In this document: piece after piece, positions 1 through 64,000 of the stretch | Layout: the number at the start of each line of letters is the position of its first letter | How positions within the stretch are numbered: the stretch's first letter is position 1 | Origin: Bacteroidales bacterium | GTDB lineage: Bacteria; Bacteroidota; Bacteroidia; Bacteroidales; P3 | Direction of reading: 5' to 3' | DNA: 64,000 nt | Assembly (NCBI GenBank): GCA_030523765.1 | Contig: JAUNHX010000007.1 | Span: 1-64,000, forward strand | The notes under the pieces: generated by a model | Seen by the model: only the letters and a program-made list of their open reading frames with translations | What the model was told of the DNA's origin: nothing | Database searches by the model: none | Program-made: the position numbers and the translations under genes

Positions 1-137
1 TGTAGTAATCGGTCTTGAACACCGATTACTCGGATAGCACGGATTTAAGCTGCTTTGCAGCTTTTGAATTGAATTCATCGCGGAGCGATACAACAAACTC
101 TACACTGTAAACTGTAAACTATTTTTCGGGGTCTTTT

Positions 138-215
138 CCCGCTGAAATGAGCTGAAAGCGCTGACTTTTCACATGCTGGGCATGTGGGCTGGCGCTGATT
201 TGATGGGGCCAATGA
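138..215. repeat. Direct repeat block, copy 1
   Basis: This block begins CCCGCTGAAATGAGCTGAAA, continues through a hairpin (CACATGC-TGG-GCATGTG at 170-186) and ends with GATGGGGCCAATGA at 202-215. The same modules recur in the same order at 550-645. A short motif TGGTTCATGGTTAAG at 216-230 also recurs at 311-325. Confidence 0.75.
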
Positions 216-366
216 TGGTTCATGGTTAAGCACTTTCGTGCTTGACGTTCTGCGCGCCTCGGACATGCTCGAGTAAACTCGGCATCCCTCTCGGCTGTTG
301 CGAACGTTCATGGTTCATGGTTAAGGGTTATGCTACGCAGGCTGGTTGTCGGGGTGGATTCTCGAA

Positions 367-436
367 CACGGATCTCACGGATCTTCACGGATATTTGTCG
401 GGGTGGTGTACGCTAGTAGCACGGATCTTCACGGAT
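367..436. repeat. CACGGAT short-unit repeats
   Basis: CACGGAT-type units occur in tandem at 367-392 and again at 420-436, with a further isolated copy near 38-44. Units of this kind, spaced 8-9 nt apart, are commonly seen in intergenic DNA of Bacteroidota genomes. Their function is unknown to me. Confidence 0.65.
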
Positions 437-495
437 TTGCGATTCCTTCGGAATCTTGGATAGGCTGCCGCGAGCTGGTTGTCGGGGCCTATAAT

Positions 496-524
496 CTCTC
501 GCAGAAATCGCAGAAATCGCAAAC
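496..524. repeat. GCAGAAATC tandem repeat
   Basis: A 9-10 nt unit (CGCAGAAAT) is repeated in tandem between CTCT and CAAAC. It resembles the CACGGAT array just upstream in unit size and setting but has a different sequence. Confidence 0.6.
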
Positions 525-549
525 TTCTTCGGGGTCAGTCGGGGCCTTC

Positions 550-645
550 CCCGCTGAAATGAGCTGAAAGCGCTGACTTTTTCACATGCAGGCATGTGGG
601 CTACGCGGGTGGCAGCGGCAGAGCCGCTGCGAGATGGGGCCAATG
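550..645. repeat. Direct repeat block, copy 2
   Basis: This is the second copy of the block at 138-215. The leading part (550-582) is nearly identical. The hairpin is kept (583-598) although its loop has changed from TGG to AG, and GATGGGGCCAATGA reappears at 632-645. An extra perfect 8-bp hairpin (612-619 with 623-630) has been inserted between the modules. Confidence 0.75.
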
Positions 646-710
646 AGGCAAATGGGAGGCGCCTAGATGTCAAGCGGCAAAGCCGTTTATTTTTCAATTC
701 CAAGCGTTTT

Positions 711-1916
711 TTATGCTTTGGGAGGAAGGCTCTGGAAATGGCGTGTAAGATGGGTCTGCAATAGGTAAAGGATGGCTACGACAACGGCTACGAGATAGGG
801 GGCGCGAGGGCAATGGAGGAGGGTGTTTCCTAACTGTGAGATGTAGATGGGCGAGAGGAACTGACCCAGATAGAGCGAGGCTGATATGAGGGGCATGACG
901 GTGGTGGTTGCGTTCTGTCCTCCTTTGATGGATGCGATGGTGTTGAGATAGGGTATGCCTACTCCGTTGGCGATGCCGATAAGGCTGCTGCCTAGCATCA
1001 AGGCCCATAGATTGTGATCGATGGCAAGGGTTAGATAACCCAACAAGAAAGAGAGGGGGGCTATGTATTTTATTGCCACGGGCATCTGCTGCATTAATCG
1101 GCCGAAAAACAGTCCTATTATGAAGGCTACAAGGTCGAGCCCTACCATGATATATGTGATGACGTTGTTGCTTAGGGTGGTTTCGGCATGGGCTGTGATT
1201 GCGAAATTGCTGGGATAAACAAAGAAGAGACTCATGCAAAGGAACATGCCTACAACGGATGGATGGAAATGGCGTAGCCGTTGAAGAAAGGTCATCTGTT
1301 CGATGGGGTCGGGCTTTGGGTTTGATGGTGTGGTTTCTGATGGTTGGTGACTCAGTTTTTCGTTGGGAAGGAAACAGATTACTAGGATAATAGCAATGAG
1401 GGCGATAAGATAAACTAGGAAGGCATTGTTCCATCGGTGGGTGGATAATAATCCTGCCAATAGTGTGGCTACAACACCTCCCATCTGGTTCATGGCTGCG
1501 CTGAGGCCCATCAGAGAGGCTTGTTGTTGCGGGGGGAAGTAAAACGCTAAGAGACCTGTGGAGAGGGGCATAATCATTCCTACGCTGATGCCTAGTAAGG
1601 CTCTAAAAAGAAGTATGGTGGCGAGGTTGCTACACAGATAGGGTGCGGTTCCGGCAATCGTGTAGAGCACTAGTCCTACGAGGGCCAGGGTTTTGGAACG
1701 CATGATGCGGCATAGGAGGGGGAAGAGGAGATTGGTAAGGATAATAAAGAGTGCCGGCAGACTGATGATCAATTGGATGAGCAGTGCTGGGCTGTCGGCA
1801 AAATGATCGTGGATGACACTGAGGGCTGGCGCTATAGCAGCACCTGCCATAACGGTAAGAAGGGAGATGGAAAGGATGGCTGCGGTGAGCAGATGGTGCG
1901 AATGGTGTTTCTTCAT
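711..1916 (-). CDS. MFS transporter
   Basis: Major facilitator superfamily permease of 401 residues with about 12 hydrophobic membrane segments, so an inner-membrane secondary transporter. A degenerate MFS loop motif lies between segments 2 and 3 (CRIMRSK), followed by a conserved-looking stretch around residues 105-150 (RALLGISVGMIMPLSTG). Length and layout fit DHA1-type drug or metabolite exporters, but the substrate cannot be read from the sequence. The ATG at 1916 gives a short basic N-terminus before the first segment. The gene stands alone: it is about 270 bp from prmC, on the same strand, with a promoter-like box at 2107-2114. Confidence 0.9.
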   Translation of the reverse strand: MKKHHSHHLLTAAILSISLLTVMAGAAIAPALSVIHDHFADSPALLIQLIISLPALFIILTNLLFPLLCRIMRSKTLALVGLVLYTIAGTAPYLCSNLATILLFRALLGISVGMIMPLSTGLLAFYFPPQQQASLMGLSAAMNQMGGVVATLLAGLLSTHRWNNAFLVYLIALIAIILVICFLPNEKLSHQPSETTPSNPKPDPIEQMTFLQRLRHFHPSVVGMFLCMSLFFVYPSNFAITAHAETTLSNNVITYIMVGLDLVAFIIGLFFGRLMQQMPVAIKYIAPLSFLLGYLTLAIDHNLWALMLGSSLIGIANGVGIPYLNTIASIKGGQNATTTVMPLISASLYLGQFLSPIYISQLGNTLLHCPRAPYLVAVVVAILYLLQTHLTRHFQSLPPKA

Positions 1917-2106
1917 TCTTTGTTTTTTTAGAGGTTTGACAATGGGATTATCATTGTAGACAATCCTAGTTAACGGTAGAACTTGGCTTGCCTACAATCC
2001 CATTTTCAGTAAACCTTCAAACGCATCGCTGGTGTGTGTTTTCAATATGAAAAACAAATACTTACAATGTCCAATCTTCAGTCGGCTACATTCTTTTTTC
2101 GGTTTG

Positions 2107-2114
2107 CAAAGATA
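2107..2114 (-). promoter_or_regulatory. Bacteroidota -7 box (TATCTTTG) upstream of the MFS gene
   Basis: On the minus strand the sequence reads TATCTTTG, matching the TAnnTTTG -7 element of Bacteroidota housekeeping promoters. No good TTTG -33 element is seen at the usual spacing. It would give the MFS gene a leader of about 185 nt. Confidence 0.45.
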
Positions 2115-2188
2115 CAAAAATTTTTGAAACAGTGGTTCGGTGAATGGCTATTTTTTCTGGTAAAAACTGGATGTGTAATAATTGAACG

Positions 2189-3070
2189 TTAGGTTCTGTT
2201 TCGCTGTGCGATGATACAACGGGGCCGCTCTCGGAAGTCGTTGAGGAGGGTGGTGGTGAAGTGGTACGATTCTATTAATTGTTGGGTTTCTTTGGATAGG
2301 GTTTCGTGGATTTCCATTACGATGAGTCCTTGCGGTGTGAGCGAGGATTGGGCAAAGCTGGCAATGGCGCGATAAAATAAGAGTGGATCGGTGTCGGGGG
2401 TGAAGAGGGCCATGGAGGGTTCGTAGTCGGTAACGTTTCGATCCATCAGCGCTTTTTCTTTATTGGGAATGTAGGGGGGATTGCTGATGATGAGGTCGTA
2501 GTGTTGTGGTGGTAGGGTGGGGGAGAGGATATTGTTCTGAATGAAGTTGATATCGACGTCGTTGTGGTGGGCGTTGCTGCGGGCTGTATGGAGGGCCTCG
2601 GCCGAGAGGTCGACGGCAGTAATAGTGGCCTGGGGGAAGGCTTTGGCTAAGGCGATAGCGATGCATCCACTGCCGGTACAGAGATCGATGATGTTGTGGG
2701 GAGGGGTGTTGGAGAGACGTTGGATGGTCTGGACTACTATTTCCTCTGTTTCGGGTCGGGGAATCAATACAGAGGGATTGACACTAATTTTGCAGTCGAG
2801 AAAATAGGTGTAGCCTATGATGTGTTGGATTGGACGATGTTGTAGCAAATCGGTTACTGCCCAGTGGAAACGGAGTAGATCGGATTGATTGATGGTTTCT
2901 TCGCGATGGAGTAGCCGCTGGGTGGTGTCCCATCCGAGGAATGCCTCGAATAGCATCGCTGTCATGGCTGCTATCTCACCTTTGGGATAGAGGGCTGCAA
3001 GATCGAGGCGGATGCTACGTTCGATATCGCGTACTTTGTTGGAGGGGAAACGAATATGGGTGGTATTCAT
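2189..3070 (-). CDS. prmC: Peptide chain release factor N5-glutamine methyltransferase
   Basis: PrmC (HemK) methylates the glutamine of the GGQ motif in release factors RF1 and RF2, using S-adenosylmethionine. The 293-residue protein has a helical N-terminal region, then PRPETE at about 105-110, the SAM-binding loop DLCTGSGCIA at 129-138, and the family hallmark NPPY at 197-200 that holds the glutamine side chain. Its ATG lies 2 bp after the stop codon of the RNase H gene, so the two are very likely co-transcribed and translationally coupled. Length is normal for the family. Confidence 0.95.
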   Translation of the reverse strand: MNTTHIRFPSNKVRDIERSIRLDLAALYPKGEIAAMTAMLFEAFLGWDTTQRLLHREETINQSDLLRFHWAVTDLLQHRPIQHIIGYTYFLDCKISVNPSVLIPRPETEEIVVQTIQRLSNTPPHNIIDLCTGSGCIAIALAKAFPQATITAVDLSAEALHTARSNAHHNDVDINFIQNNILSPTLPPQHYDLIISNPPYIPNKEKALMDRNVTDYEPSMALFTPDTDPLLFYRAIASFAQSSLTPQGLIVMEIHETLSKETQQLIESYHFTTTLLNDFRERPRCIIAQRNRT

Positions 3071-3072
3071 GA

Positions 3073-3750
3073 TTAGTGTTTGCGATTAAAGTCGGCTGGT
3101 ATCTCACCCCATAGATCGGTGTCCCATTTGCGAATGTCGGTGGTATAACTGTTGTTGTGTAGCCAGGCTTCGGCGCGTCGTATTATCTCGTAGAGTGGTG
3201 CGGATTGTTCGTTATAGGGGAGTTTGGTTCGACACTGCTTGGCACGTACCCAGTTGATGGCGTTGACGGAATCGGAATAGATGATCAGATCCATGCGATT
3301 CTTTTTCAGATAGGCTAGTCCGTGGACAATGGCGAGGAACTCGCCAATATTGTTGGTGCCGTAAGGTGCTTTGAAATGAAATAGTTGGGTGCGTGTGGAG
3401 ACAAATACTCCTTGATATTCCATTACTCCTGGATTGCCGCTGCAGGCTGCATCGACGGCTAAGGCGTTCATTTCGGGTAGGGGTGCATGGGGATCGGCAT
3501 TCGGCTTTACCACTGTCATGCCGGAGGTGTCGACCGATAGTATTACGTTGTCCTTTTGGGTGGCGCTGAGGTTGGACGACAACTGTGGTCCCAATCGAAA
3601 AGCCTCTTGGGCTACGTCGATACTTTCGAACGATTTATATTGAGCACCGTTGATGCCTTGTACCTGACGGCTGCATTCTTCCCAGCTTTCGTAAATGCCG
3701 GGTTGTTTGCCTGTCCATACTACATAGTATTTTTTCTTTTTTTTGCCCAT
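3073..3750 (-). CDS. Ribonuclease H with viroplasmin N-terminal domain
   Basis: Type I RNase H of 225 residues that cleaves RNA in RNA:DNA hybrids. Residues 4-50 form the small viroplasmin-like (caulimovirus-type) hybrid-binding domain, with YYVVWTGKQPGIYESW as its core. Residues 93-225 form the RNase H fold, with candidate catalytic acids D100, E137, D160 and D220 and the C-terminal WGEIPADF signature. The ATG at 3750 was chosen because the domain begins there; an open frame continues upstream but runs into the terminator hairpin at 3783-3812. It forms a pair with prmC. I am sure of the family; the symbol rnhA is often used but the domain layout is that of RNase HI from eukaryotes and Bacteroidota. 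Confidence 0.92.
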   Translation of the reverse strand: MGKKKKKYYVVWTGKQPGIYESWEECSRQVQGINGAQYKSFESIDVAQEAFRLGPQLSSNLSATQKDNVILSVDTSGMTVVKPNADPHAPLPEMNALAVDAACSGNPGVMEYQGVFVSTRTQLFHFKAPYGTNNIGEFLAIVHGLAYLKKNRMDLIIYSDSVNAINWVRAKQCRTKLPYNEQSAPLYEIIRRAEAWLHNNSYTTDIRKWDTDLWGEIPADFNRKH

Positions 3751-3782
3751 AGGGTATGATAGGTTTGGTGCTTTGTTACTAA

Positions 3783-3812
3783 AAAAGCGGTCGCGTTGGT
3801 GCGACCGCTTTT
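3783..3812 (-). terminator. Rho-independent terminator after tsf
   Basis: A stem of about 12 bp (AAAAGCGGTCGC with GCGACCGCTTTT, small loop) lies between tsf and the RNase H gene. On the minus strand it is followed by a run of T (complement of the A run at 3780-3786). It separates the ribosomal operon from the RNase H-prmC pair. Confidence 0.8.
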
Positions 3813-3842
3813 GTATATCGATTGCTTTGTCGATAATCGAGA

Positions 3843-4832
3843 TTATACACCCAGTTCGAGGCGTTTGAAGCCGGTGCACTTGAGCTCTTTATCGGTACGA
3901 GCGATGAAGTCTTTCACGGAGACTTTGCTTTCCATGATGTACTCTTGGTTCATCAGGGTGTTCTCCTGGAAGAATTTGTTCAGACGGCCTTTGGCGATAT
4001 TCTGAATCATCTTCTCGTCGAGGTTCTGAGCTTTCTCTTCAGCTACTTTTACTTTGATTTCGCGAGCCTGAGCAGCCTGCTCTTCAGTAAGCCAACCCTT
4101 AGCGGTGTTGGAGCTGATGTGCTCGTCGGTATCAACGTGGGCAGGATTAATGCCTGCTTTCTTAAGGGCTGCTTCGACAGCTTTGTGAACCTGCTCTTCT
4201 TTGGTCTTCTCGATAGCTACGGTGAGCTCGTTGTCGATGATGGTCTGAGGAACGGTGGTCTCATCGAGAGCTACTGGACGCATAGCAACAACTTGCATTG
4301 CTACGTTGTGACCTACCTCATCGAAACCTTCTTTCGACATTCCAACAACGGAAGCCATACGGTTGCCAGGGTGGATATAAGCGTAAACCTTAGCAGCGTC
4401 AACAACTTCGAAGTGTGCCAGCTCGATCTTCTCACCAATCTTACCAATCTGGTCGGTGATAAGGTCGCGAACAGCACGGCCATTGAGTTGCATATCCAAT
4501 ACCTCGTCCTTGGTTTGGAGGTTTTTCTCCATAGCGCTGTCGATAATCGACTGGGCAAAGGCGATGAATTCTGCATTGGTGGCAACGAAGTCGGTTTCGC
4601 AGCTTACCATGATGACAGCACCATGACCACCGTTGGCTTTAGCGAGGACAACACCTTCGTTGGCGTCGCGATCGGCACGTTTGGCAGCCATCTTCTGTCC
4701 TTTCTGACGAAGATAGTCGATAGCTTTGTCAAAATCACCATCGCATTCAACGAGGGCTTTCTTGCAGTCCATCATACCTACGCCCGTCAGTTGGCGCAAT
4801 TTGTTAACATCAGAAGCGGTTATATTAGCCAT
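3843..4832 (-). CDS. tsf: Translation elongation factor Ts
   Basis: EF-Ts is the guanine-nucleotide exchange factor for EF-Tu. The N-terminal UBA-like domain and signature are clear: LRQLTGVGMMDCKKAL at residues 12-27 followed by the D-x-DKAIDYLRQKG helix. At 329 residues it is longer than the E. coli protein (about 283) because of a longer central and C-terminal part, as is common in Bacteroidota. It is the last gene of rplM-rpsI-rpsB-tsf, 30 bp after rpsB, and is followed by a strong terminator. Confidence 0.97.
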   Translation of the reverse strand: MANITASDVNKLRQLTGVGMMDCKKALVECDGDFDKAIDYLRQKGQKMAAKRADRDANEGVVLAKANGGHGAVIMVSCETDFVATNAEFIAFAQSIIDSAMEKNLQTKDEVLDMQLNGRAVRDLITDQIGKIGEKIELAHFEVVDAAKVYAYIHPGNRMASVVGMSKEGFDEVGHNVAMQVVAMRPVALDETTVPQTIIDNELTVAIEKTKEEQVHKAVEAALKKAGINPAHVDTDEHISSNTAKGWLTEEQAAQAREIKVKVAEEKAQNLDEKMIQNIAKGRLNKFFQENTLMNQEYIMESKVSVKDFIARTDKELKCTGFKRLELGV

Positions 4833-4862
4833 ATTCTTTAATTCCTTAATAAATGATTGTGA

Positions 4863-5681
4863 TTATTCTTCCTCTTTCTTTGCATTACGGCGGGGACGAC
4901 GGGGACGCTCTTCGCGATGTTCGGGAGCTTCCTCGGTAGCGTTCTCAACACCTTCAACGTTTTCAGCTTCTTCGGCAGCAGCATCTTTGTCGAGCATGCG
5001 TTCGTTCTGACCTTCCTGGATAGCTTCAATCATGTGTTTCAGGATGGCAGCGATCGATTTCGAAGCATCGTCGTTGGCGGGGATGGGGAAGTCGATAAGA
5101 TCAGGATTGGTGTTGGTATCAACAATAGCGAAGGTGGGGATGTTCAGACGACGAGCTTCAGCTACGGCAATGTGCTCTTTGTTGATGTCGACGATGAACA
5201 GTGCGCTAGGCAGACGGGTAAGATCGGCAATGCTACCCAGGTTCTTGTCTAATTTGGCACGTTCGCGTTGAATCTGAAGACGTTCACGCTTGGAAATATT
5301 GTTGAATTCTTTGTCCTTCATCATGGCATCGAGGGAGTTCATCTTCTTCACAGCCTTGCGGATAGTGGTGAAGTTGGTGAGCATACCACCAGGCCAACGT
5401 TCGGTAACGAAAGGCATATCTATGGGTTTCACCATCTCGGCTACAACCTCTTTAGCTTGCTTTTTCGTAGCAACGAAAAGGACTTTTTTGCCCGATTTAG
5501 CGATCTGTTTCAGAGCAGCTGCGGCCTCGTCGGCTTTAGCGATGGTCTTCTGCAAATCAATAACGTGAATACCGTTGTGCTCCTTGAAGATATAGGGAGC
5601 CATTTTGGGATTCCATTTTCTTTTGAGGTGTCCGAAGTGACAACCTGCATCTAATAATTCTTCGAATTTAAGTTCTGTCAT
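4863..5681 (-). CDS. rpsB: 30S ribosomal protein S2
   Basis: Ribosomal protein uS2, part of the small subunit head. The 272-residue protein has the typical N-terminus (LLDAGCHFGHLKRKWNPKMAPYIF at about residues 10-33), the segment FVTERWPGGMLTNF at 91-104, and the ALFIVDINKEHIAVAEA motif at about 161-177. Beyond residue 225 it carries an acidic then arginine- and lysine-rich tail of about 45 residues. Its 5' spacer of 119 bp contains an inverted repeat that could be a leader structure. It is followed by tsf. Confidence 0.97.
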   Translation of the reverse strand: MTELKFEELLDAGCHFGHLKRKWNPKMAPYIFKEHNGIHVIDLQKTIAKADEAAAALKQIAKSGKKVLFVATKKQAKEVVAEMVKPIDMPFVTERWPGGMLTNFTTIRKAVKKMNSLDAMMKDKEFNNISKRERLQIQRERAKLDKNLGSIADLTRLPSALFIVDINKEHIAVAEARRLNIPTFAIVDTNTNPDLIDFPIPANDDASKSIAAILKHMIEAIQEGQNERMLDKDAAAEEAENVEGVENATEEAPEHREERPRRPRRNAKKEEE

Positions 5682-5714
5682 GTTTTTACTTGTATGTTTA
5701 CGTTCCTTAAATAA

Positions 5715-5759
5715 CCAATTGCAAAGTAGTTCTTGCTGACTGAAGTCTCTGCAATTTGG
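5715..5759 (-). promoter_or_regulatory. Inverted repeat in the rpsI-rpsB spacer
   Basis: CCAATTGCA (5715-5723) pairs with TGCAATTTGG (5750-5759), allowing one bulge, around a loop of 26 nt. It lies just upstream of rpsB in an otherwise tight operon. It could be an autoregulatory leader for S2 or a processing site. No canonical TAnnTTTG box was found in the spacer. Confidence 0.4.
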
Positions 5760-5800
5760 ATACTAAACAATAATTTTGAATGCTTGTTAAGCAGCAAAGA

Positions 5801-6187
5801 CTAACGTTTGCTGAACTGGAAGCGCTTACGTGCTTTGGGCTGACCGGGTTTCTTACGCTCTACCATACGAGGGTCGCGCATGAGCAGACCTTTGGCCTTG
5901 AGGGCGGGACGGTCTTCGCTGTTGTTCTCGCAAAGGGCGCGGGCGATAGCCATACGCAGTGCTTCGGCCTGGCTGGTGATGCCGCCACCATCGAGGTTGG
6001 CTTTCACATCCCATTTGCCTTCAGCGTCGGCCACTTGGAAGGCCTGGTTGACGATGAACTGCAGAGGACCAGTGGTGAAGTATTCCTTATAATCTTTTTT
6101 ATTGACGATGATTTTGCCAGTGCCAGGGGTCATATAGATACGGGCAACGGCGGTTTTTCTTCTACCTATAGTATTGATAACTTCCAT
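5801..6187 (-). CDS. rpsI: 30S ribosomal protein S9
   Basis: Ribosomal protein uS9, whose C-terminal tail reaches the P-site tRNA. All family marks are present in 128 residues: the GRRKTAVARIYMTPGTGKIIVN start (residues 8-29), GGGITSQAEALRMAIARAL (67-85) and the basic end KARKRFQFSKR. It starts 4 bp after the rplM stop codon, so it is translated from the same mRNA. Confidence 0.98.
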   Translation of the reverse strand: MEVINTIGRRKTAVARIYMTPGTGKIIVNKKDYKEYFTTGPLQFIVNQAFQVADAEGKWDVKANLDGGGITSQAEALRMAIARALCENNSEDRPALKAKGLLMRDPRMVERKKPGQPKARKRFQFSKR

Positions 6188-6191
6188 GATC

Positions 6192-6647
6192 TTATCTAAT
6201 ATCGTTAATATTAATCACTTTGGGGTTCTGACCCTGGTGGGGATGCTCGGTGCCTGCATAGACATACAGGTTGCGGTAGAGCTGTGCACCCAGACGGTTC
6301 TTAGGCAGCATGCCTTTGATGGCGTGTTCGAGAACGCGCTCAGGATAGGTAGCCAGCACCTTGTTGGGGGTGGTTTCGCGCTGTCCGCCAGGATAGCCAG
6401 TGTAGCGCTGATAGATCTTGTCGGTCATCTTTTTGCCCGTCAGAACGATCTTTTCTGCATTGATAATAATTACATTGTCGCCGCAATCAACATGCGGGGT
6501 GTAAGAGGGCTTCGTTTTGCCTCTCAAGATATTGGCAACTCTCGTTGCGAGGCGACCTACGGTCTGGCCTTCAGCATCGACCAGTACCCATTCTTTCTTA
6601 ACGGTAGCCTTGTTTGCCGATACGGTTTTGTAGCTTAAAGTACTCAT
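6192..6647 (-). CDS. rplM: 50S ribosomal protein L13
   Basis: Ribosomal protein uL13, an early-assembling large-subunit protein. The 151-residue sequence shows [16 protein letters not shown] (about residues 20-35), [19 protein letters not shown] (54-72), YRHTGYPGG-type motif (YTGYPGGQR at about 87-95) and the [23 protein letters not shown] segment (114-136). First gene of the rplM-rpsI-rpsB-tsf operon, preceded by a structured leader of about 100 nt and a strong promoter. Confidence 0.98.
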
Positions 6648-6691
6648 TTTAAATTTGACAGTTTCTTTAATTTTTTACTTTCTCTTCCAAC

Positions 6692-6737
6692 AGTGTTGGC
6701 CGTCCGAACGGGCATGAAAATCTGACGTCTCGACACT
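6692..6737 (-). ncRNA. Structured rplM leader (candidate ribosomal-protein leader)
   Basis: In the mRNA leader, AGTGTCG (complement of 6731-6737) pairs with CAACACT (complement of 6692-6698), including one G-U pair, and encloses a hairpin CCGT-TCGG-ACGG (complement of 6700-6711). An alternative small palindrome CCAACAGTGTTGG (6687-6699) overlaps the closing stem and could compete with it. Position, size and enclosed-stem architecture fit an autoregulatory leader bound by L13 or another operon product. I could not compare it with known families. Confidence 0.55.
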
Positions 6738-6751
6738 ATTTTTAGAGTTTG

Positions 6752-6782
6752 CAAAAGTACAACTAATTATCAAACTGGCAAA
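6752..6782 (-). promoter_or_regulatory. Promoter of the rplM operon
   Basis: On the minus strand a -33 element TTTG (6779-6782) lies 19 bp from a -7 element TACTTTTG (6752-6759). This is a full match to the Bacteroidota consensus. Predicted start is near 6746, giving a leader of about 100 nt before the L13 start codon. Confidence 0.85.
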
Positions 6783-7156
6783 TTTTTTTCGTGAATAGCT
6801 GTATTTTTTTCTTCTTAGTTGCATTATGTTTTTTATATATCTTGTTGAAATAAAAAAAGATATGTCATAATGCGAATGTGAGTATTGGGGGATAAAATAT
6901 TATTTGCTAGCGGTTTAAAACAGGTTGTTTTTTTATGCAATCGGTTGTCGTTTTAAAAAAATTGACACAGAATTGTTGATTACTTTTTCGCTGTAACTTA
7001 TTGATAAAGGTGTTCGCTTGAACTGGTCGAAGACATGAGATAAAAACGATAGCAGAGTGCACACATCTTGAAGGGTGTGACCTCTTCGGATAGGGACTTC
7101 TGCTTGGGGAGGGGAATGAAATGGTCAATTAGCTGTTCGTGATAGGTGTAACAGCG
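6783..7156. other. Intergenic region upstream of the rplM promoter
   Basis: AT-rich DNA between the rplM promoter and the end of the methyltransferase gene. I see no gene, no clear terminator and no repeat here; the short open frame at 6907-7128 on the minus strand is unlike any protein I know and was not called. Confidence 0.6.
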
Positions 7157-8338
7157 TTAGGTATCAACAGTGCGACAAAGCAGTCCAATGTGCTGTTCGC
7201 CTATGCGGGTGGCAACGAAGAAGAGGTTGCCCCCTTCGTGCACTTTCAGTTGTTGTTGCAGCTGGGAGACGGAGAGAGGGTAATTTTTGGTGACGACATG
7301 ACAACGACCGTTGGGCAACAGGGGACGCAAGGCTTTGGCGGTGGGTGCCACTTGATGAATGACTTCGAAGCAGCGGCCTGGGAAATCAGGGACGAGGGTG
7401 TCGGAGGTGTAGAGGTGGGTGTTGCGCCCTAATTTTTGGACATTGTACCAAACGCTGATGCTACGGAAGGCACCTCCTTTGAGAAGGGCGGCGTGGGGGT
7501 CGTAGAGGTAGTGTCTGGGTTGGGTGGTGTATAGCACTTCGGCAGCGGCTTCACTAGTTCGGGTGAAATGGTGGTGATGGCGAACTGTGCCGTCGGAAAG
7601 CAGGTCGACGCAATGGATGGTGGGTTCTGATGACGCTTGCCGACAGAGGAAAAGGACCTCTTTGCACTCGCCACCGACGGCGACCACATGGATGGCACTG
7701 ACGGAACCGACTTGAGAGGTGGCGGCGGCGAGGTCGATCATCGGACTGGCCTTGATGAGCAGTTGCTGTCCGTGCTGCCACAGCAGGGGCATCTGCTCAA
7801 GGATGTTGGGGCTGCAGTCTTCGAAGGCGACCACACGGTGCCCCTCGTTGCGACGGGCAGGATCGAGATAGAGCGTATGGAAAGACTGTTTGCATTGTGC
7901 CAACCAGTGGAGGCTATCATCACATACCACTTGGATAGGAGCGCTGATCTCAGCAAAATTGTGCGACTCTATCTCGCAAAGTGTAGCATTTTGTTCTACA
8001 TATACCGTATGTGAACGGTGTTGGGAGAAGAATAGGCTATCAATACCCATCCCACCCGTAAGATCTGCTACGGTGTCTCCCTCAATCAACGATGCCTTAT
8101 AACGTGCTGTGGCCTCCGATGAACTTTGTTCGCGGTTCAGTTGGGGAGGATATAAATAGGTTGGATATTGCACGAGGGATGGCCATTTGCTTTTAGCCTT
8201 TCGTAATCCCTCTATCTGCTGTGCAACCCATCGCATATCGATATCGGGATAGCGAGCCGATTGGAGCAATAACTGTAAGGGATCGTCATCGCAATGGTGT
8301 TGGGCAAAATCAAGGGTTGGTTGGTTGGGAAGGCTCAT
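7157..8338 (-). CDS. THUMP-like class I SAM-dependent methyltransferase
   Basis: Predicted S-adenosylmethionine-dependent methyltransferase of 393 residues, of a type widespread in Bacteroidota and usually annotated as having a THUMP-like C-terminal domain. Motif I is DLTGGMGID (residues 92-100), and LYLDPARR (156-163) takes the place of the N/DPPY motif. The substrate is probably an RNA, by analogy with THUMP-containing enzymes, but this is inference. The C-terminal 120 residues look like an RNA-binding module. Single gene, followed at a distance by the rplM operon on the same strand. Confidence 0.85.
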   Translation of the reverse strand: MSLPNQPTLDFAQHHCDDDPLQLLLQSARYPDIDMRWVAQQIEGLRKAKSKWPSLVQYPTYLYPPQLNREQSSSEATARYKASLIEGDTVADLTGGMGIDSLFFSQHRSHTVYVEQNATLCEIESHNFAEISAPIQVVCDDSLHWLAQCKQSFHTLYLDPARRNEGHRVVAFEDCSPNILEQMPLLWQHGQQLLIKASPMIDLAAATSQVGSVSAIHVVAVGGECKEVLFLCRQASSEPTIHCVDLLSDGTVRHHHHFTRTSEAAAEVLYTTQPRHYLYDPHAALLKGGAFRSISVWYNVQKLGRNTHLYTSDTLVPDFPGRCFEVIHQVAPTAKALRPLLPNGRCHVVTKNYPLSVSQLQQQLKVHEGGNLFFVATRIGEQHIGLLCRTVDT

Positions 8339-8555
8339 GCTTTGATACTAAGGTTGGTTCTATAAATTCACTGTCTATACAATAAAAGATGATAATGGGT
8401 GGTAGGAATCTTTTCAGTGCTTTCGAAGTGTTGTCGACATGTTACCGCTTATTACTCGGTTGTAAAGCTTGCTAGGCGACTTCGTTTTGCATAACAGTCT
8501 GTTCGACAAACCTTTAAAAAAGCAAGAAATGAATTTGTAGAACCCACCATAAAAT

Positions 8556-8602
8556 CCTCTCAACCTATATATGTCGGGGATCGATATAGATGGGTTGAGA
8601 GG
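8556..8602 (-). terminator. Terminator-like hairpin after the nucleotidyltransferase gene
   Basis: CCTCTCAACC (8556-8565) pairs perfectly with GGTTGAGAGG (8593-8602), and the stem can be extended inward by TATAT with ATATA. On the minus strand it is followed by a weak AT-rich tract (ATTTTA). It ends the five-gene run that starts at 13130. Confidence 0.65.
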
Positions 8603-8621
8603 AATATAGGGAGGTGATATT

Positions 8622-9512
8622 TTAATAAACGCCTTGATCGTGGAGTGCTTTCAGTCGTGCTACAACGCTAGGACGGTCTTCCTTGTAGGTGACGCCAAAC
8701 CACTGAGCAGTGGTTTTGAGCACGCGCATGGTAGCATAGCCGCGATTGATGAAGGTGTTGACAGCGAAGGGGATATAGTATTCTGATTTCATTTCGTTGC
8801 CATGCTCTTTGAGGAAGTCGACAAAGAGTTTCTCGCTCTCTCCAAAGTAGTCGGGGGTGAAACCAAAGAGGTTCATCGAGACGGTGGTGTCGGGGGCGAG
8901 GGGGTGTTTGGAACCATCGGTATCGGTGTATTCTATACCGTTGGCACTACGTGCGATAGCAGTGCGTTCAGTCATCGATACTAGCAGTCCTTCAGCATCG
9001 GTATTGCAAACGCCACGACTTACGCTGCCATTCTCAGATAGGGTGTTTTCCAAACGATAGCCAACCATACAGTATTTGCCTTTGCTAGAAGCGAGGGTGG
9101 TTAGATAATCGGCCATTACTTTGAAAGCATCGCCACCATAGAAATCGTCGGCATTGATAATGGCGAAAGGTTCGTGGATTACTTCTTTGGCCATCAGGAT
9201 GGCGTGATTGGTGCCCCAAGGTTTTTCTCGTCCTTCGGGTACTTTGAATCCTTCGGGCAGTTTGTCTAACTCTTGGAATACATATTCGACATCAATTTGG
9301 TTTTTGAAGTGCTCGCGGTTGAAGACTTTTTTGAAGTCGTCGGCAAAGCTGTGACGAATAACGAATACTACTTTGCCAAAGCCAGCACGGATGGCATCGG
9401 TTACCGAATAGTCGAGGATGGCTTCGCCGTGAAGGCCTACGCCGTCCATCTGTTTTAATCCACCATAACGGCTACCCATACCGGCAGCCAAAACTAATAA
9501 TGTAGGTTTCAT
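8622..9512 (-). CDS. NDP-sugar pyrophosphorylase-type nucleotidyltransferase
   Basis: Sugar-phosphate nucleotidyltransferase family protein of 296 residues, expected to transfer a nucleotide to a sugar phosphate. The N-terminal activation loop LAAGMGSRYGGLKQ (residues 8-21) is of the GxGxR-x(n)-K type, and NADDFYGGDAF (120-130) carries the metal-binding aspartate. The sequence differs from RmlA and GalU, so the sugar is unknown. It is the last gene of a run with tadA, 27 bp downstream of it, and is followed by a hairpin at 8556-8602. Confidence 0.88.
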   Translation of the reverse strand: MKPTLLVLAAGMGSRYGGLKQMDGVGLHGEAILDYSVTDAIRAGFGKVVFVIRHSFADDFKKVFNREHFKNQIDVEYVFQELDKLPEGFKVPEGREKPWGTNHAILMAKEVIHEPFAIINADDFYGGDAFKVMADYLTTLASSKGKYCMVGYRLENTLSENGSVSRGVCNTDAEGLLVSMTERTAIARSANGIEYTDTDGSKHPLAPDTTVSMNLFGFTPDYFGESEKLFVDFLKEHGNEMKSEYYIPFAVNTFINRGYATMRVLKTTAQWFGVTYKEDRPSVVARLKALHDQGVY

Positions 9513-9539
9513 ATAAGATAAGAATAGTTATTAATTAAT

Positions 9540-9995
9540 TTATCGTTTGGTTTTAAAAAATTCTTTCATCAATTGTTCACATTCTTCTTTCATCACTCCT
9601 GCTACGACTTCTGTTTTTGGATGGAGTATCACTCGGCCGGCTTGAGTATAGCCTCGCTTGGGATCGGTGGCTCCGTAAACTATACGACTGATTTGGGTCC
9701 ATCCGGCAGCGCCAGCACACATATGGCAGGGTTCGACGGTAACGTAGAGGGTGCAGCCTGTAAGATATTTTCCTCCAAGGGTTTCGGCAGCGGCGGTGAA
9801 GGCTAACATTTCGGCATGAGCTGTCACATCATTGAGGCGTTCTGTTTGGTTGTGTGCGCGGGCGATGATGCGACCGTCGCTCACAATGACGGCTCCAATA
9901 GGCACTTCGTCCTCTTGGGCAGCGTAGCGAGCTTCGCGTAAAGCTTGCTGCATATAAAATTCATCCTCGTTAAAACCGTTGTCAAAAATACTCAT
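9540..9995 (-). CDS. tadA: tRNA adenosine(34) deaminase / nucleoside deaminase
   Basis: Zinc-dependent deaminase of 151 residues. HAE (60-62) supplies a zinc ligand and the catalytic glutamate, and PCHMC (89-93) the two zinc-binding cysteines. TadA converts A34 of tRNA-Arg to inosine. The close relative guanine deaminase shares these motifs, and the residues HAEMLAF and EPCHMCAGA fit TadA well, though the internal GGKYLTGC segment is also seen in guanine deaminase-like proteins. It starts 8 bp after the upstream secreted-protein gene. Confidence 0.85.
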   Translation of the reverse strand: MSIFDNGFNEDEFYMQQALREARYAAQEDEVPIGAVIVSDGRIIARAHNQTERLNDVTAHAEMLAFTAAAETLGGKYLTGCTLYVTVEPCHMCAGAAGWTQISRIVYGATDPKRGYTQAGRVILHPKTEVVAGVMKEECEQLMKEFFKTKR

Positions 9996-10003
9996 GGTGT
10001 TGG

Positions 10004-10744
10004 CTATTTGTTGAAGAGTCGCATATCAACGGGAAGATAGCTATAGGTATGATATTGAATATAAAGACTGCCGTTATATTGATAACTTTCAATAGTGGGG
10101 AGCACCATGGCTCGGAAGGGAAGATATTCGTGGACAGCTCGCCAATCGATATGGGCTAATGCGTCGAGGCGTTTCTGTTCGGTATCAGCTGGAGGAGGAA
10201 GCTCATCGGCAAGAAACATCAGATTGTTAGACTGATCGAAGAGATAGTAGCGGTCGTAACGGAAAATATCTTGAACCAATACGCGGTAGGTGGGATGGCC
10301 ATTGTAGTCCCATTCCCCCTTGTAGGTGAGGTCTACTCCGTTGATACGCCAGTTGTAGAGGGGACCCCGGAAATCGTAACCAGCACTCTCGGTGAAGAAA
10401 TCGTTGGGGGAGATAGTGTTCCAGCGTCCTTTCTTGAACACTCGATAGACATCGCGTCCGTTGGAACGATAGCCCGAAATACGGTTCCCGTTCTGGTAAA
10501 TTTCAACACGCATGCATTGTGGTGGGAAGAACCAACGTTTCATTATGGTGGTATCGGAATGGCCTCGACGTACGGTGATGGTCTCGACATAGAGCATACT
10601 GTCGGTACGCTGTGCTTCTACATTCATAGTGCGTAGATAACGATCAACGATCAGGGCTGCGGTGTCGGGAATATACTGGTGGTTTTGTGCGATGGCTATC
10701 GTTGCCAGACAGAGGAAGACCAGTAGGGTGAGGTGACGTTTCAT
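10004..10744 (-). CDS. Secreted or periplasmic protein, LolA-like fold possible
   Basis: I do not recognise the family with certainty. The 246-residue protein has a clear signal peptide (hydrophobic residues 5-18, predicted cleavage after AIAQ at about 20). The mature part has alternating short strands, with repeated motifs such as RVEIYQNGNRISGYRSNGRDVYR. Its pattern recalls the half-barrel proteins that carry lipoproteins (LolA/LolB type), and the next gene upstream, 44 bp away, is a DUF4292 lipoprotein also thought to have a LolA-like fold. Function is therefore only guessed: cell-envelope lipid or lipoprotein handling. Confidence 0.7.
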   Translation of the reverse strand: MKRHLTLLVFLCLATIAIAQNHQYIPDTAALIVDRYLRTMNVEAQRTDSMLYVETITVRRGHSDTTIMKRWFFPPQCMRVEIYQNGNRISGYRSNGRDVYRVFKKGRWNTISPNDFFTESAGYDFRGPLYNWRINGVDLTYKGEWDYNGHPTYRVLVQDIFRYDRYYLFDQSNNLMFLADELPPPADTEQKRLDALAHIDWRAVHEYLPFRAMVLPTIESYQYNGSLYIQYHTYSYLPVDMRLFNK

Positions 10745-10788
10745 GGCTAATATAAATGGTTATGGGTTGAATATAAAAGGGTTCGCGG

Positions 10789-11478
10789 TTACTTTAGAGG
10801 AGATGCACTCTTGGGTATGGAGAAGGGGAAGGCGAGTACTTTGTTCAGTTCGATAGAGGAGTATTTCACTTGAACCGTACCAGAAAGGCGTGGATGCTTT
10901 ACCACAGCTTTGATATTTTTAGCATAATGCAGTTCGCCTATGGTGGCAGGGTTGGTAGGGGTACTTGTTATTACTTTGGTTTTGACTGCTTGGCCCAACA
11001 AGATATCTTGAACGGTGGCAAAATCAATATCGATATTGTATTGGCGTTGGAAATCGGCCATACTGCAACGGATATAGTCGTTGGTGGGTTTGATGTAGGC
11101 CATCACTGAGTCGGGGGTGATATAGCCGCGAGCCAATTCGATGAACTTGGATACGGTAATCCAGATAATACTGTCGTTGAGCATTCGAAGTTGTGCGTTG
11201 ACGTTGTAGTCGCTCACGGTGACGACCATATTGGCTGAAAGGGTCTGATATTTGTATTTTGGGGTCTTGACAGCAGGTTGTGTGGTTGGGTTAGAGGTAG
11301 GTTTGGTAGTGGGGTCCTGATTGGGAAGGGTAGGGACGGAGGGTGTAGGTTTGGTGCTAGGTTGCATTACGGTATCAGCCACACGTTTATCGCGAATCAA
11401 CTGGCGATGGGATCGACAGCTAGTGGCGATCAAGCAGAGAACCATAAGGGTAAGTATGATAAGACTTTTTGTTTTCAT
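10789..11478 (-). CDS. DUF4292 family lipoprotein
   Basis: Lipoprotein of 229 residues: signal peptide with a cysteine at 21 (CLIATSC), then a proline- and threonine-rich linker (about 38-72), then the DUF4292 domain. The family hallmark is present: LRMLNDSIIWITVSKFIELARGYITPDSVMAYIKPTNDY. This fold is related to LolA. Its ATG overlaps the stop codon of the upstream TPR gene by one base (TAATG), so the two are translationally coupled, an arrangement that suggests a shared envelope role. Confidence 0.87.
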   Translation of the reverse strand: MKTKSLIILTLMVLCLIATSCRSHRQLIRDKRVADTVMQPSTKPTPSVPTLPNQDPTTKPTSNPTTQPAVKTPKYKYQTLSANMVVTVSDYNVNAQLRMLNDSIIWITVSKFIELARGYITPDSVMAYIKPTNDYIRCSMADFQRQYNIDIDFATVQDILLGQAVKTKVITSTPTNPATIGELHYAKNIKAVVKHPRLSGTVQVKYSSIELNKVLAFPFSIPKSASPLK

Positions 11479-13130
11479 TAGTGTTTGTTTATGACGTTAT
11501 AGTGTCCTTTGATTTCTTCGTTGTTGGGATCGATCTGGAGTGCTTGTTCGATGTATCGTTTGGCATCGCTGTTGCGTCCCATCTTGTAGAGGATCCATGC
11601 GTAGGTGTCGAGGAAGTGTGGATTCTTTGGCTCGGCTTTGATCGTCTTAGCCGAGAGAGATAGAGCCTCATCGAGCTGCTCGTTGCGTTCTGCTAAGAGG
11701 TAGGCGTAGGAGTTGAGAACGTTATAATTAGAGGGACAACGGTTGATGGCTTGAGTGTAATAGTCCCTGCTCTGCTCAAATTGGTTCAGCTGGTTATAGC
11801 AATGAGCGAGCATGTCGTAGATATCGCACTGCATGGTTTCGTTGTAGCGTTTGGGAATGCCAAGTTTTTCGCATTGTGTGAGTTCTTCGATAGCGGGCTG
11901 ATATTCCTTCTTCATGAGATGAAGATAGCCCATCGTGTAGTGGGGAAGCATTTGGAAGGGAAAGAGAGCGGCGGCACGTTTTGAGATACTCATTAACTCA
12001 TCGTCGTTGTTATCTAAATTCATCTCGCACTCTATAAGGGCTTCCCATACCTCCCATTCGCTGCTATCGCGTTCTAGGTGACGTTGAATTACACGAGCCG
12101 CATCGGCATATTTACCCTGATTGATCAGCACACCGCTATAGAGGAGTCCATACTGGGTGGTGTCGGCATTATGGGTCATGATGACCTCTAGCAAATCGTT
12201 GGCATCCTGGGTATTGGCTTCCCATTCTTGTTCGTTATAGAAGTTGTAGAGGGTGCGTAGTTTGGTTTCGGTATCGAGTAAAGGGTTGGCAAAACCAGCT
12301 TTGAGCTCCTCTACCATCTGTTTGGGTTGCTTGGTGGCTTTGTAATACTCGGCACGCAATATGTGTATATATTCGTCGTTAGGATTAGAAGCTACCAGGT
12401 TGTCGAGATAGATCTTGGCTTTGTCGTATTGCTTGGCATCCATATATTTACTAGCCAACATAGAGTTGTATTTGGTGTTCTGAGGCATGGCTTGGGCAAG
12501 CTTTTCTATTTCTTTAATGCCTTTGAGTGGTTTGCCTATAGCATTCCATAGTCGCTGTTTCTGTACAGATATCTCTTCTGTTACGCCTACCATCTTCTCT
12601 ACGCGGTCTAATACTTCGATGGCTTTGGGTAGATTGCTCGAGAGAATATAACTATTGGAGAGTTCATAGTAGTAATCTAACTGGGATGGACGCTGTTTGA
12701 CAATGCTTTCCCAGGTCTGTGTTAGTTTTTCTTTATTGCCAGTTAACTGATAGAGACGTGCTACCCATATCTTATACCAAATATTATCTTTGTCCTCAGC
12801 GATAGCAGCTTCGGCATACACTATAGCGCTATCCATCCGTGTGGCTGTCATGATTTGACTTATACCATAAAGTGCAGCGCTATAGTGGGGATCCTGTCGA
12901 AGTATAGAACGATAGAGCGTCAATGCTTCAGCATCTTGACCTGTTTGCTGTTTCATCTTGGCATTGACTAGCATGGTTTCTTGCTTTAACAATTCATCGG
13001 AGAGTTCTCGAACAGCCTGCTGGTTGGTAGATGCAGTAACTGTAGGACTACTGCTCTTGCAACTAGTGGTGCACCATAGGAGGCACAGCATCGCTACAGA
13101 TACTCCGATTATGATCAATTTCTGCTTCAC
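11478..13130 (-). CDS. TPR-repeat lipoprotein
   Basis: Protein of 550 residues made almost wholly of tetratricopeptide repeats after a signal peptide with a candidate lipid-anchored cysteine at 24 (CTTSCKSS). Clear TPR pairs include ALTLYRSILRQDPHYSAALYGISQ and SDAKRYIEQALQIDPNNEEIKGHYNV at the C-terminus. It probably acts as a scaffold in the periplasm or at the outer membrane. The start codon is GTG at 13130; no in-frame ATG exists just upstream, and the next internal ATG would cut the signal peptide. First gene of a likely five-gene operon ending with the nucleotidyltransferase. Confidence 0.88.
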   Translation of the reverse strand: MKQKLIIIGVSVAMLCLLWCTTSCKSSSPTVTASTNQQAVRELSDELLKQETMLVNAKMKQQTGQDAEALTLYRSILRQDPHYSAALYGISQIMTATRMDSAIVYAEAAIAEDKDNIWYKIWVARLYQLTGNKEKLTQTWESIVKQRPSQLDYYYELSNSYILSSNLPKAIEVLDRVEKMVGVTEEISVQKQRLWNAIGKPLKGIKEIEKLAQAMPQNTKYNSMLASKYMDAKQYDKAKIYLDNLVASNPNDEYIHILRAEYYKATKQPKQMVEELKAGFANPLLDTETKLRTLYNFYNEQEWEANTQDANDLLEVIMTHNADTTQYGLLYSGVLINQGKYADAARVIQRHLERDSSEWEVWEALIECEMNLDNNDDELMSISKRAAALFPFQMLPHYTMGYLHLMKKEYQPAIEELTQCEKLGIPKRYNETMQCDIYDMLAHCYNQLNQFEQSRDYYTQAINRCPSNYNVLNSYAYLLAERNEQLDEALSLSAKTIKAEPKNPHFLDTYAWILYKMGRNSDAKRYIEQALQIDPNNEEIKGHYNVINKH

Positions 13131-13695
13131 TTTACTTTTCTGTATATTTTTACTACTAACGATTGTGGTGCGATAATATTGTGTGTATGGCCGATAAAAA
13201 ACAATTGGGAGGGGCTTGATTGAAAGGGGGCTACGAGCTGTGTTTTTATCAATAGTTTACATAATCGTGTTCACTGCCAAAATGGCGATAGGATATCAAA
13301 ATCCTTTGTGATTAGCAATAGATCTGTTGCTATAAGTGCAAAAATTAGTGGCAATAAAGATTGTTGATTATTTTCTTATTCTCAAACAGTTAATATACTC
13401 TACGCTCATATATCATCGCTACCATTATAGGATGATTTCTAAATATGTACTATATGGAGATGAATATGTTAGAAATGTAAAAAGTGAGTAACCAAAGTGA
13501 CTAGGATACTTCAATGACTATTTGTTAACTGTTTAACAATTATGAACTGTCATTGTTCTATCACTTCAGTCACTTTGGTTTCTTTTGGGTGTTCTAGAAG
13601 TCCTTCTTCGTTCTAATTCGCGAGATTGATGGATTTCTATTGTTTTTGGAGTAAGCTTGGGATTCTTTATTTATGTACAAAAGTCCCGATGGGTC
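13131..13695. other. Gene-free region with nested inverted repeat
   Basis: About 565 bp without a recognisable gene between the flavodoxin-like gene and the TPR lipoprotein gene, both on the minus strand. AT-rich. No canonical TAnnTTTG promoter could be placed for the TPR gene. The notable content is the nested inverted repeat at 13491-13579. Confidence 0.65.
13491..13579. repeat. Three-tier nested inverted repeat
   Basis: The outer arms ACCAAAGTGACT (13491-13502) and AGTCACTTTGGT (13568-13579) are perfectly complementary over 12 bp. Inside them CAATGAC (13512-13518) pairs with GTCATTG (13549-13555), and inside that TTGTTAA (13522-13528) pairs with TTAACAA (13533-13539) around a 4-nt loop. 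No T-run follows on either side, so it is not an ordinary terminator. It could be a structured RNA or the ends of a very small mobile element. Confidence 0.7.
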
Positions 13696-14349
13696 TTATT
13701 GTTCCTGCGCTAGGCGTTTGCCTAGATCGAAAGCGCGTTCAAGATCTTTAGGGAATTGGGTGTTGTGCATTTCTGTTTTGCGCGCTACATTGAGTTGGGC
13801 AGCATCGTAGCGGCTGTAGTCGTTGAATTGGTATGTGTCGAAAGAGTAGAGGATCTCAGTGGGGCCGAACATGCCTAGTTGATGAGCATTAACATCCATC
13901 AGAATGTCATAGGCGTTGTTTTTGTATGTCTGCATATCGGGACAGTTCATTGTATAGATAGTGGCAGAACGTTTGCCTTTGTTGATGATTGGATGTTGGA
14001 AGTCGGAGTAGTTGACAGCAGGGAAGATGATGCGTTCCATGAAGGCTCGAAGATTGGCGGTGGGGTAGCCACAATAAACAGGCGATCCGCATATGATAGC
14101 ATCGGCTTCTATTGCTTTCTCTAAGATGGGTTGAAGATCATCGGGATAGGAGCATACACCTTTTCGCCCTCTTTTTATCTTACAAGCGAAGCAACTCATA
14201 CAGCCTTTATAGTTGAGCGATCGATCATAAAGGTTAATATATTCTACTTCGGCACCTGCTGCTAAGGCACCTTCTTTTGCTCGTTGAAGGAGTTGAGCGG
14301 TATTGCCGTTTTTGCGTGGGCTTCCGTTGATAATAAGTACTTTTGTCAT
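13696..14349 (-). CDS. Flavodoxin-fold NAD(P)H-dependent oxidoreductase
   Basis: Flavin-binding reductase of the NADPH-dependent FMN reductase family, 217 residues. The FMN phosphate loop is INGSPRKNGNT (residues 7-17), and GSPVYCGYPTANLRAFMERI (about 93-112) is the second flavin-contact region. Three cysteines in CMSCFACK (50, 53, 56) mark the subgroup with an iron-sulfur flavoprotein-like motif, although the typical four-cysteine set is not complete here (another cysteine is at about 67, VCSYP). Electron donor and acceptor are unknown. It is 43 bp downstream of the AlkZ-related gene. Confidence 0.87.
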   Translation of the reverse strand: MTKVLIINGSPRKNGNTAQLLQRAKEGALAAGAEVEYINLYDRSLNYKGCMSCFACKIKRGRKGVCSYPDDLQPILEKAIEADAIICGSPVYCGYPTANLRAFMERIIFPAVNYSDFQHPIINKGKRSATIYTMNCPDMQTYKNNAYDILMDVNAHQLGMFGPTEILYSFDTYQFNDYSRYDAAQLNVARKTEMHNTQFPKDLERAFDLGKRLAQEQ

Positions 14350-14392
14350 ATTTAATTTGTTTTATAGTGATTCTCTTGTTTTCAGTTTTCGA

Positions 14393-15061
14393 TTATTTTA
14401 ATAGTTTGGCAATTTGCTTTTCTGTGGCGTTGGGTAATAATTTGATAAGGTGATTGAACATTCGTTGATACGATTCTTCATGACTGTGATTACAGTGGCA
14501 AGCTTCACGCCCCAACAACCGTTCAGGAGTGGTAAGTAACGACCAGCCAAAACCGTATCGGTGTCCATGTTTGTCGATGGGATAAACAAAGTCTTCAGTA
14601 ACAATGTGACACGACATTTGCATGCGTCCTATGTAGGCATCGAATTTACTTCGCATATTGTGACCAGTAAAATCACAGGCTTTACGTAAGTCGCGTGCTA
14701 TCATGCTGCCATGATCACGTAGGGTGTCAAGGATGATACCTTCGATACTCTCGGTAATTGGTGAGGGATGGGTAGATCTGCGCCAGTTGTAGAAATCGGG
14801 CCACCATTCGCGGCTGATGAAACCTGCTTTGTTAGCAAAGAATTTTCCGTACACACAGTCGCCTTCCGTTATTACGGCACTTTTCCATCGCCATAAGGGC
14901 CACTCCCATGAACCATCATCAAATTGAGTGAAGCGGCATTCTTTGGCCATTAACCCTTCGGCACAAAAGCCAGGAATTCCAGATTCTAGCAAAGGTAGGA
15001 ATCCGATTTGCTTGATGCACTCTATCAACTCGGGGCACGAATGAATTAATTGTTTATTCAT
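14393..15061 (-). CDS. AlkZ-related (DNA glycosylase-like winged-helix) protein
   Basis: Protein of 222 residues resembling the short AlkZ-related proteins of gut Bacteroidales. The central part (ILDTLRDHGSMIARDLRKACDFTG) looks like a winged helix, and ESGIPGFCAEGLMAKECRF, WEWPLWRWKSAV and CVYGKFFANKAGFIS are the parts that recall the family. AlkZ proteins excise bulky or cross-linked bases, but activity of this short group is not established to my knowledge. The ATG at 15061 was chosen; a frame extending to 15100 would need a TTG start. Confidence 0.72.
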   Translation of the reverse strand: MNKQLIHSCPELIECIKQIGFLPLLESGIPGFCAEGLMAKECRFTQFDDGSWEWPLWRWKSAVITEGDCVYGKFFANKAGFISREWWPDFYNWRRSTHPSPITESIEGIILDTLRDHGSMIARDLRKACDFTGHNMRSKFDAYIGRMQMSCHIVTEDFVYPIDKHGHRYGFGWSLLTTPERLLGREACHCNHSHEESYQRMFNHLIKLLPNATEKQIAKLLK

Positions 15062-15154
15062 CGTTTTTTTTTGCTTGATTGTTTCGGAAATATTCAACAA
15101 ACGAGTTCATGTTAATAGTGGTTGTGTAGTGTTATTATTGCCGATACTCTGTAT

Positions 15155-15182
15155 AAATAAAAAGTCCCTTTGAAGGGACTTT
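15155..15182 (-). terminator. Terminator after tRNA-Val
   Basis: AAAGTCCCTT (15161-15170) and AAGGGACTTT (15173-15182) form a 10-bp stem with a 2-nt spacer (effective loop 4 nt). On the minus strand it is followed by TTTTTATTTAT. It lies directly 3' of the tRNA. Confidence 0.85.
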
Positions 15183-15186
15183 GGTG

Positions 15187-15261
15187 TGGTCTGTGGCAGA
15201 TTCGAACTGTCGACCTCTTCCGTGTGAAGGAAGCGCTCTGAACCAACTGAGCTAACAGACC
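15187..15261 (-). tRNA. tRNA-Val (anticodon CAC)
   Basis: The 75-nt cloverleaf reads GGTCTGT...ACAGACC for the 7-bp acceptor stem with discriminator A. The anticodon stem CTTCC/GGAAG carries loop TTCACAC, giving anticodon CAC (codon GTG). The T loop is TTCGAAT; its stem has one A-C mismatch (GACAG with CTGCC). CCA is not encoded. A full promoter lies upstream and a terminator downstream, so it is a single-gene transcript. Confidence 0.95.
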
Positions 15262-15305
15262 CTCTCGACTTGTTGTTGTAGTTTTCGTTGGCTTGAAAAC
15301 GGATG

Positions 15306-15337
15306 CAAAAGTACAACTTTTTTCTTAACTGGACAAA
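15306..15337 (-). promoter_or_regulatory. Promoter of tRNA-Val
   Basis: On the minus strand TTTG (15334-15337), a 20-bp spacer, and TACTTTTG (15306-15313). The predicted start is about 40 nt upstream of the mature tRNA. Confidence 0.85.
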
Positions 15338-15623
15338 ATAATCTTCATTTTTGGTTGTTGAAAGTTTGGAATGATGTTTGTATCAGTAACATATAATTTG
15401 TTTTTATTTTTGTTTTTGTTAGATTAGGTGGGTGAAAAAACTGTTATGGTTGGCTTATAAATAATAAATTGAGGTCTTAGTGATGATGATAAATATGGGT
15501 AATATTGGGGATAATATAGATTGGTAATAGTGGCGGTGCGTGTTAGAAGCAGTGTGAAGGATTCTTTATTGTAGAGGCAATAGAAGTAGATGATAGTTGT
15601 AGATATGGTAGTAATATAAATAG
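15338..15623. other. Intergenic region without recognisable features
   Basis: AT-rich DNA between the tRNA-Val promoter and the terminator of the large T9SS cargo gene. Purine-rich, with loosely repeated GTAGA and GGTAATA words near 15490-15610 but no strict period. No gene seen. Confidence 0.6.
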
Positions 15624-15651
15624 AAAGGGCGTTTCCACAGAAACGCCCTTT
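15624..15651 (-). terminator. Terminator after the large T9SS cargo gene
   Basis: AAAGGGCGTTT (15624-15634) and AAACGCCCTTT (15641-15651) form a perfect 11-bp stem with a 6-nt loop, 41 bp after the stop codon. It is followed on the minus strand by an AT-rich tract. Confidence 0.85.
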
Positions 15652-15692
15652 CCTATTTATTGCTGCACGGGGCAGCGAATCAGACGCTAGAA

Positions 15693-18215
15693 TTAGCGAA
15701 CGATGAGTTTCTCAACTTTGGTGAAGTTGCTGTTGGTGATGCGTACGAAGTAAGCACCCTTAGCGAAGTTGGAAACATTGATGGTCTGAGCGTCAGCTGC
15801 ATTGACATTCTGGTTGCTGATAACGCGACCGCTCATGTCAATGATAGCAACGTTAACCATACCGGTAACACCGCTGATAGAAAGCTTAACATTGGAGGTA
15901 GCGGGGTTGGGCTGCAGTTTAACAGCTACGCTAGCAGCAACGGGATCGATGCTTACATGCTCACGGAAGGTAACGTTAACGGTGGTAGGCTCTTGAACAT
16001 TCTCGAGGGTGTAGTTGATGTCGCCTTGCATGGTATCGTTGGTGAATTCAACAGTGCCATTAACGGTAACCTGGTCAACCATGTAACCATCATCGGGAGA
16101 GAAGAGGAAGGTGTTGGTAGAACCAAGAACAACGCTATCGGTGGTACCGCAGAGTTCGTTCTCATAGGTGTTGTCGAAGACAGTACCATTGTCACCGCAC
16201 TCGAAGGTAACGGTAGTCATAGGACGATACTCCCAAGGACCAACGATCATACGGATCATGGGGAACTCACCCCAAGAGAAGAAGTGGATATTGTTATCAT
16301 AGGGATCGTAAACGGTTGCACCGAAACGGTTAGCTACATCGAAGGTGTTGCCATAGAGATGCATGGCGGGATCGTTGTAGTAATAGGTAGCGGTGGAGTC
16401 GTCGAGGTTGTAGTAGAAAGTACGGTTAGCGGAAACGCTGAATGCACCATCCTCGATAAGTTTATAACCTACACGGAAGGTAGAGTTAGCAACGAGTTCG
16501 GGCTGGTTGGGGAAGTCGATGGTAACGAAATTGTACTGACCATCTTCTACATACTCCATGTTGGTGGGGTTGTTCAGCTCAGCAGCAGTGGTGGTATGAA
16601 CGCTAGCACCATGGTTTAAGTTTTTCAGGAAGAATCTGCCTTCGTTGTTAGGATCGAGGCTATCAACAGTAAGGATAGCACCAAGGTTTACGCCTGCTTC
16701 AGCATAACCATTCTCGGTAGCGGGAACAAGCTGAACACCCTTGATAACCCAAGGACGACCAGAAGCGTCGGTAGGGATGGTAGCACCAGTGGTATAAGCT
16801 ACAGAAACACCATAACCTGCATTGTCCCAAAGAACCTTGGTGGGGTCATCGCTGAAAGTGTTAGCACCTACCATACCATAAGCCCAAACGTTGAAGTTGG
16901 AAAGAACGCCATTGTCACGGCCCCAAACGCCAGCACCAGTGGTGGCATCGGTGTTAACAATAACGATGTTGGTATCGAAGGTAATGCTATCGTAGATGTG
17001 ATCCATCAGGTTGGAGGTAACGTCAGCATAAACATACTGCTGACCAGCGGTGGTGGTGGGGATGTAGCCAGTTGTGCCACCTTGGTTGCTAACAGTTGTA
17101 GGATCGATAACAAGTTCTTGGATTATACCCAGAGGGTCAATGTTAAGATCAACTTCGTCGAAGGTGTTGAAGGTGGTGGTGTGAGCATGGTTGGCAATCA
17201 TAGTTGCAGCAGAACCAATGGTACCAGCCATAACCTTAGCGTCTACAGAGCTCTGGTTGTTGTTACCAGTGTTGCGGAGGTGCAGCTGATAGGTAACGGG
17301 AATTTGTAAGCCCTGGGGCATCTGATGGTAGAAACCATCATAGTAGTTGTTGTTGCTAACTTTCAAATGGTTGTCGGGAGCAGCGATGGCCATGAAGTCG
17401 TCAACGATCCAGAGGTAGCCATAAGCACCATTCTGTTCGTTGCAAGCCCAACGAAGACGGAGATAAAGGTTAGCTTGGTTGCCGGCGAGAGCGGGAAGGG
17501 TGGTGGTGATCCAACCACGACGAGCGTTGTTAACAGCAATGTCAACATTCTTCACATTGATCTCGTAGCCATACCAATCGGTGCCGTTAGCGCTATAGTC
17601 AATCCAGCAGTGGTCACCGTTGAATTTACGGTAGTACTGATAGAAGCGAACGTCAACAACGTTGGTACCAGTGGTCGAGAAGCTGCTGAAAGCGATGTAG
17701 GCATTGAAACCACCAATGGTACCGTGACCACCCCAAAAAGGAATCTGATCCTGCATGGTCATGATCATAAGACCAGCCATAGGAGTTTCGCTGTCGAGAC
17801 CCGAGAGGGTGCGGAAACCACTAGTAGGATAGTTGAAGGTAACAACATACTGGCCAGCATTCTTCAGAGCGGTGCAAGTATTTGCAGTGGTGTCGGCAAT
17901 ACGATGCCAAGTGGCATGATACTGGGTCTGGGTGTGAGCGAGGTCTCCAATGGCGGTGCCATCAACCACGTCGGTGCTGGAAAGGGTACCAGTGGTGTAG
18001 CCGCTATTTTCGGTAGCGAAGTCGCAGTACATCAGTTCACCAGTCTTGGTGAAGATGGAGCCCTTGTAGTTAGCTTGCTGGGGCATAGCCTCTGCTTGGC
18101 TGACTTTTGCAAGAGAATTGCTAGCCTTCTCGATTCGAGAGGCCGTTCTGTTGGTTTGTGCAAAGGCGAAGGTAGCGCACAGTGCAAAACACAAAGCCAT
18201 TAATGTTTTTTTCAT
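15693..18215 (-). CDS. T9SS-secreted protein with choice-of-anchor J-type domain
   Basis: Large extracellular protein of 840 residues. It has a signal peptide (residues 1-20, ending AFAQ) and, at about 60-278, a beta-sandwich region with the layout of choice-of-anchor J / cleaved-adhesin domains (ending WIVDDFMAI). The middle is rich in asparagine, threonine and tyrosine. A small repeat-like domain (VTFECGDNGTVFDN..., about 650-745) recalls InlB/Flg_new-type modules. The last 80 residues are a T9SS type A sorting domain (QPNPATSNVKLSI ... GAYFVRI ... KLIVR), which sends the protein through the outer membrane and is usually cleaved. Its biological target is unknown. It has its own promoter and terminator. 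Codon use is regular, as if highly expressed. Confidence 0.9.
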   Translation of the reverse strand: MKKTLMALCFALCATFAFAQTNRTASRIEKASNSLAKVSQAEAMPQQANYKGSIFTKTGELMYCDFATENSGYTTGTLSSTDVVDGTAIGDLAHTQTQYHATWHRIADTTANTCTALKNAGQYVVTFNYPTSGFRTLSGLDSETPMAGLMIMTMQDQIPFWGGHGTIGGFNAYIAFSSFSTTGTNVVDVRFYQYYRKFNGDHCWIDYSANGTDWYGYEINVKNVDIAVNNARRGWITTTLPALAGNQANLYLRLRWACNEQNGAYGYLWIVDDFMAIAAPDNHLKVSNNNYYDGFYHQMPQGLQIPVTYQLHLRNTGNNNQSSVDAKVMAGTIGSAATMIANHAHTTTFNTFDEVDLNIDPLGIIQELVIDPTTVSNQGGTTGYIPTTTAGQQYVYADVTSNLMDHIYDSITFDTNIVIVNTDATTGAGVWGRDNGVLSNFNVWAYGMVGANTFSDDPTKVLWDNAGYGVSVAYTTGATIPTDASGRPWVIKGVQLVPATENGYAEAGVNLGAILTVDSLDPNNEGRFFLKNLNHGASVHTTTAAELNNPTNMEYVEDGQYNFVTIDFPNQPELVANSTFRVGYKLIEDGAFSVSANRTFYYNLDDSTATYYYNDPAMHLYGNTFDVANRFGATVYDPYDNNIHFFSWGEFPMIRMIVGPWEYRPMTTVTFECGDNGTVFDNTYENELCGTTDSVVLGSTNTFLFSPDDGYMVDQVTVNGTVEFTNDTMQGDINYTLENVQEPTTVNVTFREHVSIDPVAASVAVKLQPNPATSNVKLSISGVTGMVNVAIIDMSGRVISNQNVNAADAQTINVSNFAKGAYFVRITNSNFTKVEKLIVR

Positions 18216-18330
18216 CGTAATGAGGTTTTAATTAATACTATTTTCAACTTCAAACTTTGGCTCCAATATCTTCAATACTAGAAGTATAAAACCTAGTATC
18301 TACAATCATCGGAGGTTCTTTAAAACTTTG

Positions 18331-18361
18331 CAAATATATATCTTTTATTTGATATGGCAAA
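18331..18361 (-). promoter_or_regulatory. Promoter of the large T9SS cargo gene
   Basis: On the minus strand TTTG (18358-18361), 19-bp spacer, TATATTTG (18331-18338): a consensus match. It predicts a leader of about 110 nt before the ATG at 18215. The rest of the 18216-18648 gap is AT-rich and shows no gene. Confidence 0.87.
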
Positions 18362-18648
18362 AAAAAAATTCCAATTTTTGATTTTTTAGTGTTTGGTAAT
18401 GTGTGTTTTTTAACGATAGTTTGTATAGGAAGAAATGATATGCGTGGGGTAGGGTGTATGGGCATTTATTCTATATCAGATATTTACTTGTTTTGGGTAG
18501 TTGGGTAAGGTTTGCTAAATACTATATTATATATGGTACAATAATTATAATATAACAATTAAAATGGGCAAAGAACGAATAGAACTGAGATACTCCAAAT
18601 GTGATAGGTTGGCTTTGTGCTAGGCCTATAGGAGTAATAATAAAGGGA

Positions 18649-19518
18649 TTACAGGATGTTGCCCAATTGTTCTTTAATTTTCTCCAATTCGTCTTTCATT
18701 TCAACCACCAGTTGTTGGATGGCCACATGATTGGCTTTGCTGCCTGTGGTATTGATTTCGCGTCCCATTTCTTGAGCAATAAAGCCTAGTTTTTTGCCCG
18801 AGCCCTCTTCATTATTCATAGTTTCGCGGAAGTAGTTGATGTGTTTCTGAAGGCGTACTTTTTCTTCGGTGATATCGAGTTTTTCGAGGTAATAGATGAT
18901 CTCTTGTTCGAAACGATTCTCATCGACATTCTTTACTTCGAAATCGATCATATACTTTCTGATGCGTTCTTTGGCGGTATCAATGCGTTCAGCTTCGTAT
19001 TGAGGAATCTGTTGCAGTTTCTGCTCTATGAGATCTACATGTTTCACAAAGTCTTGCCGAAGTATTTGACCCTCGTGGATGCGGAATTGATCAACCTCGT
19101 TGATAGCTTCGTTGATAGTTTTTGCAAGAGCGTTCCAATCCTCCTCGCTCAGTTCGTTGGCCTGTTCGGCATTCCAGATATCGGATTGGTTGAAGAGGTT
19201 GTTCATAACGATTGTGTTGGCTTGCTCGTGGGTGAGTTGGTTTGCGAGTTGCATCATAGCATTATAGCGAGCAGTGGCAAGTTCGGTATTGAGGGTAGCA
19301 TTGCTTTCTACCGATGCTTCTTCGGTAAGGGTGAAGTCGATCTTGCCTCTTTCCAGACGATTAATCATGGATCGTATTTCAAGTTCTTTGCTGCGATAAA
19401 GCGAAGGCATCTTGACGTTGCAATCCATCTGCTTGCTGTTGAGGGTTTTTATTTCGATGATGATATTCTTTCCGTTGATAACACATTGCTTCTTAGCGTA
19501 ACCGGTCATAGATTTCAT
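18649..19518 (-). CDS. YicC/YloC family endoribonuclease
   Basis: YicC-type protein of 289 residues; members of this family have been shown to be endoribonucleases. Hallmarks are the N-terminus MKSMTGYAKK followed by IEIKTLNSKQMDCNVKMPSLYRSKELEIRSMI, and the C-terminal domain with EEKVRLQKHINYFRETMN and GRKLGFIAQEMGREINT-type sequence (here GKKLGFIAQEMGREINTTGSKANHVAIQQLVVEMKDELEKIKEQLGNIL). It starts 21 bp after apbE, so the two form an operon. Confidence 0.93.
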   Translation of the reverse strand: MKSMTGYAKKQCVINGKNIIIEIKTLNSKQMDCNVKMPSLYRSKELEIRSMINRLERGKIDFTLTEEASVESNATLNTELATARYNAMMQLANQLTHEQANTIVMNNLFNQSDIWNAEQANELSEEDWNALAKTINEAINEVDQFRIHEGQILRQDFVKHVDLIEQKLQQIPQYEAERIDTAKERIRKYMIDFEVKNVDENRFEQEIIYYLEKLDITEEKVRLQKHINYFRETMNNEEGSGKKLGFIAQEMGREINTTGSKANHVAIQQLVVEMKDELEKIKEQLGNIL

Positions 19519-19539
19519 AGTAGCAAATCCTTTCTTTTA

Positions 19540-20592
19540 TTATTGGTTGGTATACTTAGTGTTGGATTGATTGTCTTTGATGTATTGCTCAAAAGCAGAG
19601 GTGGCAAAAGTGCGATATTCGCCCTCTTGATTATAGATGAAGAAGACAGCTTGAACCTGTGGGTCGTTGGGGTGGTCGTCTATAAAGCGGAGCGACTGTT
19701 CGAGTCCCATTACCATGAACATAGTACATAGTGCATCGGCCCTCCAGGCGTAGTCGTCGATTACCGAGACGCTGAGGAGCGTATGCTCTACTGGACGTCC
19801 GGTTGCGGGATCGATAGTGTGTGCATATTTTACACCATCTTTTTCGTAGTATTTTCGGTAGTTGCCTGAGGTTACGACAGCTTTGTCTTCAAGGAGGATA
19901 GATGTTTCTACTTCGGGTTGGTCGTATTTGTTGGTGGCGGGACGCTCTATGCCAACTGTCCATTGTTCGCCATTAGGCTTGTGTCCGCGAGCAATTACCT
20001 CACCGCCTACATCAATCAGATAGTTGTGGATATCTTGTTGTTCAAGGAAAGCACCGATGAGGTCAACCACATATCCTTGAGCGATGGCGTTGAAGTCGAA
20101 CTCTGTTTCGGCATATTTTTTAGTAACGATAGGACGATTCATACTGTCGTGACTGATTGTTATGCTGCCACTACCTGTATATTGCTTCAAACTGTCAATG
20201 ATGTGATCGGTCATATCCTTACGGTGTTCAAAGCCGAAGCCCCAAGCGTTGACTAGTTTCCCTACGGTGATATCGAAGGCTCCGTTACTATAGTCGTTCA
20301 TCTCTATTGCTTGTTCAAACATGGGTGACAGGATACTGTCTAGAAGGATAGTTTCGTTACGATTGATGCGGCGAAGTAGGGAACTATCGACCCACAATGA
20401 GGCTGACTGGTCGAAGGCTTGTAGGATTGAATCGATTTGGGGTTGTAGGTTTCGCTGTTGGGCATCATAATATATAATAGAATAATAGGTGCCTTGTGCT
20501 TCACCTCCCAAACGAATCTGTTTCTCGCGAGGTTGGCATCCAGTAAGGATGAGGGCCAAGAGGGCCAATAGTATGAAAGATATATACTTCAT
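19540..20592 (-). CDS. apbE: FAD:protein FMN transferase
   Basis: ApbE attaches FMN covalently to threonine residues of target proteins such as NqrB/NqrC and RnfG, from FAD. It is a lipoprotein of 350 residues: lipobox LTGC with the lipid-anchored cysteine at 19. Family motifs are GEAQGTYYSI (30-39), FNAIAQGYVVD, LIDVGGEVIARG and the metal/FAD region HTIDPATGRP. It is exported and anchored facing the periplasm. No target gene lies nearby; yicC follows 21 bp downstream. Confidence 0.95.
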   Translation of the reverse strand: MKYISFILLALLALILTGCQPREKQIRLGGEAQGTYYSIIYYDAQQRNLQPQIDSILQAFDQSASLWVDSSLLRRINRNETILLDSILSPMFEQAIEMNDYSNGAFDITVGKLVNAWGFGFEHRKDMTDHIIDSLKQYTGSGSITISHDSMNRPIVTKKYAETEFDFNAIAQGYVVDLIGAFLEQQDIHNYLIDVGGEVIARGHKPNGEQWTVGIERPATNKYDQPEVETSILLEDKAVVTSGNYRKYYEKDGVKYAHTIDPATGRPVEHTLLSVSVIDDYAWRADALCTMFMVMGLEQSLRFIDDHPNDPQVQAVFFIYNQEGEYRTFATSAFEQYIKDNQSNTKYTNQ

Positions 20593-20610
20593 AGTGTTGG
20601 GATAGAGATG

Positions 20611-20645
20611 AAAAAAGCGTCCGATGGGAGAATCGAACGCCTTTT
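20611..20645 (-). terminator. Terminator after the small T9SS cargo gene
   Basis: GCGTCCGAT (20617-20625) pairs with ATCGAACGC (20632-20640) with one mismatch and a 6-nt loop. On the minus strand it is followed by TTTTTT (complement of 20611-20616). It lies between this gene and apbE. Confidence 0.8.
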
Positions 20646-20665
20646 ATGCTGATTTGTAACGATTT

Positions 20666-22039
20666 TTATTTCGATACAACAAATTTGCGGGTGATGATGT
20701 TTCCGTTGCTGAGGGTGATACGCATAGCGTAGGTGCCGTTGCTGAGGGTGGAAACATCTGCGCGGTTAACATTGTCGAGCGACATAACACGCTGCCCCAC
20801 GGTGTTGTAGATGGCGATGTTGGCCACTTCGTTGCCGCTTTCAATATTAATAACGCTAGTAGCGGGGTTGGGGTAGATGTTGATGTTGGCGCCCTCGACA
20901 TCGTTGATGCCTACATTAGCAAGGATAGTAACATAGTTAGTGTCTACACAACCAGTGGTGTCGTTGGTTGCGCTAACACTGACGTCGGTATTCTGCTGGA
21001 TGTTGGACAAGGTGATCGTCTCGGTGGTTTCACCGGTGCTCCACAGAAAGTGTACATTGCTCTGATCGCTAGTAGCGTTAAGAACAGCTTCGCTACCGGG
21101 GGTAACGCTGAGGTCGCCGCTGATGGTTACACGGGGCGATTTGTGGATGGTAAGATTCAAGATAACGCTGCTGTCGCAGGTATAACTGTTGGCACCTACA
21201 CGGATGGTGTCGATAGTGGTAGCAGTGTAGGTTTTGGATATATCGCCCGAAGTGAATTCATAGCTGTCGCACTGATTCTCAATCATGGGGATATAGGTGG
21301 GATAGTTGATGGTAATAACGGCGGTGCGAACACTGTCGAAGCAACGCTCGTTAGTGCGACCGTGGAATACGCTATAGTAGGCCGACGAGGGGCTGCCAGC
21401 ATAATCTTCGGTGGAGATGGTAGTGGTGGAGGTGATCAGGATAGAGCGTGAGGGGAAGCTGGGCGAGAAACGGAAATATTTCTGTCCGCAAGCCGACACA
21501 GCGGTATCGGTGGCAATCTGAGTGGGTTCGATGATGGTGAGGTTAAGGGTAAGGATCGAGTCGCAATCGGACGAGCTCTCGTAGAACTCTTTAACGGTAG
21601 TGGTGCTAGCAGTATAGGTGCTGTCTTTCCAGGTGTAGCTTGCACAAGCGGTTACAGTATAAGTTTTTTCGGCAGATTCGGCTGTGGTAAGCTGGATAGT
21701 AGCAACGCTGTCGCATCCCTCGGCGGTTTGCAGCGTGCGAGTATAGGTACCGCTCTGAGCAATCACGGTGTCACCGAAGGTATAGGTGCATCCACCCGAT
21801 ACGGTAGTGGTTTCGAGTGCTGTATTGTATACAGGATTGATGGTGAGGTGCAATAGATATGTGGTATCGTTGGAGTTGTAAACATAATCGTTGCTTTCGG
21901 TGTAGGTAACGCCGTTGGCACTCCAAATATAGGAACCACAAGCTTCAGCGGCGGTAGTGATAAAGACACGCTCTTGGGCATTCATAACAAAAGGCATCAG
22001 CATAGCCGCCATTAACGTAAGGAATAATCTTTTTTTCAT
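20666..22039 (-). CDS. T9SS-secreted repeat protein
   Basis: Extracellular protein of 457 residues with a signal peptide (1-22, ending MNAQ). It contains repeated cysteine-bearing modules of roughly 55-80 residues, with the pattern C-x-SY-x-W/F ... Y ... C-DS-x-L-x-LTI, starting at about residues 34, 87, 130 and 180. Such modules are frequent in T9SS cargo of Bacteroidota and probably form beta-rich surface stalks. A type A sorting tail closes the protein (INIYPNPATSVINIES ... NGTYAMRI ... KFVVSK, about 385-457). Own promoter-like box and terminator. Role unknown; adhesion or surface display is a guess. Confidence 0.87.
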   Translation of the reverse strand: MKKRLFLTLMAAMLMPFVMNAQERVFITTAAEACGSYIWSANGVTYTESNDYVYNSNDTTYLLHLTINPVYNTALETTTVSGGCTYTFGDTVIAQSGTYTRTLQTAEGCDSVATIQLTTAESAEKTYTVTACASYTWKDSTYTASTTTVKEFYESSSDCDSILTLNLTIIEPTQIATDTAVSACGQKYFRFSPSFPSRSILITSTTTISTEDYAGSPSSAYYSVFHGRTNERCFDSVRTAVITINYPTYIPMIENQCDSYEFTSGDISKTYTATTIDTIRVGANSYTCDSSVILNLTIHKSPRVTISGDLSVTPGSEAVLNATSDQSNVHFLWSTGETTETITLSNIQQNTDVSVSATNDTTGCVDTNYVTILANVGINDVEGANINIYPNPATSVINIESGNEVANIAIYNTVGQRVMSLDNVNRADVSTLSNGTYAMRITLSNGNIITRKFVVSK

Positions 22040-22153
22040 CTTCTCGAATGAATTAATTAATCTTTATATTTTATTTTTTTTATTCTCTATTTATATGTAT
22101 TTTAAACACATAGATGATATTGATCCTTTTGTGCGGAACCCAATATCAATGTG

Positions 22154-22161
22154 CAAAGATA
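22154..22161 (-). promoter_or_regulatory. -7 box (TATCTTTG) upstream of the small T9SS cargo gene
   Basis: TATCTTTG on the minus strand, about 115 nt upstream of the ATG. No clear TTTG -33 element. Just downstream in the predicted leader, GATATTG (22116-22122) and CAATATC (22141-22147) can form a 5' stem. Confidence 0.5.
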
Positions 22162-22191
22162 ATAACTTTTTTTAATATGGAACCTTTTTTT

Positions 22192-23643
22192 TTACTTTTC
22201 TTGAATTTTTAGTTTCAATTCGACCACATTTTCGACGTGTTGTGTATGAGGAAACATGTCGACTGGTTGGATTTGAATCACCTCATATTTTGCTGAAAGC
22301 AATTGGAGGTCGCGAGCCTGTGTGGCTGGGTTGCAACTTACGTAAACAATCTTGGGTGCTTCGGTAGCCAACAACTGTTCCACAACCTTTTCGTGCATAC
22401 CTGCACGAGGGGGATCGGTGATGACAACATCGGGTTTTCCGTGTTCGTTTATAAAATCGGCTGTTAGCACTTTGGCCATATCGCCAGCATAGAACTCAGT
22501 GTTGTTGAATCCGTTGTATTGAGCATTCACTTTAGCATCGGCAATAGCCTCTTCCACATATTCAATACCTACCACTTTTTTGCATTGCGCAGCAAGGAAG
22601 AGGGCGATGGTTCCAGTGCCAGTATAGAGGTCGTAAACCGTTTCGCTGCCTTGTAGGTTGGCAAATTCGGCTACGAAACTATAAAGTCGTTGAGCTTGAG
22701 CTGAGTTGGTTTGGAAGAACGATTTGGGGTTGATTTTGAACCGGAGCGTTTTATTGCCTTGATAGCCAACCATCTCCTCTACTATATGATCTTTACCATA
22801 ATAGGTAACCACATCAAGATCAGTATAGGAATCGTTCATTTTGCTGTTGATGATATACTGTAGCGATGTGATTTGTGGGAACTGTTGACGGATGAAATCG
22901 AGCAGCGGATCGAGCCACTCTTGACGTTCTTCGGCCACAATAACCACCACCATCCATTCTCCGATACTGCTATTGCGAATCACGATATTGCGCAGAAAGC
23001 CAGTATGATTGCGTATGTCGTAGAAAGGGAATTGATGCTCGATGGCATAATCGCGTACGGCCAAACGGATAGCATTCGAGGGATCGGCTTGAAGTGCGCA
23101 ATGTTCAATATTGAGCACTTTATCGAATAGCGAAGGAATGTGGAATCCTAAAGCACCGGGGTCGGCCATTCGTTCCTCGGGGGTTGTGGCTTTCATTTCC
23201 TCGTCGGTACGCCAACGTTTGGTAGAGAAAGTATATTCGAGTTTATTCCTATAATAATATATGTTCTCTGAACCACAGATGTTGCGCATCGAGGAGGTGT
23301 CGATTCCTCCAAGCCGTTCGAGGTTGTCTTTTACCTGCTTCTGCTTGTAAACTACCTGGTCTTGATAGTTCATATTCTGCCACTTGCATCCACCACAAAC
23401 ACCGAAATGGGGGCACTGAAGAGCAACCCGTTTGGGCGAAGGCTGTTTGAGCGCGATAGCACGTCCTTCAGCGTAATTCTTCTTCTTTTTAAACAACTTG
23501 ATGTCGACCACATCGCCAGGAACCACAAAGGGAACAAAAATCACCATTCCGTCAACCTTAGCGATCGACATTCCTTCTGCAGCAGCATCGACTATCTCTA
23601 CGTCGTTATAAATGATTTCTTGTTTAGTTTTTCTCATCTTCAT
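22192..23643 (-). CDS. rlmD: 23S rRNA (uracil-5-)-methyltransferase, RlmD/RumA type
   Basis: RNA m5U methyltransferase of 483 residues. Layout: TRAM domain (about 12-66), an iron-sulfur cysteine cluster CPHFGVCGGCKWQ (C77, C83, C86, with a further cysteine expected near 168), and a C-terminal SAM domain with YDLYTGTGTIALF, TDPPRAGM and VSCNPAT, where C437 is the catalytic cysteine. RlmD modifies U1939 of 23S rRNA in E. coli; the exact position here is inferred from family only (RlmCD-type dual activity is possible). It lies downstream of rpmH with a hairpin between. Confidence 0.9.
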   Translation of the reverse strand: MKMRKTKQEIIYNDVEIVDAAAEGMSIAKVDGMVIFVPFVVPGDVVDIKLFKKKKNYAEGRAIALKQPSPKRVALQCPHFGVCGGCKWQNMNYQDQVVYKQKQVKDNLERLGGIDTSSMRNICGSENIYYYRNKLEYTFSTKRWRTDEEMKATTPEERMADPGALGFHIPSLFDKVLNIEHCALQADPSNAIRLAVRDYAIEHQFPFYDIRNHTGFLRNIVIRNSSIGEWMVVVIVAEERQEWLDPLLDFIRQQFPQITSLQYIINSKMNDSYTDLDVVTYYGKDHIVEEMVGYQGNKTLRFKINPKSFFQTNSAQAQRLYSFVAEFANLQGSETVYDLYTGTGTIALFLAAQCKKVVGIEYVEEAIADAKVNAQYNGFNNTEFYAGDMAKVLTADFINEHGKPDVVITDPPRAGMHEKVVEQLLATEAPKIVYVSCNPATQARDLQLLSAKYEVIQIQPVDMFPHTQHVENVVELKLKIQEK

Positions 23644-23720
23644 TGTTGTAGGCAGTACAATAGTAGGTAAGAACTACATATATAGGAAGTTAACCCTCTT
23701 GGTAACGTCCTTAAACTAAA

Positions 23721-23749
23721 AAAGAAGCATTGCACGGCAACACTTCTTT
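23721..23749 (-). terminator. Hairpin between rpmH and rlmD
   Basis: AAAGAAG (23721-23727) pairs with CTTCTTT (23743-23749), and inside it TTGC (23730-23733) with GCAA (23737-23740). On the minus strand it is followed by TTTTTTAG. It is the likely terminator of rpmH. A TAACTTTG box lies immediately before it (23759-23766). Confidence 0.7.
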
Positions 23750-23797
23750 CTAACTCTGCAAAGTTATTTCTTTATCTGTATAAAGAAATTCAAACAC

Positions 23798-23944
23798 TTA
23801 TCGTTCGTCGGAAACACTAAGTTTCTTTCTGCCTTTTCTGCGGCGTGCGGCCAAAACTTTGCGGCCATTTGCAGTGCTCATTCTCTGACGAAAACCGTGC
23901 TTATTTGCTCTTTTTCTGCGAGATGGTTGAAATGTTCTTTTCAT
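23798..23944 (-). CDS. rpmH: 50S ribosomal protein L34
   Basis: Small ribosomal protein bL34, 48 residues, starting [19 protein letters not shown] with the usual [22 protein letters not shown] core. It is easily missed because of its size. The ATG at 23944 is preceded by an A-rich leader of about 20-25 nt and a strong promoter. A hairpin terminator follows. In many bacteria rpmH is beside dnaA and rnpA; neither is seen here. Confidence 0.97.
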
Positions 23945-23966
23945 TTTTTACTCAATTTTGGAATTG

Positions 23967-23997
23967 CAAAAGTACACAAAATATTTGAACCTACAAG
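23967..23997 (-). promoter_or_regulatory. Promoter of rpmH
   Basis: On the minus strand CTTG (23994-23997) as a near-match -33 element, 19-bp spacer, TACTTTTG (23967-23974). Confidence 0.75.
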
Positions 23998-24612
23998 AAA
24001 AATTTTCAATCAATTGTTGATAACTATATTTAACCATCACATCTATAACTATTTATAGCATGAAAATATTTTTTTAATGTCAAAATGGAATTCGTGCTGT
24101 TTTTGGGGCTTCTTACGACTGTTAAAAGTAATTGTTTTTTTCTTTGTTATACTCTTATTATATATTTATGTGGAAGAATGATTCGAGAAATGGAATACAA
24201 TGACATCAATCGATAGGGTTGCTGCCGCTATATCGACGCTATTCTGCCGTCCAAGAGGGGTGATTAGTTGTAGTTAATAGATAATATATCACTATATTTA
24301 TCGGCCTTTGTGTTGAGCTTCTTTGTACCTTTTATAATATTGTGTTTAAAATACATGGAAACAAATAATTAGTATGAATTTTGTAGCTTTTCTACTTTCT
24401 TTTATATTCACTGTTCTATATTATTGATAACATGATATATATTTTTTATTCTATACAAATTGATGAAAGTTACTTTTAATCTTTGATAATTGCTTTAATC
24501 TCTCCTCTATTCATGGTGTTTATTATTTCCTTCTTCAGTATTTCTTATTTCATAGTTTTAGAGAGGTTACAGAGAAGGGGATCAAAAGAGCGTGATTTGG
24601 AGTGAGAAAAAG

Positions 24613-24656
24613 TTAGAGTTAAATTAGAGTTAGGTTAGACTTGTATCAGAGTTGCA
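24613..24656 (+). repeat. 11-nt periodic repeat array A
   Basis: Four contiguous 11-nt units: TTAGAGTTAAA, TTAGAGTTAGG, TTAGACTTGTA, TCAGAGTTGCA. Consensus TTAGAGTTANN. Its period matches about one helical turn of DNA. Related arrays are seen at 49579-49611 and 56925-56994. Confidence 0.75.
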
Positions 24657-24815
24657 ATTTAGGATGAAATAAACATAGAATGATAGTAAAGGAGAATGGA
24701 TAAAAGGAGGGTTGAGAAAACTTTTTTTTATTATTGATATATTGTATATCACGTGATTGCAAAAACGATATGTTAAAAGTGTGGTTCGAACGTGTGCTAT
24801 ATGAAAAAAAAGTTG

Positions 24816-24823
24816 TATCTTCG
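24816..24823 (+). promoter_or_regulatory. Promoter of recJ (TATCTTCG)
   Basis: TATCTTCG differs from TAnnTTTG at one base. It ends 13 nt before the recJ ATG, which predicts a leader of fewer than 10 nt. No good -33 element. Confidence 0.5.
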
Positions 24824-24836
24824 CGCTCAGTAAAAA

Positions 24837-26669
24837 ATGAAAGAGAAACGTTGGATATTACGCGAAGATGTTGATGTAGAAAGTGTTGATAAGTTAGCGG
24901 AATCGTTGGGAGTTGACAAAATTATTGCCACATTGCTCGTTGAGCGTGGGGTAACAAGTTTTAAGGAAGCAAAAGAGTTCTTTCGACCCAGTTTGGATCA
25001 GTTGCACGACCCGTTCTTGATGAAGGATATGGACAAAGCCATAGAGCGCATCAATACGGCAATCCGCAAAAAGGAGCGGATTATGGTTTATGGCGACTAC
25101 GATGTAGACGGCACCTCAGCAGTAGCGCTGGTTTATTCCTACTTCCGAACCATCCATAACAATATCGATTTCTACATCCCTGAACGCGACACAGAAGGAT
25201 CGGGCCTTTCATATAAAGGCGTCGATTACGCTCGTGAAACGGGCGTAAAGTTAATTATTACACTCGATTGCGGTATCAAAGCTGTCGAGCAAACTCGATA
25301 TGCGAAGTCTTTTGGTATCGATATCATTGTTGGCGATCATCACCTCGAGGGCGATGAGTTGCCTGATGCTGTTGCTATCCTTGACCCTAAACGTCACGAC
25401 TGCCCTTATCCCTTCAAGGAGTTGGCCGGTTGTGGTATTGGCTTCAAGATTGTAGAGGCCTATTTGGAACAGAAAATGGGAGTACGGCTTTGTGATCACT
25501 ATGAAGCCGATGATGTGCTGAAACGTAAAGCGCAAGAGACGCTGAAACTGAAGTTGTTGCGCTATCTCGATTTGGTAGTAATCAGCATTGCTAGCGATAT
25601 TGTGCCCATTGTGGGCGAGAACAGAGTGTTGGCATCGTACGGATTGAAGGTTATCAATACTTGTCCTCGTCCCGGATTGGAGGCTATCCTCTACTACGGT
25701 CATATTGAGCGACGTAGTGAAGCCGACCGAACCAAGAATCCCGACAACGACAGTTATTTTAATCGCGACCTGAATATTAGCGATCTTGTTTTCCTTGTAG
25801 GTCCTCGTATCAATGCAGCAGGTCGTGTAAGGAGTGCCTTCGACTCGGTACGTATCCTAATTAGCGATAACAAGCAGCAAGCCAGAGCTTTGGCCGAAGA
25901 GATAAACAACTACAACATTCAGCGCAAAGACCTTGATACGGCCGCTACCGAGGCGGCTCGTCAGCGTATTGATAATGATGAGAAGGCCAAACATCGCAAA
26001 TCGATTGTCCTAGTCGACGAGAATTGGCATCGTGGTGTGGTGGGTATTGTGGCTTCCCGTTTGGTTGAGGCCTATTTCAAGCCTACAATCATCTTTACCC
26101 TTTCGTCCGATAACCTTTATGTTGGCTCAGCCCGATCGTTTAAAGATTTCGATATTCATGCTGCATTGGAGCAGTGTGCCGATTTGCTTGAAAACTTTGG
26201 CGGACATAAGTATGCTGCGGGTGTTTCGGTGAAACCAGAAAATTTCCAAGCCTTTTCCGATAGGTTCGAAGAGGTAGTTCAGAACAGCATTACCGAAATT
26301 GATCAAACACCTGAGATACTGATCGATGCCGAGATTAGTTTCCCCGAACATATCACCCCCAAGTTTGTTCGTATTCTTAAACAGTTTGCCCCCTTCGGCC
26401 CCGAAAATAATGTGCCTGTATTCCTTAGCCGTAGGTTGGTGGATACGGGGTTCCCTCGCGTGGTTGGAAACAATCACCTCAAGTTTTCTGCTATCCAACT
26501 CGATGCCCGCAGTCGCTCCTATCCCGCTATTGGATTTGGTTTAGGCGATTACTATCCGAGCATCAAAGCGGGCGAGGCCTTCGATTTGGTTTACAACCTT
26601 GAGGAGAACACTTGGAACGGCAAATCGGAGACGCAACTCAATGTGAAAGATATTCGTATTGATGATTAA
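24837..26669 (+). CDS. recJ: Single-stranded-DNA-specific exonuclease RecJ
   Basis: RecJ is a 5'-3' single-strand exonuclease of recombination and mismatch repair. The 610-residue protein shows the DHH-family motifs YGDYDVDGTSA (85-95) and VGDHH (165-169) with LDPK, then the DHHA1 part with GGHKYAAG. Length is typical. The gene opens the plus-strand half of the window. A run of stops just upstream leaves no alternative start, and the promoter box is only 13 nt away, so the message may be almost leaderless. ettA follows 119 bp downstream. Confidence 0.95.
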   Translation: MKEKRWILREDVDVESVDKLAESLGVDKIIATLLVERGVTSFKEAKEFFRPSLDQLHDPFLMKDMDKAIERINTAIRKKERIMVYGDYDVDGTSAVALVYSYFRTIHNNIDFYIPERDTEGSGLSYKGVDYARETGVKLIITLDCGIKAVEQTRYAKSFGIDIIVGDHHLEGDELPDAVAILDPKRHDCPYPFKELAGCGIGFKIVEAYLEQKMGVRLCDHYEADDVLKRKAQETLKLKLLRYLDLVVISIASDIVPIVGENRVLASYGLKVINTCPRPGLEAILYYGHIERRSEADRTKNPDNDSYFNRDLNISDLVFLVGPRINAAGRVRSAFDSVRILISDNKQQARALAEEINNYNIQRKDLDTAATEAARQRIDNDEKAKHRKSIVLVDENWHRGVVGIVASRLVEAYFKPTIIFTLSSDNLYVGSARSFKDFDIHAALEQCADLLENFGGHKYAAGVSVKPENFQAFSDRFEEVVQNSITEIDQTPEILIDAEISFPEHITPKFVRILKQFAPFGPENNVPVFLSRRLVDTGFPRVVGNNHLKFSAIQLDARSRSYPAIGFGLGDYYPSIKAGEAFDLVYNLEENTWNGKSETQLNVKDIRIDD

Positions 26670-26788
26670 TAGGTCTTATTGCTAGATCAAGGAGACCGAT
26701 GCGGACAGAGGAGTAGGAAGACAATAACCCTCCCGTTCTTGCGCTGTCCACTATGTATAGTTATTAACCAAAAAAAGAATAATAATTC

Positions 26789-28468
26789 ATGGCTGACGAT
26801 AAAAAAATCATTTTCTCGATGGTGGGAGTTGGAAAACTGATACCCCCATCACGACAGATTCTGAAAGACATCTACCTCTCCTTTTTCTATGGTGCTAAAA
26901 TTGGTATCATAGGTCTTAATGGCTCGGGTAAGTCTTCTCTGCTGAAGATTATTGCTGGAGTGGATAAAGACTATCAGGGCGAGGTGGTCTTTTCGCCAGG
27001 CTATTCGGTAGGATATCTAGAACAAGAACCCAAACTCGATGATACCAAGACGGTTAAAGAGGTGGTGCAGGAGGCTGTACACGAGGTGGTTGACCTTATG
27101 AAGGAATACGATGAGGTGAACAACAAGTTTGCCGAACCGATGAGCGATGATGAGATGAACAAACTCATTGAACGTCAAGGCGAACTTACCGAACTGCTCG
27201 ATCAACACGATGCTTGGACTCTTGATAGCAGACTTGAAAGAGCGATGGATGCTTTGCGTTGCCCCGATGAGGATCAGTTGGTGAAGAATCTCTCGGGCGG
27301 CGAACGTCGCCGTGTGGCCCTTTGCCGCTTGCTGCTCCAAGAACCCGACATTCTGCTCCTTGATGAGCCTACCAACCATCTCGATGCAGAGAGCATCGAT
27401 TGGCTAGAACAGCATTTGCAACAGTATAAAGGCACCGTCATCGCTGTTACCCACGACCGCTATTTCCTTGATAATGTAGCTGGTTGGATCCTTGAGTTGG
27501 ATCGTGGTGAAGGAATCCCCTGGCAGGGAAACTATTCTTCGTGGCTCGATCAGAAAACACAGCGTTTGGCTATGGAGGAGAAGCAGGAGAGCAAACGTCG
27601 CAAAACGTTGCAGCGAGAGTTGGAGTGGGTTCGTATGGCACCGAAAGCACGACACGCTAAGGGCAAAGCCCGTTTGGCTGCCTACGATAGGATGATGAAC
27701 GAAGATGTGAAGGAGAAGGAGGCCAACCTCGAAATCTATATCCCCAATGGTCCTCGTTTGGGTAACAAGGTGTTGGAGGTGGAAGGGGTTAGTAAAGCCT
27801 ATGGCGATAAGCTTCTTTATGAGAACCTTACCTTCTCGTTACCACCAGCTGGTATTGTAGGCGTTATTGGACCTAACGGTTGTGGAAAAACTACACTCTT
27901 CCGTCTTATCATGGGGTTGGAACAGCCTGATACGGGAACTTTTACAGTAGGCGAAACGGTAAAGATAGGATATGTTGACCAACAACATGTTCAGATTGAT
28001 CCCGAGAAGTCGGTATGGGAGGTGGTTTCCGAAGGCAACGACCAAATCCAGATGGGAGGACGCCTCGTTAATTCGCGTGCCTATATCAGTCGTTTTAATT
28101 TCTCGGGCAACGATCAGAGCAAGAAAGCGGGTGTCCTTTCTGGAGGCGAACGCAACCGATTGCATTTGGCTCTCACCTTAAAGAGCGAAGCTAACGTGTT
28201 GCTTCTCGATGAGCCCACTAACGACATCGATGTCAATACGATGCGAGCTCTGGAGGAAGGCTTGGAAAATTTTGCTGGATGTGCTGTTATAATCAGTCAC
28301 GACCGTTGGTTCTTAGATCGTATTTGCACCCATATCCTTGCTTTTGAGGGCGATTCGCAGGTCTACTTCTTTGAAGGCTCCTATTCTGAATACGAGGAGA
28401 ATCGTCGCAAACGATTGGGCGACGATATGCCCCATAGGCTTCATTACAAGAAACTGATGGCTAAATAA
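26789..28468 (+). CDS. ettA: Energy-dependent translational throttle protein EttA (ABC-F)
   Basis: ABC-F ATPase of 559 residues that acts on the ribosome, not in transport. Two nucleotide-binding domains: Walker A GLNGSGKSS (42-50) and signature LSGGERRRVALC in the first, GPNGCGKTT and LSGGERNRLHLA in the second. There are no membrane segments. The linker carries the EttA-type stretch EKQESKRRKTLQRELEWVRMAPKARHAKGKARLAAYD. In E. coli EttA binds the E site and gates the first elongation step according to the ADP/ATP ratio. The next gene starts 9 bp downstream. Confidence 0.95.
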   Translation: MADDKKIIFSMVGVGKLIPPSRQILKDIYLSFFYGAKIGIIGLNGSGKSSLLKIIAGVDKDYQGEVVFSPGYSVGYLEQEPKLDDTKTVKEVVQEAVHEVVDLMKEYDEVNNKFAEPMSDDEMNKLIERQGELTELLDQHDAWTLDSRLERAMDALRCPDEDQLVKNLSGGERRRVALCRLLLQEPDILLLDEPTNHLDAESIDWLEQHLQQYKGTVIAVTHDRYFLDNVAGWILELDRGEGIPWQGNYSSWLDQKTQRLAMEEKQESKRRKTLQRELEWVRMAPKARHAKGKARLAAYDRMMNEDVKEKEANLEIYIPNGPRLGNKVLEVEGVSKAYGDKLLYENLTFSLPPAGIVGVIGPNGCGKTTLFRLIMGLEQPDTGTFTVGETVKIGYVDQQHVQIDPEKSVWEVVSEGNDQIQMGGRLVNSRAYISRFNFSGNDQSKKAGVLSGGERNRLHLALTLKSEANVLLLDEPTNDIDVNTMRALEEGLENFAGCAVIISHDRWFLDRICTHILAFEGDSQVYFFEGSYSEYEENRRKRLGDDMPHRLHYKKLMAK

Positions 28469-28477
28469 GAAAACGAT

Positions 28478-29275
28478 ATGAAAACGAGATGCGCTATCTT
28501 TATAGGAATGCTACTGATGGTAGCAACTGCATGTCCTGTTTGGGGGCAAGACTATCGTGTGGTGAATGCTAAGGGACGTGTGGTGAAGCAAATAGTGGAA
28601 ACGGAATCCTATTCATCGGGCAACGATATGAATAGGCAGAGTACCTATTTCTTCGACCAGCAGGGCACTATTGATCGCATCGAAAAGCGGAGCCCCCTAT
28701 CGCCTAATCCTATGGTTGAGAAGGTGGAACGCGATAGTTATCCTACAAAAGGTGTTTCTCGCAACAACCGAGAAGAGCATCGTTTTGATGGAACGGTCGA
28801 TTCGGTGTTCAGTATAGAGCGCCATCAGTTGGTTAGTATTCGCATCTATGATGGCGATTGCGATTTGGTGGAGCTTCATTCCTATGGTTCTGATGGGTTG
28901 ATATATAATTCGATTTTTCATGTATATCGTCAACCAGGAGTGCTGCTTTATAGTCGGCTCTATTATTATCAGAAAGGAAGGATGACCACACGAAAAGAGT
29001 ATCGCTATAATAGGCAAGGACTTCTTACTCAAAGTCTTCAGTACTCTATGATCGAGGGCGATTATTTGGTGCTACAAGAGCGCCTTAGTTATGATAAACA
29101 ACAGCGGGTGGTGAAGAAGGTGAAGACTCATTATAATATTGAAGACAACTCTACACGCACCACCACTGAGCGCAACAAATATACCTACGATCGTCAGGGC
29201 AACTGGACACAGCGGCTCTATTATTATGATGGTCAGTTGTTAAGTACTACTACACGAACTATTACCTATTGGTAA
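28478..29275 (+). CDS. Secreted protein with YD-like repeats, function unknown
   Basis: Not a family I can name. It has 265 residues with a signal peptide (1-24, ending PVWGQ). The mature protein is rich in Y, R and Q and shows loosely repeated beta-hairpins of the form Y-x-Y-(N/D)-R-Q-G-x(2-4)-Q: KEYRYNRQGLLTQ, ERLSYDKQQRVVK, NKYTYDRQGNWTQRLYYYDGQ. These resemble RHS/YD-type repeats seen in wall and surface proteins of Bacteroidota. It starts 9 bp after ettA, so it is probably co-transcribed. Confidence 0.75.
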   Translation: MKTRCAIFIGMLLMVATACPVWGQDYRVVNAKGRVVKQIVETESYSSGNDMNRQSTYFFDQQGTIDRIEKRSPLSPNPMVEKVERDSYPTKGVSRNNREEHRFDGTVDSVFSIERHQLVSIRIYDGDCDLVELHSYGSDGLIYNSIFHVYRQPGVLLYSRLYYYQKGRMTTRKEYRYNRQGLLTQSLQYSMIEGDYLVLQERLSYDKQQRVVKKVKTHYNIEDNSTRTTTERNKYTYDRQGNWTQRLYYYDGQLLSTTTRTITYW

Positions 29276-29337
29276 ACCTCCTTTCTTTGAATAACGATAA
29301 TACCTCGATATCACCACTCAATAAAAACTTTAAAGTT

Positions 29338-32300
29338 ATGCAGTTCACTCACCTTCATGTTCACAGTCATTTCTCAATCCTCGATGGAATGTCGAAGATA
29401 CCCGATTTGATCAAGAAATGCAAAAAGAACGGTATGTATGCTATGGCTCTCACCGATCATGGTAATATGTATGGTATCAAGGAGTTTTTCGATACTGTCA
29501 ACAAAGAGAATAAGAAGGTGAAAGAGGCTATCAACGAGCAGCAGGCGATCCTTGACAACGATGGTGCTAGCCAAGAAGAGAAAATGGCGGCTCAGGCAAA
29601 AATCGAGGAACTTAACGGTACTTTCTTTAAGCCGATTCTAGGTACTGAGGCCTATTGTGCTCATCAGCATCGCACCATCCGTGATGAACGTGGATGGCAT
29701 CTTATCTTGTTGGCTAAGAATAAGAAAGGATATCTCAATCTTTGCAAAATCAGCAGCAAGGCTTTTATTGAAGGCTACTACTATCAGCCTCGTATGGATC
29801 ATGAATTGCTGGAGCAATACCACGAGGGAATTATTTGTTGTTCTGCTTGCCTGGGTGGCGAGATTCCGCAAAAGATTATGCATGGCGATCTTTCGGGAGC
29901 TGAGGAGAGTGTGCTTTGGTTTAAGAATCTCTTTGGTGACGACTATTATTTAGAATTGCAGCGTCATCAAACCGACAAACCTAATGCCGCTTACGACACT
30001 TTCGAGAAGCAAGAACAAGTGAATAAGGTGCTAATCGAACTAGCAAGGAAGCACAATATCAAGTTGATTGCTACCAACGATGTCCACTTTGTAGAGGAGG
30101 AACACGGTGAGGCTCATGACCGATTGATATGTCTCAGTACGGGTAAGGATTTTAACGATCCCAACCGTCTTCACTATACCAAGCAAGAGTGGCTTAAGAG
30201 TCCTGCCGAGATGGAGGCTGTTTTTAGCGATATTCCTGAGGCACTTGCCAATACGCAAGAGATTGTCGATAAGGTGGAAACCTATAGTATCGACTCGGCG
30301 CCCATCATGCCGGTATTCCCTATCCCCGAATCGTTTGGTAGCGAGGATGAATACCGCAGTCGTATCACCGAAAAGGAACTTTTTGATGAATTTACCCAAA
30401 ACGAACATGGAGAGGTGGTGCTCAGTAAGGAGGCGGCCGATAAGGTGATTGTCCGTTTGGGAGGATACGAGAAACTATATCGTATCAAGTTTGAGGCCGA
30501 TTATTTGGCCGATCTTACGTGGAAGGGCGCTCACAAACGTTATGGAGAAGAACTTTCCGACGAGCAGATTGAACGTATCAAGTTCGAGCTTCACGTTATC
30601 AAGACGATGGGTTTTCCTGGCTATTTCCTTATTGTACAGGATTATATTCGGGGTGCTCGCGAAGAGTTAGGGGTTAGTGTAGGCCCTGGTCGTGGTTCGG
30701 CAGCTGGTTCAGTTGTCGCTTACTGTTTGTGGATTACTGATATCGATCCGTTGAAGTACGATCTACTTTTTGAGCGTTTCCTTAATCCTGACCGTATTTC
30801 GCTACCCGATATCGATGTTGACTTCGATGATGCTGGTCGCGGACGGGTGTTGGATTGGATTACCGAAAAGTATGGAGTTGAGAAGGTGGCGCATATCATC
30901 ACGTACGGTACTATGGCCACTAAGTCGTCAATTGCCGATGTGGCGCGTGTACAAGGGGTTCCAATCCCTAAAGTGAATGAGATAAAGAGTTATATCCCTG
31001 AGCGTTCATTTCCAGATAATATTAAGGATGAGAAAGGCAAATCGCCAAAAGTTAATCTACACAACTGTTACAAGTATGTGCCTGAACTGAAGAGTCTTTA
31101 CGAAGAGGGCCCTGAAGATATAAAGAGTGTGCTCACTTATGCCGAAGAGTTGGAGGATACCAACCGTCAGATTGGTATTCATGCTTGTGGCGTTATTATT
31201 GGTGCGGACGATCTTACCAACTTTGCGCCTGTATGTACTATCTATGATAAGGAGAGTAAACGCGATGTGGTTGTTACTCAGTATGATGGACACGTAATCG
31301 AAACTGTAGGCCTTATCAAGATGGACTTTCTTGGGTTGAAGAACCTTACCATTATCAAGGATGCCCTTGAGAGTATTAAGAAGCGCCACGGTGTTGAAAT
31401 CGATATTGACCACATCCCGATAGATGATGAACTTACCTATAAGCTTTTTTGCGATGGCAACACTGTAGGTACTTTCCAATTTGAGTCGGCCGGCATGCAG
31501 AAATATTTACGTGAGTTGCAGCCGCATGTTTTCGAGGATCTTATCGCTATGAATGCCCTTTATCGTCCAGGCCCTATGGATTATATTCCTACTTTCATCA
31601 ATCGAAAGCTGGGGCGTGAGCCTATCGAGTATCCTATTCCTGAGATGGAGAAATACTTGAAGGATACATACGGTGTTACAGTATATCAAGAGCAGGTGAT
31701 GCTTCTGTCGCGACAATTGGCCAACTTTACTCGTGGCGAGAGCGACACCCTTCGTAAGGCGATGGGTAAGAAGCTGATCGATAAGATGATGGAGCTGAAA
31801 GACAAGTTCTTAAAGCAGGGACAGGAGAATGGCCATCCTGCCGATGTGTTGGAGCACATATGGAAAGACTGGGAGAAATTTGCCAGTTATGCTTTCAACA
31901 AATCGCATGCCACTTGCTATTCTTGGGTAGCTTATCAGACGGCATATCTCAAAGCACATTATCCTGCCGAATATATGGCTGCGGTGATGACTAGTGCATT
32001 GAGCGACAGCAAGCGTGTTATTGAGTTGATGGAGGAATGTCGCCGTATGAAACTCACCATCCTTGGCCCTAGCATCAACGAGTCGGAAATCAATTTCTCT
32101 GTCAACAGCAAGGGGGAGATTCGTTTTGGATTGGGTGCTATTGCTGGTATGGGACAAGCGGCATCTAGTGTGATCATTAATGAACGAAATGCCAACGGGG
32201 TCTTCAAGAGTGTTTTTGATTTACTTGAACGTGTTGATATTAAATCGCTCAACCGTAAAAATATGGAGGTGTTGGCTAAAGCAGGTGCTTTTGATGAATT

Positions 32301-33177
32301 TTCAGAAATGCATCGTGCCCAGTTCTTCTATCGTGAAAATGAAAACGAGGGGACGCCTACCTATATCGAAAAGCTGATTAAATGGGCTGTCCGCAAACAG
32401 GAGAGTGCCAATTCTAACCAAATGTCGCTGTTCGATCTCAGTGAGGAGATCCAGCAGGATGACCATCCACCTATTCCTCAGTGTCCTGCCTGGAATAGTA
32501 TCGAGCAATGTGGTTTTGAGAAAGAGGTGATAGGATTCTATCTTAATGGTCATCCGCTCGATGCCTTCCGTTTGGCTATCGATAATTATGTTCATACTGA
32601 AGTGGCGCAGCTCAATGACCTTACTAATTTTGTTGGTCAATCGAATATCAATTTCTGTGGTGTCATCAAATCGGCCAAGTCCTCTATTACTCGTCGTGGA
32701 AGTTCTATGGGTATCTACACTATTGAGGATTATTCTGGAACCTTTGAGTTTCGGCTTTTTGATGATAGCAACGTCAAATTCCAACCTTTCCTACAAGAAA
32801 ATCAGTTCGTTTATTGCACCGCTACTGTCGAAAAACGAAACTACCGTCAACCTGACGGTTCTTGGAAAGAGGGGAGCCCTCAGTTTAGAATCGTTGATGT
32901 TAGTCTTTTAGCAAGCGTAGTCGATACAAAAACGAAACGTATAGTTTTCCATGTTCCCCTTGCCTCCGTTACTCACGATCTAGCTACTCAGATCCAACAG
33001 CAAGCTAAAAAGCATCGAGGAAATGCATTGCTGCAAGCTGTGGTTGAGGACGATGAGAATAAGATGCAGATTTCTATGTCGGCTCCAGGACTTCGGGTTA
33101 AGCCTGACGATTTCATCCCTTTGTTGCGTTCGTTTACTGCTGTATCGAAAATTGAATTGAGCGATAAAGAAAAATAA
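29338..33177 (+). CDS. dnaE: DNA polymerase III subunit alpha
   Basis: The replicative polymerase subunit, 1279 residues. Domains in order: N-terminal PHP domain (HVHSHFSILDG at 6-16, ALTDHGNMYG), the palm with GPGRGSAAGS and the catalytic PDIDVDF motif at about 490-496, fingers and beta-clamp-binding region, tandem helix-hairpin-helix motifs, and a C-terminal OB fold (about 1050-1200). The ATG at 29338 fits the conserved start of the PHP domain; a longer frame to 29269 would need a TTG start inside the previous gene. Next gene follows 7 bp after. Confidence 0.97.
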   Translation: MQFTHLHVHSHFSILDGMSKIPDLIKKCKKNGMYAMALTDHGNMYGIKEFFDTVNKENKKVKEAINEQQAILDNDGASQEEKMAAQAKIEELNGTFFKPILGTEAYCAHQHRTIRDERGWHLILLAKNKKGYLNLCKISSKAFIEGYYYQPRMDHELLEQYHEGIICCSACLGGEIPQKIMHGDLSGAEESVLWFKNLFGDDYYLELQRHQTDKPNAAYDTFEKQEQVNKVLIELARKHNIKLIATNDVHFVEEEHGEAHDRLICLSTGKDFNDPNRLHYTKQEWLKSPAEMEAVFSDIPEALANTQEIVDKVETYSIDSAPIMPVFPIPESFGSEDEYRSRITEKELFDEFTQNEHGEVVLSKEAADKVIVRLGGYEKLYRIKFEADYLADLTWKGAHKRYGEELSDEQIERIKFELHVIKTMGFPGYFLIVQDYIRGAREELGVSVGPGRGSAAGSVVAYCLWITDIDPLKYDLLFERFLNPDRISLPDIDVDFDDAGRGRVLDWITEKYGVEKVAHIITYGTMATKSSIADVARVQGVPIPKVNEIKSYIPERSFPDNIKDEKGKSPKVNLHNCYKYVPELKSLYEEGPEDIKSVLTYAEELEDTNRQIGIHACGVIIGADDLTNFAPVCTIYDKESKRDVVVTQYDGHVIETVGLIKMDFLGLKNLTIIKDALESIKKRHGVEIDIDHIPIDDELTYKLFCDGNTVGTFQFESAGMQKYLRELQPHVFEDLIAMNALYRPGPMDYIPTFINRKLGREPIEYPIPEMEKYLKDTYGVTVYQEQVMLLSRQLANFTRGESDTLRKAMGKKLIDKMMELKDKFLKQGQENGHPADVLEHIWKDWEKFASYAFNKSHATCYSWVAYQTAYLKAHYPAEYMAAVMTSALSDSKRVIELMEECRRMKLTILGPSINESEINFSVNSKGEIRFGLGAIAGMGQAASSVIINERNANGVFKSVFDLLERVDIKSLNRKNMEVLAKAGAFDEFSEMHRAQFFYRENENEGTPTYIEKLIKWAVRKQESANSNQMSLFDLSEEIQQDDHPPIPQCPAWNSIEQCGFEKEVIGFYLNGHPLDAFRLAIDNYVHTEVAQLNDLTNFVGQSNINFCGVIKSAKSSITRRGSSMGIYTIEDYSGTFEFRLFDDSNVKFQPFLQENQFVYCTATVEKRNYRQPDGSWKEGSPQFRIVDVSLLASVVDTKTKRIVFHVPLASVTHDLATQIQQQAKKHRGNALLQAVVEDDENKMQISMSAPGLRVKPDDFIPLLRSFTAVSKIELSDKEK

Positions 33178-33184
33178 TCATCTC

Positions 33185-34120
33185 ATGGAACTGCAAACTC
33201 GTATATCCGTAAGTCAAAGTCCCTTCCAACTTAATCATCAGAGTCCACTGCTGATGGTTGGTTCATGTTTCACCGAACATATTGGTGAGCAGCTTTTGCA
33301 TGGTGGTTTCGAGGTGATGCAGAATCCTTTCGGCATTCTCTATAATCCGCTTAGTATTGTGGAGTGTATTCAGCGTTGTCTCACGCTGCAGCCCTTGGGT
33401 AACGATGATATGGTTCAGTATCGAGGACTTTGGCATTCGTGGTTGCATCATGGCTCGTTTTCCAACAAAGAGAAGGATCAGTTGCTTGAGAGTTCTCTTC
33501 TGCAGCAACGCCAAGCTCATCAATTCATAGAGCGAGGTTGCCAATTGATTATCACTTTGGGCGATGCCCATTATTATACTCTTCACGATAGTGATTATGT
33601 GGTTGCCAATTGTCATAAGATGCCTGCGTCAGCCTTCGATCTTCATTGTGCAACAGTTGAAGAGGTGGTCGATTCCTTTGTCCCGCTTCTTGATCAATTG
33701 CAGCAGTTCCGAGTGCAAGTGCTTTTCACCATCAGTCCTATTCGGCATTGGGCATATGGTGCTCACGGTAGTCAGTTGGGGAAGGCAGTGCTGATGTTGG
33801 CTGTTGATGAATTGTTAAGGCGCTATCCACAACAGTGTTTTTATTTTCCTGCATACGAGATTATGGTCGATGAGCTTCGTGATTATCGTTTCTATGCTGA
33901 TGATATGCTTCACCCTTCTTCGTTGGCTCAGCGTATTATCTTTGACCATATGCTCCAAGCTCATGCTAATGCTGATACTTGTAGTCTTATTAAGCAGCAT
34001 TCTCAACTATACGCCATGCAGTCGCATCGTCCTATCAACCCTGAGAGTGAGGAATATCGGCTTTTTGAAGCTAAACTCAATGCTATGAAAGAAACAATGA
34101 ATAAAAAATATAAACAATGA
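33185..34120 (+). CDS. GSCFA domain-containing protein
   Basis: Member of the GSCFA family, named after a conserved N-terminal motif, here GSCFTEHIG at residues 26-34. The 311-residue protein resembles SGNH/GDSL-type hydrolases in layout: a block near 175-185 (VLFTISPIRHW) and a late D-x-x-H motif (YADDMLHPS at about 239-247) would supply the other catalytic residues. The substrate is unknown; an esterase acting on cell-envelope polymers is a guess. Its stop overlaps the ddl start (ATGA), so the two are coupled. Confidence 0.88.
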   Translation: MELQTRISVSQSPFQLNHQSPLLMVGSCFTEHIGEQLLHGGFEVMQNPFGILYNPLSIVECIQRCLTLQPLGNDDMVQYRGLWHSWLHHGSFSNKEKDQLLESSLLQQRQAHQFIERGCQLIITLGDAHYYTLHDSDYVVANCHKMPASAFDLHCATVEEVVDSFVPLLDQLQQFRVQVLFTISPIRHWAYGAHGSQLGKAVLMLAVDELLRRYPQQCFYFPAYEIMVDELRDYRFYADDMLHPSSLAQRIIFDHMLQAHANADTCSLIKQHSQLYAMQSHRPINPESEEYRLFEAKLNAMKETMNKKYKQ

Positions 34121-35106
34121 AAATGAATATTGCCATCGTTATGGGTGGATACTCAGGAGAGCATGATATCTCTATCATGAGTGGCACGCAGGTTTATCAG
34201 AGTATTAGTGCCGATCTTTATAATCGATATCGCGTAGTTGTTGAACGCGACCGTTGGTTTGGACTTGATGATGACGATCAGGAAATTCCTCTTGATCGGG
34301 CTGATTTTACTTTACATATGAGCAACAAGGTGGTGAAGTTCGATTTGGCGTTCATTATCATTCACGGCAATCCTGGCGAGAATGGTGTGTTGCAAGGATA
34401 TTTTGATATGTTGAGTATCCCCTATACCACTTGTGGTTTTTATACTTCGGCTCTTACTTTCAATAAAGCTTACTGCAATGCTGTGGTTCGTGATTTTGGT
34501 ATTACTAAAGTGGCTCGTTCTTTCCATCTTTTCGAGAATCAGCCTTATAACTGCCAGAAAATAGTCGATACTTTGGGTCTGCCCCTCTTTGTAAAACCTG
34601 CTGCGGGAGGTAGTAGTGTTGCCACTACTAAGGTAAAAACTATTGATCAGCTAGAGCCAGCTATTCGTGAAGCTTTTACTGAGGATCGAGAGGTGCTTGT
34701 AGAGGAGTTTATAAAAGGTCGCGAGTTTGATTGTGGTGTTTTCAGAGCTAAGCATCAGAAGTATGTTTTTCCCGTTACAGAGATTATTCCTACGGGCGGA
34801 CACGAGTTTTTTGATTATGATGCTAAATATAATGGTTTCTCTAACGAGGTGACTCCTGCGCAGGTTGATGATTCTATTAGTCGCGAAATTCAGGATGTTT
34901 CGTCTAAACTATATGATATGCTTAATTGTGAAGGCATTGTGAGATTCGACTATCTTTACGATGTAGAGCAATCGCACCTATATTTTATGGAAGTGAATAC
35001 TATTCCTGGTCAGTCACCCGAAAGCATTGTACCCAAAGAGGCGCGTGCTATAGGAATCTCACCTTCTGAATTGTATCATATGGCTATTGAAGCTGCGCTA
35101 AAATAA
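34117..35106 (+). CDS. ddl: D-alanine--D-alanine ligase
   Basis: ATP-grasp ligase of 329 residues that makes D-Ala-D-Ala for peptidoglycan. Motifs: GGYSGEHDISIMSG (about 9-22), the glycine loop VKPAAGGSSVAT (about 154-165), VEEFIKGREFDCGVF, and the metal/phosphate site FMEVNTIPGQSPESIVPKEA near the C-terminus. The ATG at 34117 overlaps the GSCFA stop codon by 4 nt; a second in-frame ATG lies 6 nt later. A long AT-rich terminator follows. Confidence 0.96.
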   Translation: MKMNIAIVMGGYSGEHDISIMSGTQVYQSISADLYNRYRVVVERDRWFGLDDDDQEIPLDRADFTLHMSNKVVKFDLAFIIIHGNPGENGVLQGYFDMLSIPYTTCGFYTSALTFNKAYCNAVVRDFGITKVARSFHLFENQPYNCQKIVDTLGLPLFVKPAAGGSSVATTKVKTIDQLEPAIREAFTEDREVLVEEFIKGREFDCGVFRAKHQKYVFPVTEIIPTGGHEFFDYDAKYNGFSNEVTPAQVDDSISREIQDVSSKLYDMLNCEGIVRFDYLYDVEQSHLYFMEVNTIPGQSPESIVPKEARAIGISPSELYHMAIEAALK

Positions 35107-35131
35107 TAGTAGCCGGTTTACTATGTTATTA

Positions 35132-35167
35132 ATCGTATATATACATTATTTATATATACGATTTTTA
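35132..35167 (+). terminator. Terminator after ddl
   Basis: ATCGTATATATA (35132-35143) pairs perfectly with TATATATACGAT (35151-35162) around a 7-nt loop and runs into TTTTTA. The stem is unusually AT-rich. Confidence 0.8.
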
Positions 35168-35204
35168 ATCAAAACAAAAAAATATCGTGCAAGATAAAAT
35201 TTTT

Positions 35205-35234
35205 CTTGTATGTTTGAAAAAATGTGTATATTTG
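35205..35234 (+). promoter_or_regulatory. Promoter of the glutathione peroxidase cluster
   Basis: -7 element TATATTTG (35227-35234) with CTTG at 35205-35208 (18-bp spacer) as -33. Leader about 35 nt. Confidence 0.75.
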
Positions 35235-35275
35235 CATCGTGAACGATATAAATGATTTAATAAATATTTAAAACT

Positions 35276-35755
35276 ATGTCAACGATTTACGATTACACAG
35301 CAACGTTAAACAACGGCAAGGAATTAAAATTTGAGGATCTGAAAGGTAAAGTAATCCTTGTGGTGAATACCGCTAGCAAATGCGGTTTTACTCCTCAATA
35401 CAAGGGGCTAGAGGCTTTATATAAGAAATATGGAGAGAAGGGTCTCTGTGTAGTGGGTTTCCCCTGCGACCAGTTTGCCAATCAAGAACCAGGCGACGAT
35501 GCAACTATCGCCCAGTTCTGTGAGATTAACTTCGGTGTTACATTTCCTTTGACCAAGAAATGTGATGTGAATGGCGCCAACGCTCATCCAGTATTCAAAT
35601 ATCTCTGCGAAGTTGCGCGAGGTACACTCGGTAAGTCTATTAAGTGGAACTTCACCAAGTTCTTGATTTCACGTGATGGCGCTACTATCAAGCGTTATGC
35701 TCCACAAACTGAGCCTGAGAAGTTCGAGGACGATATCGTGGCTATGCTCGGTTAG
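35276..35755 (+). CDS. Glutathione peroxidase-family thiol peroxidase
   Basis: Thiol peroxidase of 159 residues, cysteine type (no selenocysteine). Peroxidatic C36 lies in NTASKCGFTPQ, the FPCDQFANQEPG block (62-73) holds the second conserved cysteine C64 and glutamine Q70, and KWNFTKFL supplies the tryptophan and asparagine of the active-site tetrad. Such enzymes usually use thioredoxin and reduce hydroperoxides. It heads a small cluster with an outer-membrane protein and an OhrR-like regulator, which supports a role in peroxide defence. Confidence 0.94.
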   Translation: MSTIYDYTATLNNGKELKFEDLKGKVILVVNTASKCGFTPQYKGLEALYKKYGEKGLCVVGFPCDQFANQEPGDDATIAQFCEINFGVTFPLTKKCDVNGANAHPVFKYLCEVARGTLGKSIKWNFTKFLISRDGATIKRYAPQTEPEKFEDDIVAMLG

Positions 35756-35819
35756 CGCTACCTCTTTCTTTAATGCGAACATCTGAAGAAACAAGAGCTT
35801 TTGTTAAGCACCAACAACA

Positions 35820-36446
35820 ATGTTCATGAGAAAAACTATCATCATATCTGCCCTATTGATGACTCTGGTATTTCCTGCCATGAGCCAAAGCCGTTTCGGC
35901 TTTCAGGGCTACCAAGGAGGGATGATGCTGCACACGGGTTGGGTAGCCAACAGCAGTGTCAACTTCACCTCGTTCGACAACGTTACAGGCACGCCCGTTA
36001 TCGCTGAAGGTATGCCTTTCGGTATTGGTGGCGCTATTAAGATTAAGCTGCTGCCACACTTCCGGGTGGGATCGGAAGGCTATGTAAGCACCCTTACTTA
36101 CGAACCCAACCATAGCCAATTAAGAGTAGGGTGGGGCGGCCTGTTAGTTGACGGGGTATGGTATAGTGAAAAGTGGTCCTTTTTTGTGGGTGCTACTGTG
36201 GGTGGTGGTTCAGTGCAAAACACTACGCTACTTGATCCTCAAGATGTCAATTATGAAACGGAGTTGCATGCCTCATATCGTCGATACTCATTTATGTGTG
36301 TAACTCCCTTTGCTGGTTGCGAGTATGCGCTGACTGAAAGGATTCACCTAGTGGGTAAGATTGACTATGTGACTGATTTGACAAGCGGTGAATTGGACAA
36401 CCCGCAGGGACCTAGAGTATATGTGGGCTTCTTATTTGGACATTAG
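35820..36446 (+). CDS. Outer-membrane beta-barrel protein
   Basis: Protein of 208 residues with a signal peptide (1-23, ending PAMSQ) and about eight amphipathic strands with alternating hydrophobic residues, ending in the aromatic-rich strand GPRVYVGFLFGH. This matches small eight-stranded OMP barrels of Bacteroidota. Ligand or partner unknown. ATG at 35820 or two codons later (35826). It sits between the peroxidase and the MarR gene in one strand run and might be controlled with them. Confidence 0.8.
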   Translation: MFMRKTIIISALLMTLVFPAMSQSRFGFQGYQGGMMLHTGWVANSSVNFTSFDNVTGTPVIAEGMPFGIGGAIKIKLLPHFRVGSEGYVSTLTYEPNHSQLRVGWGGLLVDGVWYSEKWSFFVGATVGGGSVQNTTLLDPQDVNYETELHASYRRYSFMCVTPFAGCEYALTERIHLVGKIDYVTDLTSGELDNPQGPRVYVGFLFGH

Positions 36447-36467
36447 TATTATAAAAACTATAAACAT

Positions 36468-36962
36468 ATGGTATACGAACAGTTGAAATTGGACAACCAG
36501 CTTTGTTTCCGTCTATATGCCGCCAGTCGTCTGGTCATACAGATGTACGAACCGTGGTTGAGTAAGCTGGGTCTCACCTATCCTCAGTATTTGGTAATGT
36601 TAGTGTTGTGGGAAAAGAATAAGATGCCGGTCAACGATATAGCCCACCGACTGCTTCTGGAAACCAATACGGTGACTCCGCTGTTGAAACGTATGGAAGT
36701 TCAAAAGTTAATAGTACGTAAGCGTGATGGACAAGATCATCGTAAAATTATTGTAGGACTTACCCATAAGGGTCTGCGTATGAAGGAACTGGCGAAGGAA
36801 ATACCGTTAGAAATGAGCTGCCAATTGCAGTGCATGGTTTCTACCCCTGAGCAACAAGAGGAAATGATGAAAATGGCTGGAAACCTAGATCGTTTGATAG
36901 AGACATTATGCACTCGCATAAATAACTATAAACAAGACGTTAAAGAAGAGCGAATCAAATAA
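36468..36962 (+). CDS. MarR family regulator, OhrR-like
   Basis: Winged-helix regulator of 164 residues. The N-terminus carries LKLDNQLCFRLYAASR (7-22), the hallmark of organic-peroxide sensors of the OhrR group, in which the reactive cysteine (here C13) is oxidised and the dimer leaves DNA. The DNA-binding part is MPVNDIAHRLLLETNTVTPLLKRMEVQKLIVRKRDGQDHRKIIVGLTHKG. It is transcribed with the glutathione peroxidase and the barrel protein, so it probably represses this cluster in response to peroxides. No ohrA gene is present nearby. Confidence 0.9.
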   Translation: MVYEQLKLDNQLCFRLYAASRLVIQMYEPWLSKLGLTYPQYLVMLVLWEKNKMPVNDIAHRLLLETNTVTPLLKRMEVQKLIVRKRDGQDHRKIIVGLTHKGLRMKELAKEIPLEMSCQLQCMVSTPEQQEEMMKMAGNLDRLIETLCTRINNYKQDVKEERIK

Positions 36963-37047
36963 TAATAACAAAAACTAAATTACCATAAACAAACTAGTAA
37001 TTATTAAACGTCTATAGTACTACGTAACTAATCTGAGTAGGCAATCG

Positions 37048-37284
37048 ATGTACCACAGAATGGAAAGTAATATTGTGGATTACTTGAAGATGGAACAACA
37101 GGTCTCTATTGCTAGTATTGATGAATTACGCTTCTATATCGTTAATGCTGGCGATGATTATAAGACTTATGACATTTTTAAGGCATGTCTTCTCGATGAA
37201 GAGGACAACCTGCCGTGGACAGAAACTCAGTTGCAGCTAATCGAATGTGTGGACCTTCAGTATTGGCTTACAAAGCAGATGTAA
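37048..37284 (+). CDS. Small protein of unknown function
   Basis: Acidic protein of 78 residues without signal peptide or membrane segment; I do not recognise it. It looks helical (MYHRMESNIVDYLKMEQQV ... DEEDNLPWTETQLQLIECVDLQYWLTKQM). A second ATG at 37060 is possible. Codon use resembles neighbouring genes, and a bidirectional terminator follows at the expected distance, which supports a real gene. Confidence 0.6.
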   Translation: MYHRMESNIVDYLKMEQQVSIASIDELRFYIVNAGDDYKTYDIFKACLLDEEDNLPWTETQLQLIECVDLQYWLTKQM

Positions 37285-37311
37285 TATTTGCCATTATTAA
37301 TAGCGTGTTTA

Positions 37312-37354
37312 AAAAAAGAAGCAAGCTCGACCTCAAGGGGATGAGCTTGTTTTT
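37312..37354 (+). terminator. Bidirectional terminator between convergent genes
   Basis: CAAGCTC (37322-37328) pairs with GAGCTTG (37343-37349). TTTTT follows on the plus strand, and the A-run at 37312-37318 gives a T-run on the minus strand. It serves the small-protein gene and the converging flippase gene. Confidence 0.8.
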
Positions 37355-37387
37355 ATGATTAGAGAAGAGGGGACAAAAACACTACAG

Positions 37388-38905
37388 TTATTTGAGATGT
37401 ACTTTTACTAATATTTTGTTCATCATTTGGTTGATTGGGGCCGATATGTGAAGGTAGTAAACAGCTATTGGAACAACTAAAAGGAATACAATGCTTCGAC
37501 ATAAGGCATCGATTAAGATATGCCAAGGATGAGCAATACCATTGAATAGCGGACTTATTCCCCAACCCCACAACGCATTAATAACAAATAGCACGACAAT
37601 GAATGCTAATACTTTAATCTGTGGGGTGGATAGGATGTTGACTTTAAGACGAATGTTAAGGTATGAGAGAAGCAGTAAGAAATAAATGAGGTATGAGAAG
37701 AGGGTTGCACAAGCCGAACCATTAACGCCCCATAGGGGTATTAACTCATTATTGAATACGATAGCGCTGACGGTGAGTACTAAGATGAAGATAAGCGATA
37801 CAGGATATCGGGTCGAGAAGTTGAGGATGTTGGTTCCTATCGAGAACGAAGAGTTGACAATCTTGGCTAATCCAAGGAAGAACACAACGCCCATACCCCC
37901 TCGATATTCGTCGCCATGAGGAATAAGGGTAAATAGCGCATCAAGGTTGATCCATATAAAGAAGAATATGAGGCAAGCAACTAGTAACTGATGTAGTGAT
38001 ACTTGTTGGCCAAGTCGATTCACTTCCCTCCAATTATTGTCTTTAACTGCCTGTGATATCATTGGCTGGGATATAGCTCCTAACGAACGATAAGGCACCT
38101 CGACAATATTGGCAATATAGGAGGCGATGGTGTAAACGCCAGCAAGCGTTAGGCCAGTCTTGGCTCCGAGAAAGAGGGAGTTGATGAGGGGAATATTGCC
38201 TGCCAAGATAGTGGCGGTCATAAAGAGGGTGTAGAGTACTATCTGTTTGAGCATGGGCCGTGATATGAAATGGCGATCAATCTTGAAAGAGATGCGCCCA
38301 AGCGAAAGAAGATATAAAAAGTCGACAAGTGCTGCCAAAGCATAGGAGGAGCAAAAGAGTATAACAAAAAGATCGAACGAAATAAGGTCGTGACCATAAA
38401 GGAGATAGGCTATGAGGTTCAGTAATCGGATACCACATTCGCGTACCGCCTTAGGAACGGTGATACGCATGAGTACATTACAGTTTGTTTCGAAAACGGT
38501 GAGGTAGAGTGCAAAGAAAGTGAGAGGGAGGATAAGATAAAAATAGTCTACCACCATTGGCGACTCCTTGGAGTATAGATCTATAATGGGCTGTTTGAAT
38601 AGTAGAAAAAGAAGGGCGAAGAGGCTGAATCCAAAGAAGGGTAGAAGCAGAGTCCAACCAAAGAATCCGTGGTCGCGCTGATTGGGATCTTTAAAATAAG
38701 GATAGTAGCGGATAATACTAGCGTTGGTACCTAACTGCGCTAAACCAGAGAAAAGGAGGGCTGCATCAACGAGTACTCGCGTAAGTCCTAATTCTTCGCG
38801 GGTAAGACAGTCAGTAACCACGAAGAAAGTGGTAACGAAACCAATAGCGATGCCAACATAGTTGGCTAAGGCTCCTTTAATGCTTTGTCGTGCAATAACT
38901 CCCAT
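37388..38905 (-). CDS. Polysaccharide (oligosaccharide) flippase-type membrane protein
   Basis: Integral membrane protein of 505 residues with about 14 hydrophobic segments, of the MATE-like polysaccharide exporter superfamily (Wzx/RfbX-type). The N-terminus (RQSIKGALANYVGIAIGFVTTFFVVTDCLTREELGLTRV) is typical of the Bacteroidota members annotated as lipopolysaccharide biosynthesis proteins. Its substrate, perhaps an undecaprenyl-linked O-unit or wall precursor, cannot be read. It is the only minus-strand gene between recJ and the response regulator and stands alone, without glycosyltransferase neighbours. Confidence 0.87.
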   Translation of the reverse strand: MGVIARQSIKGALANYVGIAIGFVTTFFVVTDCLTREELGLTRVLVDAALLFSGLAQLGTNASIIRYYPYFKDPNQRDHGFFGWTLLLPFFGFSLFALLFLLFKQPIIDLYSKESPMVVDYFYLILPLTFFALYLTVFETNCNVLMRITVPKAVRECGIRLLNLIAYLLYGHDLISFDLFVILFCSSYALAALVDFLYLLSLGRISFKIDRHFISRPMLKQIVLYTLFMTATILAGNIPLINSLFLGAKTGLTLAGVYTIASYIANIVEVPYRSLGAISQPMISQAVKDNNWREVNRLGQQVSLHQLLVACLIFFFIWINLDALFTLIPHGDEYRGGMGVVFFLGLAKIVNSSFSIGTNILNFSTRYPVSLIFILVLTVSAIVFNNELIPLWGVNGSACATLFSYLIYFLLLLSYLNIRLKVNILSTPQIKVLAFIVVLFVINALWGWGISPLFNGIAHPWHILIDALCRSIVFLLVVPIAVYYLHISAPINQMMNKILVKVHLK

Positions 38906-39030
38906 AGTGGTGTTGCGTTAGTGTTTTGAACTCTCCGCAAAAAACAATAACATAAAAAATCCTTTTTTATTGTCCCTTGCTTAGGTTTTACTTCAAGATT
39001 TTTAGATTGAGCGCTTCGTTGAACTATTTC

Positions 39031-39046
39031 CATAACTGCAGTTATG
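39031..39046. promoter_or_regulatory. Perfect 16-bp palindrome upstream of the EF-G2 promoter
   Basis: CATAACTGCAGTTATG is its own reverse complement. The centre lies about 78 bp before the predicted transcription start of the EF-G2 gene. Size and placement suit a dimeric activator site. It could equally serve the divergent flippase gene. Confidence 0.6.
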
Positions 39047-39104
39047 TAGAGCTCTTTTTTTTCGGAGAAAAGAAAATATAAACTTCAAAAAAGAAAAAAA
39101 GTTG

Positions 39105-39112
39105 TATATTTG
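39105..39112 (+). promoter_or_regulatory. -7 box (TATATTTG) of the EF-G2 gene
   Basis: Consensus TATATTTG. The -33 position (about 39083-39086) reads CTTC, a poor match, consistent with activator-dependent expression. Predicted leader about 160 nt. Confidence 0.7.
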
Positions 39113-39278
39113 CCGTTCAATAATTTAAATAAAAAGGTGCTCTTTTGTGCTTTATATTATTGAAAAATAATTGATAGGGAGTTGAAGGCCATGAAGAACT
39201 TGGTCGCAAAAATAATCTATCACAATCAAATATACCAAACAAAAAAAAGTAGAATAATTAAAATATATATATCAACCA

Positions 39279-41411
39279 ATGAAAATTTATCAGACTTCCG
39301 ACATCCGCAACATCGCCCTCGTAGGTGGTGCCAAATCGGGCAAGACCACCATGGCTGAAGCTATGGCCTTCAACGGCGGCGTTATCAATCGCCGCGGTAC
39401 CATCGAGGACAAGAACACCATTTCCGATTACCGTGACATCGAAATTGATCGCCGCAATTCGGTGATGACCACCCCGCTGTATAGCGAGTTTGGTGGCAAG
39501 AAGATCAACATACTCGACGTTCCAGGCTTCGCCGATTTCCAGGGCGAGCTGGTTGCTGCCTATAACGTAGTTGAGGCTGCTGTGGTAGTGGTCAACGCTC
39601 AGTCTGGCATCGAAGTAGGTACAGAGATTGCTTACCGTTATAGCCAAAAGCTGGGTACCCCCATGATTTTCACTGTTAACCATCTGGACGCTGAGAAGGC
39701 TAACTTTGATGACTGTGTAAACCAACTGAAGGATTATTTCGGTGCTAAATGCACTATTCTCCAGTTCCCCGTTAACCAGGGCTTAGGCTTTAATAGTGTG
39801 GTCGATATCGTACTCAACAAACAACTTACCTTCAAGGATGGCAAGTGCGAAATGAGTGATATTCCTGCCGAATTTGCTGACAAGGCTGAAGAACTCCGTA
39901 TGGCCCTCGTTGAAGAGGCTGCTGCTGCCGACGATGCTCTGATGGAGAAATATTTCGAGGATGGCGACCTCAGCCATGAGGATCTCTCCAAGGCTCTCCG
40001 TCTTGCTATCGACAAGCGCGATCTCTATCCTATCCTCTGCACTTCTGCAAAGGAGAATATGGGTGTAGCTCGTCTTCTTGAATTCATTGTAGACAATGTA
40101 CCTGCTCCTAATGCTGTTGAAGAAAACAAGAAGACCATAGCTGGTAAAGAACTGAAGAACGATAGTGCAAACCCCACTGTTGCTTTCGTCTTCAAGGCTG
40201 CTAAAGACCAGCATCTGGGAGAGATCAGTTATATCCGCATCTATGACGGTGAGTTGGCTGAGGCACAGGATGTTGTGAATAGCTGCAATCAAAGCAAAGA
40301 GCGTATCTCTCAGATCCTTGTATGTGCTGGCAAGAATCGTCAGCGTGTTGAGAAGGCATGTGCTGGTGATATCGTGGCTACCATCAAACTGAAAGATGTG
40401 AAGACTTGCCATACCCTGACCACTGCTAAGAATACCGACGATCAGGTACCCGCTATCGAATTCCCCACTCCTATTTATACCGTTGCCTTTAAGGCTGTCA
40501 ACAGCAACGATGATGAGAAAGTTGGCGCTGCTATGAATGACCTCGTGGCTACCGACCGCAGCCTTACGCTGACCAACAGCCGCGAGTTGCGTCAAACCAT
40601 TCTAGGATGCCAGGGCGAACTGCACCTCAATACCTTGAAGTGGTATTTCGAGAATGTGTACAAACTTGAGGTTAACTTCTTCGCTCCCAAGGTGCCCTAC
40701 CGTGAAACCATCACAAAGTCTGCCGAGGCTATGTACCGTCATAAAAAGCAGTCGGGTGGTAGCGGTCAGTTCGGTGAGGTTCATATGCTCATCGAGCCCT
40801 ATTTCGAGGGTATGCCCAATCAGACCAAGTACCCCATCCGTGGTACCGATGTGTACGAGCTCGACTGGGGTGGCAAACTGATCTTCAACAACTGTATCGT
40901 TGGTGGTAGCATCGATGCTCGTTTCATGCCTGCTATCTTGAAAGGTATTATGGAGAAGATGGAGCAAGGTCCTCTTACTGGTTCGTATGCTCGCGATATC
41001 GTGGTAAATATCTACGATGGTAAAATGCACCCCGTTGATTCGAACGAGACCGCATTTAAGATCGCTGGTCGTACCGCTTTCAAGGAGGCCTTCAAACAGG
41101 CTTCTCCTAAGATTATGGAGCCTATCTACGATGTAGCTGTAACTGTTCCTACCGAATCGATGGGTGGCGTTATGACCGACCTTCAGGGCCGTCGTGCTAT
41201 CGTAATGGGTATGGATGCCGAAGGCAAATATACGACCCTCCGTGCCAAGGCTCCTTTGGCTGAGATGAATCGCTATAGCACCTCTCTGAGTTCGCTTACC
41301 AGTGGTCGTGGTACCTATACGATGACTTACGCTGAATATCAACAGGTTCCTACCGATGTTCAGCAGGCTCTTCTCAAGGCTTACGAAGAACAGCAAACCG
41401 AAGAGGATTAA
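39279..41411 (+). CDS. Elongation factor G paralog (EF-G2-like)
   Basis: EF-G-related translation factor of 710 residues with all five EF-G domains in order. The GTPase motifs are altered: G1 reads GGAKSGKTT (16-24, GHIDAGKTT in ordinary EF-G); G3 reads DVPGFADF (80-87) where the usual DTPGHVDF carries the catalytic histidine, so it is phenylalanine F84 here; and G4 reads NHLD (134-137) instead of NKMD. The switch I ERGITI-type sequence is replaced (RRNSVMTTP). This matches the EF-G2 of Bacteroides thetaiotaomicron, reported to translocate without GTP hydrolysis and to be induced under carbon limitation by the regulator Cur. A palindrome lies upstream and a terminator follows. No ordinary fusA is in this window. 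Confidence 0.9.
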   Translation: MKIYQTSDIRNIALVGGAKSGKTTMAEAMAFNGGVINRRGTIEDKNTISDYRDIEIDRRNSVMTTPLYSEFGGKKINILDVPGFADFQGELVAAYNVVEAAVVVVNAQSGIEVGTEIAYRYSQKLGTPMIFTVNHLDAEKANFDDCVNQLKDYFGAKCTILQFPVNQGLGFNSVVDIVLNKQLTFKDGKCEMSDIPAEFADKAEELRMALVEEAAAADDALMEKYFEDGDLSHEDLSKALRLAIDKRDLYPILCTSAKENMGVARLLEFIVDNVPAPNAVEENKKTIAGKELKNDSANPTVAFVFKAAKDQHLGEISYIRIYDGELAEAQDVVNSCNQSKERISQILVCAGKNRQRVEKACAGDIVATIKLKDVKTCHTLTTAKNTDDQVPAIEFPTPIYTVAFKAVNSNDDEKVGAAMNDLVATDRSLTLTNSRELRQTILGCQGELHLNTLKWYFENVYKLEVNFFAPKVPYRETITKSAEAMYRHKKQSGGSGQFGEVHMLIEPYFEGMPNQTKYPIRGTDVYELDWGGKLIFNNCIVGGSIDARFMPAILKGIMEKMEQGPLTGSYARDIVVNIYDGKMHPVDSNETAFKIAGRTAFKEAFKQASPKIMEPIYDVAVTVPTESMGGVMTDLQGRRAIVMGMDAEGKYTTLRAKAPLAEMNRYSTSLSSLTSGRGTYTMTYAEYQQVPTDVQQALLKAYEEQQTEED

Positions 41412-41446
41412 TCTCCTACTTCAGTTGTCTAGTTACTATACTCAAA

Positions 41447-41480
41447 GGGAGCCCCTCAATACAGTGGGGCTCTCTTTTTT
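41447..41480 (+). terminator. Terminator after the EF-G2 gene
   Basis: GAGCCCC (41449-41455) pairs with GGGGCTC (41466-41472), followed by TCTTTTTT. Confidence 0.9.
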
Positions 41481-41501
41481 CAAACCAAACAGTAGTCTAT
41501 T

Positions 41502-41765
41502 ATGGCCCTCTTAACAATACGGCAAAAAACAGGTAAGATCAATGCGGTCATTCCTCACAAGTTGCTTATTAATAGGCAGACTGTAGGAGTGATGCAACAA
41601 AAAGAAGTGAAGGTAGAGTTGCCTGCAGGTCGCTACGAGGTAGCTATACAAAGCATGATCCCTTTTATTTCGGCTACTCTGCCAGTGATAGTACAGAACG
41701 GAGTGTGTAATGTTGTGACTTTTCGTGATCGTGAAAAGGTTTGGGATGTTGTTTTTTTGGATTGA
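41502..41765 (+). CDS. Small beta-rich protein of unknown function
   Basis: Protein of 87 residues (MALLTIRQKTGKINAVIPHK...). No signal peptide. The pattern VELPAGRYEVAIQSMIPF and the short strands recall PEGA-like or small beta-sandwich domains, but this is weak. It overlaps the following frame by 20 nt in a different reading frame, suggesting a coupled pair. Confidence 0.65.
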   Translation: MALLTIRQKTGKINAVIPHKLLINRQTVGVMQQKEVKVELPAGRYEVAIQSMIPFISATLPVIVQNGVCNVVTFRDREKVWDVVFLD

Positions 41766-41943
41766 TGTAATTTTGTCAATTCTTTTTTGGATATTTCCAT
41801 TATCAGAACCCTATCACCTATACTATAAGATAGCTAGCAATGGCTTCTTCATATTGTGGTTGCTACGTGTGTGGATCATCCGAAAAAAATACTTCTATAC
41901 CGAGTTTTATGCCGAACCCCTTAGTCCTTCAGATCGTCATTAA
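41746..41943 (+). CDS. Small membrane protein of unknown function
   Basis: Sixty-five residues with two hydrophobic segments (MLFFWIDVILSILFWIFPL and ASNGFFILWLLRVWII) and a charged C-terminus. The ATG at 41746 lies inside the end of the preceding gene; a GTG at 41725 is an alternative. Such paired small genes, one soluble beta-type and one membrane, are seen in Bacteroidota but I cannot name the family. Confidence 0.55.
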   Translation: MLFFWIDVILSILFWIFPLSEPYHLYYKIASNGFFILWLLRVWIIRKKYFYTEFYAEPLSPSDRH

Positions 41944-42131
41944 AAGGGAAGGTTAGAGTATTTGGTTTACTTTACCATATTAATGTAGCAACTTTTTTCG
42001 TATTGTTTTTCGTTTTTGATAAAATCTTTGCTATTAGTTATTACAAGATTTCTTGAAAAAAAAGGGCTGCTTCATACTATTTTTAGTTAATTATAGTTAT
42101 TACTTATAGTATTCACTAAAATAGAACTACC

Positions 42132-43622
42132 ATGTCCCAGATAAAACAAGTAACCAAGACGAGCCAAAAGCAATCGCCTCAGCAGATTATGCTGAATAGG
42201 CTGCTGGTTCCTATCGTGGAACTGGAGAAGGCTGTTCAGGAGGAGTTGGCCAACAATGCGCTCCTCGAAGATGAAACTACTGAGGTTGATGAGTCGGCCT
42301 CGATGAATGATAATATTGAACCCACAGAGCAAGATGCTATTGATGATGGCCGCGGAATAGATGACGATATTGACCAGCGCGACGGATTGATAGAGGAGTC
42401 GGATCTTGATGCTTTTGACGATGACTACAGTTATCGTGAGCGGCAAGAACACGATCGTAATAGTGGAGACACCAACTACGATAATTTTATTGCTTCGCAC
42501 CGTTCCCTAAACGATGAGTTAATCGAACAGTTGGTGCAAGAAGATCTCGATGAACAGGAAATGGTGATAGCGCAAGAAATTATTGGTAGTATCGATGATC
42601 GTGGCTATTTGGGCCGCAACCCTGCTGTGATAGCCAACGATATGGAATTTAAACGTCGTATCATCACAACTGAAGAGGAGGTGATACGCATTCTGAAGAT
42701 TGTCCAAACCTTTGAACCATCGGGTATCGCTGCTCGCGATGAACAAGAATGTCTCTCTATCCAACTCCACAATATTACACCTCGTGATGCTGCGGTTGAA
42801 ACGGCTACAACTATCATAGATCGTTGCTTTAACGAACTCACAAAGAAACGGTATAAAGATATTCTAAAAACGCTCAACATCAACGATGACGATCTTGATG
42901 CTGCACTGAATATCATAAAACGACTATCGTTAGCTCCTGCAAGTAGTTACAGCGAGATTGTTCACGACGTAATTGTCCCCGATTTCTATGTTACCAACAA
43001 AGATGGACGATTAGTAGTAAGCCTAAACAACGAGCATACCCCTAAACTGCACGTAAATCGCTACTACACCCAGACTCTAAAAGATCTAGAGAAGCAGAAA
43101 ACGAAGAATAAGGCTACCCTTGAGGCTATCAATTTCATCAAAGACAAATCGGAAGATGCCACGCTCTTTATAGATGCTTTGAAACTGCGCACTACAGCAC
43201 TTACCGCTACTATGAAGTGTATTGTGAAACATCAGAAACAATATTTCCTATCGGGTGATCCTGTCGATATCAAACCATTACTGCAGAAGGATGTGGCAGA
43301 GGAGACTGGTTACGATAATTCTACCATCTCGCGTATTGTGAACGCTAAATATGTACAAACCGATTTTGGGTTGGTTCGTCTCGACAAGTTCTTCTCTAAT
43401 GCGGTAGAAAGTGAGGATGGAAGTGCTGTAGCTTCAGCCGAGGTGAAGGCTAAACTGCAAGAGATTGTGGACGGCGAAGATAAGAGTCAACCATTTACCG
43501 ACGAGAAATTGACCGAGCAACTCAAACAGATGGGCTATACTATTGCACGTCGCACAGTGATGAAATATCGCGAAGCACTTGGGATTCCCTCTAGTACCAT
43601 GCGTAAAGAACTGAAGAAATGA
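42132..43622 (+). CDS. rpoN: RNA polymerase sigma-54 factor
   Basis: Sigma-54 of 496 residues. Region I is glutamine-rich (KQVTKTSQKQSPQQIMLNRLLVPIVELEKAVQEELANNALLE), where activators act. Region II (about 50-115) is very acidic. The core-binding region and the helix-turn-helix follow, and the RpoN box ARRTVMKYRE is at 472-481, recognising the GG/GC promoter elements. Its last base pair overlaps the next start codon (ATGA), coupling it to the M23 peptidase gene. I saw no clear sigma-54 promoter in the intergenic regions of this window. Confidence 0.96.
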   Translation: MSQIKQVTKTSQKQSPQQIMLNRLLVPIVELEKAVQEELANNALLEDETTEVDESASMNDNIEPTEQDAIDDGRGIDDDIDQRDGLIEESDLDAFDDDYSYRERQEHDRNSGDTNYDNFIASHRSLNDELIEQLVQEDLDEQEMVIAQEIIGSIDDRGYLGRNPAVIANDMEFKRRIITTEEEVIRILKIVQTFEPSGIAARDEQECLSIQLHNITPRDAAVETATTIIDRCFNELTKKRYKDILKTLNINDDDLDAALNIIKRLSLAPASSYSEIVHDVIVPDFYVTNKDGRLVVSLNNEHTPKLHVNRYYTQTLKDLEKQKTKNKATLEAINFIKDKSEDATLFIDALKLRTTALTATMKCIVKHQKQYFLSGDPVDIKPLLQKDVAEETGYDNSTISRIVNAKYVQTDFGLVRLDKFFSNAVESEDGSAVASAEVKAKLQEIVDGEDKSQPFTDEKLTEQLKQMGYTIARRTVMKYREALGIPSSTMRKELKK

Positions 43623-44686
43623 TAAAGAGGCGGTGGATTCTGATATTGATGCTTGTTGCAACTGTACCCTCTGTATGGGCACAGTCTAACAATACGTCGG
43701 GTTATTACGACTCGATTGTCAATGCACAGATGAACCGTAAAAGCGCAACAACTAAAGTAAAGACATCGGCTTCCTCTGCCAAGAACTCTGTTTCAAAGTC
43801 GCATGCTACTTCCCCCTATAATCGGTCGGACAACAGTAAGAGCGAGGCTCGGCTTACCCGTGATTCGCTTATTCGAGATGCCAATAAAAAGGAGCCAGTC
43901 TATCTATCTGATGGCGTGGTGTGTCCTGCGGCAATGTGGTATGGCAATAACTTTGTTACTACTCGTGTTCGTGTAAAGAATCTCCCTCTCGATTCGCTAC
44001 CTGACGAGATCAATCTTCGCCTTGTCCGTAACGAAAACGAATTTTGTTTTCCCACTAAAGGGGTGAAATCGTCGCCCTATGGATGGCGCTGGGAACGGGC
44101 TCATCGAGGTGTTGATATTGCTCTAACCACTGGTACCCCTGTTTATAGTGTCTTTCCGGGTGTAGTGCGAGTGGCGTCAGTTATGGGAGGCTATGGCAAT
44201 TGTGTGGTGGTTCGCCATTACAATGGGCTTGAGACGTTGTATGGTCATTTGTCAAAAATATGTGTAAAACCGAAGCAAGTAGTCGATGCCGGTACCCTAT
44301 TGGGATTAGGCGGCAATACTGGCCGCTCAACTGGTCCTCATCTCCATTTCGAGACCCGTTTCCTCTATCAATCATTCAATCCCGAGTGGGTGATCGATAT
44401 TGAGAAAAGAGCTTTACGTACCCATACCCTTCATCTCGATAAGAGTTATTTCGGTGTCCATGCCCCCAAGGGACGCAAGCCCCAAGAATTTAAGGCCGAT
44501 AAAAGTTTCGTAAAAGAAACAACAAAGCGTAGTCGCTCGGGTCCTACCTATTATACTACTCAGTACAGTGATGATTGGGAACGACTAGCGAAACGTTACA
44601 ATACTACAGTTGAACAGCTCCGTGCATTGAATCCTGATGCTCCCAAGCGCCTATCGCCAGGAATCAAGCTAGTAGTACGACGATAG
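43619..44686 (+). CDS. M23 family peptidase with LysM domain
   Basis: Peptidoglycan hydrolase-like protein of 355 residues. A signal peptide (1-22, ending VWAQ) leads to a serine-rich low-complexity linker, an M23 zinc-metallopeptidase domain (about 140-260) with the ligands H162 and D166 (HRGVD) and HLH (241-243), and a LysM module at about 308-353 that binds glycan. It is probably periplasmic, acting in cell separation or as an activator of other hydrolases. Coupled to rpoN by a 4-nt overlap. Confidence 0.92.
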   Translation: MIKRRWILILMLVATVPSVWAQSNNTSGYYDSIVNAQMNRKSATTKVKTSASSAKNSVSKSHATSPYNRSDNSKSEARLTRDSLIRDANKKEPVYLSDGVVCPAAMWYGNNFVTTRVRVKNLPLDSLPDEINLRLVRNENEFCFPTKGVKSSPYGWRWERAHRGVDIALTTGTPVYSVFPGVVRVASVMGGYGNCVVVRHYNGLETLYGHLSKICVKPKQVVDAGTLLGLGGNTGRSTGPHLHFETRFLYQSFNPEWVIDIEKRALRTHTLHLDKSYFGVHAPKGRKPQEFKADKSFVKETTKRSRSGPTYYTTQYSDDWERLAKRYNTTVEQLRALNPDAPKRLSPGIKLVVRR

Positions 44687-44726
44687 TATATTCAATGTTA
44701 AACCTAATATATAAAGAATAGATATA

Positions 44727-45224
44727 ATGCCAACCAAGAAAGTAAATCTCTCCGAATATGACCCCAACACCGTGCCTAATGGCAAACCATTTACTATTGG
44801 CATCGTGGTAGCTGAATGGAATCCAACTGTTACCAATGCTATGCTTGAAGGGGCCTATAATACTCTAATTGAATATGGTGTTGAAGAAGATCACATTCCT
44901 GTAATGCACGTTCCAGGTAGTTACGAACTAACCAACGGAGCTCAGATGATGCTCCACGGAAGACAGTGTGATGCAGTGATCTGCATTGGATGTGTTATCC
45001 AAGGGGAAACGCGTCATTTTGATTTCATATGCGAGGCAGTGGCCAATGGTTTAACCAATCTCTCAATCAAAGAGGGAAAGCCTATTATTTTTAGTCTTCT
45101 TACCACTAATAATATGGAGCAAGCGCTCGATCGTTCGGGAGGAAAACATGGTAATAAGGGTATCGAAGGCGCAATCACTGCTCTTAAGATGTGTCACAAC
45201 GCTGTGGAGTTCGCAAAGAAATAG
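44727..45224 (+). CDS. ribH: 6,7-dimethyl-8-ribityllumazine synthase
   Basis: Penultimate enzyme of riboflavin synthesis, joining 5-amino-6-ribitylaminouracil and dihydroxybutanone phosphate. The 165-residue protein shows VVAEWNPTVTNAMLEGA (about 28-44), VPGSYELTNGAQMM, and IGCVIQGETRHFDFICEAV (about 91-109) with the catalytic histidine, and ends with the KHGNKGIEGA block. No other rib gene is adjacent. It lies 40 bp after the M23 gene and 31 bp before fmt. Confidence 0.96.
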   Translation: MPTKKVNLSEYDPNTVPNGKPFTIGIVVAEWNPTVTNAMLEGAYNTLIEYGVEEDHIPVMHVPGSYELTNGAQMMLHGRQCDAVICIGCVIQGETRHFDFICEAVANGLTNLSIKEGKPIIFSLLTTNNMEQALDRSGGKHGNKGIEGAITALKMCHNAVEFAKK

Positions 45225-45255
45225 TGTTTATTATATATAGATACAATAATAGTAT

Positions 45256-46215
45256 ATGCTTCGTATTGTCTTTATGGGTACGCCCGACTTTGCTGTTGAG
45301 TCGCTCGATGCTATTGTCCAATCCACCCATCAGGTAGTGGGAGTGGTAACAGTGCCCGATCGTCAAACGGGTCGAGGACTCAAAGTTACATATTCGGCTG
45401 TGAAAGAATATGCGCTATCCCATCAGTTACCTTTGCTCCAACCAGAGAAGTTGCGTGACGATCAGTTCCTTGCTGACTTACGTGCTTTGGAGGCCGACCT
45501 ATTTGTGGTTGTGGCTTTCCGTATGCTCCCCCAGGTTGTTTGGTCGATGCCTAGGCTAGGTACGTTTAATCTTCATGCATCGCTGCTACCTAATTATCGT
45601 GGCGCAGCACCTATCAATTGGGCTATCATCAATGGGGAACATGAAACAGGGGTAACAACATTTCTCCTCAACGAGCGGATCGACGAGGGGAAAATCCTCC
45701 TTCAGGAATCGACCCCCATTACCCCTGATGATACGTGCGAAACCCTTCACGATCGATTGGCGAAGATGGGACGCTCTTTGGTGGTGCAAACTATCGATGG
45801 ACTAGCATCAGGAACTCTTCATGGGAAACCGCAGCCTGCAGAGGGCCCATTGTGTCCTGCTCCTAAAATCTTCAAAGCCGATTGCGCAATTCCATGGCAA
45901 CAGTCGGGTCAGCGTATAGTAGATTTTGTGCGTGGCCTTTCGCCCTATCCAGCATCTACCATGCAGATGATCGATAACAAGGGAACAACACAATCGTTAA
46001 AAGTATACCATGTTTCTTTTCTTCCTGATAAGTCTCCAGAAAGCGAGAAAATCCCTATAGGAAGCGTCATTTCAGACCAAAAAAGAGAGTTAAAAATTAA
46101 AGTTATTGATGGATTTGTGCTTATTTTGAGTCTACAAATGAACGGAAAACGAAAAAATAATATTGACGAGTTTTTGAGAGGTTATAATGTAAGTTGTTGG
46201 AAATTAGTAATATGA
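45256..46215 (+). CDS. fmt: Methionyl-tRNA formyltransferase
   Basis: Adds a formyl group from 10-formyl-tetrahydrofolate to initiator Met-tRNA. The 319-residue sequence shows MLRIVFMGTPDFAVESL at the N-terminus and NLHASLLPNYRGAAPINWAIINGE with the catalytic asparagine and histidine, followed by a smaller OB-like C-terminal domain. It follows ribH on the same strand. def is not adjacent. Confidence 0.96.
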   Translation: MLRIVFMGTPDFAVESLDAIVQSTHQVVGVVTVPDRQTGRGLKVTYSAVKEYALSHQLPLLQPEKLRDDQFLADLRALEADLFVVVAFRMLPQVVWSMPRLGTFNLHASLLPNYRGAAPINWAIINGEHETGVTTFLLNERIDEGKILLQESTPITPDDTCETLHDRLAKMGRSLVVQTIDGLASGTLHGKPQPAEGPLCPAPKIFKADCAIPWQQSGQRIVDFVRGLSPYPASTMQMIDNKGTTQSLKVYHVSFLPDKSPESEKIPIGSVISDQKRELKIKVIDGFVLILSLQMNGKRKNNIDEFLRGYNVSCWKLVI

Positions 46216-46256
46216 TGTAATCTTTAAAAATTTAACAAAAAAAATTGAATTTTTTC

Positions 46257-46287
46257 TTCGCCATATTATAAAAACTTCCTATATTTG
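46257..46287 (+). promoter_or_regulatory. Promoter of the HU gene
   Basis: TTCG (46257-46260) as -33 element, 19-bp spacer, TATATTTG (46280-46287). Leader about 40 nt. Confidence 0.75.
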
Positions 46288-46330
46288 CATCGATAATATT
46301 ATTGTATAACCTTTTAACGTTATTAGACAC

Positions 46331-46600
46331 ATGAACAAAACAGAATTCATTGCTGCAATGGCCAAGAAGGCTGGCATGACCAAAACTGACACCAAGAAAG
46401 CTCTCGATGCTTTTATGGAGACCACCCACGAACAGCTGAAGAAAGGTAACAAGATTACCCTTATTGGTTTCGGTACTTTCGATGTAGTAAAGCGTAAAGC
46501 TCGTACTGCTAAGAATCCTCAGACGGGTGCTGCCGTTAAGGTTCCTGCTAAGAAAGTTGTCAAATTCAAAGTTGGCAGCAAGCTGGGCAAACTGAAATAA
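46331..46600 (+). CDS. HU family DNA-binding protein
   Basis: Nucleoid protein of 89 residues, forming dimers that bend DNA. Typical features are MNKTEFIAAMAKKAGMTKTDTKKALDAFMETT (helices 1-2), the hydrophobic core IGFGTFDVVKRKARTAKNPQTG, and the DNA arm residues with the conserved proline (AAVKVPAKKVVKFKVG). It could be called HU or IHF-like. It has its own strong promoter and terminator and high-expression codon use. Confidence 0.95.
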   Translation: MNKTEFIAAMAKKAGMTKTDTKKALDAFMETTHEQLKKGNKITLIGFGTFDVVKRKARTAKNPQTGAAVKVPAKKVVKFKVGSKLGKLK

Positions 46601-46627
46601 GAATTTGCTTATTTCGTCATGAAAAAT

Positions 46628-46659
46628 TCCCCGTTCCAATAGGAATGGGGATTTTTTTT
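46628..46659 (+). terminator. Terminator after the HU gene
   Basis: TCCCCGTTCC (46628-46637) pairs with GGAATGGGGA (46642-46651), one G-T pair, 4-nt loop AATA, followed by eight T. Confidence 0.93.
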
Positions 46660-46767
46660 GCGCAAAGGATAATAAAGGCCGATTAATTGCGTTATTATAT
46701 ATTTTGAAAGGTTGCCCTACGATGGTGGCATTCTAATTTTTTTATTACTGAAATATCGACATAGACC

Positions 46768-47430
46768 ATGAAAAGTAGTCTTTTTAATGAGAAGATAAAG
46801 AACCATGACTCCTTCACTCTTCAGGAGAAACTCGACATACAGAACGAGAAGATTCATTATCCCTATTGTGCTCCGTTGCAGATGCTCGATCTGCTAAGCG
46901 ACAAAGCGGCAAGTATCTATCAGTGGGAAGAACGATTCTCAACACGGGTAGCTACGTATATGCTTGAACCCTCGCAGCTGACCGATGCCCTCGACCGCGT
47001 CCAAACTATCGATATTTCTACCCCTAGCGATTTGGCCCTCAAGCAGCAGATCGAAAATGCTAAAGCCAACGAGTATAGCTCTGACGAGCCCCAAGCTTTC
47101 GATATTATGCAGGAAATCAATGCTTACCAAGAAATTTCGTTCAAAACGGCTCCTAAGAGCGAAATCTTATCCAAATTTCTTGAAGACGGCAACTTCCAAC
47201 CCGACGAAAACAGCCCTGTTGAGGCCGAAACAATCGAAGAATTAGCAAAAAAAAGTGCATCGCCTACAGAGATGTTAGAGACTGAAACATTGGCAGTTGT
47301 GTTTGAAAAGCAAGGTAAATATGATCGTGCTATTGCAATTTATGAGAAATTAATATCTCGTAATCCCGAAAAAAGTAGTACTTTTGCAACCCGAATTGAA
47401 GAATTAAAGAATAAGAAAGAAAACAAATAA
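46768..47430 (+). CDS. TPR-containing protein upstream of secG
   Basis: Cytoplasmic protein of 220 residues without signal peptide. The C-terminus has one clear tetratricopeptide repeat (ETLAVVFEKQGKYDRAIAIYEKLISRNPEKSSTFATRIEELKN), and the N-terminal 150 residues are acidic and probably disordered. A protein of this shape commonly precedes secG in Bacteroidales, so the neighbourhood is conserved; a role near the Sec translocon is only inference. secG follows 12 bp downstream. Confidence 0.8.
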   Translation: MKSSLFNEKIKNHDSFTLQEKLDIQNEKIHYPYCAPLQMLDLLSDKAASIYQWEERFSTRVATYMLEPSQLTDALDRVQTIDISTPSDLALKQQIENAKANEYSSDEPQAFDIMQEINAYQEISFKTAPKSEILSKFLEDGNFQPDENSPVEAETIEELAKKSASPTEMLETETLAVVFEKQGKYDRAIAIYEKLISRNPEKSSTFATRIEELKNKKENK

Positions 47431-47442
47431 AAAAACGCACGT

Positions 47443-47817
47443 ATGTATCTATTCGTTATCATTCTGATTTTAGTGGTATGCGCTCTTCTGGCTGGCGCTG
47501 TGTTGATTCAGAACTCTAAAGGTGGCGGTTTGGCTGCCAACTTCTCTGCCCCCAACCAGATTATGGGTGTTCGTAAAACCACTGAGACTATCGAGAAAAT
47601 CACATGGATTATGGCCGCCTGCCTTATTGTACTCAGTATCATTGCTACTGCTATGATCAAAACCGTACGTCCTCAGGTAAGTGGTGAACTCAAGACCGAG
47701 GTTACTGTCGACAACACCAATCTGACCAATATCCCCGCCAATACCGTTCAGGCTGGCGCTGCTCAGCAGGCTACTCCTGCTACCGAAGCACCCGCTCCCG
47801 AAGCACCCGCCAACTAG
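47443..47817 (+). CDS. secG: Preprotein translocase subunit SecG
   Basis: Small inner-membrane Sec subunit of 124 residues with two transmembrane helices (about 2-20 and 51-74) and the conserved cytoplasmic loop VLIQNSKGGGLAANFSAPNQIMGVRKTTETIEKITW. The C-terminal tail is rich in alanine, proline and threonine, longer than in E. coli. It follows the TPR gene by 12 bp. Confidence 0.95.
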   Translation: MYLFVIILILVVCALLAGAVLIQNSKGGGLAANFSAPNQIMGVRKTTETIEKITWIMAACLIVLSIIATAMIKTVRPQVSGELKTEVTVDNTNLTNIPANTVQAGAAQQATPATEAPAPEAPAN

Positions 47818-47855
47818 TATTGTCGATACAAGAGCCCATCGCTCAACACTGTTTG

Positions 47856-47922
47856 GTTAGAGCGATTAGTTTAGCGATAGTGAACTGATTGTGGTTCACC
47901 CCTCTAACCTAATCGCTCTAAC
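47856..47922. repeat. Two-tier inverted repeat after secG
   Basis: GTTAGAGCGATTAG (47856-47869) and CTAATCGCTCTAAC (47909-47922) are perfectly complementary over 14 bp. Inside, GTGAAC (47880-47885) pairs with GTTCAC (47894-47899), 8-nt loop. Part of each outer arm is repeated nearby in direct orientation (TTTAGCGATAG and CCTCTAACC). No T-run follows, so it is not a standard terminator. Confidence 0.7.
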
Positions 47923-47994
47923 TTAGTTGTTATAGGCGATAGTCACCAAGGGTGAGAATAAATATAAGACAAGACCCATTTCTCTTTTGCAGTT

Positions 47995-49443
47995 ATGGAT
48001 GCACAAAGCAAAGTTCAGCAGTATATCTTTTCTTTTTTTCCGTTCCAACCTACTCGAGGACAACAGGAGGCATGTGTTTTGCTTTCCCGTTTTCTATTTG
48101 ATGCTGATCCCCTTTCGGCTTTCTTGTTAAAGGGTTATGCAGGAACAGGAAAAACATCGCTGGTGAGTGCTCTTATCAAGTCGGCTCCCGCATTGCGCAT
48201 TCGCACGCTGCTAATGGCCCCTACTGGGCGTGCTGCCAAAGTGCTTTCCAATTATTCAGGCAAAACAGCCTTTACCATCCATAAGATTATCTACACCACC
48301 ATTACCGACCCTTCAGGTGCTGTGTTTACTGTTCGAGCATCAAATAAGCATTCTTACACTCTTTTTATTGTCGATGAGGCTTCGATGATCGGAGCCGAAA
48401 GCATGGACGACACATCCTCGAGTCGTCGCAGTTTGTTGGAGGATTTGATCGATTATGTACAGGAAGGATCGCATTGTCGGTTGCTTTTGATGGGTGATAC
48501 TGCACAACTTCCCCCAGTAGGTTCATCGGAAAGCCCAGCCCTCAATGGCGACTATCTGCGAGCCCTTTCACCTCTCAATCTCTATGAATATGAGCTTACC
48601 GAGGTGGTACGACAGAAACAATTTTCAGGCATCCTTCATAATGCCACATTACTGCGATCGCGGATAGCTGAGTTGAATGAATACGACGAGGTTGCTTTCC
48701 CTTTGTTCGACCTCGAAGGTGTTAAAGATGTTGTTCGGTTGCCTGGCGATGAGTTAGAGGAGGTGTTAAACCAAGAATATGCAAATGGATCGCAAGAGGA
48801 TGTGGTTTTTGTTACGCGGAGCAATAAGCGAGCCAACCTCTTCAACCAAGAAATCCGCAATCGGATTCTTTTCCGTGAACAGGAGGTCAATGCAGGCGAC
48901 TATCTCATGGTAGTAAAAAACAATTATTACTGGCTAGGCGACGAATCAAATATGGGCTTTATTGCCAATGGCGACATTGTAGAGGTACTCAGTGTTCGTA
49001 ATCAGCAGGAACTGTATGGTTTCCATTTCTCTGATATCACTGCTCGTTTTGTGGATTACCCTGATGAGCCAGAGTTAGAATGCAAACTGCTGCTCGACAC
49101 GCTCCATTCGGAATCGCCATCCCTTACTCGCGACGAGACGCGAAGGCTTTACGAGGAGGTAATGAAAGATTATGCCGATATACCTGTAGCTGCTGAACGT
49201 CAAAGACAAGTGCGTAACAACCCTCACTACAATGCGCTACAAGTAAAGTTCGCCTATTCTCTTACCTGTCATAAGACGCAAGGAGGCCAATGGCCTACGG
49301 TCTTCATCGATCAAGGTTATCTTACCGACGATATGGTGGATCGTGATTATCTACGATGGCTCTATACCGCTTTTACGCGAGCCACTCGACGCGTTTATTT
49401 ACTCAATTTTCAAAGTAAATTCTTTAATAACACCGAGGAGTAA
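47995..49443 (+). CDS. RecD-like ATP-dependent DNA helicase
   Basis: Superfamily 1 helicase of 482 residues. Walker A is GYAGTGKTS (47-55), Walker B FIVDEASMI (about 124-132), GDTAQLPPVG motif III, and the C-terminal block FAYSLTCHKTQGGQWPTVFID with YTAFTRATRRVYLL (motifs V and VI). It resembles the compact RecD2/UvrD-C type helicases of Bacteroidota that are not part of RecBCD. It is probably a DNA-repair or recombination helicase with 5'-3' polarity, inferred from the family. No recB or recC neighbour is seen. Confidence 0.88.
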   Translation: MDAQSKVQQYIFSFFPFQPTRGQQEACVLLSRFLFDADPLSAFLLKGYAGTGKTSLVSALIKSAPALRIRTLLMAPTGRAAKVLSNYSGKTAFTIHKIIYTTITDPSGAVFTVRASNKHSYTLFIVDEASMIGAESMDDTSSSRRSLLEDLIDYVQEGSHCRLLLMGDTAQLPPVGSSESPALNGDYLRALSPLNLYEYELTEVVRQKQFSGILHNATLLRSRIAELNEYDEVAFPLFDLEGVKDVVRLPGDELEEVLNQEYANGSQEDVVFVTRSNKRANLFNQEIRNRILFREQEVNAGDYLMVVKNNYYWLGDESNMGFIANGDIVEVLSVRNQQELYGFHFSDITARFVDYPDEPELECKLLLDTLHSESPSLTRDETRRLYEEVMKDYADIPVAAERQRQVRNNPHYNALQVKFAYSLTCHKTQGGQWPTVFIDQGYLTDDMVDRDYLRWLYTAFTRATRRVYLLNFQSKFFNNTEE

Positions 49444-49835
49444 AAATGTACTAGGAAATTTTTTTGATAGTTTGCAGCCTTCTATACAGTTACTATGAAC
49501 ATATGAACGATATAAGACCTTTTATGCTATTATAATAAAAGATAAAAGCGACTATTTCGATGCCTTCTTTAAGCCTTACCTAACTCATGCTTACCCTATG
49601 CCTATATCCACACGATGACGAAACCAATAAGAATACATCTTTTTAAGTCGGAAAAGCATTATTGAAATACTTGTATAGCAATTATAATGTATTTCAAGTA
49701 GATTATCGATTGTTTTTTTTTGCGCGAGTCGAGATAACTGGCCTACCCTCAAATTCCCAATGAGAGGGGATCAGCATGTGTATAATTGTTCGATAATCCA
49801 TTGTAAGTGTTAGTGCAATAAAAAAGAGTAAGTGT
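49444..49835. other. Gene-free region before nth
   Basis: About 390 bp without a recognisable gene. It contains the 11-nt periodic array at 49579-49611 and an inverted repeat TTGAAATAC (49661-49669) with GTATTTCAA (49688-49696) around an 18-nt AT-rich loop. Confidence 0.6.
49579..49611 (-). repeat. 11-nt periodic repeat array B
   Basis: Three contiguous 11-nt units: CCTAACTCATG, CTTACCCTATG, CCTATATCCAC, with a weaker unit before them (49568-49578). Read on the minus strand the first unit is CATGAGTTAGG, sharing GAGTTAGG with array A at 24613-24656. Confidence 0.55.
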
Positions 49836-49869
49836 CGTTATTCAGTCGTACGACTGATAACGAAGTTTT
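49836..49869 (+). promoter_or_regulatory. Terminator-like hairpin directly before the nth start codon
   Basis: CGTTATTCAGTCG (49836-49848) and CGACTGATAACG (49851-49862) are complementary except for one bulged T, then AAG and a run of six T. The ATG of nth is at 49876. It may terminate transcription from upstream, attenuate nth, or be an operator. Confidence 0.65.
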
Positions 49870-49875
49870 TTACCC

Positions 49876-50565
49876 ATGACTCAAAACGAACGATATCGAC
49901 GCCTTATTGCCTATTTCGAAGAAGCAATGCCTGTGGCAGAAACCGAGCTGCACTATGATAATCCATATCAATTGTTGGTAGCGGTAATCCTTTCAGCTCA
50001 GTGTACCGACAAGCGGGTCAATATGGTTACTCCGGCTCTCTTCAAGGCGTATCCTACTGTGCAGGATATGGCACAAGCAACGGCTGTCGAGATATATGAA
50101 TATATTCATTCTGTCTCCTATCCTAACAATAAGAGCAAACACCTAGAGGGGATGAGTCGCAAACTGGTGTCTGATTTTGGAGGCGAGGTGCCTTGTGATG
50201 TTGATGAACTGCAAACTCTTCCCGGAGTAGGACGTAAAACGGCTAATGTTATAGCTAGTGTGGTCTTTCATTTGCCAGCGTTGGCTGTCGATACCCATGT
50301 ATTTCGCGTTGCTAATCGTATCGGATTGACTCGCAACTCTAAAAATCCGCTCCAAACAGAGCGCGAACTAGTAAAACATATTCCAGAAGACAAGATTCCT
50401 ATAGCCCATCATTGGCTGATTCTTCACGGCCGTTATGTCTGTAATGCCCGCAAACCTCACTGTTCAGAATGTGGCCTTACTGAATTGTGTCGTTATTATG
50501 CTGATGAGCACAAGGCAACGGTTAAGGAATCTCATCCGAAAACTAAGCGAACAGCTGCTAAATAA
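49876..50565 (+). CDS. nth: Endonuclease III
   Basis: Base-excision repair glycosylase/AP lyase for oxidised pyrimidines, 229 residues. The helix-hairpin-helix is LPGVGRKTANV with catalytic K121, the catalytic aspartate is D139 (AVDTHVFRV), and the [4Fe-4S] ligands C189, C196, C199 and C205 have the family spacing C-x6-C-x2-C-x5-C. A short basic tail follows. A hairpin with T-run sits directly before the start codon, so its expression may be controlled there. Confidence 0.97.
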   Translation: MTQNERYRRLIAYFEEAMPVAETELHYDNPYQLLVAVILSAQCTDKRVNMVTPALFKAYPTVQDMAQATAVEIYEYIHSVSYPNNKSKHLEGMSRKLVSDFGGEVPCDVDELQTLPGVGRKTANVIASVVFHLPALAVDTHVFRVANRIGLTRNSKNPLQTERELVKHIPEDKIPIAHHWLILHGRYVCNARKPHCSECGLTELCRYYADEHKATVKESHPKTKRTAAK

Positions 50566-50577
50566 CATTCATCTGTC

Positions 50578-52623
50578 ATGCATTTTGTCAATCCTTTGTT
50601 CCTTATAGGTCTGGTGGCAATAGCTATTCCCATCTTGGTCCACCTCTTTAACTTTCGCCGCTATAAAAAAATCTATTTTAGCAATGTAGAACAATTGCAG
50701 CAGTTGCAAACTGAAACTAAACGCCAGTCGCGATTGCGTGAGATGCTTATTTTGGCAGCTCGCATCCTCGCGGTAGTGTTCCTTGTATTGGCTTTTGCAC
50801 AACCTTTTATCCCATCTTCTCAGCAAGCGGTTCGCAAAGGAGGAAATGCTGTGAGTGTATATCTCGACAACTCCTTCTCGATGGGCAACACCCATAGTAA
50901 TGGCACATTATTGGAGGAGGGCAAGCAAAAAGCACGCGAAATAGCACGTGCCTACAAACCCTCCGACCGTTTCCAACTGCTAACAAATGCTATGACGGGT
51001 AGCCAGTTCCGCTGGGTGAGCCGCGATGAGTTTCTGCTAATGATCGATGAGGTAGAGCTCTCTCCTTCTAGCTGGATATTGTCCGATGTGTTGGATCGTC
51101 AATACGATTTTATGACTACAGCTCCAGCCGTTAATCGCGAACTATATGTGGTGAGCGATTTCCAACGCAGTGGAGTTCAGTGGGATCAGTTGCCTACCGA
51201 CACTATGGTGCATACTACTTTTGTTCCCCTTGAGGCAAGCCAGATGGGCAACATCTACATTGATTCGTTAGCACTCAATGCCCCCGTTTATCGAAGAGGC
51301 AGTACGGTACAAGCCGAAGTGTGGCTTTCCAATACCGGTACCGAGGTTGTTGAGAAAGTGCCTATTCGACTCTTCCTTGATGGCAAAGAACGTGCTCTAG
51401 CTTCGTCCGATCTACAGCCAGGACAAAGGCAGTTGGTTCCGCTTCATTTCACTATCGATGGCACAGGAGTGATGCAAGGACGTATCGAAACGACCGACTA
51501 TCCTATCACTTTCGATGACCAACTTTTCTTTACCCTCAATATCAGTGATCAAATTGAGGTGCTCTGTATCAATGGTGCATCTGATAATACATATCTACAT
51601 CGATTGTTCGATGGCGACTCGGTAGTACACTATCAAGTAGTACCTGAAAGAAATGTCGACTTTAATAGTCTTTCCGACTATCATTTCATTATACTTAACG
51701 AACTTACGACATTTTCCACAGGACTAGCGCAAGCGCTACAACCATTTGTCGAGATGGGCGGGTCGTTGTTGGTTATTCCTGCTGAACAGTCGCAAGTAGA
51801 GGCCTACAACCAGTCGTTGGTCTTCTTCCACGCTCCTCAATTGGGAAGTTGGAGCAAGCAAGAGGTGAAAGCTAATCAAGCCAACACCTCTTCGGCCCAT
51901 TACAGTCATGTGTTCGATGGCCGCAACGATCGGATAGAACTGCCTACAATACAGCAACATTATAAGCTTAATAGCGGAGGCAATACGCTTCGCGAAACCC
52001 TTATCAGTATGGCTAATGGCGACGACTATCTTACACTCTCATCTTATGGTAGTGGTAAAGTTTTCCTTTTCAGCGCTCCGTTACGAAGCGAATATACAGA
52101 TTTTGTACAACAGGCTCTATTTGTTCCTACACTATACAATATGGCTCTCTATAGTCGCCCTCTTGGCCCCATATACCATATCCTCAACAGTACTAACCCC
52201 ATTCCATTGATGGGACGCTATACTGTAGGCGATGGATTGACGAAGATGCGGGCTCTCGATACAACGCAAGAGTTGATACCCGACCTAAGAGTAGTAGCCA
52301 ATCGTACATTCTTGGTACCCCACAATGATCTCCTTAATGCGGGAGCCTATGGTCTTTATCGTGAAGGTCACTTGATGGAGGGGTTGTCTTTCAATTACAG
52401 CCGCGCAGAATCGCAGATGGAGTTCTTTGCCAAAGGCGAGATTGCTGATGCAATAAAGGATTATCAATTGGGTAACAACGAGGTGTTACGTCACGCCGAC
52501 AAGCCGCTCGATGAGATGATACGTCGTCAGCATGAGGGTACTCCTCTATGGCGATGGTGTGTGATGTTGGCATTACTGATGCTGCTTGCCGAAATACTGC
52601 TAATTAGATTCATGAAGCATTAG
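50578..52623 (+). CDS. BatA domain-containing membrane protein
   Basis: Protein of 681 residues with the N-terminal double-transmembrane BatA domain typical of Bacteroidota (FVNPLFLIGLVAIAIPILVHLFNFRRYKKIYFSNVEQL at 3-41, second helix at about 57-77), a von Willebrand A-like region with VYLDNSFSM-x-N (about 92-101, a partial MIDAS motif), a long periplasmic beta-rich middle, and a C-terminal transmembrane helix (about 656-676). Related to Bat aerotolerance proteins but without the neighbouring bat genes or MoxR ATPase. It starts 12 bp after nth. Confidence 0.87.
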   Translation: MHFVNPLFLIGLVAIAIPILVHLFNFRRYKKIYFSNVEQLQQLQTETKRQSRLREMLILAARILAVVFLVLAFAQPFIPSSQQAVRKGGNAVSVYLDNSFSMGNTHSNGTLLEEGKQKAREIARAYKPSDRFQLLTNAMTGSQFRWVSRDEFLLMIDEVELSPSSWILSDVLDRQYDFMTTAPAVNRELYVVSDFQRSGVQWDQLPTDTMVHTTFVPLEASQMGNIYIDSLALNAPVYRRGSTVQAEVWLSNTGTEVVEKVPIRLFLDGKERALASSDLQPGQRQLVPLHFTIDGTGVMQGRIETTDYPITFDDQLFFTLNISDQIEVLCINGASDNTYLHRLFDGDSVVHYQVVPERNVDFNSLSDYHFIILNELTTFSTGLAQALQPFVEMGGSLLVIPAEQSQVEAYNQSLVFFHAPQLGSWSKQEVKANQANTSSAHYSHVFDGRNDRIELPTIQQHYKLNSGGNTLRETLISMANGDDYLTLSSYGSGKVFLFSAPLRSEYTDFVQQALFVPTLYNMALYSRPLGPIYHILNSTNPIPLMGRYTVGDGLTKMRALDTTQELIPDLRVVANRTFLVPHNDLLNAGAYGLYREGHLMEGLSFNYSRAESQMEFFAKGEIADAIKDYQLGNNEVLRHADKPLDEMIRRQHEGTPLWRWCVMLALLMLLAEILLIRFMKH

Positions 52624-52680
52624 ACTTACATTAGCCTATAGTAATTGTTATTATTGAAATACCGTTATAATTATTGAATC

Positions 52681-53598
52681 ATGTCCGCTAACGAATCTTT
52701 GTTTTTTCAAGCCCACCATATTAATAAAACCTTTGGCGATTTTCATGCGCTCAGCGATGTGAGTATTGATGTACGCAAGAATACTGTCTTCGGTTTACTG
52801 GGCCCTAATGGTGCTGGTAAAAGTACGTTGATCCGCATCATTAATCGTATCACTGCCCCCGATAGTGGTGAACTGTTGATAGATGGACGACCTATGATAG
52901 AGAACGACGTTTACCGTATTGGTTATCTGCCCGAGGAGCGTGGCTTGTATAAGAAGATGAAAGTGGGCGAGCAGGCTTTATATTTGGCTCAGTTGAAGGG
53001 TCTTAGTCGTCACGATGCCGAGAAGCGACTTCATCAATGGTTCGAAAAATTCGATATCGACAGTTGGTGGAACCGCAAGGTGGAGGAACTATCGAAGGGT
53101 ATGCAGCAAAAGGTACAATTCATTGTTACAGTGCTTCATGAACCGCAACTGTTAATCTTCGACGAGCCTTTTAGCGGATTCGATCCAGTAAACGCAACGC
53201 TGCTTAAAAATGAAATTTTAGCCCTTCGTGATAAGGGATCTACTGTGATCTTTTCTACTCACAATATGGCATCGGTAGAAGAAATATGCGATGATATAGC
53301 CCTCATCAATCAAAGTCGTGTAGTGCTGCAGGGTGGGGTGAGGCCTATTCGAGAAAGCTATCGCAAGAACCTATACGAAGTGGAGTGCACCCCTTATCGG
53401 TGGCCATTCCAATTGCCAAACAACTACCAAATAGTGTCGCTCAATGAGCAACCCGATCGTACGGTAGTGAAGGTGCAGCTACCACAAGAGCATTGCGCCA
53501 ACAATCTGCTTGAGCAGTTGATACCACAGTGCCAGATTATAGGGCTGCGCGAGATATTGCCTTCGATGAACGATATTTTTATTGAAAACGTGAAATAG
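52681..53598 (+). CDS. ABC transporter ATP-binding protein (NatA-type)
   Basis: ATPase of 305 residues: Walker A GPNGAGKST (41-49), the unusual signature ELSKGMQQKVQF in place of LSGGQ, typical of the NatA/Na+-efflux subgroup, Walker B LLIFDEPFSGFDP, and a C-terminal extension of about 80 residues found in this subgroup. It forms an exporter with the permease 9 bp downstream. The substrate (sodium, antibiotic or other) cannot be told. Confidence 0.93.
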   Translation: MSANESLFFQAHHINKTFGDFHALSDVSIDVRKNTVFGLLGPNGAGKSTLIRIINRITAPDSGELLIDGRPMIENDVYRIGYLPEERGLYKKMKVGEQALYLAQLKGLSRHDAEKRLHQWFEKFDIDSWWNRKVEELSKGMQQKVQFIVTVLHEPQLLIFDEPFSGFDPVNATLLKNEILALRDKGSTVIFSTHNMASVEEICDDIALINQSRVVLQGGVRPIRESYRKNLYEVECTPYRWPFQLPNNYQIVSLNEQPDRTVVKVQLPQEHCANNLLEQLIPQCQIIGLREILPSMNDIFIENVK

Positions 53599-53607
53599 TA
53601 CTTCCCT

Positions 53608-54954
53608 ATGCATAAGATACTCCTAGTTATACAGCGCGAATACCTTACTCGCATCAAGAAACCTTCGTTTTGGATTCTAACCATCGTAGTACCGATTCTG
53701 ATGGCTGCTATTTATGCTATACCTATCTATTTGGCCTCTCGTCCGCTCGAAAAGGCAACGGTAATGGTTGTCGACGAAACGGGTCTTTTCCAGCAGAGTT
53801 TTGAATCATCGGCCGATGTGCAATATCTGGCGGCAGGAAGCCTCGACTATGCCAAACAGCAATTGCAAGATTCCGATAGCTACAACGCAATTATCTACAT
53901 CCCAGCACGCGAAACCACCATTCCTACCGATGCCTTCCTATATTATCGCAGCAAGACCCCCTCGATGACAGTACAGAGCGATGTGGAACGACAGTTGCAG
54001 ACTATACTGCGCAACAATATCCTACTTGATGTGCACAACATCAGTGCCGATGATTATAACCTTATTAGCAATACCAAGATGAAGATACACACACTGGATA
54101 TTGAAACCGGTCGCGATGGCTATCTCACCATCAAAGTGGTGTTGGGTTTGATCTTGGCATTCCTTATCTTCATGGCCATCTTCTCCTTTGGCAGTCAGGT
54201 AATGCGTGGTGTGATGGAAGAAAAAACGAATCGAATCGTTGAAGTGATAGTGTGTAGTGTCCGTCCATTCCAACTGATGATGGGAAAAGTGGTAGGTATC
54301 GGTTTGGTCGGTTTGACACAGTTTGCTTTGTGGATTCTGCTCTCGGGATTTGTACTATTGGGAATAAATGCCACTAATGCCGATCTTTTCCAACAAGCCG
54401 AACAGCAGCATCAAGGCATTACTGAATTGGCTACGAAAGGGGCCGATGCAACAGCCCAAATGGAGGAAGCCCAGGCGATGCAAGTTGTTCCCGAGCTGTT
54501 AGAGGGTTTGGTGTCGATTAATTTCCCCCTCATTATAGGGCTCTTTATCTTCTATTTCTTGCTAGGTTATCTGCTCTATGCAAGTCTTTTCGCTGCCGCA
54601 GGTGCTATTACCGACAACGAGACCGACTCTCAACAGTTTACACTACCGCTTACTATTCCCCTTTTGCTCACTTTCCTTTTGCTTCCCGCCATGCTTAACG
54701 AACCCTCGGGCGCGTTGTCTACTTGGCTTTCTATCATTCCTTTCACCTCGCCTGTCGCTATGATGTTCCGCATCCCCTTCGGTGTACCTGGATGGCAAGC
54801 TGGATTATCGATGTTGTTGTTGTTTTTAGCTTTCCCTCTTTGTATTTGGATTGCCGCTGTTATATATCGGCGCGGTATACTTTTGTACGGAAAGAAGATT
54901 ACATGGAAAGATCTGTTTCATTGGTTGGGCAAGAAGGAGAGTAGAAAGAACTAA
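53608..54954 (+). CDS. ABC-2 type transporter permease (NatB-type)
   Basis: Membrane subunit of 448 residues. One N-terminal transmembrane helix (about 20-42) is followed by a large extracytoplasmic domain (about 45-175) and then five or six helices, the layout of NatB/ABC-2 permeases with a big first loop. The conserved cytoplasmic motif MRGVMEEKTNRIVEVIVCSVRPFQLMMGKVVGIGLVGLTQF is present at about 198-238. Partner of the ATPase directly upstream; the two very likely make one export complex. Confidence 0.92.
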   Translation: MHKILLVIQREYLTRIKKPSFWILTIVVPILMAAIYAIPIYLASRPLEKATVMVVDETGLFQQSFESSADVQYLAAGSLDYAKQQLQDSDSYNAIIYIPARETTIPTDAFLYYRSKTPSMTVQSDVERQLQTILRNNILLDVHNISADDYNLISNTKMKIHTLDIETGRDGYLTIKVVLGLILAFLIFMAIFSFGSQVMRGVMEEKTNRIVEVIVCSVRPFQLMMGKVVGIGLVGLTQFALWILLSGFVLLGINATNADLFQQAEQQHQGITELATKGADATAQMEEAQAMQVVPELLEGLVSINFPLIIGLFIFYFLLGYLLYASLFAAAGAITDNETDSQQFTLPLTIPLLLTFLLLPAMLNEPSGALSTWLSIIPFTSPVAMMFRIPFGVPGWQAGLSMLLLFLAFPLCIWIAAVIYRRGILLYGKKITWKDLFHWLGKKESRKN

Positions 54955-55169
54955 ACAGATTTCAATACTTAAGAAAAAGTGTTGTGATTTATTCGTGTAG
55001 ATGCCTCAGTAGAATCGTCTTTTTTTTAATCCAATAGTATTGATAGTTAATGGTTTAGTAACTTATCGGATAATCATTATCAAAAAAAAACTGTTGGTGT
55101 TGTAATAAAAGCGTGGGTTGTGCGATTATAGGTTGTTTAAAACATCTGTATGTAACAAAAAATAGATCA

Positions 55170-56696
55170 ATGATGATGAAAAGAATTATTACTGTATTGC
55201 TTTTGGTAGTTTGTGTTGCTGCCACATTGTCTGCTCAAGATATAATCTACCAACAGGGCTCTGCTGTGAACAAAAAGGCATACGAACCTGTTAGGGTACA
55301 CCTAGTGCCAGGAGTTGAGAAAGGGCAAATCATATCGGTAGAACCGGAATTGAAAGCCGTAGGGGTAGGAGAGCCAGGAACATCGATGCGACGTATCAAA
55401 GCGTATCGAGTGCGTTTGGTTGATTCAGAGTGGAATGAGTCGAAGGCTATAAAAATTGAAAATTCGGCAGCATGGGATGTTATGGATACCTATCTTAGTG
55501 GTAGGACCCTTCATGTGCTGTTGTTCCAAGTGGATGGTAGTCAGTATGCCCTTCGCCATTTGACCTTCGAGGCTACGACGCTTCAACAGTTATCCGACAA
55601 TCGTCTCCTTGATTTGTCCCTCGAACGGCAAAGTGAGGGTTGGTTCAAATATGCTTCATCGCCCAACGAAGCCTATCATGGAGTAGCTTTCTCGGTTTGG
55701 AGTAAGCATCAAATGGTGGAAACCCATGTAGCACTCTATGACAAGGATATGAAGCAGTTATGGAAAAATGTTATCAGAGACAATAATGCCCATCAGCTCA
55801 TTGTGACAAACGAAGGTACTATCGTGATTGGTAGTTTGAGTTATTCTGACAAGAATAAGGATGAAACGGTGGCTCGCTTTAGTGTGGCCAATGCCGAAGG
55901 GGCGAAAACAGCCGATTATATTACTACCGATGACATTGAAAATTTATCGCTCTTGGGTTACAATGGAGGCAATATAGTGGCTTCCGTTCTCGAAGGCAAA
56001 GGGGGCAAGGGTTTGATTCAGTTCAGATCCCGTTCGGGTATTACTGGACGTACCTATCCTGCTATGCATGGTTATTTGTTCAATATTGATGCTGGCCGCA
56101 TGATTACCGACAACCGACATGAGTTTTCCGATGAGGAACGGGCAGTGTTTTACAATTCCAAAATAGCTCCTATTACGGGTCCCAATTTCCTATCGACAGC
56201 CGATCAGCTTACGACAACCGATGGTGGTTATGTGATTTATCATCGTATGTGGAAAGAGGAGACGCGCAATGTCAAAACAGGTATGACTACCAATGAGGCA
56301 GTGTATAGTCGCGGTATGCTGCTGGTATATGTCGATAATGCTGGCAATGTGGTTTGGACACGAGGAATTATGCAGAATAATCAGAATGCAAATTGGCCCA
56401 ATGTGGAGGCCGATCTGTTTGAATATAAAGGCAACCTGTACGTGTTAATGAACGAAGCAGAGGATGCTCCCGACGAGTATACGCTTGAACCAGCATTGAA
56501 TAGTAGCAAACTGCTGTTGGCCAATTTGGCGTTGGCTATCTATAAGTTTACACCTCAAGGCGAAGGTTCGAAGCAGATGTTAGTGCGCGATGGAAAGCAT
56601 CTGATCTTTACCCCTTTAAGTAGGGATAAAGATGGCCTTTTCTACTTCTTAACGGGGTCGATATTCCCTAAAATTAGTTCGGTAGTGATACCTTAG
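55170..56696 (+). CDS. Secreted protein of unknown function
   Basis: I do not recognise a family. The 509-residue protein has a signal peptide (hydrophobic segment at about 7-22, ending LSAQ). The mature chain is beta-rich with recurring strands of the form x-V-x-L-Y-D-x-D-M-K-x-L-W-K and LLVYVDNAGNVVWTRG, which suggests a WD40-like or beta-propeller shape without clear repeat borders. There is no T9SS tail and no lipobox, so it may be periplasmic or released by another route. The ATG at 55170 (three in a row) was chosen; a longer frame would need a GTG at 55113. Confidence 0.78.
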   Translation: MMMKRIITVLLLVVCVAATLSAQDIIYQQGSAVNKKAYEPVRVHLVPGVEKGQIISVEPELKAVGVGEPGTSMRRIKAYRVRLVDSEWNESKAIKIENSAAWDVMDTYLSGRTLHVLLFQVDGSQYALRHLTFEATTLQQLSDNRLLDLSLERQSEGWFKYASSPNEAYHGVAFSVWSKHQMVETHVALYDKDMKQLWKNVIRDNNAHQLIVTNEGTIVIGSLSYSDKNKDETVARFSVANAEGAKTADYITTDDIENLSLLGYNGGNIVASVLEGKGGKGLIQFRSRSGITGRTYPAMHGYLFNIDAGRMITDNRHEFSDEERAVFYNSKIAPITGPNFLSTADQLTTTDGGYVIYHRMWKEETRNVKTGMTTNEAVYSRGMLLVYVDNAGNVVWTRGIMQNNQNANWPNVEADLFEYKGNLYVLMNEAEDAPDEYTLEPALNSSKLLLANLALAIYKFTPQGEGSKQMLVRDGKHLIFTPLSRDKDGLFYFLTGSIFPKISSVVIP

Positions 56697-56857
56697 GAGG
56701 GTTTGTAACAAAGAAAGATGCTTTATAAACGTTTATCGATAGGTTGTTTGAAACTATCCAAAACCCTAGGAACCTTTACGTTTTCAGTTTCCTAACACTC
56801 AGGATTATACAATATAGCGTTATTATATATTAAATGATAGATATAAAGCAGATAAAG

Positions 56858-56897
56858 AAAAAGGATGCTTGCATAAAATGCGGTATCCTTTTTTTGC
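56858..56897 (+). terminator. Bidirectional terminator between convergent genes
   Basis: AAAAAGGAT (56858-56866) pairs with ATCCTTTTT (56885-56893); inside, GCAT and ATGC extend the structure. T-runs are present on both strands. It separates the secreted-protein gene from the response regulator. The first part of this gap (56697-56857) shows nothing else. Confidence 0.75.
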
Positions 56898-56924
56898 ATA
56901 GAATGGATTTGTTCAATTCTAAAG

Positions 56925-56994
56925 TAAGACTAATGTAAGAATAACTTAAGTATAACATAATACTAAAATAAGACTAACATAAGTCTTACTTAAA
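56925..56994 (-). repeat. 11-nt periodic repeat array C
   Basis: Units in strict 11-nt phase begin at 56925, 56936, 56947, 56958, 56969, 56980 and 56991: TAAGACTAATG, TAAGAATAACT, TAAGTATAACA, TAATACTAAAA, TAAGACTAACA, TAAGTCTTACT, TAAA. On the minus strand, after rotation, the consensus is TTA(G/T)NNTTANN, the same form as array A. The ends also form an inverted repeat (AAGTAAGACT at 56922-56931 with AGTCTTACTT at 56982-56991). Confidence 0.8.
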
Positions 56995-57062
56995 CCCTCC
57001 TCAAAAAAGGTGTCGTTTTCCGATATGTTATTTTGTTTATTGGAAGGGTGGAACAGGAGTTG

Positions 57063-57902
57063 CTATCGGCGAGTAAGGAACGCCACACGTCGCGGATCAA
57101 GAAGCCCTAGCAAGATGGCTTTCGCCACACGGGCACCCGATTTGTTGACGATATTGAGTCGGGCAGAGATATCTTTCTGCATATCTTGAACCGATTTCTC
57201 GCTTTCGGAGAAGATAGGACTCATACGCTGGGCTATTTCGGAGGCGGTACAACCAGCTGCTTCCCATAGTAGTAGTGCCCGTTCGCGTTCACTGAAGTCG
57301 CCATATTCAGTCGACGAGCGAGCCACCGAAGCAAAGTATTGTTCGGCAGCTTCTTTAAGGGTAATCATTACGGGATAATTGAAATAGAATTGTTCTCCTC
57401 GTTCAAGACTAGAAATAGCTTGGAGAATATTGTCGATACTGAATCCGCCTACAGCGTTTTTGCTAACGAAAGCGTTGGCCCCACGATGAAGGGCTTCGAA
57501 AACCACTTGCCCAATCTCCTCCATACGTTGACGACGATCGTTGCCCGCTTCGTTCAGATTGTCGAAACGGCCGCTAAGGATGATAATGCCTATAGGAGTA
57601 TGGTTTGAGGTTTCGTATTGGCGTCGTACCTTCTGTGTGATGGCTATGCCGCCCGTAGGTTCACCCTGCAGTTCCATATCAACAAGCAGATAGTCGGGTT
57701 TGGGACGCGAGGGATCGTTCAACGCTGTATAGAGTTGTGGCCCGTTGGCAAAGGTATCGAGCACCTCAACCTCTTTAGTTACCACTTCACCATCATCAGT
57801 AAGGAGGCATTGTATTTGAGCGTGACTTTCGTTGAGTTCGTACTTGATGGCTTTGCGGATAATAGGCTCATCATCAACAATCATTATCTTAAGCGTTTCC
57901 AT
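57063..57902 (-). CDS. Response regulator with LuxR-type helix-turn-helix
   Basis: Two-component regulator of 279 residues. The receiver domain has acidic pocket residues D10-D11, phospho-acceptor D75 (PDYLLVDMELQG) and the lysine in ANAFVSKNA, with an insertion of about 20 residues before the phospho-site. The C-terminal part (SERERALLLWEAAGCTASEIAQRM ... KSVQDMQKDISARLNIVNKSGARVAKAILLG) is a NarL/LuxR-type DNA-binding domain. The ATG at 57902 was chosen; a start at 57920 would be TTG. It is divergent from, and surely partnered with, the histidine kinase at 58094. Confidence 0.9.
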   Translation of the reverse strand: METLKIMIVDDEPIIRKAIKYELNESHAQIQCLLTDDGEVVTKEVEVLDTFANGPQLYTALNDPSRPKPDYLLVDMELQGEPTGGIAITQKVRRQYETSNHTPIGIIILSGRFDNLNEAGNDRRQRMEEIGQVVFEALHRGANAFVSKNAVGGFSIDNILQAISSLERGEQFYFNYPVMITLKEAAEQYFASVARSSTEYGDFSERERALLLWEAAGCTASEIAQRMSPIFSESEKSVQDMQKDISARLNIVNKSGARVAKAILLGLLDPRRVAFLTRR

Positions 57903-58007
57903 TTTGTGGCATATTTTCAAGTACTAACGTAGGAAACGTTTTTTTTATTGCTAACGGTAGAATGAAACATGAAGGCTCTTAGATGATGGACATATGAGAA
58001 AAAAGCG

Positions 58008-58015
58008 TATATTTG
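58008..58015 (+). promoter_or_regulatory. -7 box (TATATTTG) of the histidine kinase gene
   Basis: TATATTTG followed by GCAT, as at other strong starts in the window. No good -33 element; leader about 75 nt. The 191-bp divergent region also must hold the response regulator promoter, which I could not place. Confidence 0.65.
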
Positions 58016-58093
58016 CATTTTGATTAGGATGAATCATAGATCCATTCTGTTGGATATTGTGATTTGGAAACGTGGATGTTAGAATATTAAAAG

Positions 58094-60208
58094 ATGAGAA
58101 AAAGAGCGCTTTTCAAATGGTTCTGTTTTATGTTGCTGATGATGTTATCGGCAGCATGTAGCCGCCAGTCGGAGTCGGACAATCTGTTGTTGCGTTCCCG
58201 TATTGATGGCTATAATAAGGATGCTTTCCTTCTTCGCTATCGCGATCCTGTAAAGGGTATGCAACTGGCCGACAGTGCGCTACGGCTTATTGCCGACAGT
58301 ATGCCCGATTATCAAGATGGTTATTTGCGGGCATGCAATAATGTGGCCTATAGTAAGTATATGCTTTCCGACTATGATAGCATGTATGTATATACTTCGG
58401 TATGTTTCGATAGTTCACTGTCAACAACGCAAAATGATCATCTTGAGATTGAGCAACTTATTGCACAACTCCTCTCGGCTCGTGTAAAACAACGTCAGTG
58501 TTATACTGCCGAATCGTATCAGATTCTATACGATATTGATCACAGCAAGGTACTGGAACGGAGTACTGGCAACGATTTGCATGATTTTGCCCTCATGGAA
58601 TATTATATCACCTCTATTACGCTCAATTATTTTTTCCGTTATGGTGCTTTGGATAATGTGCGTGGTATGCTCGATGAGATTGAGGCGGTGAAACCAACGC
58701 TACGTTGCGATTATGCACAGGATATTTCGCTCAATTACGCGATGGCTCATAGCTATTACAAACTCTGCGATTCGTCGGCCGAACAGCATAAGTATTTGCG
58801 AAGGGCATTGGAACTGTGTGAGGATAATCTTAGAATTATCAGCGATAGTGTAGTGTTCGACCCCTATCATCTAGCTAATGTTTATCAGTTAATGGGCTTA
58901 ATGCGCTCTGATACCCTCATCAAAGAGGCATCGTGGCAAGCTAATAGCGATGTGTTGGATTGGATTTATTATGCAATGGATCATGTTTTCCATTTCAACC
59001 TTCAACCTGACGAGGATTTTACTTTAGCACTATTTGCAGAAAGCACAGATCTCTTTTGGCAACTCGACGATCCTTATCAGCGGCTAGGTGCTGCTGTTAC
59101 AGTAGCCGACTATGCGATGACAATAGGCGATACCGCTTTGGCACGCGAGTATTATTTAGCGGCACTATATGATACAACGCTAGTTGACTTTATTGCCCCT
59201 AAGTTTGAACTGCGACTCTATGCAGGCCTCATCAATAGTGGTGCTGCTCTCAACGGTGACGAATTGCGATTATGGTTCGCTAAAGAGATAAGTATATTGC
59301 AATTTATTGGTCAGAACGAGCGGGCCGATTTCCTATTGCAACGCGAATTGAGCGATGTGAGGAAAACCAACAAGGTATATGTGGTCTTCTTCATCGTAGT
59401 GGCATTACTGAGTCTGTTCTTAATCTTGGTAACTTGGCAGTTGGCCAAGAAAACAAGAGCTCTTCAGCGTGAAACTCAGCGCCTAAAGGAGGCTAAGGAG
59501 CAAGATGTGGAGCGTATAGCCAATGTGGAAACGTGTCTCTCGGTACTACGACACGATATCAATCCTTTTATCTCCTATCTTCAAAACAAAAATCTGCCCG
59601 AGGCACTCAAACAAGAGGTGTTGGGACGGATGACAAGAACGTTCGATAACATCAAAGCTTGGACCACCATCAGTTTGCCGGGTGGATTGCAGTTCCGTCC
59701 CTCGCGTTTCGCTCTGCAAGAGGTATTCGATATTGTTGACGATAATATCCTTAATGCTCGCCCCGATAGGGTGGAACTCAGATTTCAACCTACCGCAATT
59801 CGTGTATGGGGCGATTCTCAACTGCTGGTAATTCTGCTTCGAAATTTGGTAAGCAATGCGGTTCAGCATACTGACGAGGGATCGATAGTAATCGATGCAA
59901 ATATTTGTGATGAAGATACTCGATTTATAGAGGTAACGGTAGCCGATACGGGCTGCGGTATGACCCCCGATGAGGTGGAGGATCTTTTCCGTACAGATAA
60001 AAATGTTACACAGCGTACCAACTCGGCAGTATCGGGAGCCAGTGGTAACGGCTTTGGGCTCATTCTATGCCGCTATATCATCAAGCAGCACGATGATCAT
60101 ACATTGCGTGGTTGTCGCATATGGGCAGAGAGTGAGGTAGGAAAGGGTAGTACGATGCATTTCTTGATAGCGGTAGATCAGAAGGGTGATCAAACAAATA
60201 ATGAATAG
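58094..60208 (+). CDS. Sensor histidine kinase with periplasmic TPR-like region
   Basis: Membrane histidine kinase of 704 residues. The N-terminus is a signal or anchor (hydrophobic 9-21, with a possible lipid-anchored C22), then about 400 mainly helical periplasmic residues of TPR-like character, one transmembrane helix (about 428-449), a short coiled coil, the phospho-acceptor H487 in VLRHDINPFISYL, and an ATPase domain with N box (LLRNLVSNAVQHTDEGS), VADTGCGM and GFGLILCRYIIKQH. The signal is unknown; helical-repeat sensors often detect stress or cell-wall state. A HEXXH protein gene follows after 6 bp. Confidence 0.92.
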   Translation: MRKRALFKWFCFMLLMMLSAACSRQSESDNLLLRSRIDGYNKDAFLLRYRDPVKGMQLADSALRLIADSMPDYQDGYLRACNNVAYSKYMLSDYDSMYVYTSVCFDSSLSTTQNDHLEIEQLIAQLLSARVKQRQCYTAESYQILYDIDHSKVLERSTGNDLHDFALMEYYITSITLNYFFRYGALDNVRGMLDEIEAVKPTLRCDYAQDISLNYAMAHSYYKLCDSSAEQHKYLRRALELCEDNLRIISDSVVFDPYHLANVYQLMGLMRSDTLIKEASWQANSDVLDWIYYAMDHVFHFNLQPDEDFTLALFAESTDLFWQLDDPYQRLGAAVTVADYAMTIGDTALAREYYLAALYDTTLVDFIAPKFELRLYAGLINSGAALNGDELRLWFAKEISILQFIGQNERADFLLQRELSDVRKTNKVYVVFFIVVALLSLFLILVTWQLAKKTRALQRETQRLKEAKEQDVERIANVETCLSVLRHDINPFISYLQNKNLPEALKQEVLGRMTRTFDNIKAWTTISLPGGLQFRPSRFALQEVFDIVDDNILNARPDRVELRFQPTAIRVWGDSQLLVILLRNLVSNAVQHTDEGSIVIDANICDEDTRFIEVTVADTGCGMTPDEVEDLFRTDKNVTQRTNSAVSGASGNGFGLILCRYIIKQHDDHTLRGCRIWAESEVGKGSTMHFLIAVDQKGDQTNNE

Positions 60209-60214
60209 AAAGGT

Positions 60215-60886
60215 ATGGTTGTAGGTTTCATTCTCTCAATGATCCACTCTTCCAAGGGCAACGACTCTCGGTGGCAGCAGGCTTGGCGCAACGGGTTGCA
60301 TCACAGTCGTATGCTGCTACGCATTGGGTGGGGATTATTGAAGAGCGATCCTCAACGGGTATGGACAATGCGTGTGGTGGAGCTGCTTTCTCGTTTTCTG
60401 TGGCAATTACCTCAAACTATAGGAGGACTACTAACAGCAATAGCGCATGTGGTGTTCGAACTAAAAGGGGGTGTTACTGATGTGGATTATTGTCGAGGTG
60501 CTACAGTAATACGCACTAGTCGGGGTTTATGGGGCGCAGTTTCGCAAGGCTGCTTCATCGTGGGAAGCTATCCTATCGCTGCTTGTGAAGACAACTGGCT
60601 TTTTCAACACGAATATGGACATTATCTGCAAAGTCTTAAAATGGGATGGGCCTACTATTCGCGTATCGGCTTGCCTAGTATTCTGAGTATGGAACAGCAC
60701 GATAAACAGCCAGTAGAACAAGATGCCAATCGCCGTTCGGCAGCTTTCTTTAATCGTGATGGCGAGGGACTTATGGAGGTGAAGGCAGCTTGGTATGATT
60801 ACGCAGCGTGGCTGATTCCTTTCGTAGGAACAATCCTTGTAGGCTTATATCATCGGGCGGTCGATGTTGGTAAGCTGCATAGTTAG
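60215..60886 (+). CDS. HEXXH-motif membrane-associated protein (putative zinc metallopeptidase)
   Basis: Protein of 223 residues, not assigned to a named peptidase family by me. QHEYGHYLQS (131-140) contains a zinc-type HEXXH motif (H132, E133, H136), followed by a GW-x-YY-x-x-IGLPSILS block, and E169 or D170 in PVEQDANRRSAAFF may be the third ligand. The same H-E-Y-G-H-x-x-Q / IG-PS / E-x-x-AN pattern appears in RHS-associated and orphan Bacteroidota proteins. There are hydrophobic segments at about 64-82 and 198-212. It lies 6 bp after the kinase, so it may be a target or partner of that signalling pair. Confidence 0.72.
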   Translation: MVVGFILSMIHSSKGNDSRWQQAWRNGLHHSRMLLRIGWGLLKSDPQRVWTMRVVELLSRFLWQLPQTIGGLLTAIAHVVFELKGGVTDVDYCRGATVIRTSRGLWGAVSQGCFIVGSYPIAACEDNWLFQHEYGHYLQSLKMGWAYYSRIGLPSILSMEQHDKQPVEQDANRRSAAFFNRDGEGLMEVKAAWYDYAAWLIPFVGTILVGLYHRAVDVGKLHS

Positions 60887-60926
60887 AGTGTTGCTCTTTA
60901 CTAGCAATCAGCCGCACTCTTTTTTT
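60885..60926 (+). terminator. Terminator overlapping the HEXXH gene stop
   Basis: AGAGTGTTGCT (60885-60895) pairs with AGCAA (60903-60907) and, after a 7-nt bulge, CACTCT (60915-60920), followed by TTTTTT. The stem begins inside the stop codon. Confidence 0.75.
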
Positions 60927-60999
60927 GCCAATAATGTAATATTTTATCGCTTTCGCCGTTAGCATTATAGAAATCAGACTCTAATAAATACGACATAAA

Positions 61000-61794
61000 A
61001 TGCTTTTTGAAAATACTATTGTTGGACCTATCCATAGCCGCCGTTTAGGCAGTTCGCTGGGAGTGAATCTCCTACCGCTGAAACATAAATATTGTTCATA
61101 TGATTGCATCTACTGTGAGTGTGGTTGGAATCGCGATTCTGAACGTGCAGAGATGGTGTATAGTACCCCTGCCGAAATACGTATGCAACTCGAACAGCGT
61201 CTGCAAGAGTTGGTAGCACAAGGTGTACCTGTCGATTCGCTGACTTTTGCTGGCAATGGGGAACCTACTTTGTATCCCGATTTCCCTGCAATTGTTGATT
61301 TGGTTTGCGAGATGCGCGATAAATATTATCCCAAGGCAGCTACTACGTTGCTTACAAATGCTACCCAACTACGTCGTCCTGAAATCTTCAATGCGTTGAA
61401 GAAACTTACCAATCCCTGCCTAAAACTGGATGCTGGCACCCAAGAAATGCGTGAACTCATCAATCGCAATATCGCTCATAGCGATGAAGGTAATACTGGT
61501 TGTACTTGGGATGAGTTGATCGATGGATTGGTGCGCTTCGGTCATGATGGCATCATTCAAACCCTCCTATTTGATGGGGAGGATGATGAGGGACATCGGG
61601 TGAGTAATATCATCGATGAGCAGTTTGTTCCCTATCTAGAATTATTGAAAAAAATCAACCCAAAATTCGTAATGATCTATCCTTTGGATCGCGCAACACC
61701 AGCAAAAAACCTACGCAAAATAAAAATCGATGAATTAAACTTATATGCGGAACGTATTAAGAAAGAAGGAATTGAAGTGAAGGTTTACGGATAA
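61000..61794 (+). CDS. Radical SAM protein
   Basis: Radical S-adenosylmethionine enzyme of 264 residues. The [4Fe-4S] cluster motif CSYDCIYC places the ligands at C32, C36 and C39 (C-x3-C-x2-C), and LTFAGNGEPTLYP is the SAM-contact GGE-type motif. The start FENTIVGPIHSRRLGSSLGVNLLP is typical of a widespread family often listed as a radical SAM / Fe-S oxidoreductase. Its reaction is not known to me. It has no operon partner; tRNA-Cys follows with its own promoter. Confidence 0.88.
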   Translation: MLFENTIVGPIHSRRLGSSLGVNLLPLKHKYCSYDCIYCECGWNRDSERAEMVYSTPAEIRMQLEQRLQELVAQGVPVDSLTFAGNGEPTLYPDFPAIVDLVCEMRDKYYPKAATTLLTNATQLRRPEIFNALKKLTNPCLKLDAGTQEMRELINRNIAHSDEGNTGCTWDELIDGLVRFGHDGIIQTLLFDGEDDEGHRVSNIIDEQFVPYLELLKKINPKFVMIYPLDRATPAKNLRKIKIDELNLYAERIKKEGIEVKVYG

Positions 61795-61806
61795 TGTAAA
61801 AAAAAA

Positions 61807-61837
61807 TTTGCCAGTTTCGAAAATCTTCGTACTTTTG
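61807..61837 (+). promoter_or_regulatory. Promoter of tRNA-Cys
   Basis: TTTG (61807-61810), 19-bp spacer, TACTTTTG (61830-61837): a full consensus match, about 30 nt upstream of the tRNA. Confidence 0.88.
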
Positions 61838-61872
61838 CAAATGCTTTCGAAGAGATACGAAGCATAAGTAAA

Positions 61873-61943
61873 GGTCGTTTGGCCGAGGGGCTAGGCACAG
61901 GTCTGCAAAACCTGCTACTCCGGTTCAAATCCGGAAGCGACCT
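61873..61943 (+). tRNA. tRNA-Cys (anticodon GCA)
   Basis: 71-nt cloverleaf. Acceptor stem GGTCGTT with AGCGACC, discriminator U73 (usual for tRNA-Cys), anticodon stem CAGGT/ACCTG with loop CTGCAAA giving GCA, and T arm CCGG-TTCAAAT-CCGG. CCA not encoded. Own promoter and terminator. Confidence 0.96.
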
Positions 61944-61952
61944 CAAAAAGAA

Positions 61953-61988
61953 GAGAAGCACCTCATGAGAGGTGCCTCTTTTTTTTGT
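61953..61988 (+). terminator. Terminator after tRNA-Cys
   Basis: GCACCTC (61958-61964) pairs with GAGGTGC (61969-61975), 4-nt loop ATGA, extended by AGAG/CTCT, followed by a long T-run. Confidence 0.92.
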
Positions 61989-62556
<568 letters not shown>

Positions 62557-62557
<1 letters not shown>

Positions 62558-62633
62558 GCGGGTGTGACAAGGCCCGCCGTACAGGAAAGATGAGCGATTG
62601 GCTGCTATCCTACCAGCGGGCCTTCTTTCTGTA
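62557..62633 (+). promoter_or_regulatory. Competing secondary structures between atpE and atpF
   Basis: GGCGGG (62557-62562) can pair with CCCGCC (62573-62578). Alternatively AAGGCCCGC (62569-62577) pairs perfectly with GCGGGCCTT (62616-62624). In addition TACAGGAAAG (62580-62589) can pair with CTTTCTGTA (62625-62633, one bulge), which would make a pseudoknot with the second stem. It could stabilise the atpE message or tune downstream expression. Confidence 0.55.
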
Positions 62634-62675
62634 TTGTTTGATCATTTTTAAACGAAAGATTATACTTATCATTAT

Positions 62676-63176
62676 ATGAACAATCCTTTAATCAGTCCCG
62701 GTCTAGGAACTTTTGTTTGGATGCTTGTAGCGTTCGGCATCTTGGTGCTCATTCTCTGCAAATGGGGATGGCCCGTGATTCTGAAGTCGCTTAAAGAGCG
62801 AGAAGAGGCCATCAGTGAATCGCTCAACGCTGCCGAGAAAGCTAAAGAAGAGATAAAGCAACTGCAGGCCCACAATGAGGATTTGCTGTTAGAGGCTAAG
62901 AAAGAACGCGATGAGATTCTTCGTACTGCTCGCCTCACTAGCGAGAGCATCATCGAGGAGTCGAAACAGAAGGCTCAGGCTGAGGCCGATCGCATTATTG
63001 CTAATGCACAAGAGGCTATTCAGTACGAAAAACTTAATGCTGTTCACGAGTTAAAGAACGAGGTGGCCAATCTCAGTATTGAGATCGCTGAGAAGTTGAT
63101 GCGTCAAGAACTGTCTGATCGCGTTAAAGCCAACGAACTGATAGAACGCGAACTGGAAAAGACTCATTTTAACTAA
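62676..63176 (+). CDS. atpF: ATP synthase F0 subunit b
   Basis: Peripheral stalk subunit of 166 residues: N-terminal transmembrane helix (about 9-28, GTFVWMLVAFGILVLILCKW) and a long charged coiled coil (about 40-140, ESLNAAEKAKEEIKQLQAHNEDLLLEAKKERDEIL...). It links F0 to F1 and prevents rotation of the stator. Followed by atpH after 17 bp. Confidence 0.95.
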   Translation: MNNPLISPGLGTFVWMLVAFGILVLILCKWGWPVILKSLKEREEAISESLNAAEKAKEEIKQLQAHNEDLLLEAKKERDEILRTARLTSESIIEESKQKAQAEADRIIANAQEAIQYEKLNAVHELKNEVANLSIEIAEKLMRQELSDRVKANELIERELEKTHFN

Positions 63177-63193
63177 ACAAAAAAGACTCTAGT

Positions 63194-63760
63194 ATGGAAC
63201 AGTATAAGATCAATCTCCACTACGCTAAAGCGCTCTTCATGCTTGCCTCCGATATGAATTGTGTAGACAAGGTTAACGAGGATATGCGTTTGGTGCAGCA
63301 AGTATGTGGCGAGAACCGCGTGCTGAACAAGGTCTTTGCCAATCCTACCATCAAGGAAACGAAAAAGTCGGCCATCGTTGAGGACCTCTTTAAGGGTCAT
63401 ATTAGTGAGGTTTCGATGGCTTTTCTTTGTTTTGTGGTACGCAAGCGCCGGGCAGTGAGTCTGCGTGGTATCGCTAACGCTTACATCGAATTGTGGCGCG
63501 ATAAGAACAATGTGGTCTTGGCTGAATTTGTGACAGCTGTTGATATCGATCAGCAACTACTTGATGAGGCCAAACAGATGATTGCAGACTATACGGGGAA
63601 AGAGGTCGAATTCGTGGCTCGGGTTGACAATCACCGTATCGGTGGTTTCTATCTCACGTTCGATAATAAACTCTACGATGATCGTATCCGTACTAAACTC
63701 ATCAAATTGCGCAACGAATTCAGTCGCAACGAATACGAAAGTAAGATTGCTCGACGATAA
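63194..63760 (+). CDS. atpH: ATP synthase F1 subunit delta
   Basis: Stator subunit of 188 residues (OSCP homologue) that joins the b stalk to the alpha-beta hexamer. It has the helical N-terminal domain (YAKALFMLASDMNCVDKVNEDMRLV...) and the conserved C-terminal block (TAVDIDQQLLDEAKQMIADYTGKEVEFVARVDNHRIGGFYLTFDNKLYDDRIRTKLIKLRNEF). atpA follows after 59 bp. Confidence 0.94.
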   Translation: MEQYKINLHYAKALFMLASDMNCVDKVNEDMRLVQQVCGENRVLNKVFANPTIKETKKSAIVEDLFKGHISEVSMAFLCFVVRKRRAVSLRGIANAYIELWRDKNNVVLAEFVTAVDIDQQLLDEAKQMIADYTGKEVEFVARVDNHRIGGFYLTFDNKLYDDRIRTKLIKLRNEFSRNEYESKIARR

Positions 63761-63819
63761 GAATCCTCTTTCGGAAATAACCATAATCATTCATTTAATA
63801 GAAATCAACAACCTCAGAT

Positions 63820-64000
63820 ATGTCCGAGATTAAACCTGCCGAAGTATCGGCAATATTGAAGAAACAATTATCGAATATCGACCTGGAAGCGGAGTTGCAG
63901 GAAGTGGGTACCGTACTCACTGTAGGCGATGGCATTGCCCGTGTTTATGGCCTCAACAATGCTCAGTCAGGCGAATTGGTGGAATTTGAATCGGGCGAGC
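63820..64000 (+). CDS. atpA: ATP synthase F1 subunit alpha (partial, runs off the window)
   Basis: Only the first 60 residues are in the window: [20 protein letters not shown], then [32 protein letters not shown]. The last segment is the start of the beta-barrel crown of the alpha subunit. The gene order atpE-atpF-atpH-atpA is usual for Bacteroidota. The reading frame is open to the end of the window. Confidence 0.93.

Follow-up and report, generated by a model that had tools for sequence, protein, structure and literature searches.

Downstream of a response-regulator gene in the genome of a rumen Bacteroidales bacterium lies an intergenic run of diverged 11-nt units, here called array C. Is it an accident of AT-rich DNA, the relic of one local expansion, or part of something wider? 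The window, that is, the whole stretch of 64,000 nt that was analysed, was re-read at this place, and the genome and its relatives were searched for similar arrays. The answer is that array C belongs to a dispersed family of elements built of 11-nt modules, of which it is one copy, worn and quasi-palindromic.

Array C and its surroundings

The features in and around array C are the following.

55113..56696, plus strand: open reading frame of 527 aa with no Pfam match, which ends 223 nt before array C and is convergent with the regulator gene
56858..56895, no strand assigned: bidirectional terminator-like hairpin with a T-run, to the left of array C (sequence)
56919..56995, plus strand: array C, seven 11-nt units, a degenerate member of the CTAACYTAAST family (sequence, TRF, shuffles, pattern search)
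56922..56931, plus strand: left arm of the terminal inverted repeat, AAGTAAGACT (sequence, fold)
56982..56991, minus strand: right arm of the terminal inverted repeat, AGTCTTACTT (sequence, fold)
57063..57920, minus strand: response-regulator gene (receiver domain, PF00072, by Pfam match), with its 3' end towards array C

From position 56919 the units read CTAAAGTAAGA CTAATGTAAGA ATAACTTAAGT ATAACATAATA CTAAAATAAGA CTAACATAAGT CTTACTTAAAC, the last ending at 56995. TRF detected the array independently (56919-56983, period 11, 5.9 copies, 77% match, 0% indel). Identity at lag 11 is 0.74, while at other lags, 22 and 33 aside, it lies between 0.23 and 0.46. The best 66-nt stretch has 49 lag-11 matches; shuffling the 366-nt intergenic region 20,000 times with its dinucleotides preserved gives a mean of 26.1 (sd 2.6) and a maximum of 40, so that no shuffle reaches 49. 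The pattern TAANNTAANNNTAANNTAANNNTAANNTAA with at most one mismatch has five matches in the window, all of them within array C, and none in 100 shuffles. The inverted repeat at the ends belongs to a quasi-palindrome that takes in nearly the whole array and folds at -18.4 kcal/mol, compared with -6.5 for shuffles (z -5.1). The initial annotation had described an array of 11-nt units between the terminator and the 3' end of the regulator gene, with a 10-bp inverted repeat at its ends, and all of this is borne out.

Does the array belong to the regulator gene? The receiver-domain regulator is present in 71 of 79 genomes of the genus, but an array at its 3' side is not conserved, and no orthologue of array C was found in the gap downstream of the regulator at the readable loci of sister species that were compared. 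The corresponding gap in G077 (L280) holds an unrelated 11-nt palindrome, CATATGTACGGTATTTGTACAGTATATGTACATATG. Note also that the receiver-domain protein and a divergent HATPase_c protein of 704 aa (window 57063-60208) are likely a two-component pair.

A dispersed family in the same genome

Are there other copies? The initial annotation had proposed a search of the genome for them, with their absence as the result that would count against it. In the genome of the window (G000, 95.8% complete) there are about 30 intergenic arrays with the consensus unit CTAACYTAAST. Genome-wide, TAANNTAANNNTAANNTAANNNTAANNTAA gives 53 matches, compared with one for the reversed control, and CTAACYTAASTCTAACYTAASTC gives 50 compared with none, these counts resting on pattern searches and fetched stretches; a DNA search gave a second match in the same genome. 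The window itself contains one more member.

24606..24654, minus strand: array B, second member of the CTAACYTAAST family in the window (TRF, pattern search), with cores CAACTCT, CAAGTCT, TAACTCT and TAACTCT and spacers GATA, AACC and AATT

The module in G000 can be described as a 7-nt core plus a 4-nt spacer, YAASTCT+NNNN. The usual order of units is TTCTAACT, CTAACCTAAST, CTAACTTAAST, CTAACTTTT. Most of the arrays are one-armed tandem 11-mers without terminal repeats, a common leader or a common tail, and their flanks are unrelated to each other. None of the 25 that were examined lies inside a predicted gene, although one reaches into the end of a short ORF. Array C is among the most diverged members of this family; it now fits the family core poorly and is probably a decaying copy. 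An old tandem expansion, which had been offered as one origin of array C, is insufficient as a purely local event, because units of this type sit at about 30 unrelated places in the genome. Upstream of guaB in G000 (L111, array 5208-5251; L115), a second short 11-nt array of another type, CGAAG (TTCGAAGGCATCTCGAAGCCACAGCGAAGGTATCTCGAAG), adjoins a TAACTCT array.

Species-specific modules

How widely is the family spread? The exact pattern CTAACYTAASTCTAACYTAASTCTAAC was searched for across 84,980 species genomes, and was found only in six rumen Bacteroidales MAGs, in 57 stretches. The G000 unit is absent from most other species of the genus. Of 29 further species of the genus whose guaB region was compared, about ten have period-11 arrays with different units upstream of the gene. 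A de novo scan of stretches from five species gave further period-11 arrays, mostly intergenic and often in the form of long inverted repeats. Taking 20 stretches from 19 species of the genus against stretches from 20 other families, there are 20 period-11 arrays in 400 kb of the genus and none in 261 kb of the other families. The modules differ from species to species, the consensus being TAASTCT-AACY in G000, CAASTCC-GACC in G009 and GTTCTTC-GATT in G029. In G009 the module CCGACYCAACT has 79 genome matches; in G012 there are two different modules with 39 and 38 matches, and the second (AACCGAAGAAC, 38) has none in nine other genomes. The initial annotation missed that array C is a copy of a dispersed repeat, that nearly all of it is a quasi-palindrome, and that the units of sister species are different ones.

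Many species are united when the module is read as a 7-nt core and a 4-nt spacer. Cores of the form YAWSTCY reach at least five times the control in 21 of 50 genomes of the genus, with a maximum of 277 matches in G009, and they occur also in G041, a Bacteroidales genome of another family (43 compared with 2 in the control). Cores of a second type, CGAAG, are strongly represented in G029 (166 compared with none in the control) and in others, their counts in G087 and G032 being less certain since the control is also raised there. In G087, which belongs to another Bacteroidales family (L269-L273), CGAAG cores recur every 11 nt with highly variable spacers, in runs of up to eight or nine that are mostly single-sided and look more like arrays of protein sites than like copied repeats.

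In architecture the elements are either single arrays or pairs of arrays that face each other. In G009 an element consists of a leader, TAACTGCCTGATACTTAGTAC, followed by four to five modules and an inverted arm, which is short. G041 elements have about four modules facing four. G029 elements are near-perfect palindromes of about 110 bp whose length steps by 11 and whose outer ends fade with no abrupt stop. Elements of G029 and of G041 have shared inverted ends, and their folding energies are -91 kcal/mol (z -19) and -93 kcal/mol (z -16) respectively, while the typical G000 array hardly folds (z -2.0). In G029, within-genome copying is directly visible: one identical four-module string, with the same variant of module 3, is found at dozens of unrelated loci.

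Spacing and concerted evolution

The initial annotation had suggested that spacing is kept by selection on helical phase. In six data sets, 409 neighbouring exact cores are 11 nt apart, one pair is 10 apart and none is 12 apart; the next steps are 22 nt (251) and 33 nt (122), with none at 21, 23, 32 or 34. The 4-nt spacers of the same cores carry 253 mismatches to the local majority. Intergenic alignments of the sister species G009 and G022 have 179 substitutions and 6 indels, and at this ratio of 30:1 the 253 changes in the spacers should be accompanied by about eight errors of spacing, where one is seen. The 11-nt register is thus held better than drift predicts, with the caution that the units are copies and the events not independent. 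For selection on helical phase the family as a whole speaks in favour, as the modules hold their distance in nearly every case even though the spacers vary, under the same caution. Conservation of core and spacer differs among genomes: 1.32 compared with 0.69 bits in G009, a weak contrast in G000, and none in G041 or G029.

Do the elements stay in place while their modules change? G009:C1 and G022:C16 are syntenic, and at two loci of this pair the orthologous element is in place while its spacers differ in step, being mostly GACC in G009 and TACC in G022, most clearly at guaB. Likewise, near guaB both G029 and G012 have elements of the GTTCTTC type, with GATT and GGTT spacers respectively, and the copies elsewhere in the two genomes differ in the same manner. 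The divergent gap between a lipoprotein gene and guaB carries an array in G000, G009 and G022. At a third locus the element is found in G009 and G022, a different 11-nt palindrome at the syntenic locus of G070 and only a terminator in G002; note that G002, whose short site (locus 2) is free of the element, is too distantly related for an insertion junction to be defined. The elements thus evolve in concert at conserved sites, with the modules of one element, and of one genome, changing together. With their positions kept across species, they look more like old residents than like products of active transposition.

Proposed explanation

What kind of process could spread a module through a genome and still keep its period? 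With moderate confidence, we regard the family of array C as short intergenic repeats of exactly 11-nt modules that have spread by copying, with a reader of duplex sites keeping the register. The elements would spread and homogenise by copying within the genome, through transposition-like insertion together with gene conversion or template switching, and one of the last two may be the simplest homogeniser. Each module would be a putative duplex DNA site, and a DNA-binding protein that oligomerises would contact one such site at every turn of the helix. Recognition of duplex DNA at every turn is suggested because the 11-bp register is fixed and the modules of the two arms are independent. Most simply, the putative protein would be the factor that moves or organises the elements. 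Several observations count against this explanation: neither a mobilising enzyme nor a reader protein was found, no target-site duplication was clear, element positions are kept across species as in old residents, and the contrast between core and spacer is weak in G000 and missing in G041 and G029.

A further-reaching possibility, which we put forward tentatively and with considerable doubt, is that an undescribed system spans the chromosome, with the arrays as its DNA half. An oligomerising protein or a templated copying enzyme would read or write one 11-bp module per helical turn, and module and reader would change together as species diverge, giving each species its own genome-wide code at partly fixed sites.

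Alternative explanations

Could the elements be ordinary MITEs or REPINs, non-autonomous palindromes whose mobility comes from a transposase, whether RAYT/Y1 or a DDE enzyme that works on terminal repeats, with the 11-nt modules as incidental internal repeats? They are intergenic and species-restricted in copy number as such elements are, those of G029 and G041 are palindromic copies with common ends, and there is a precedent in BrickBuilt of Porphyromonas, a MITE with an internal 23-nt minisatellite (PMC4596501). We nevertheless consider this unlikely. Y1_Tnp (PF01797) was not found in G000 or in G009 (95% complete), both of them rich in arrays. No clear target-site duplication was found in 17 + 11 elements, the best candidate being shared by 3 elements where about 0.1-1 would be expected, with many offsets tried. 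Outer ends that fade, positions that are conserved across species, and G000 arrays that are mostly one-armed and lack terminal repeats also argue against it.

Another explanation is that the arrays are operators of an OmpR/PhoB-type regulator, whose head-to-tail winged-helix dimers would bind 7+4 direct repeats resembling pho boxes and so define a regulon. The exact 11-bp, 7+4 geometry matches such operators, and the core is firmer than the spacer in G009 and weakly so in G000. Arrays are commoner at the 5' ends of genes (147 compared with 88). Every array-bearing genome tested has one to five Trans_reg_C proteins, most of the genus having just two. In codirectional gaps of G000 all eight arrays point with the genes, the gap defined by an 83-aa ORF being left out, but the same count in six relatives gives 11 concordant and 11 discordant, that is, no bias. 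The recognition helices argue against this explanation: among the OmpR/PhoB proteins recovered from the genus, not every copy being readable, they are practically invariant (ER[SA]VDVHIARLRKKLG or HVARLRKKLG in family a, FAARSMDVYITKLRKYL in family b), while the modules differ between species. Moreover, the neighbours of the arrays are unrelated housekeeping genes (guaB, dnaG, recR, an ATPase gene), and spacers that such a regulator does not contact would not be expected to change in step. Operators of this kind are therefore very unlikely. As a separate observation, G000, G009, G012, G022, G029 and G073 each have only two OmpR/PhoB-type proteins, one from each conserved family.

Even less do we expect that the elements act as RNA hairpins (terminators, RNase III sites or attenuation sites), with 11 nt as one turn of A-form RNA. 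The folds of G029, G041 and array C are strong, and terminators adjoin array C and locus 2 of G009 and G022. However, the weak fold of the typical G000 array speaks against this. Many elements stand on the upstream side of divergent promoters, away from the transcribed ends of genes, and a search of Rfam matched the elements to no family. Furthermore, in G041 a CAGGTCC variant stands at non-matching places in the two arms, with no covariation. Lastly, AT-rich low complexity or local replication slippage with no family behind it, to which the AT-rich array C with TAA recurring at 5-6 nt might point, can hardly be upheld and is already refuted by the shuffles and by about 30 places in the genome compared with none or one in the reversed-pattern controls.

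Some further candidates were rejected. A promoter-polar regulatory element does not agree with the orientation counts in the six relatives. A replication-polar motif of the KOPS or Chi kind was dropped, since 12 arrays out of 25 are oriented as the local GC skew would have it, a rough measure as the MAG contigs are unordered. As for a phage-borne element, four-core patterns are found in only 7 viral-contig stretches.

Comparison with known systems

Direct repeats of 11 bp are known from the Pho box (OmpR/PhoB-type) and from the iterons of ParR-parC, where head-to-tail or helical protein oligomers read them. The arrays here share the repeat length, but come without a regulon and without an adjacent cognate gene, and the available OmpR-type proteins have recognition helices that stay the same whatever the module.

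Closest in taxon and as a dispersed minisatellite is BrickBuilt of Porphyromonas gingivalis, a minisatellite-MITE of up to 991 bp with a 23-nt unit, a leader, a tail and IS5-like terminal repeats (PMC4596501). It too is intergenic and species-restricted in Bacteroidales, with about 20 dispersed tandem-repeat copies per genome, and some copies have inverted-repeat ends (PMC4596501). The elements here, in contrast, are of 40-110 bp with 11-nt modules that differ between species, and in G000 they have no leader or tail. Closest in role and palindromy are the REP elements (PMC3733652), single hairpins of 20-40 bp from two super-families tagged GTAG and CGTC, the former being tied to Y1 transposases (PMC3733652, PMC3116915). 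REP, BIME and REPIN elements are likewise small palindromes of extragenic DNA that reach tens to hundreds of copies, many of them species-specific and many arranged face to face (PMC3733652, PMC3116915). Here, however, the modules are tandem 11-mers, no GTAG or CGTC tag was seen (the palindromes of G029 and G041, about 100 bp, have other ends), and the two array-rich genomes searched lack a Y1 transposase. Closest as direct repeats without a known reader are the TAACTGA heptamers of Beggiatoaceae, Cyanobacteria and some Bacteroidetes, which are short-unit intergenic repeats at many loci, 7-nt contiguous and of one fixed sequence, and which in a Beggiatoa genome stand mostly just before start codons (PMC4679880). 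The elements here differ in being 11-nt, species-specific, often inverted and usually 50-600 nt from genes. The genus is rich in tandem repeats of period 7 (7/14/21/28) as well, AATTGAG and AACCTGA being two examples (L061 3300-3500; L291, downstream of the regulator; L302; G080, G023 and G012, L158-L164 and L150-L153); none was found at the same threshold within the window, and they are possibly related to these heptamers (PMC4679880).

The species-specific 11-nt module is absent from the BrickBuilt, REP and TAACTGA systems, and the best reading of the family is as a new REP/MITE-like class of extragenic repeats. A literature search gave no description of 11-bp arrays in Bacteroidales, which is not proof of absence; as far as could be found, the family was previously undescribed.

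What does the family mean for these bacteria? Dispersed extragenic repeats are common, but it is unusual among them for the period to be fixed at 11 bp across a genus when the unit is not the same from species to species and changes in step at conserved sites. A very short sequence is here evolving in concert at tens to more than 100 loci. The species form a natural series for finding the reader or the copying enzyme, which would be a protein whose specificity changes with the module. The elements may be the Bacteroidales counterpart of REP/BIME elements.
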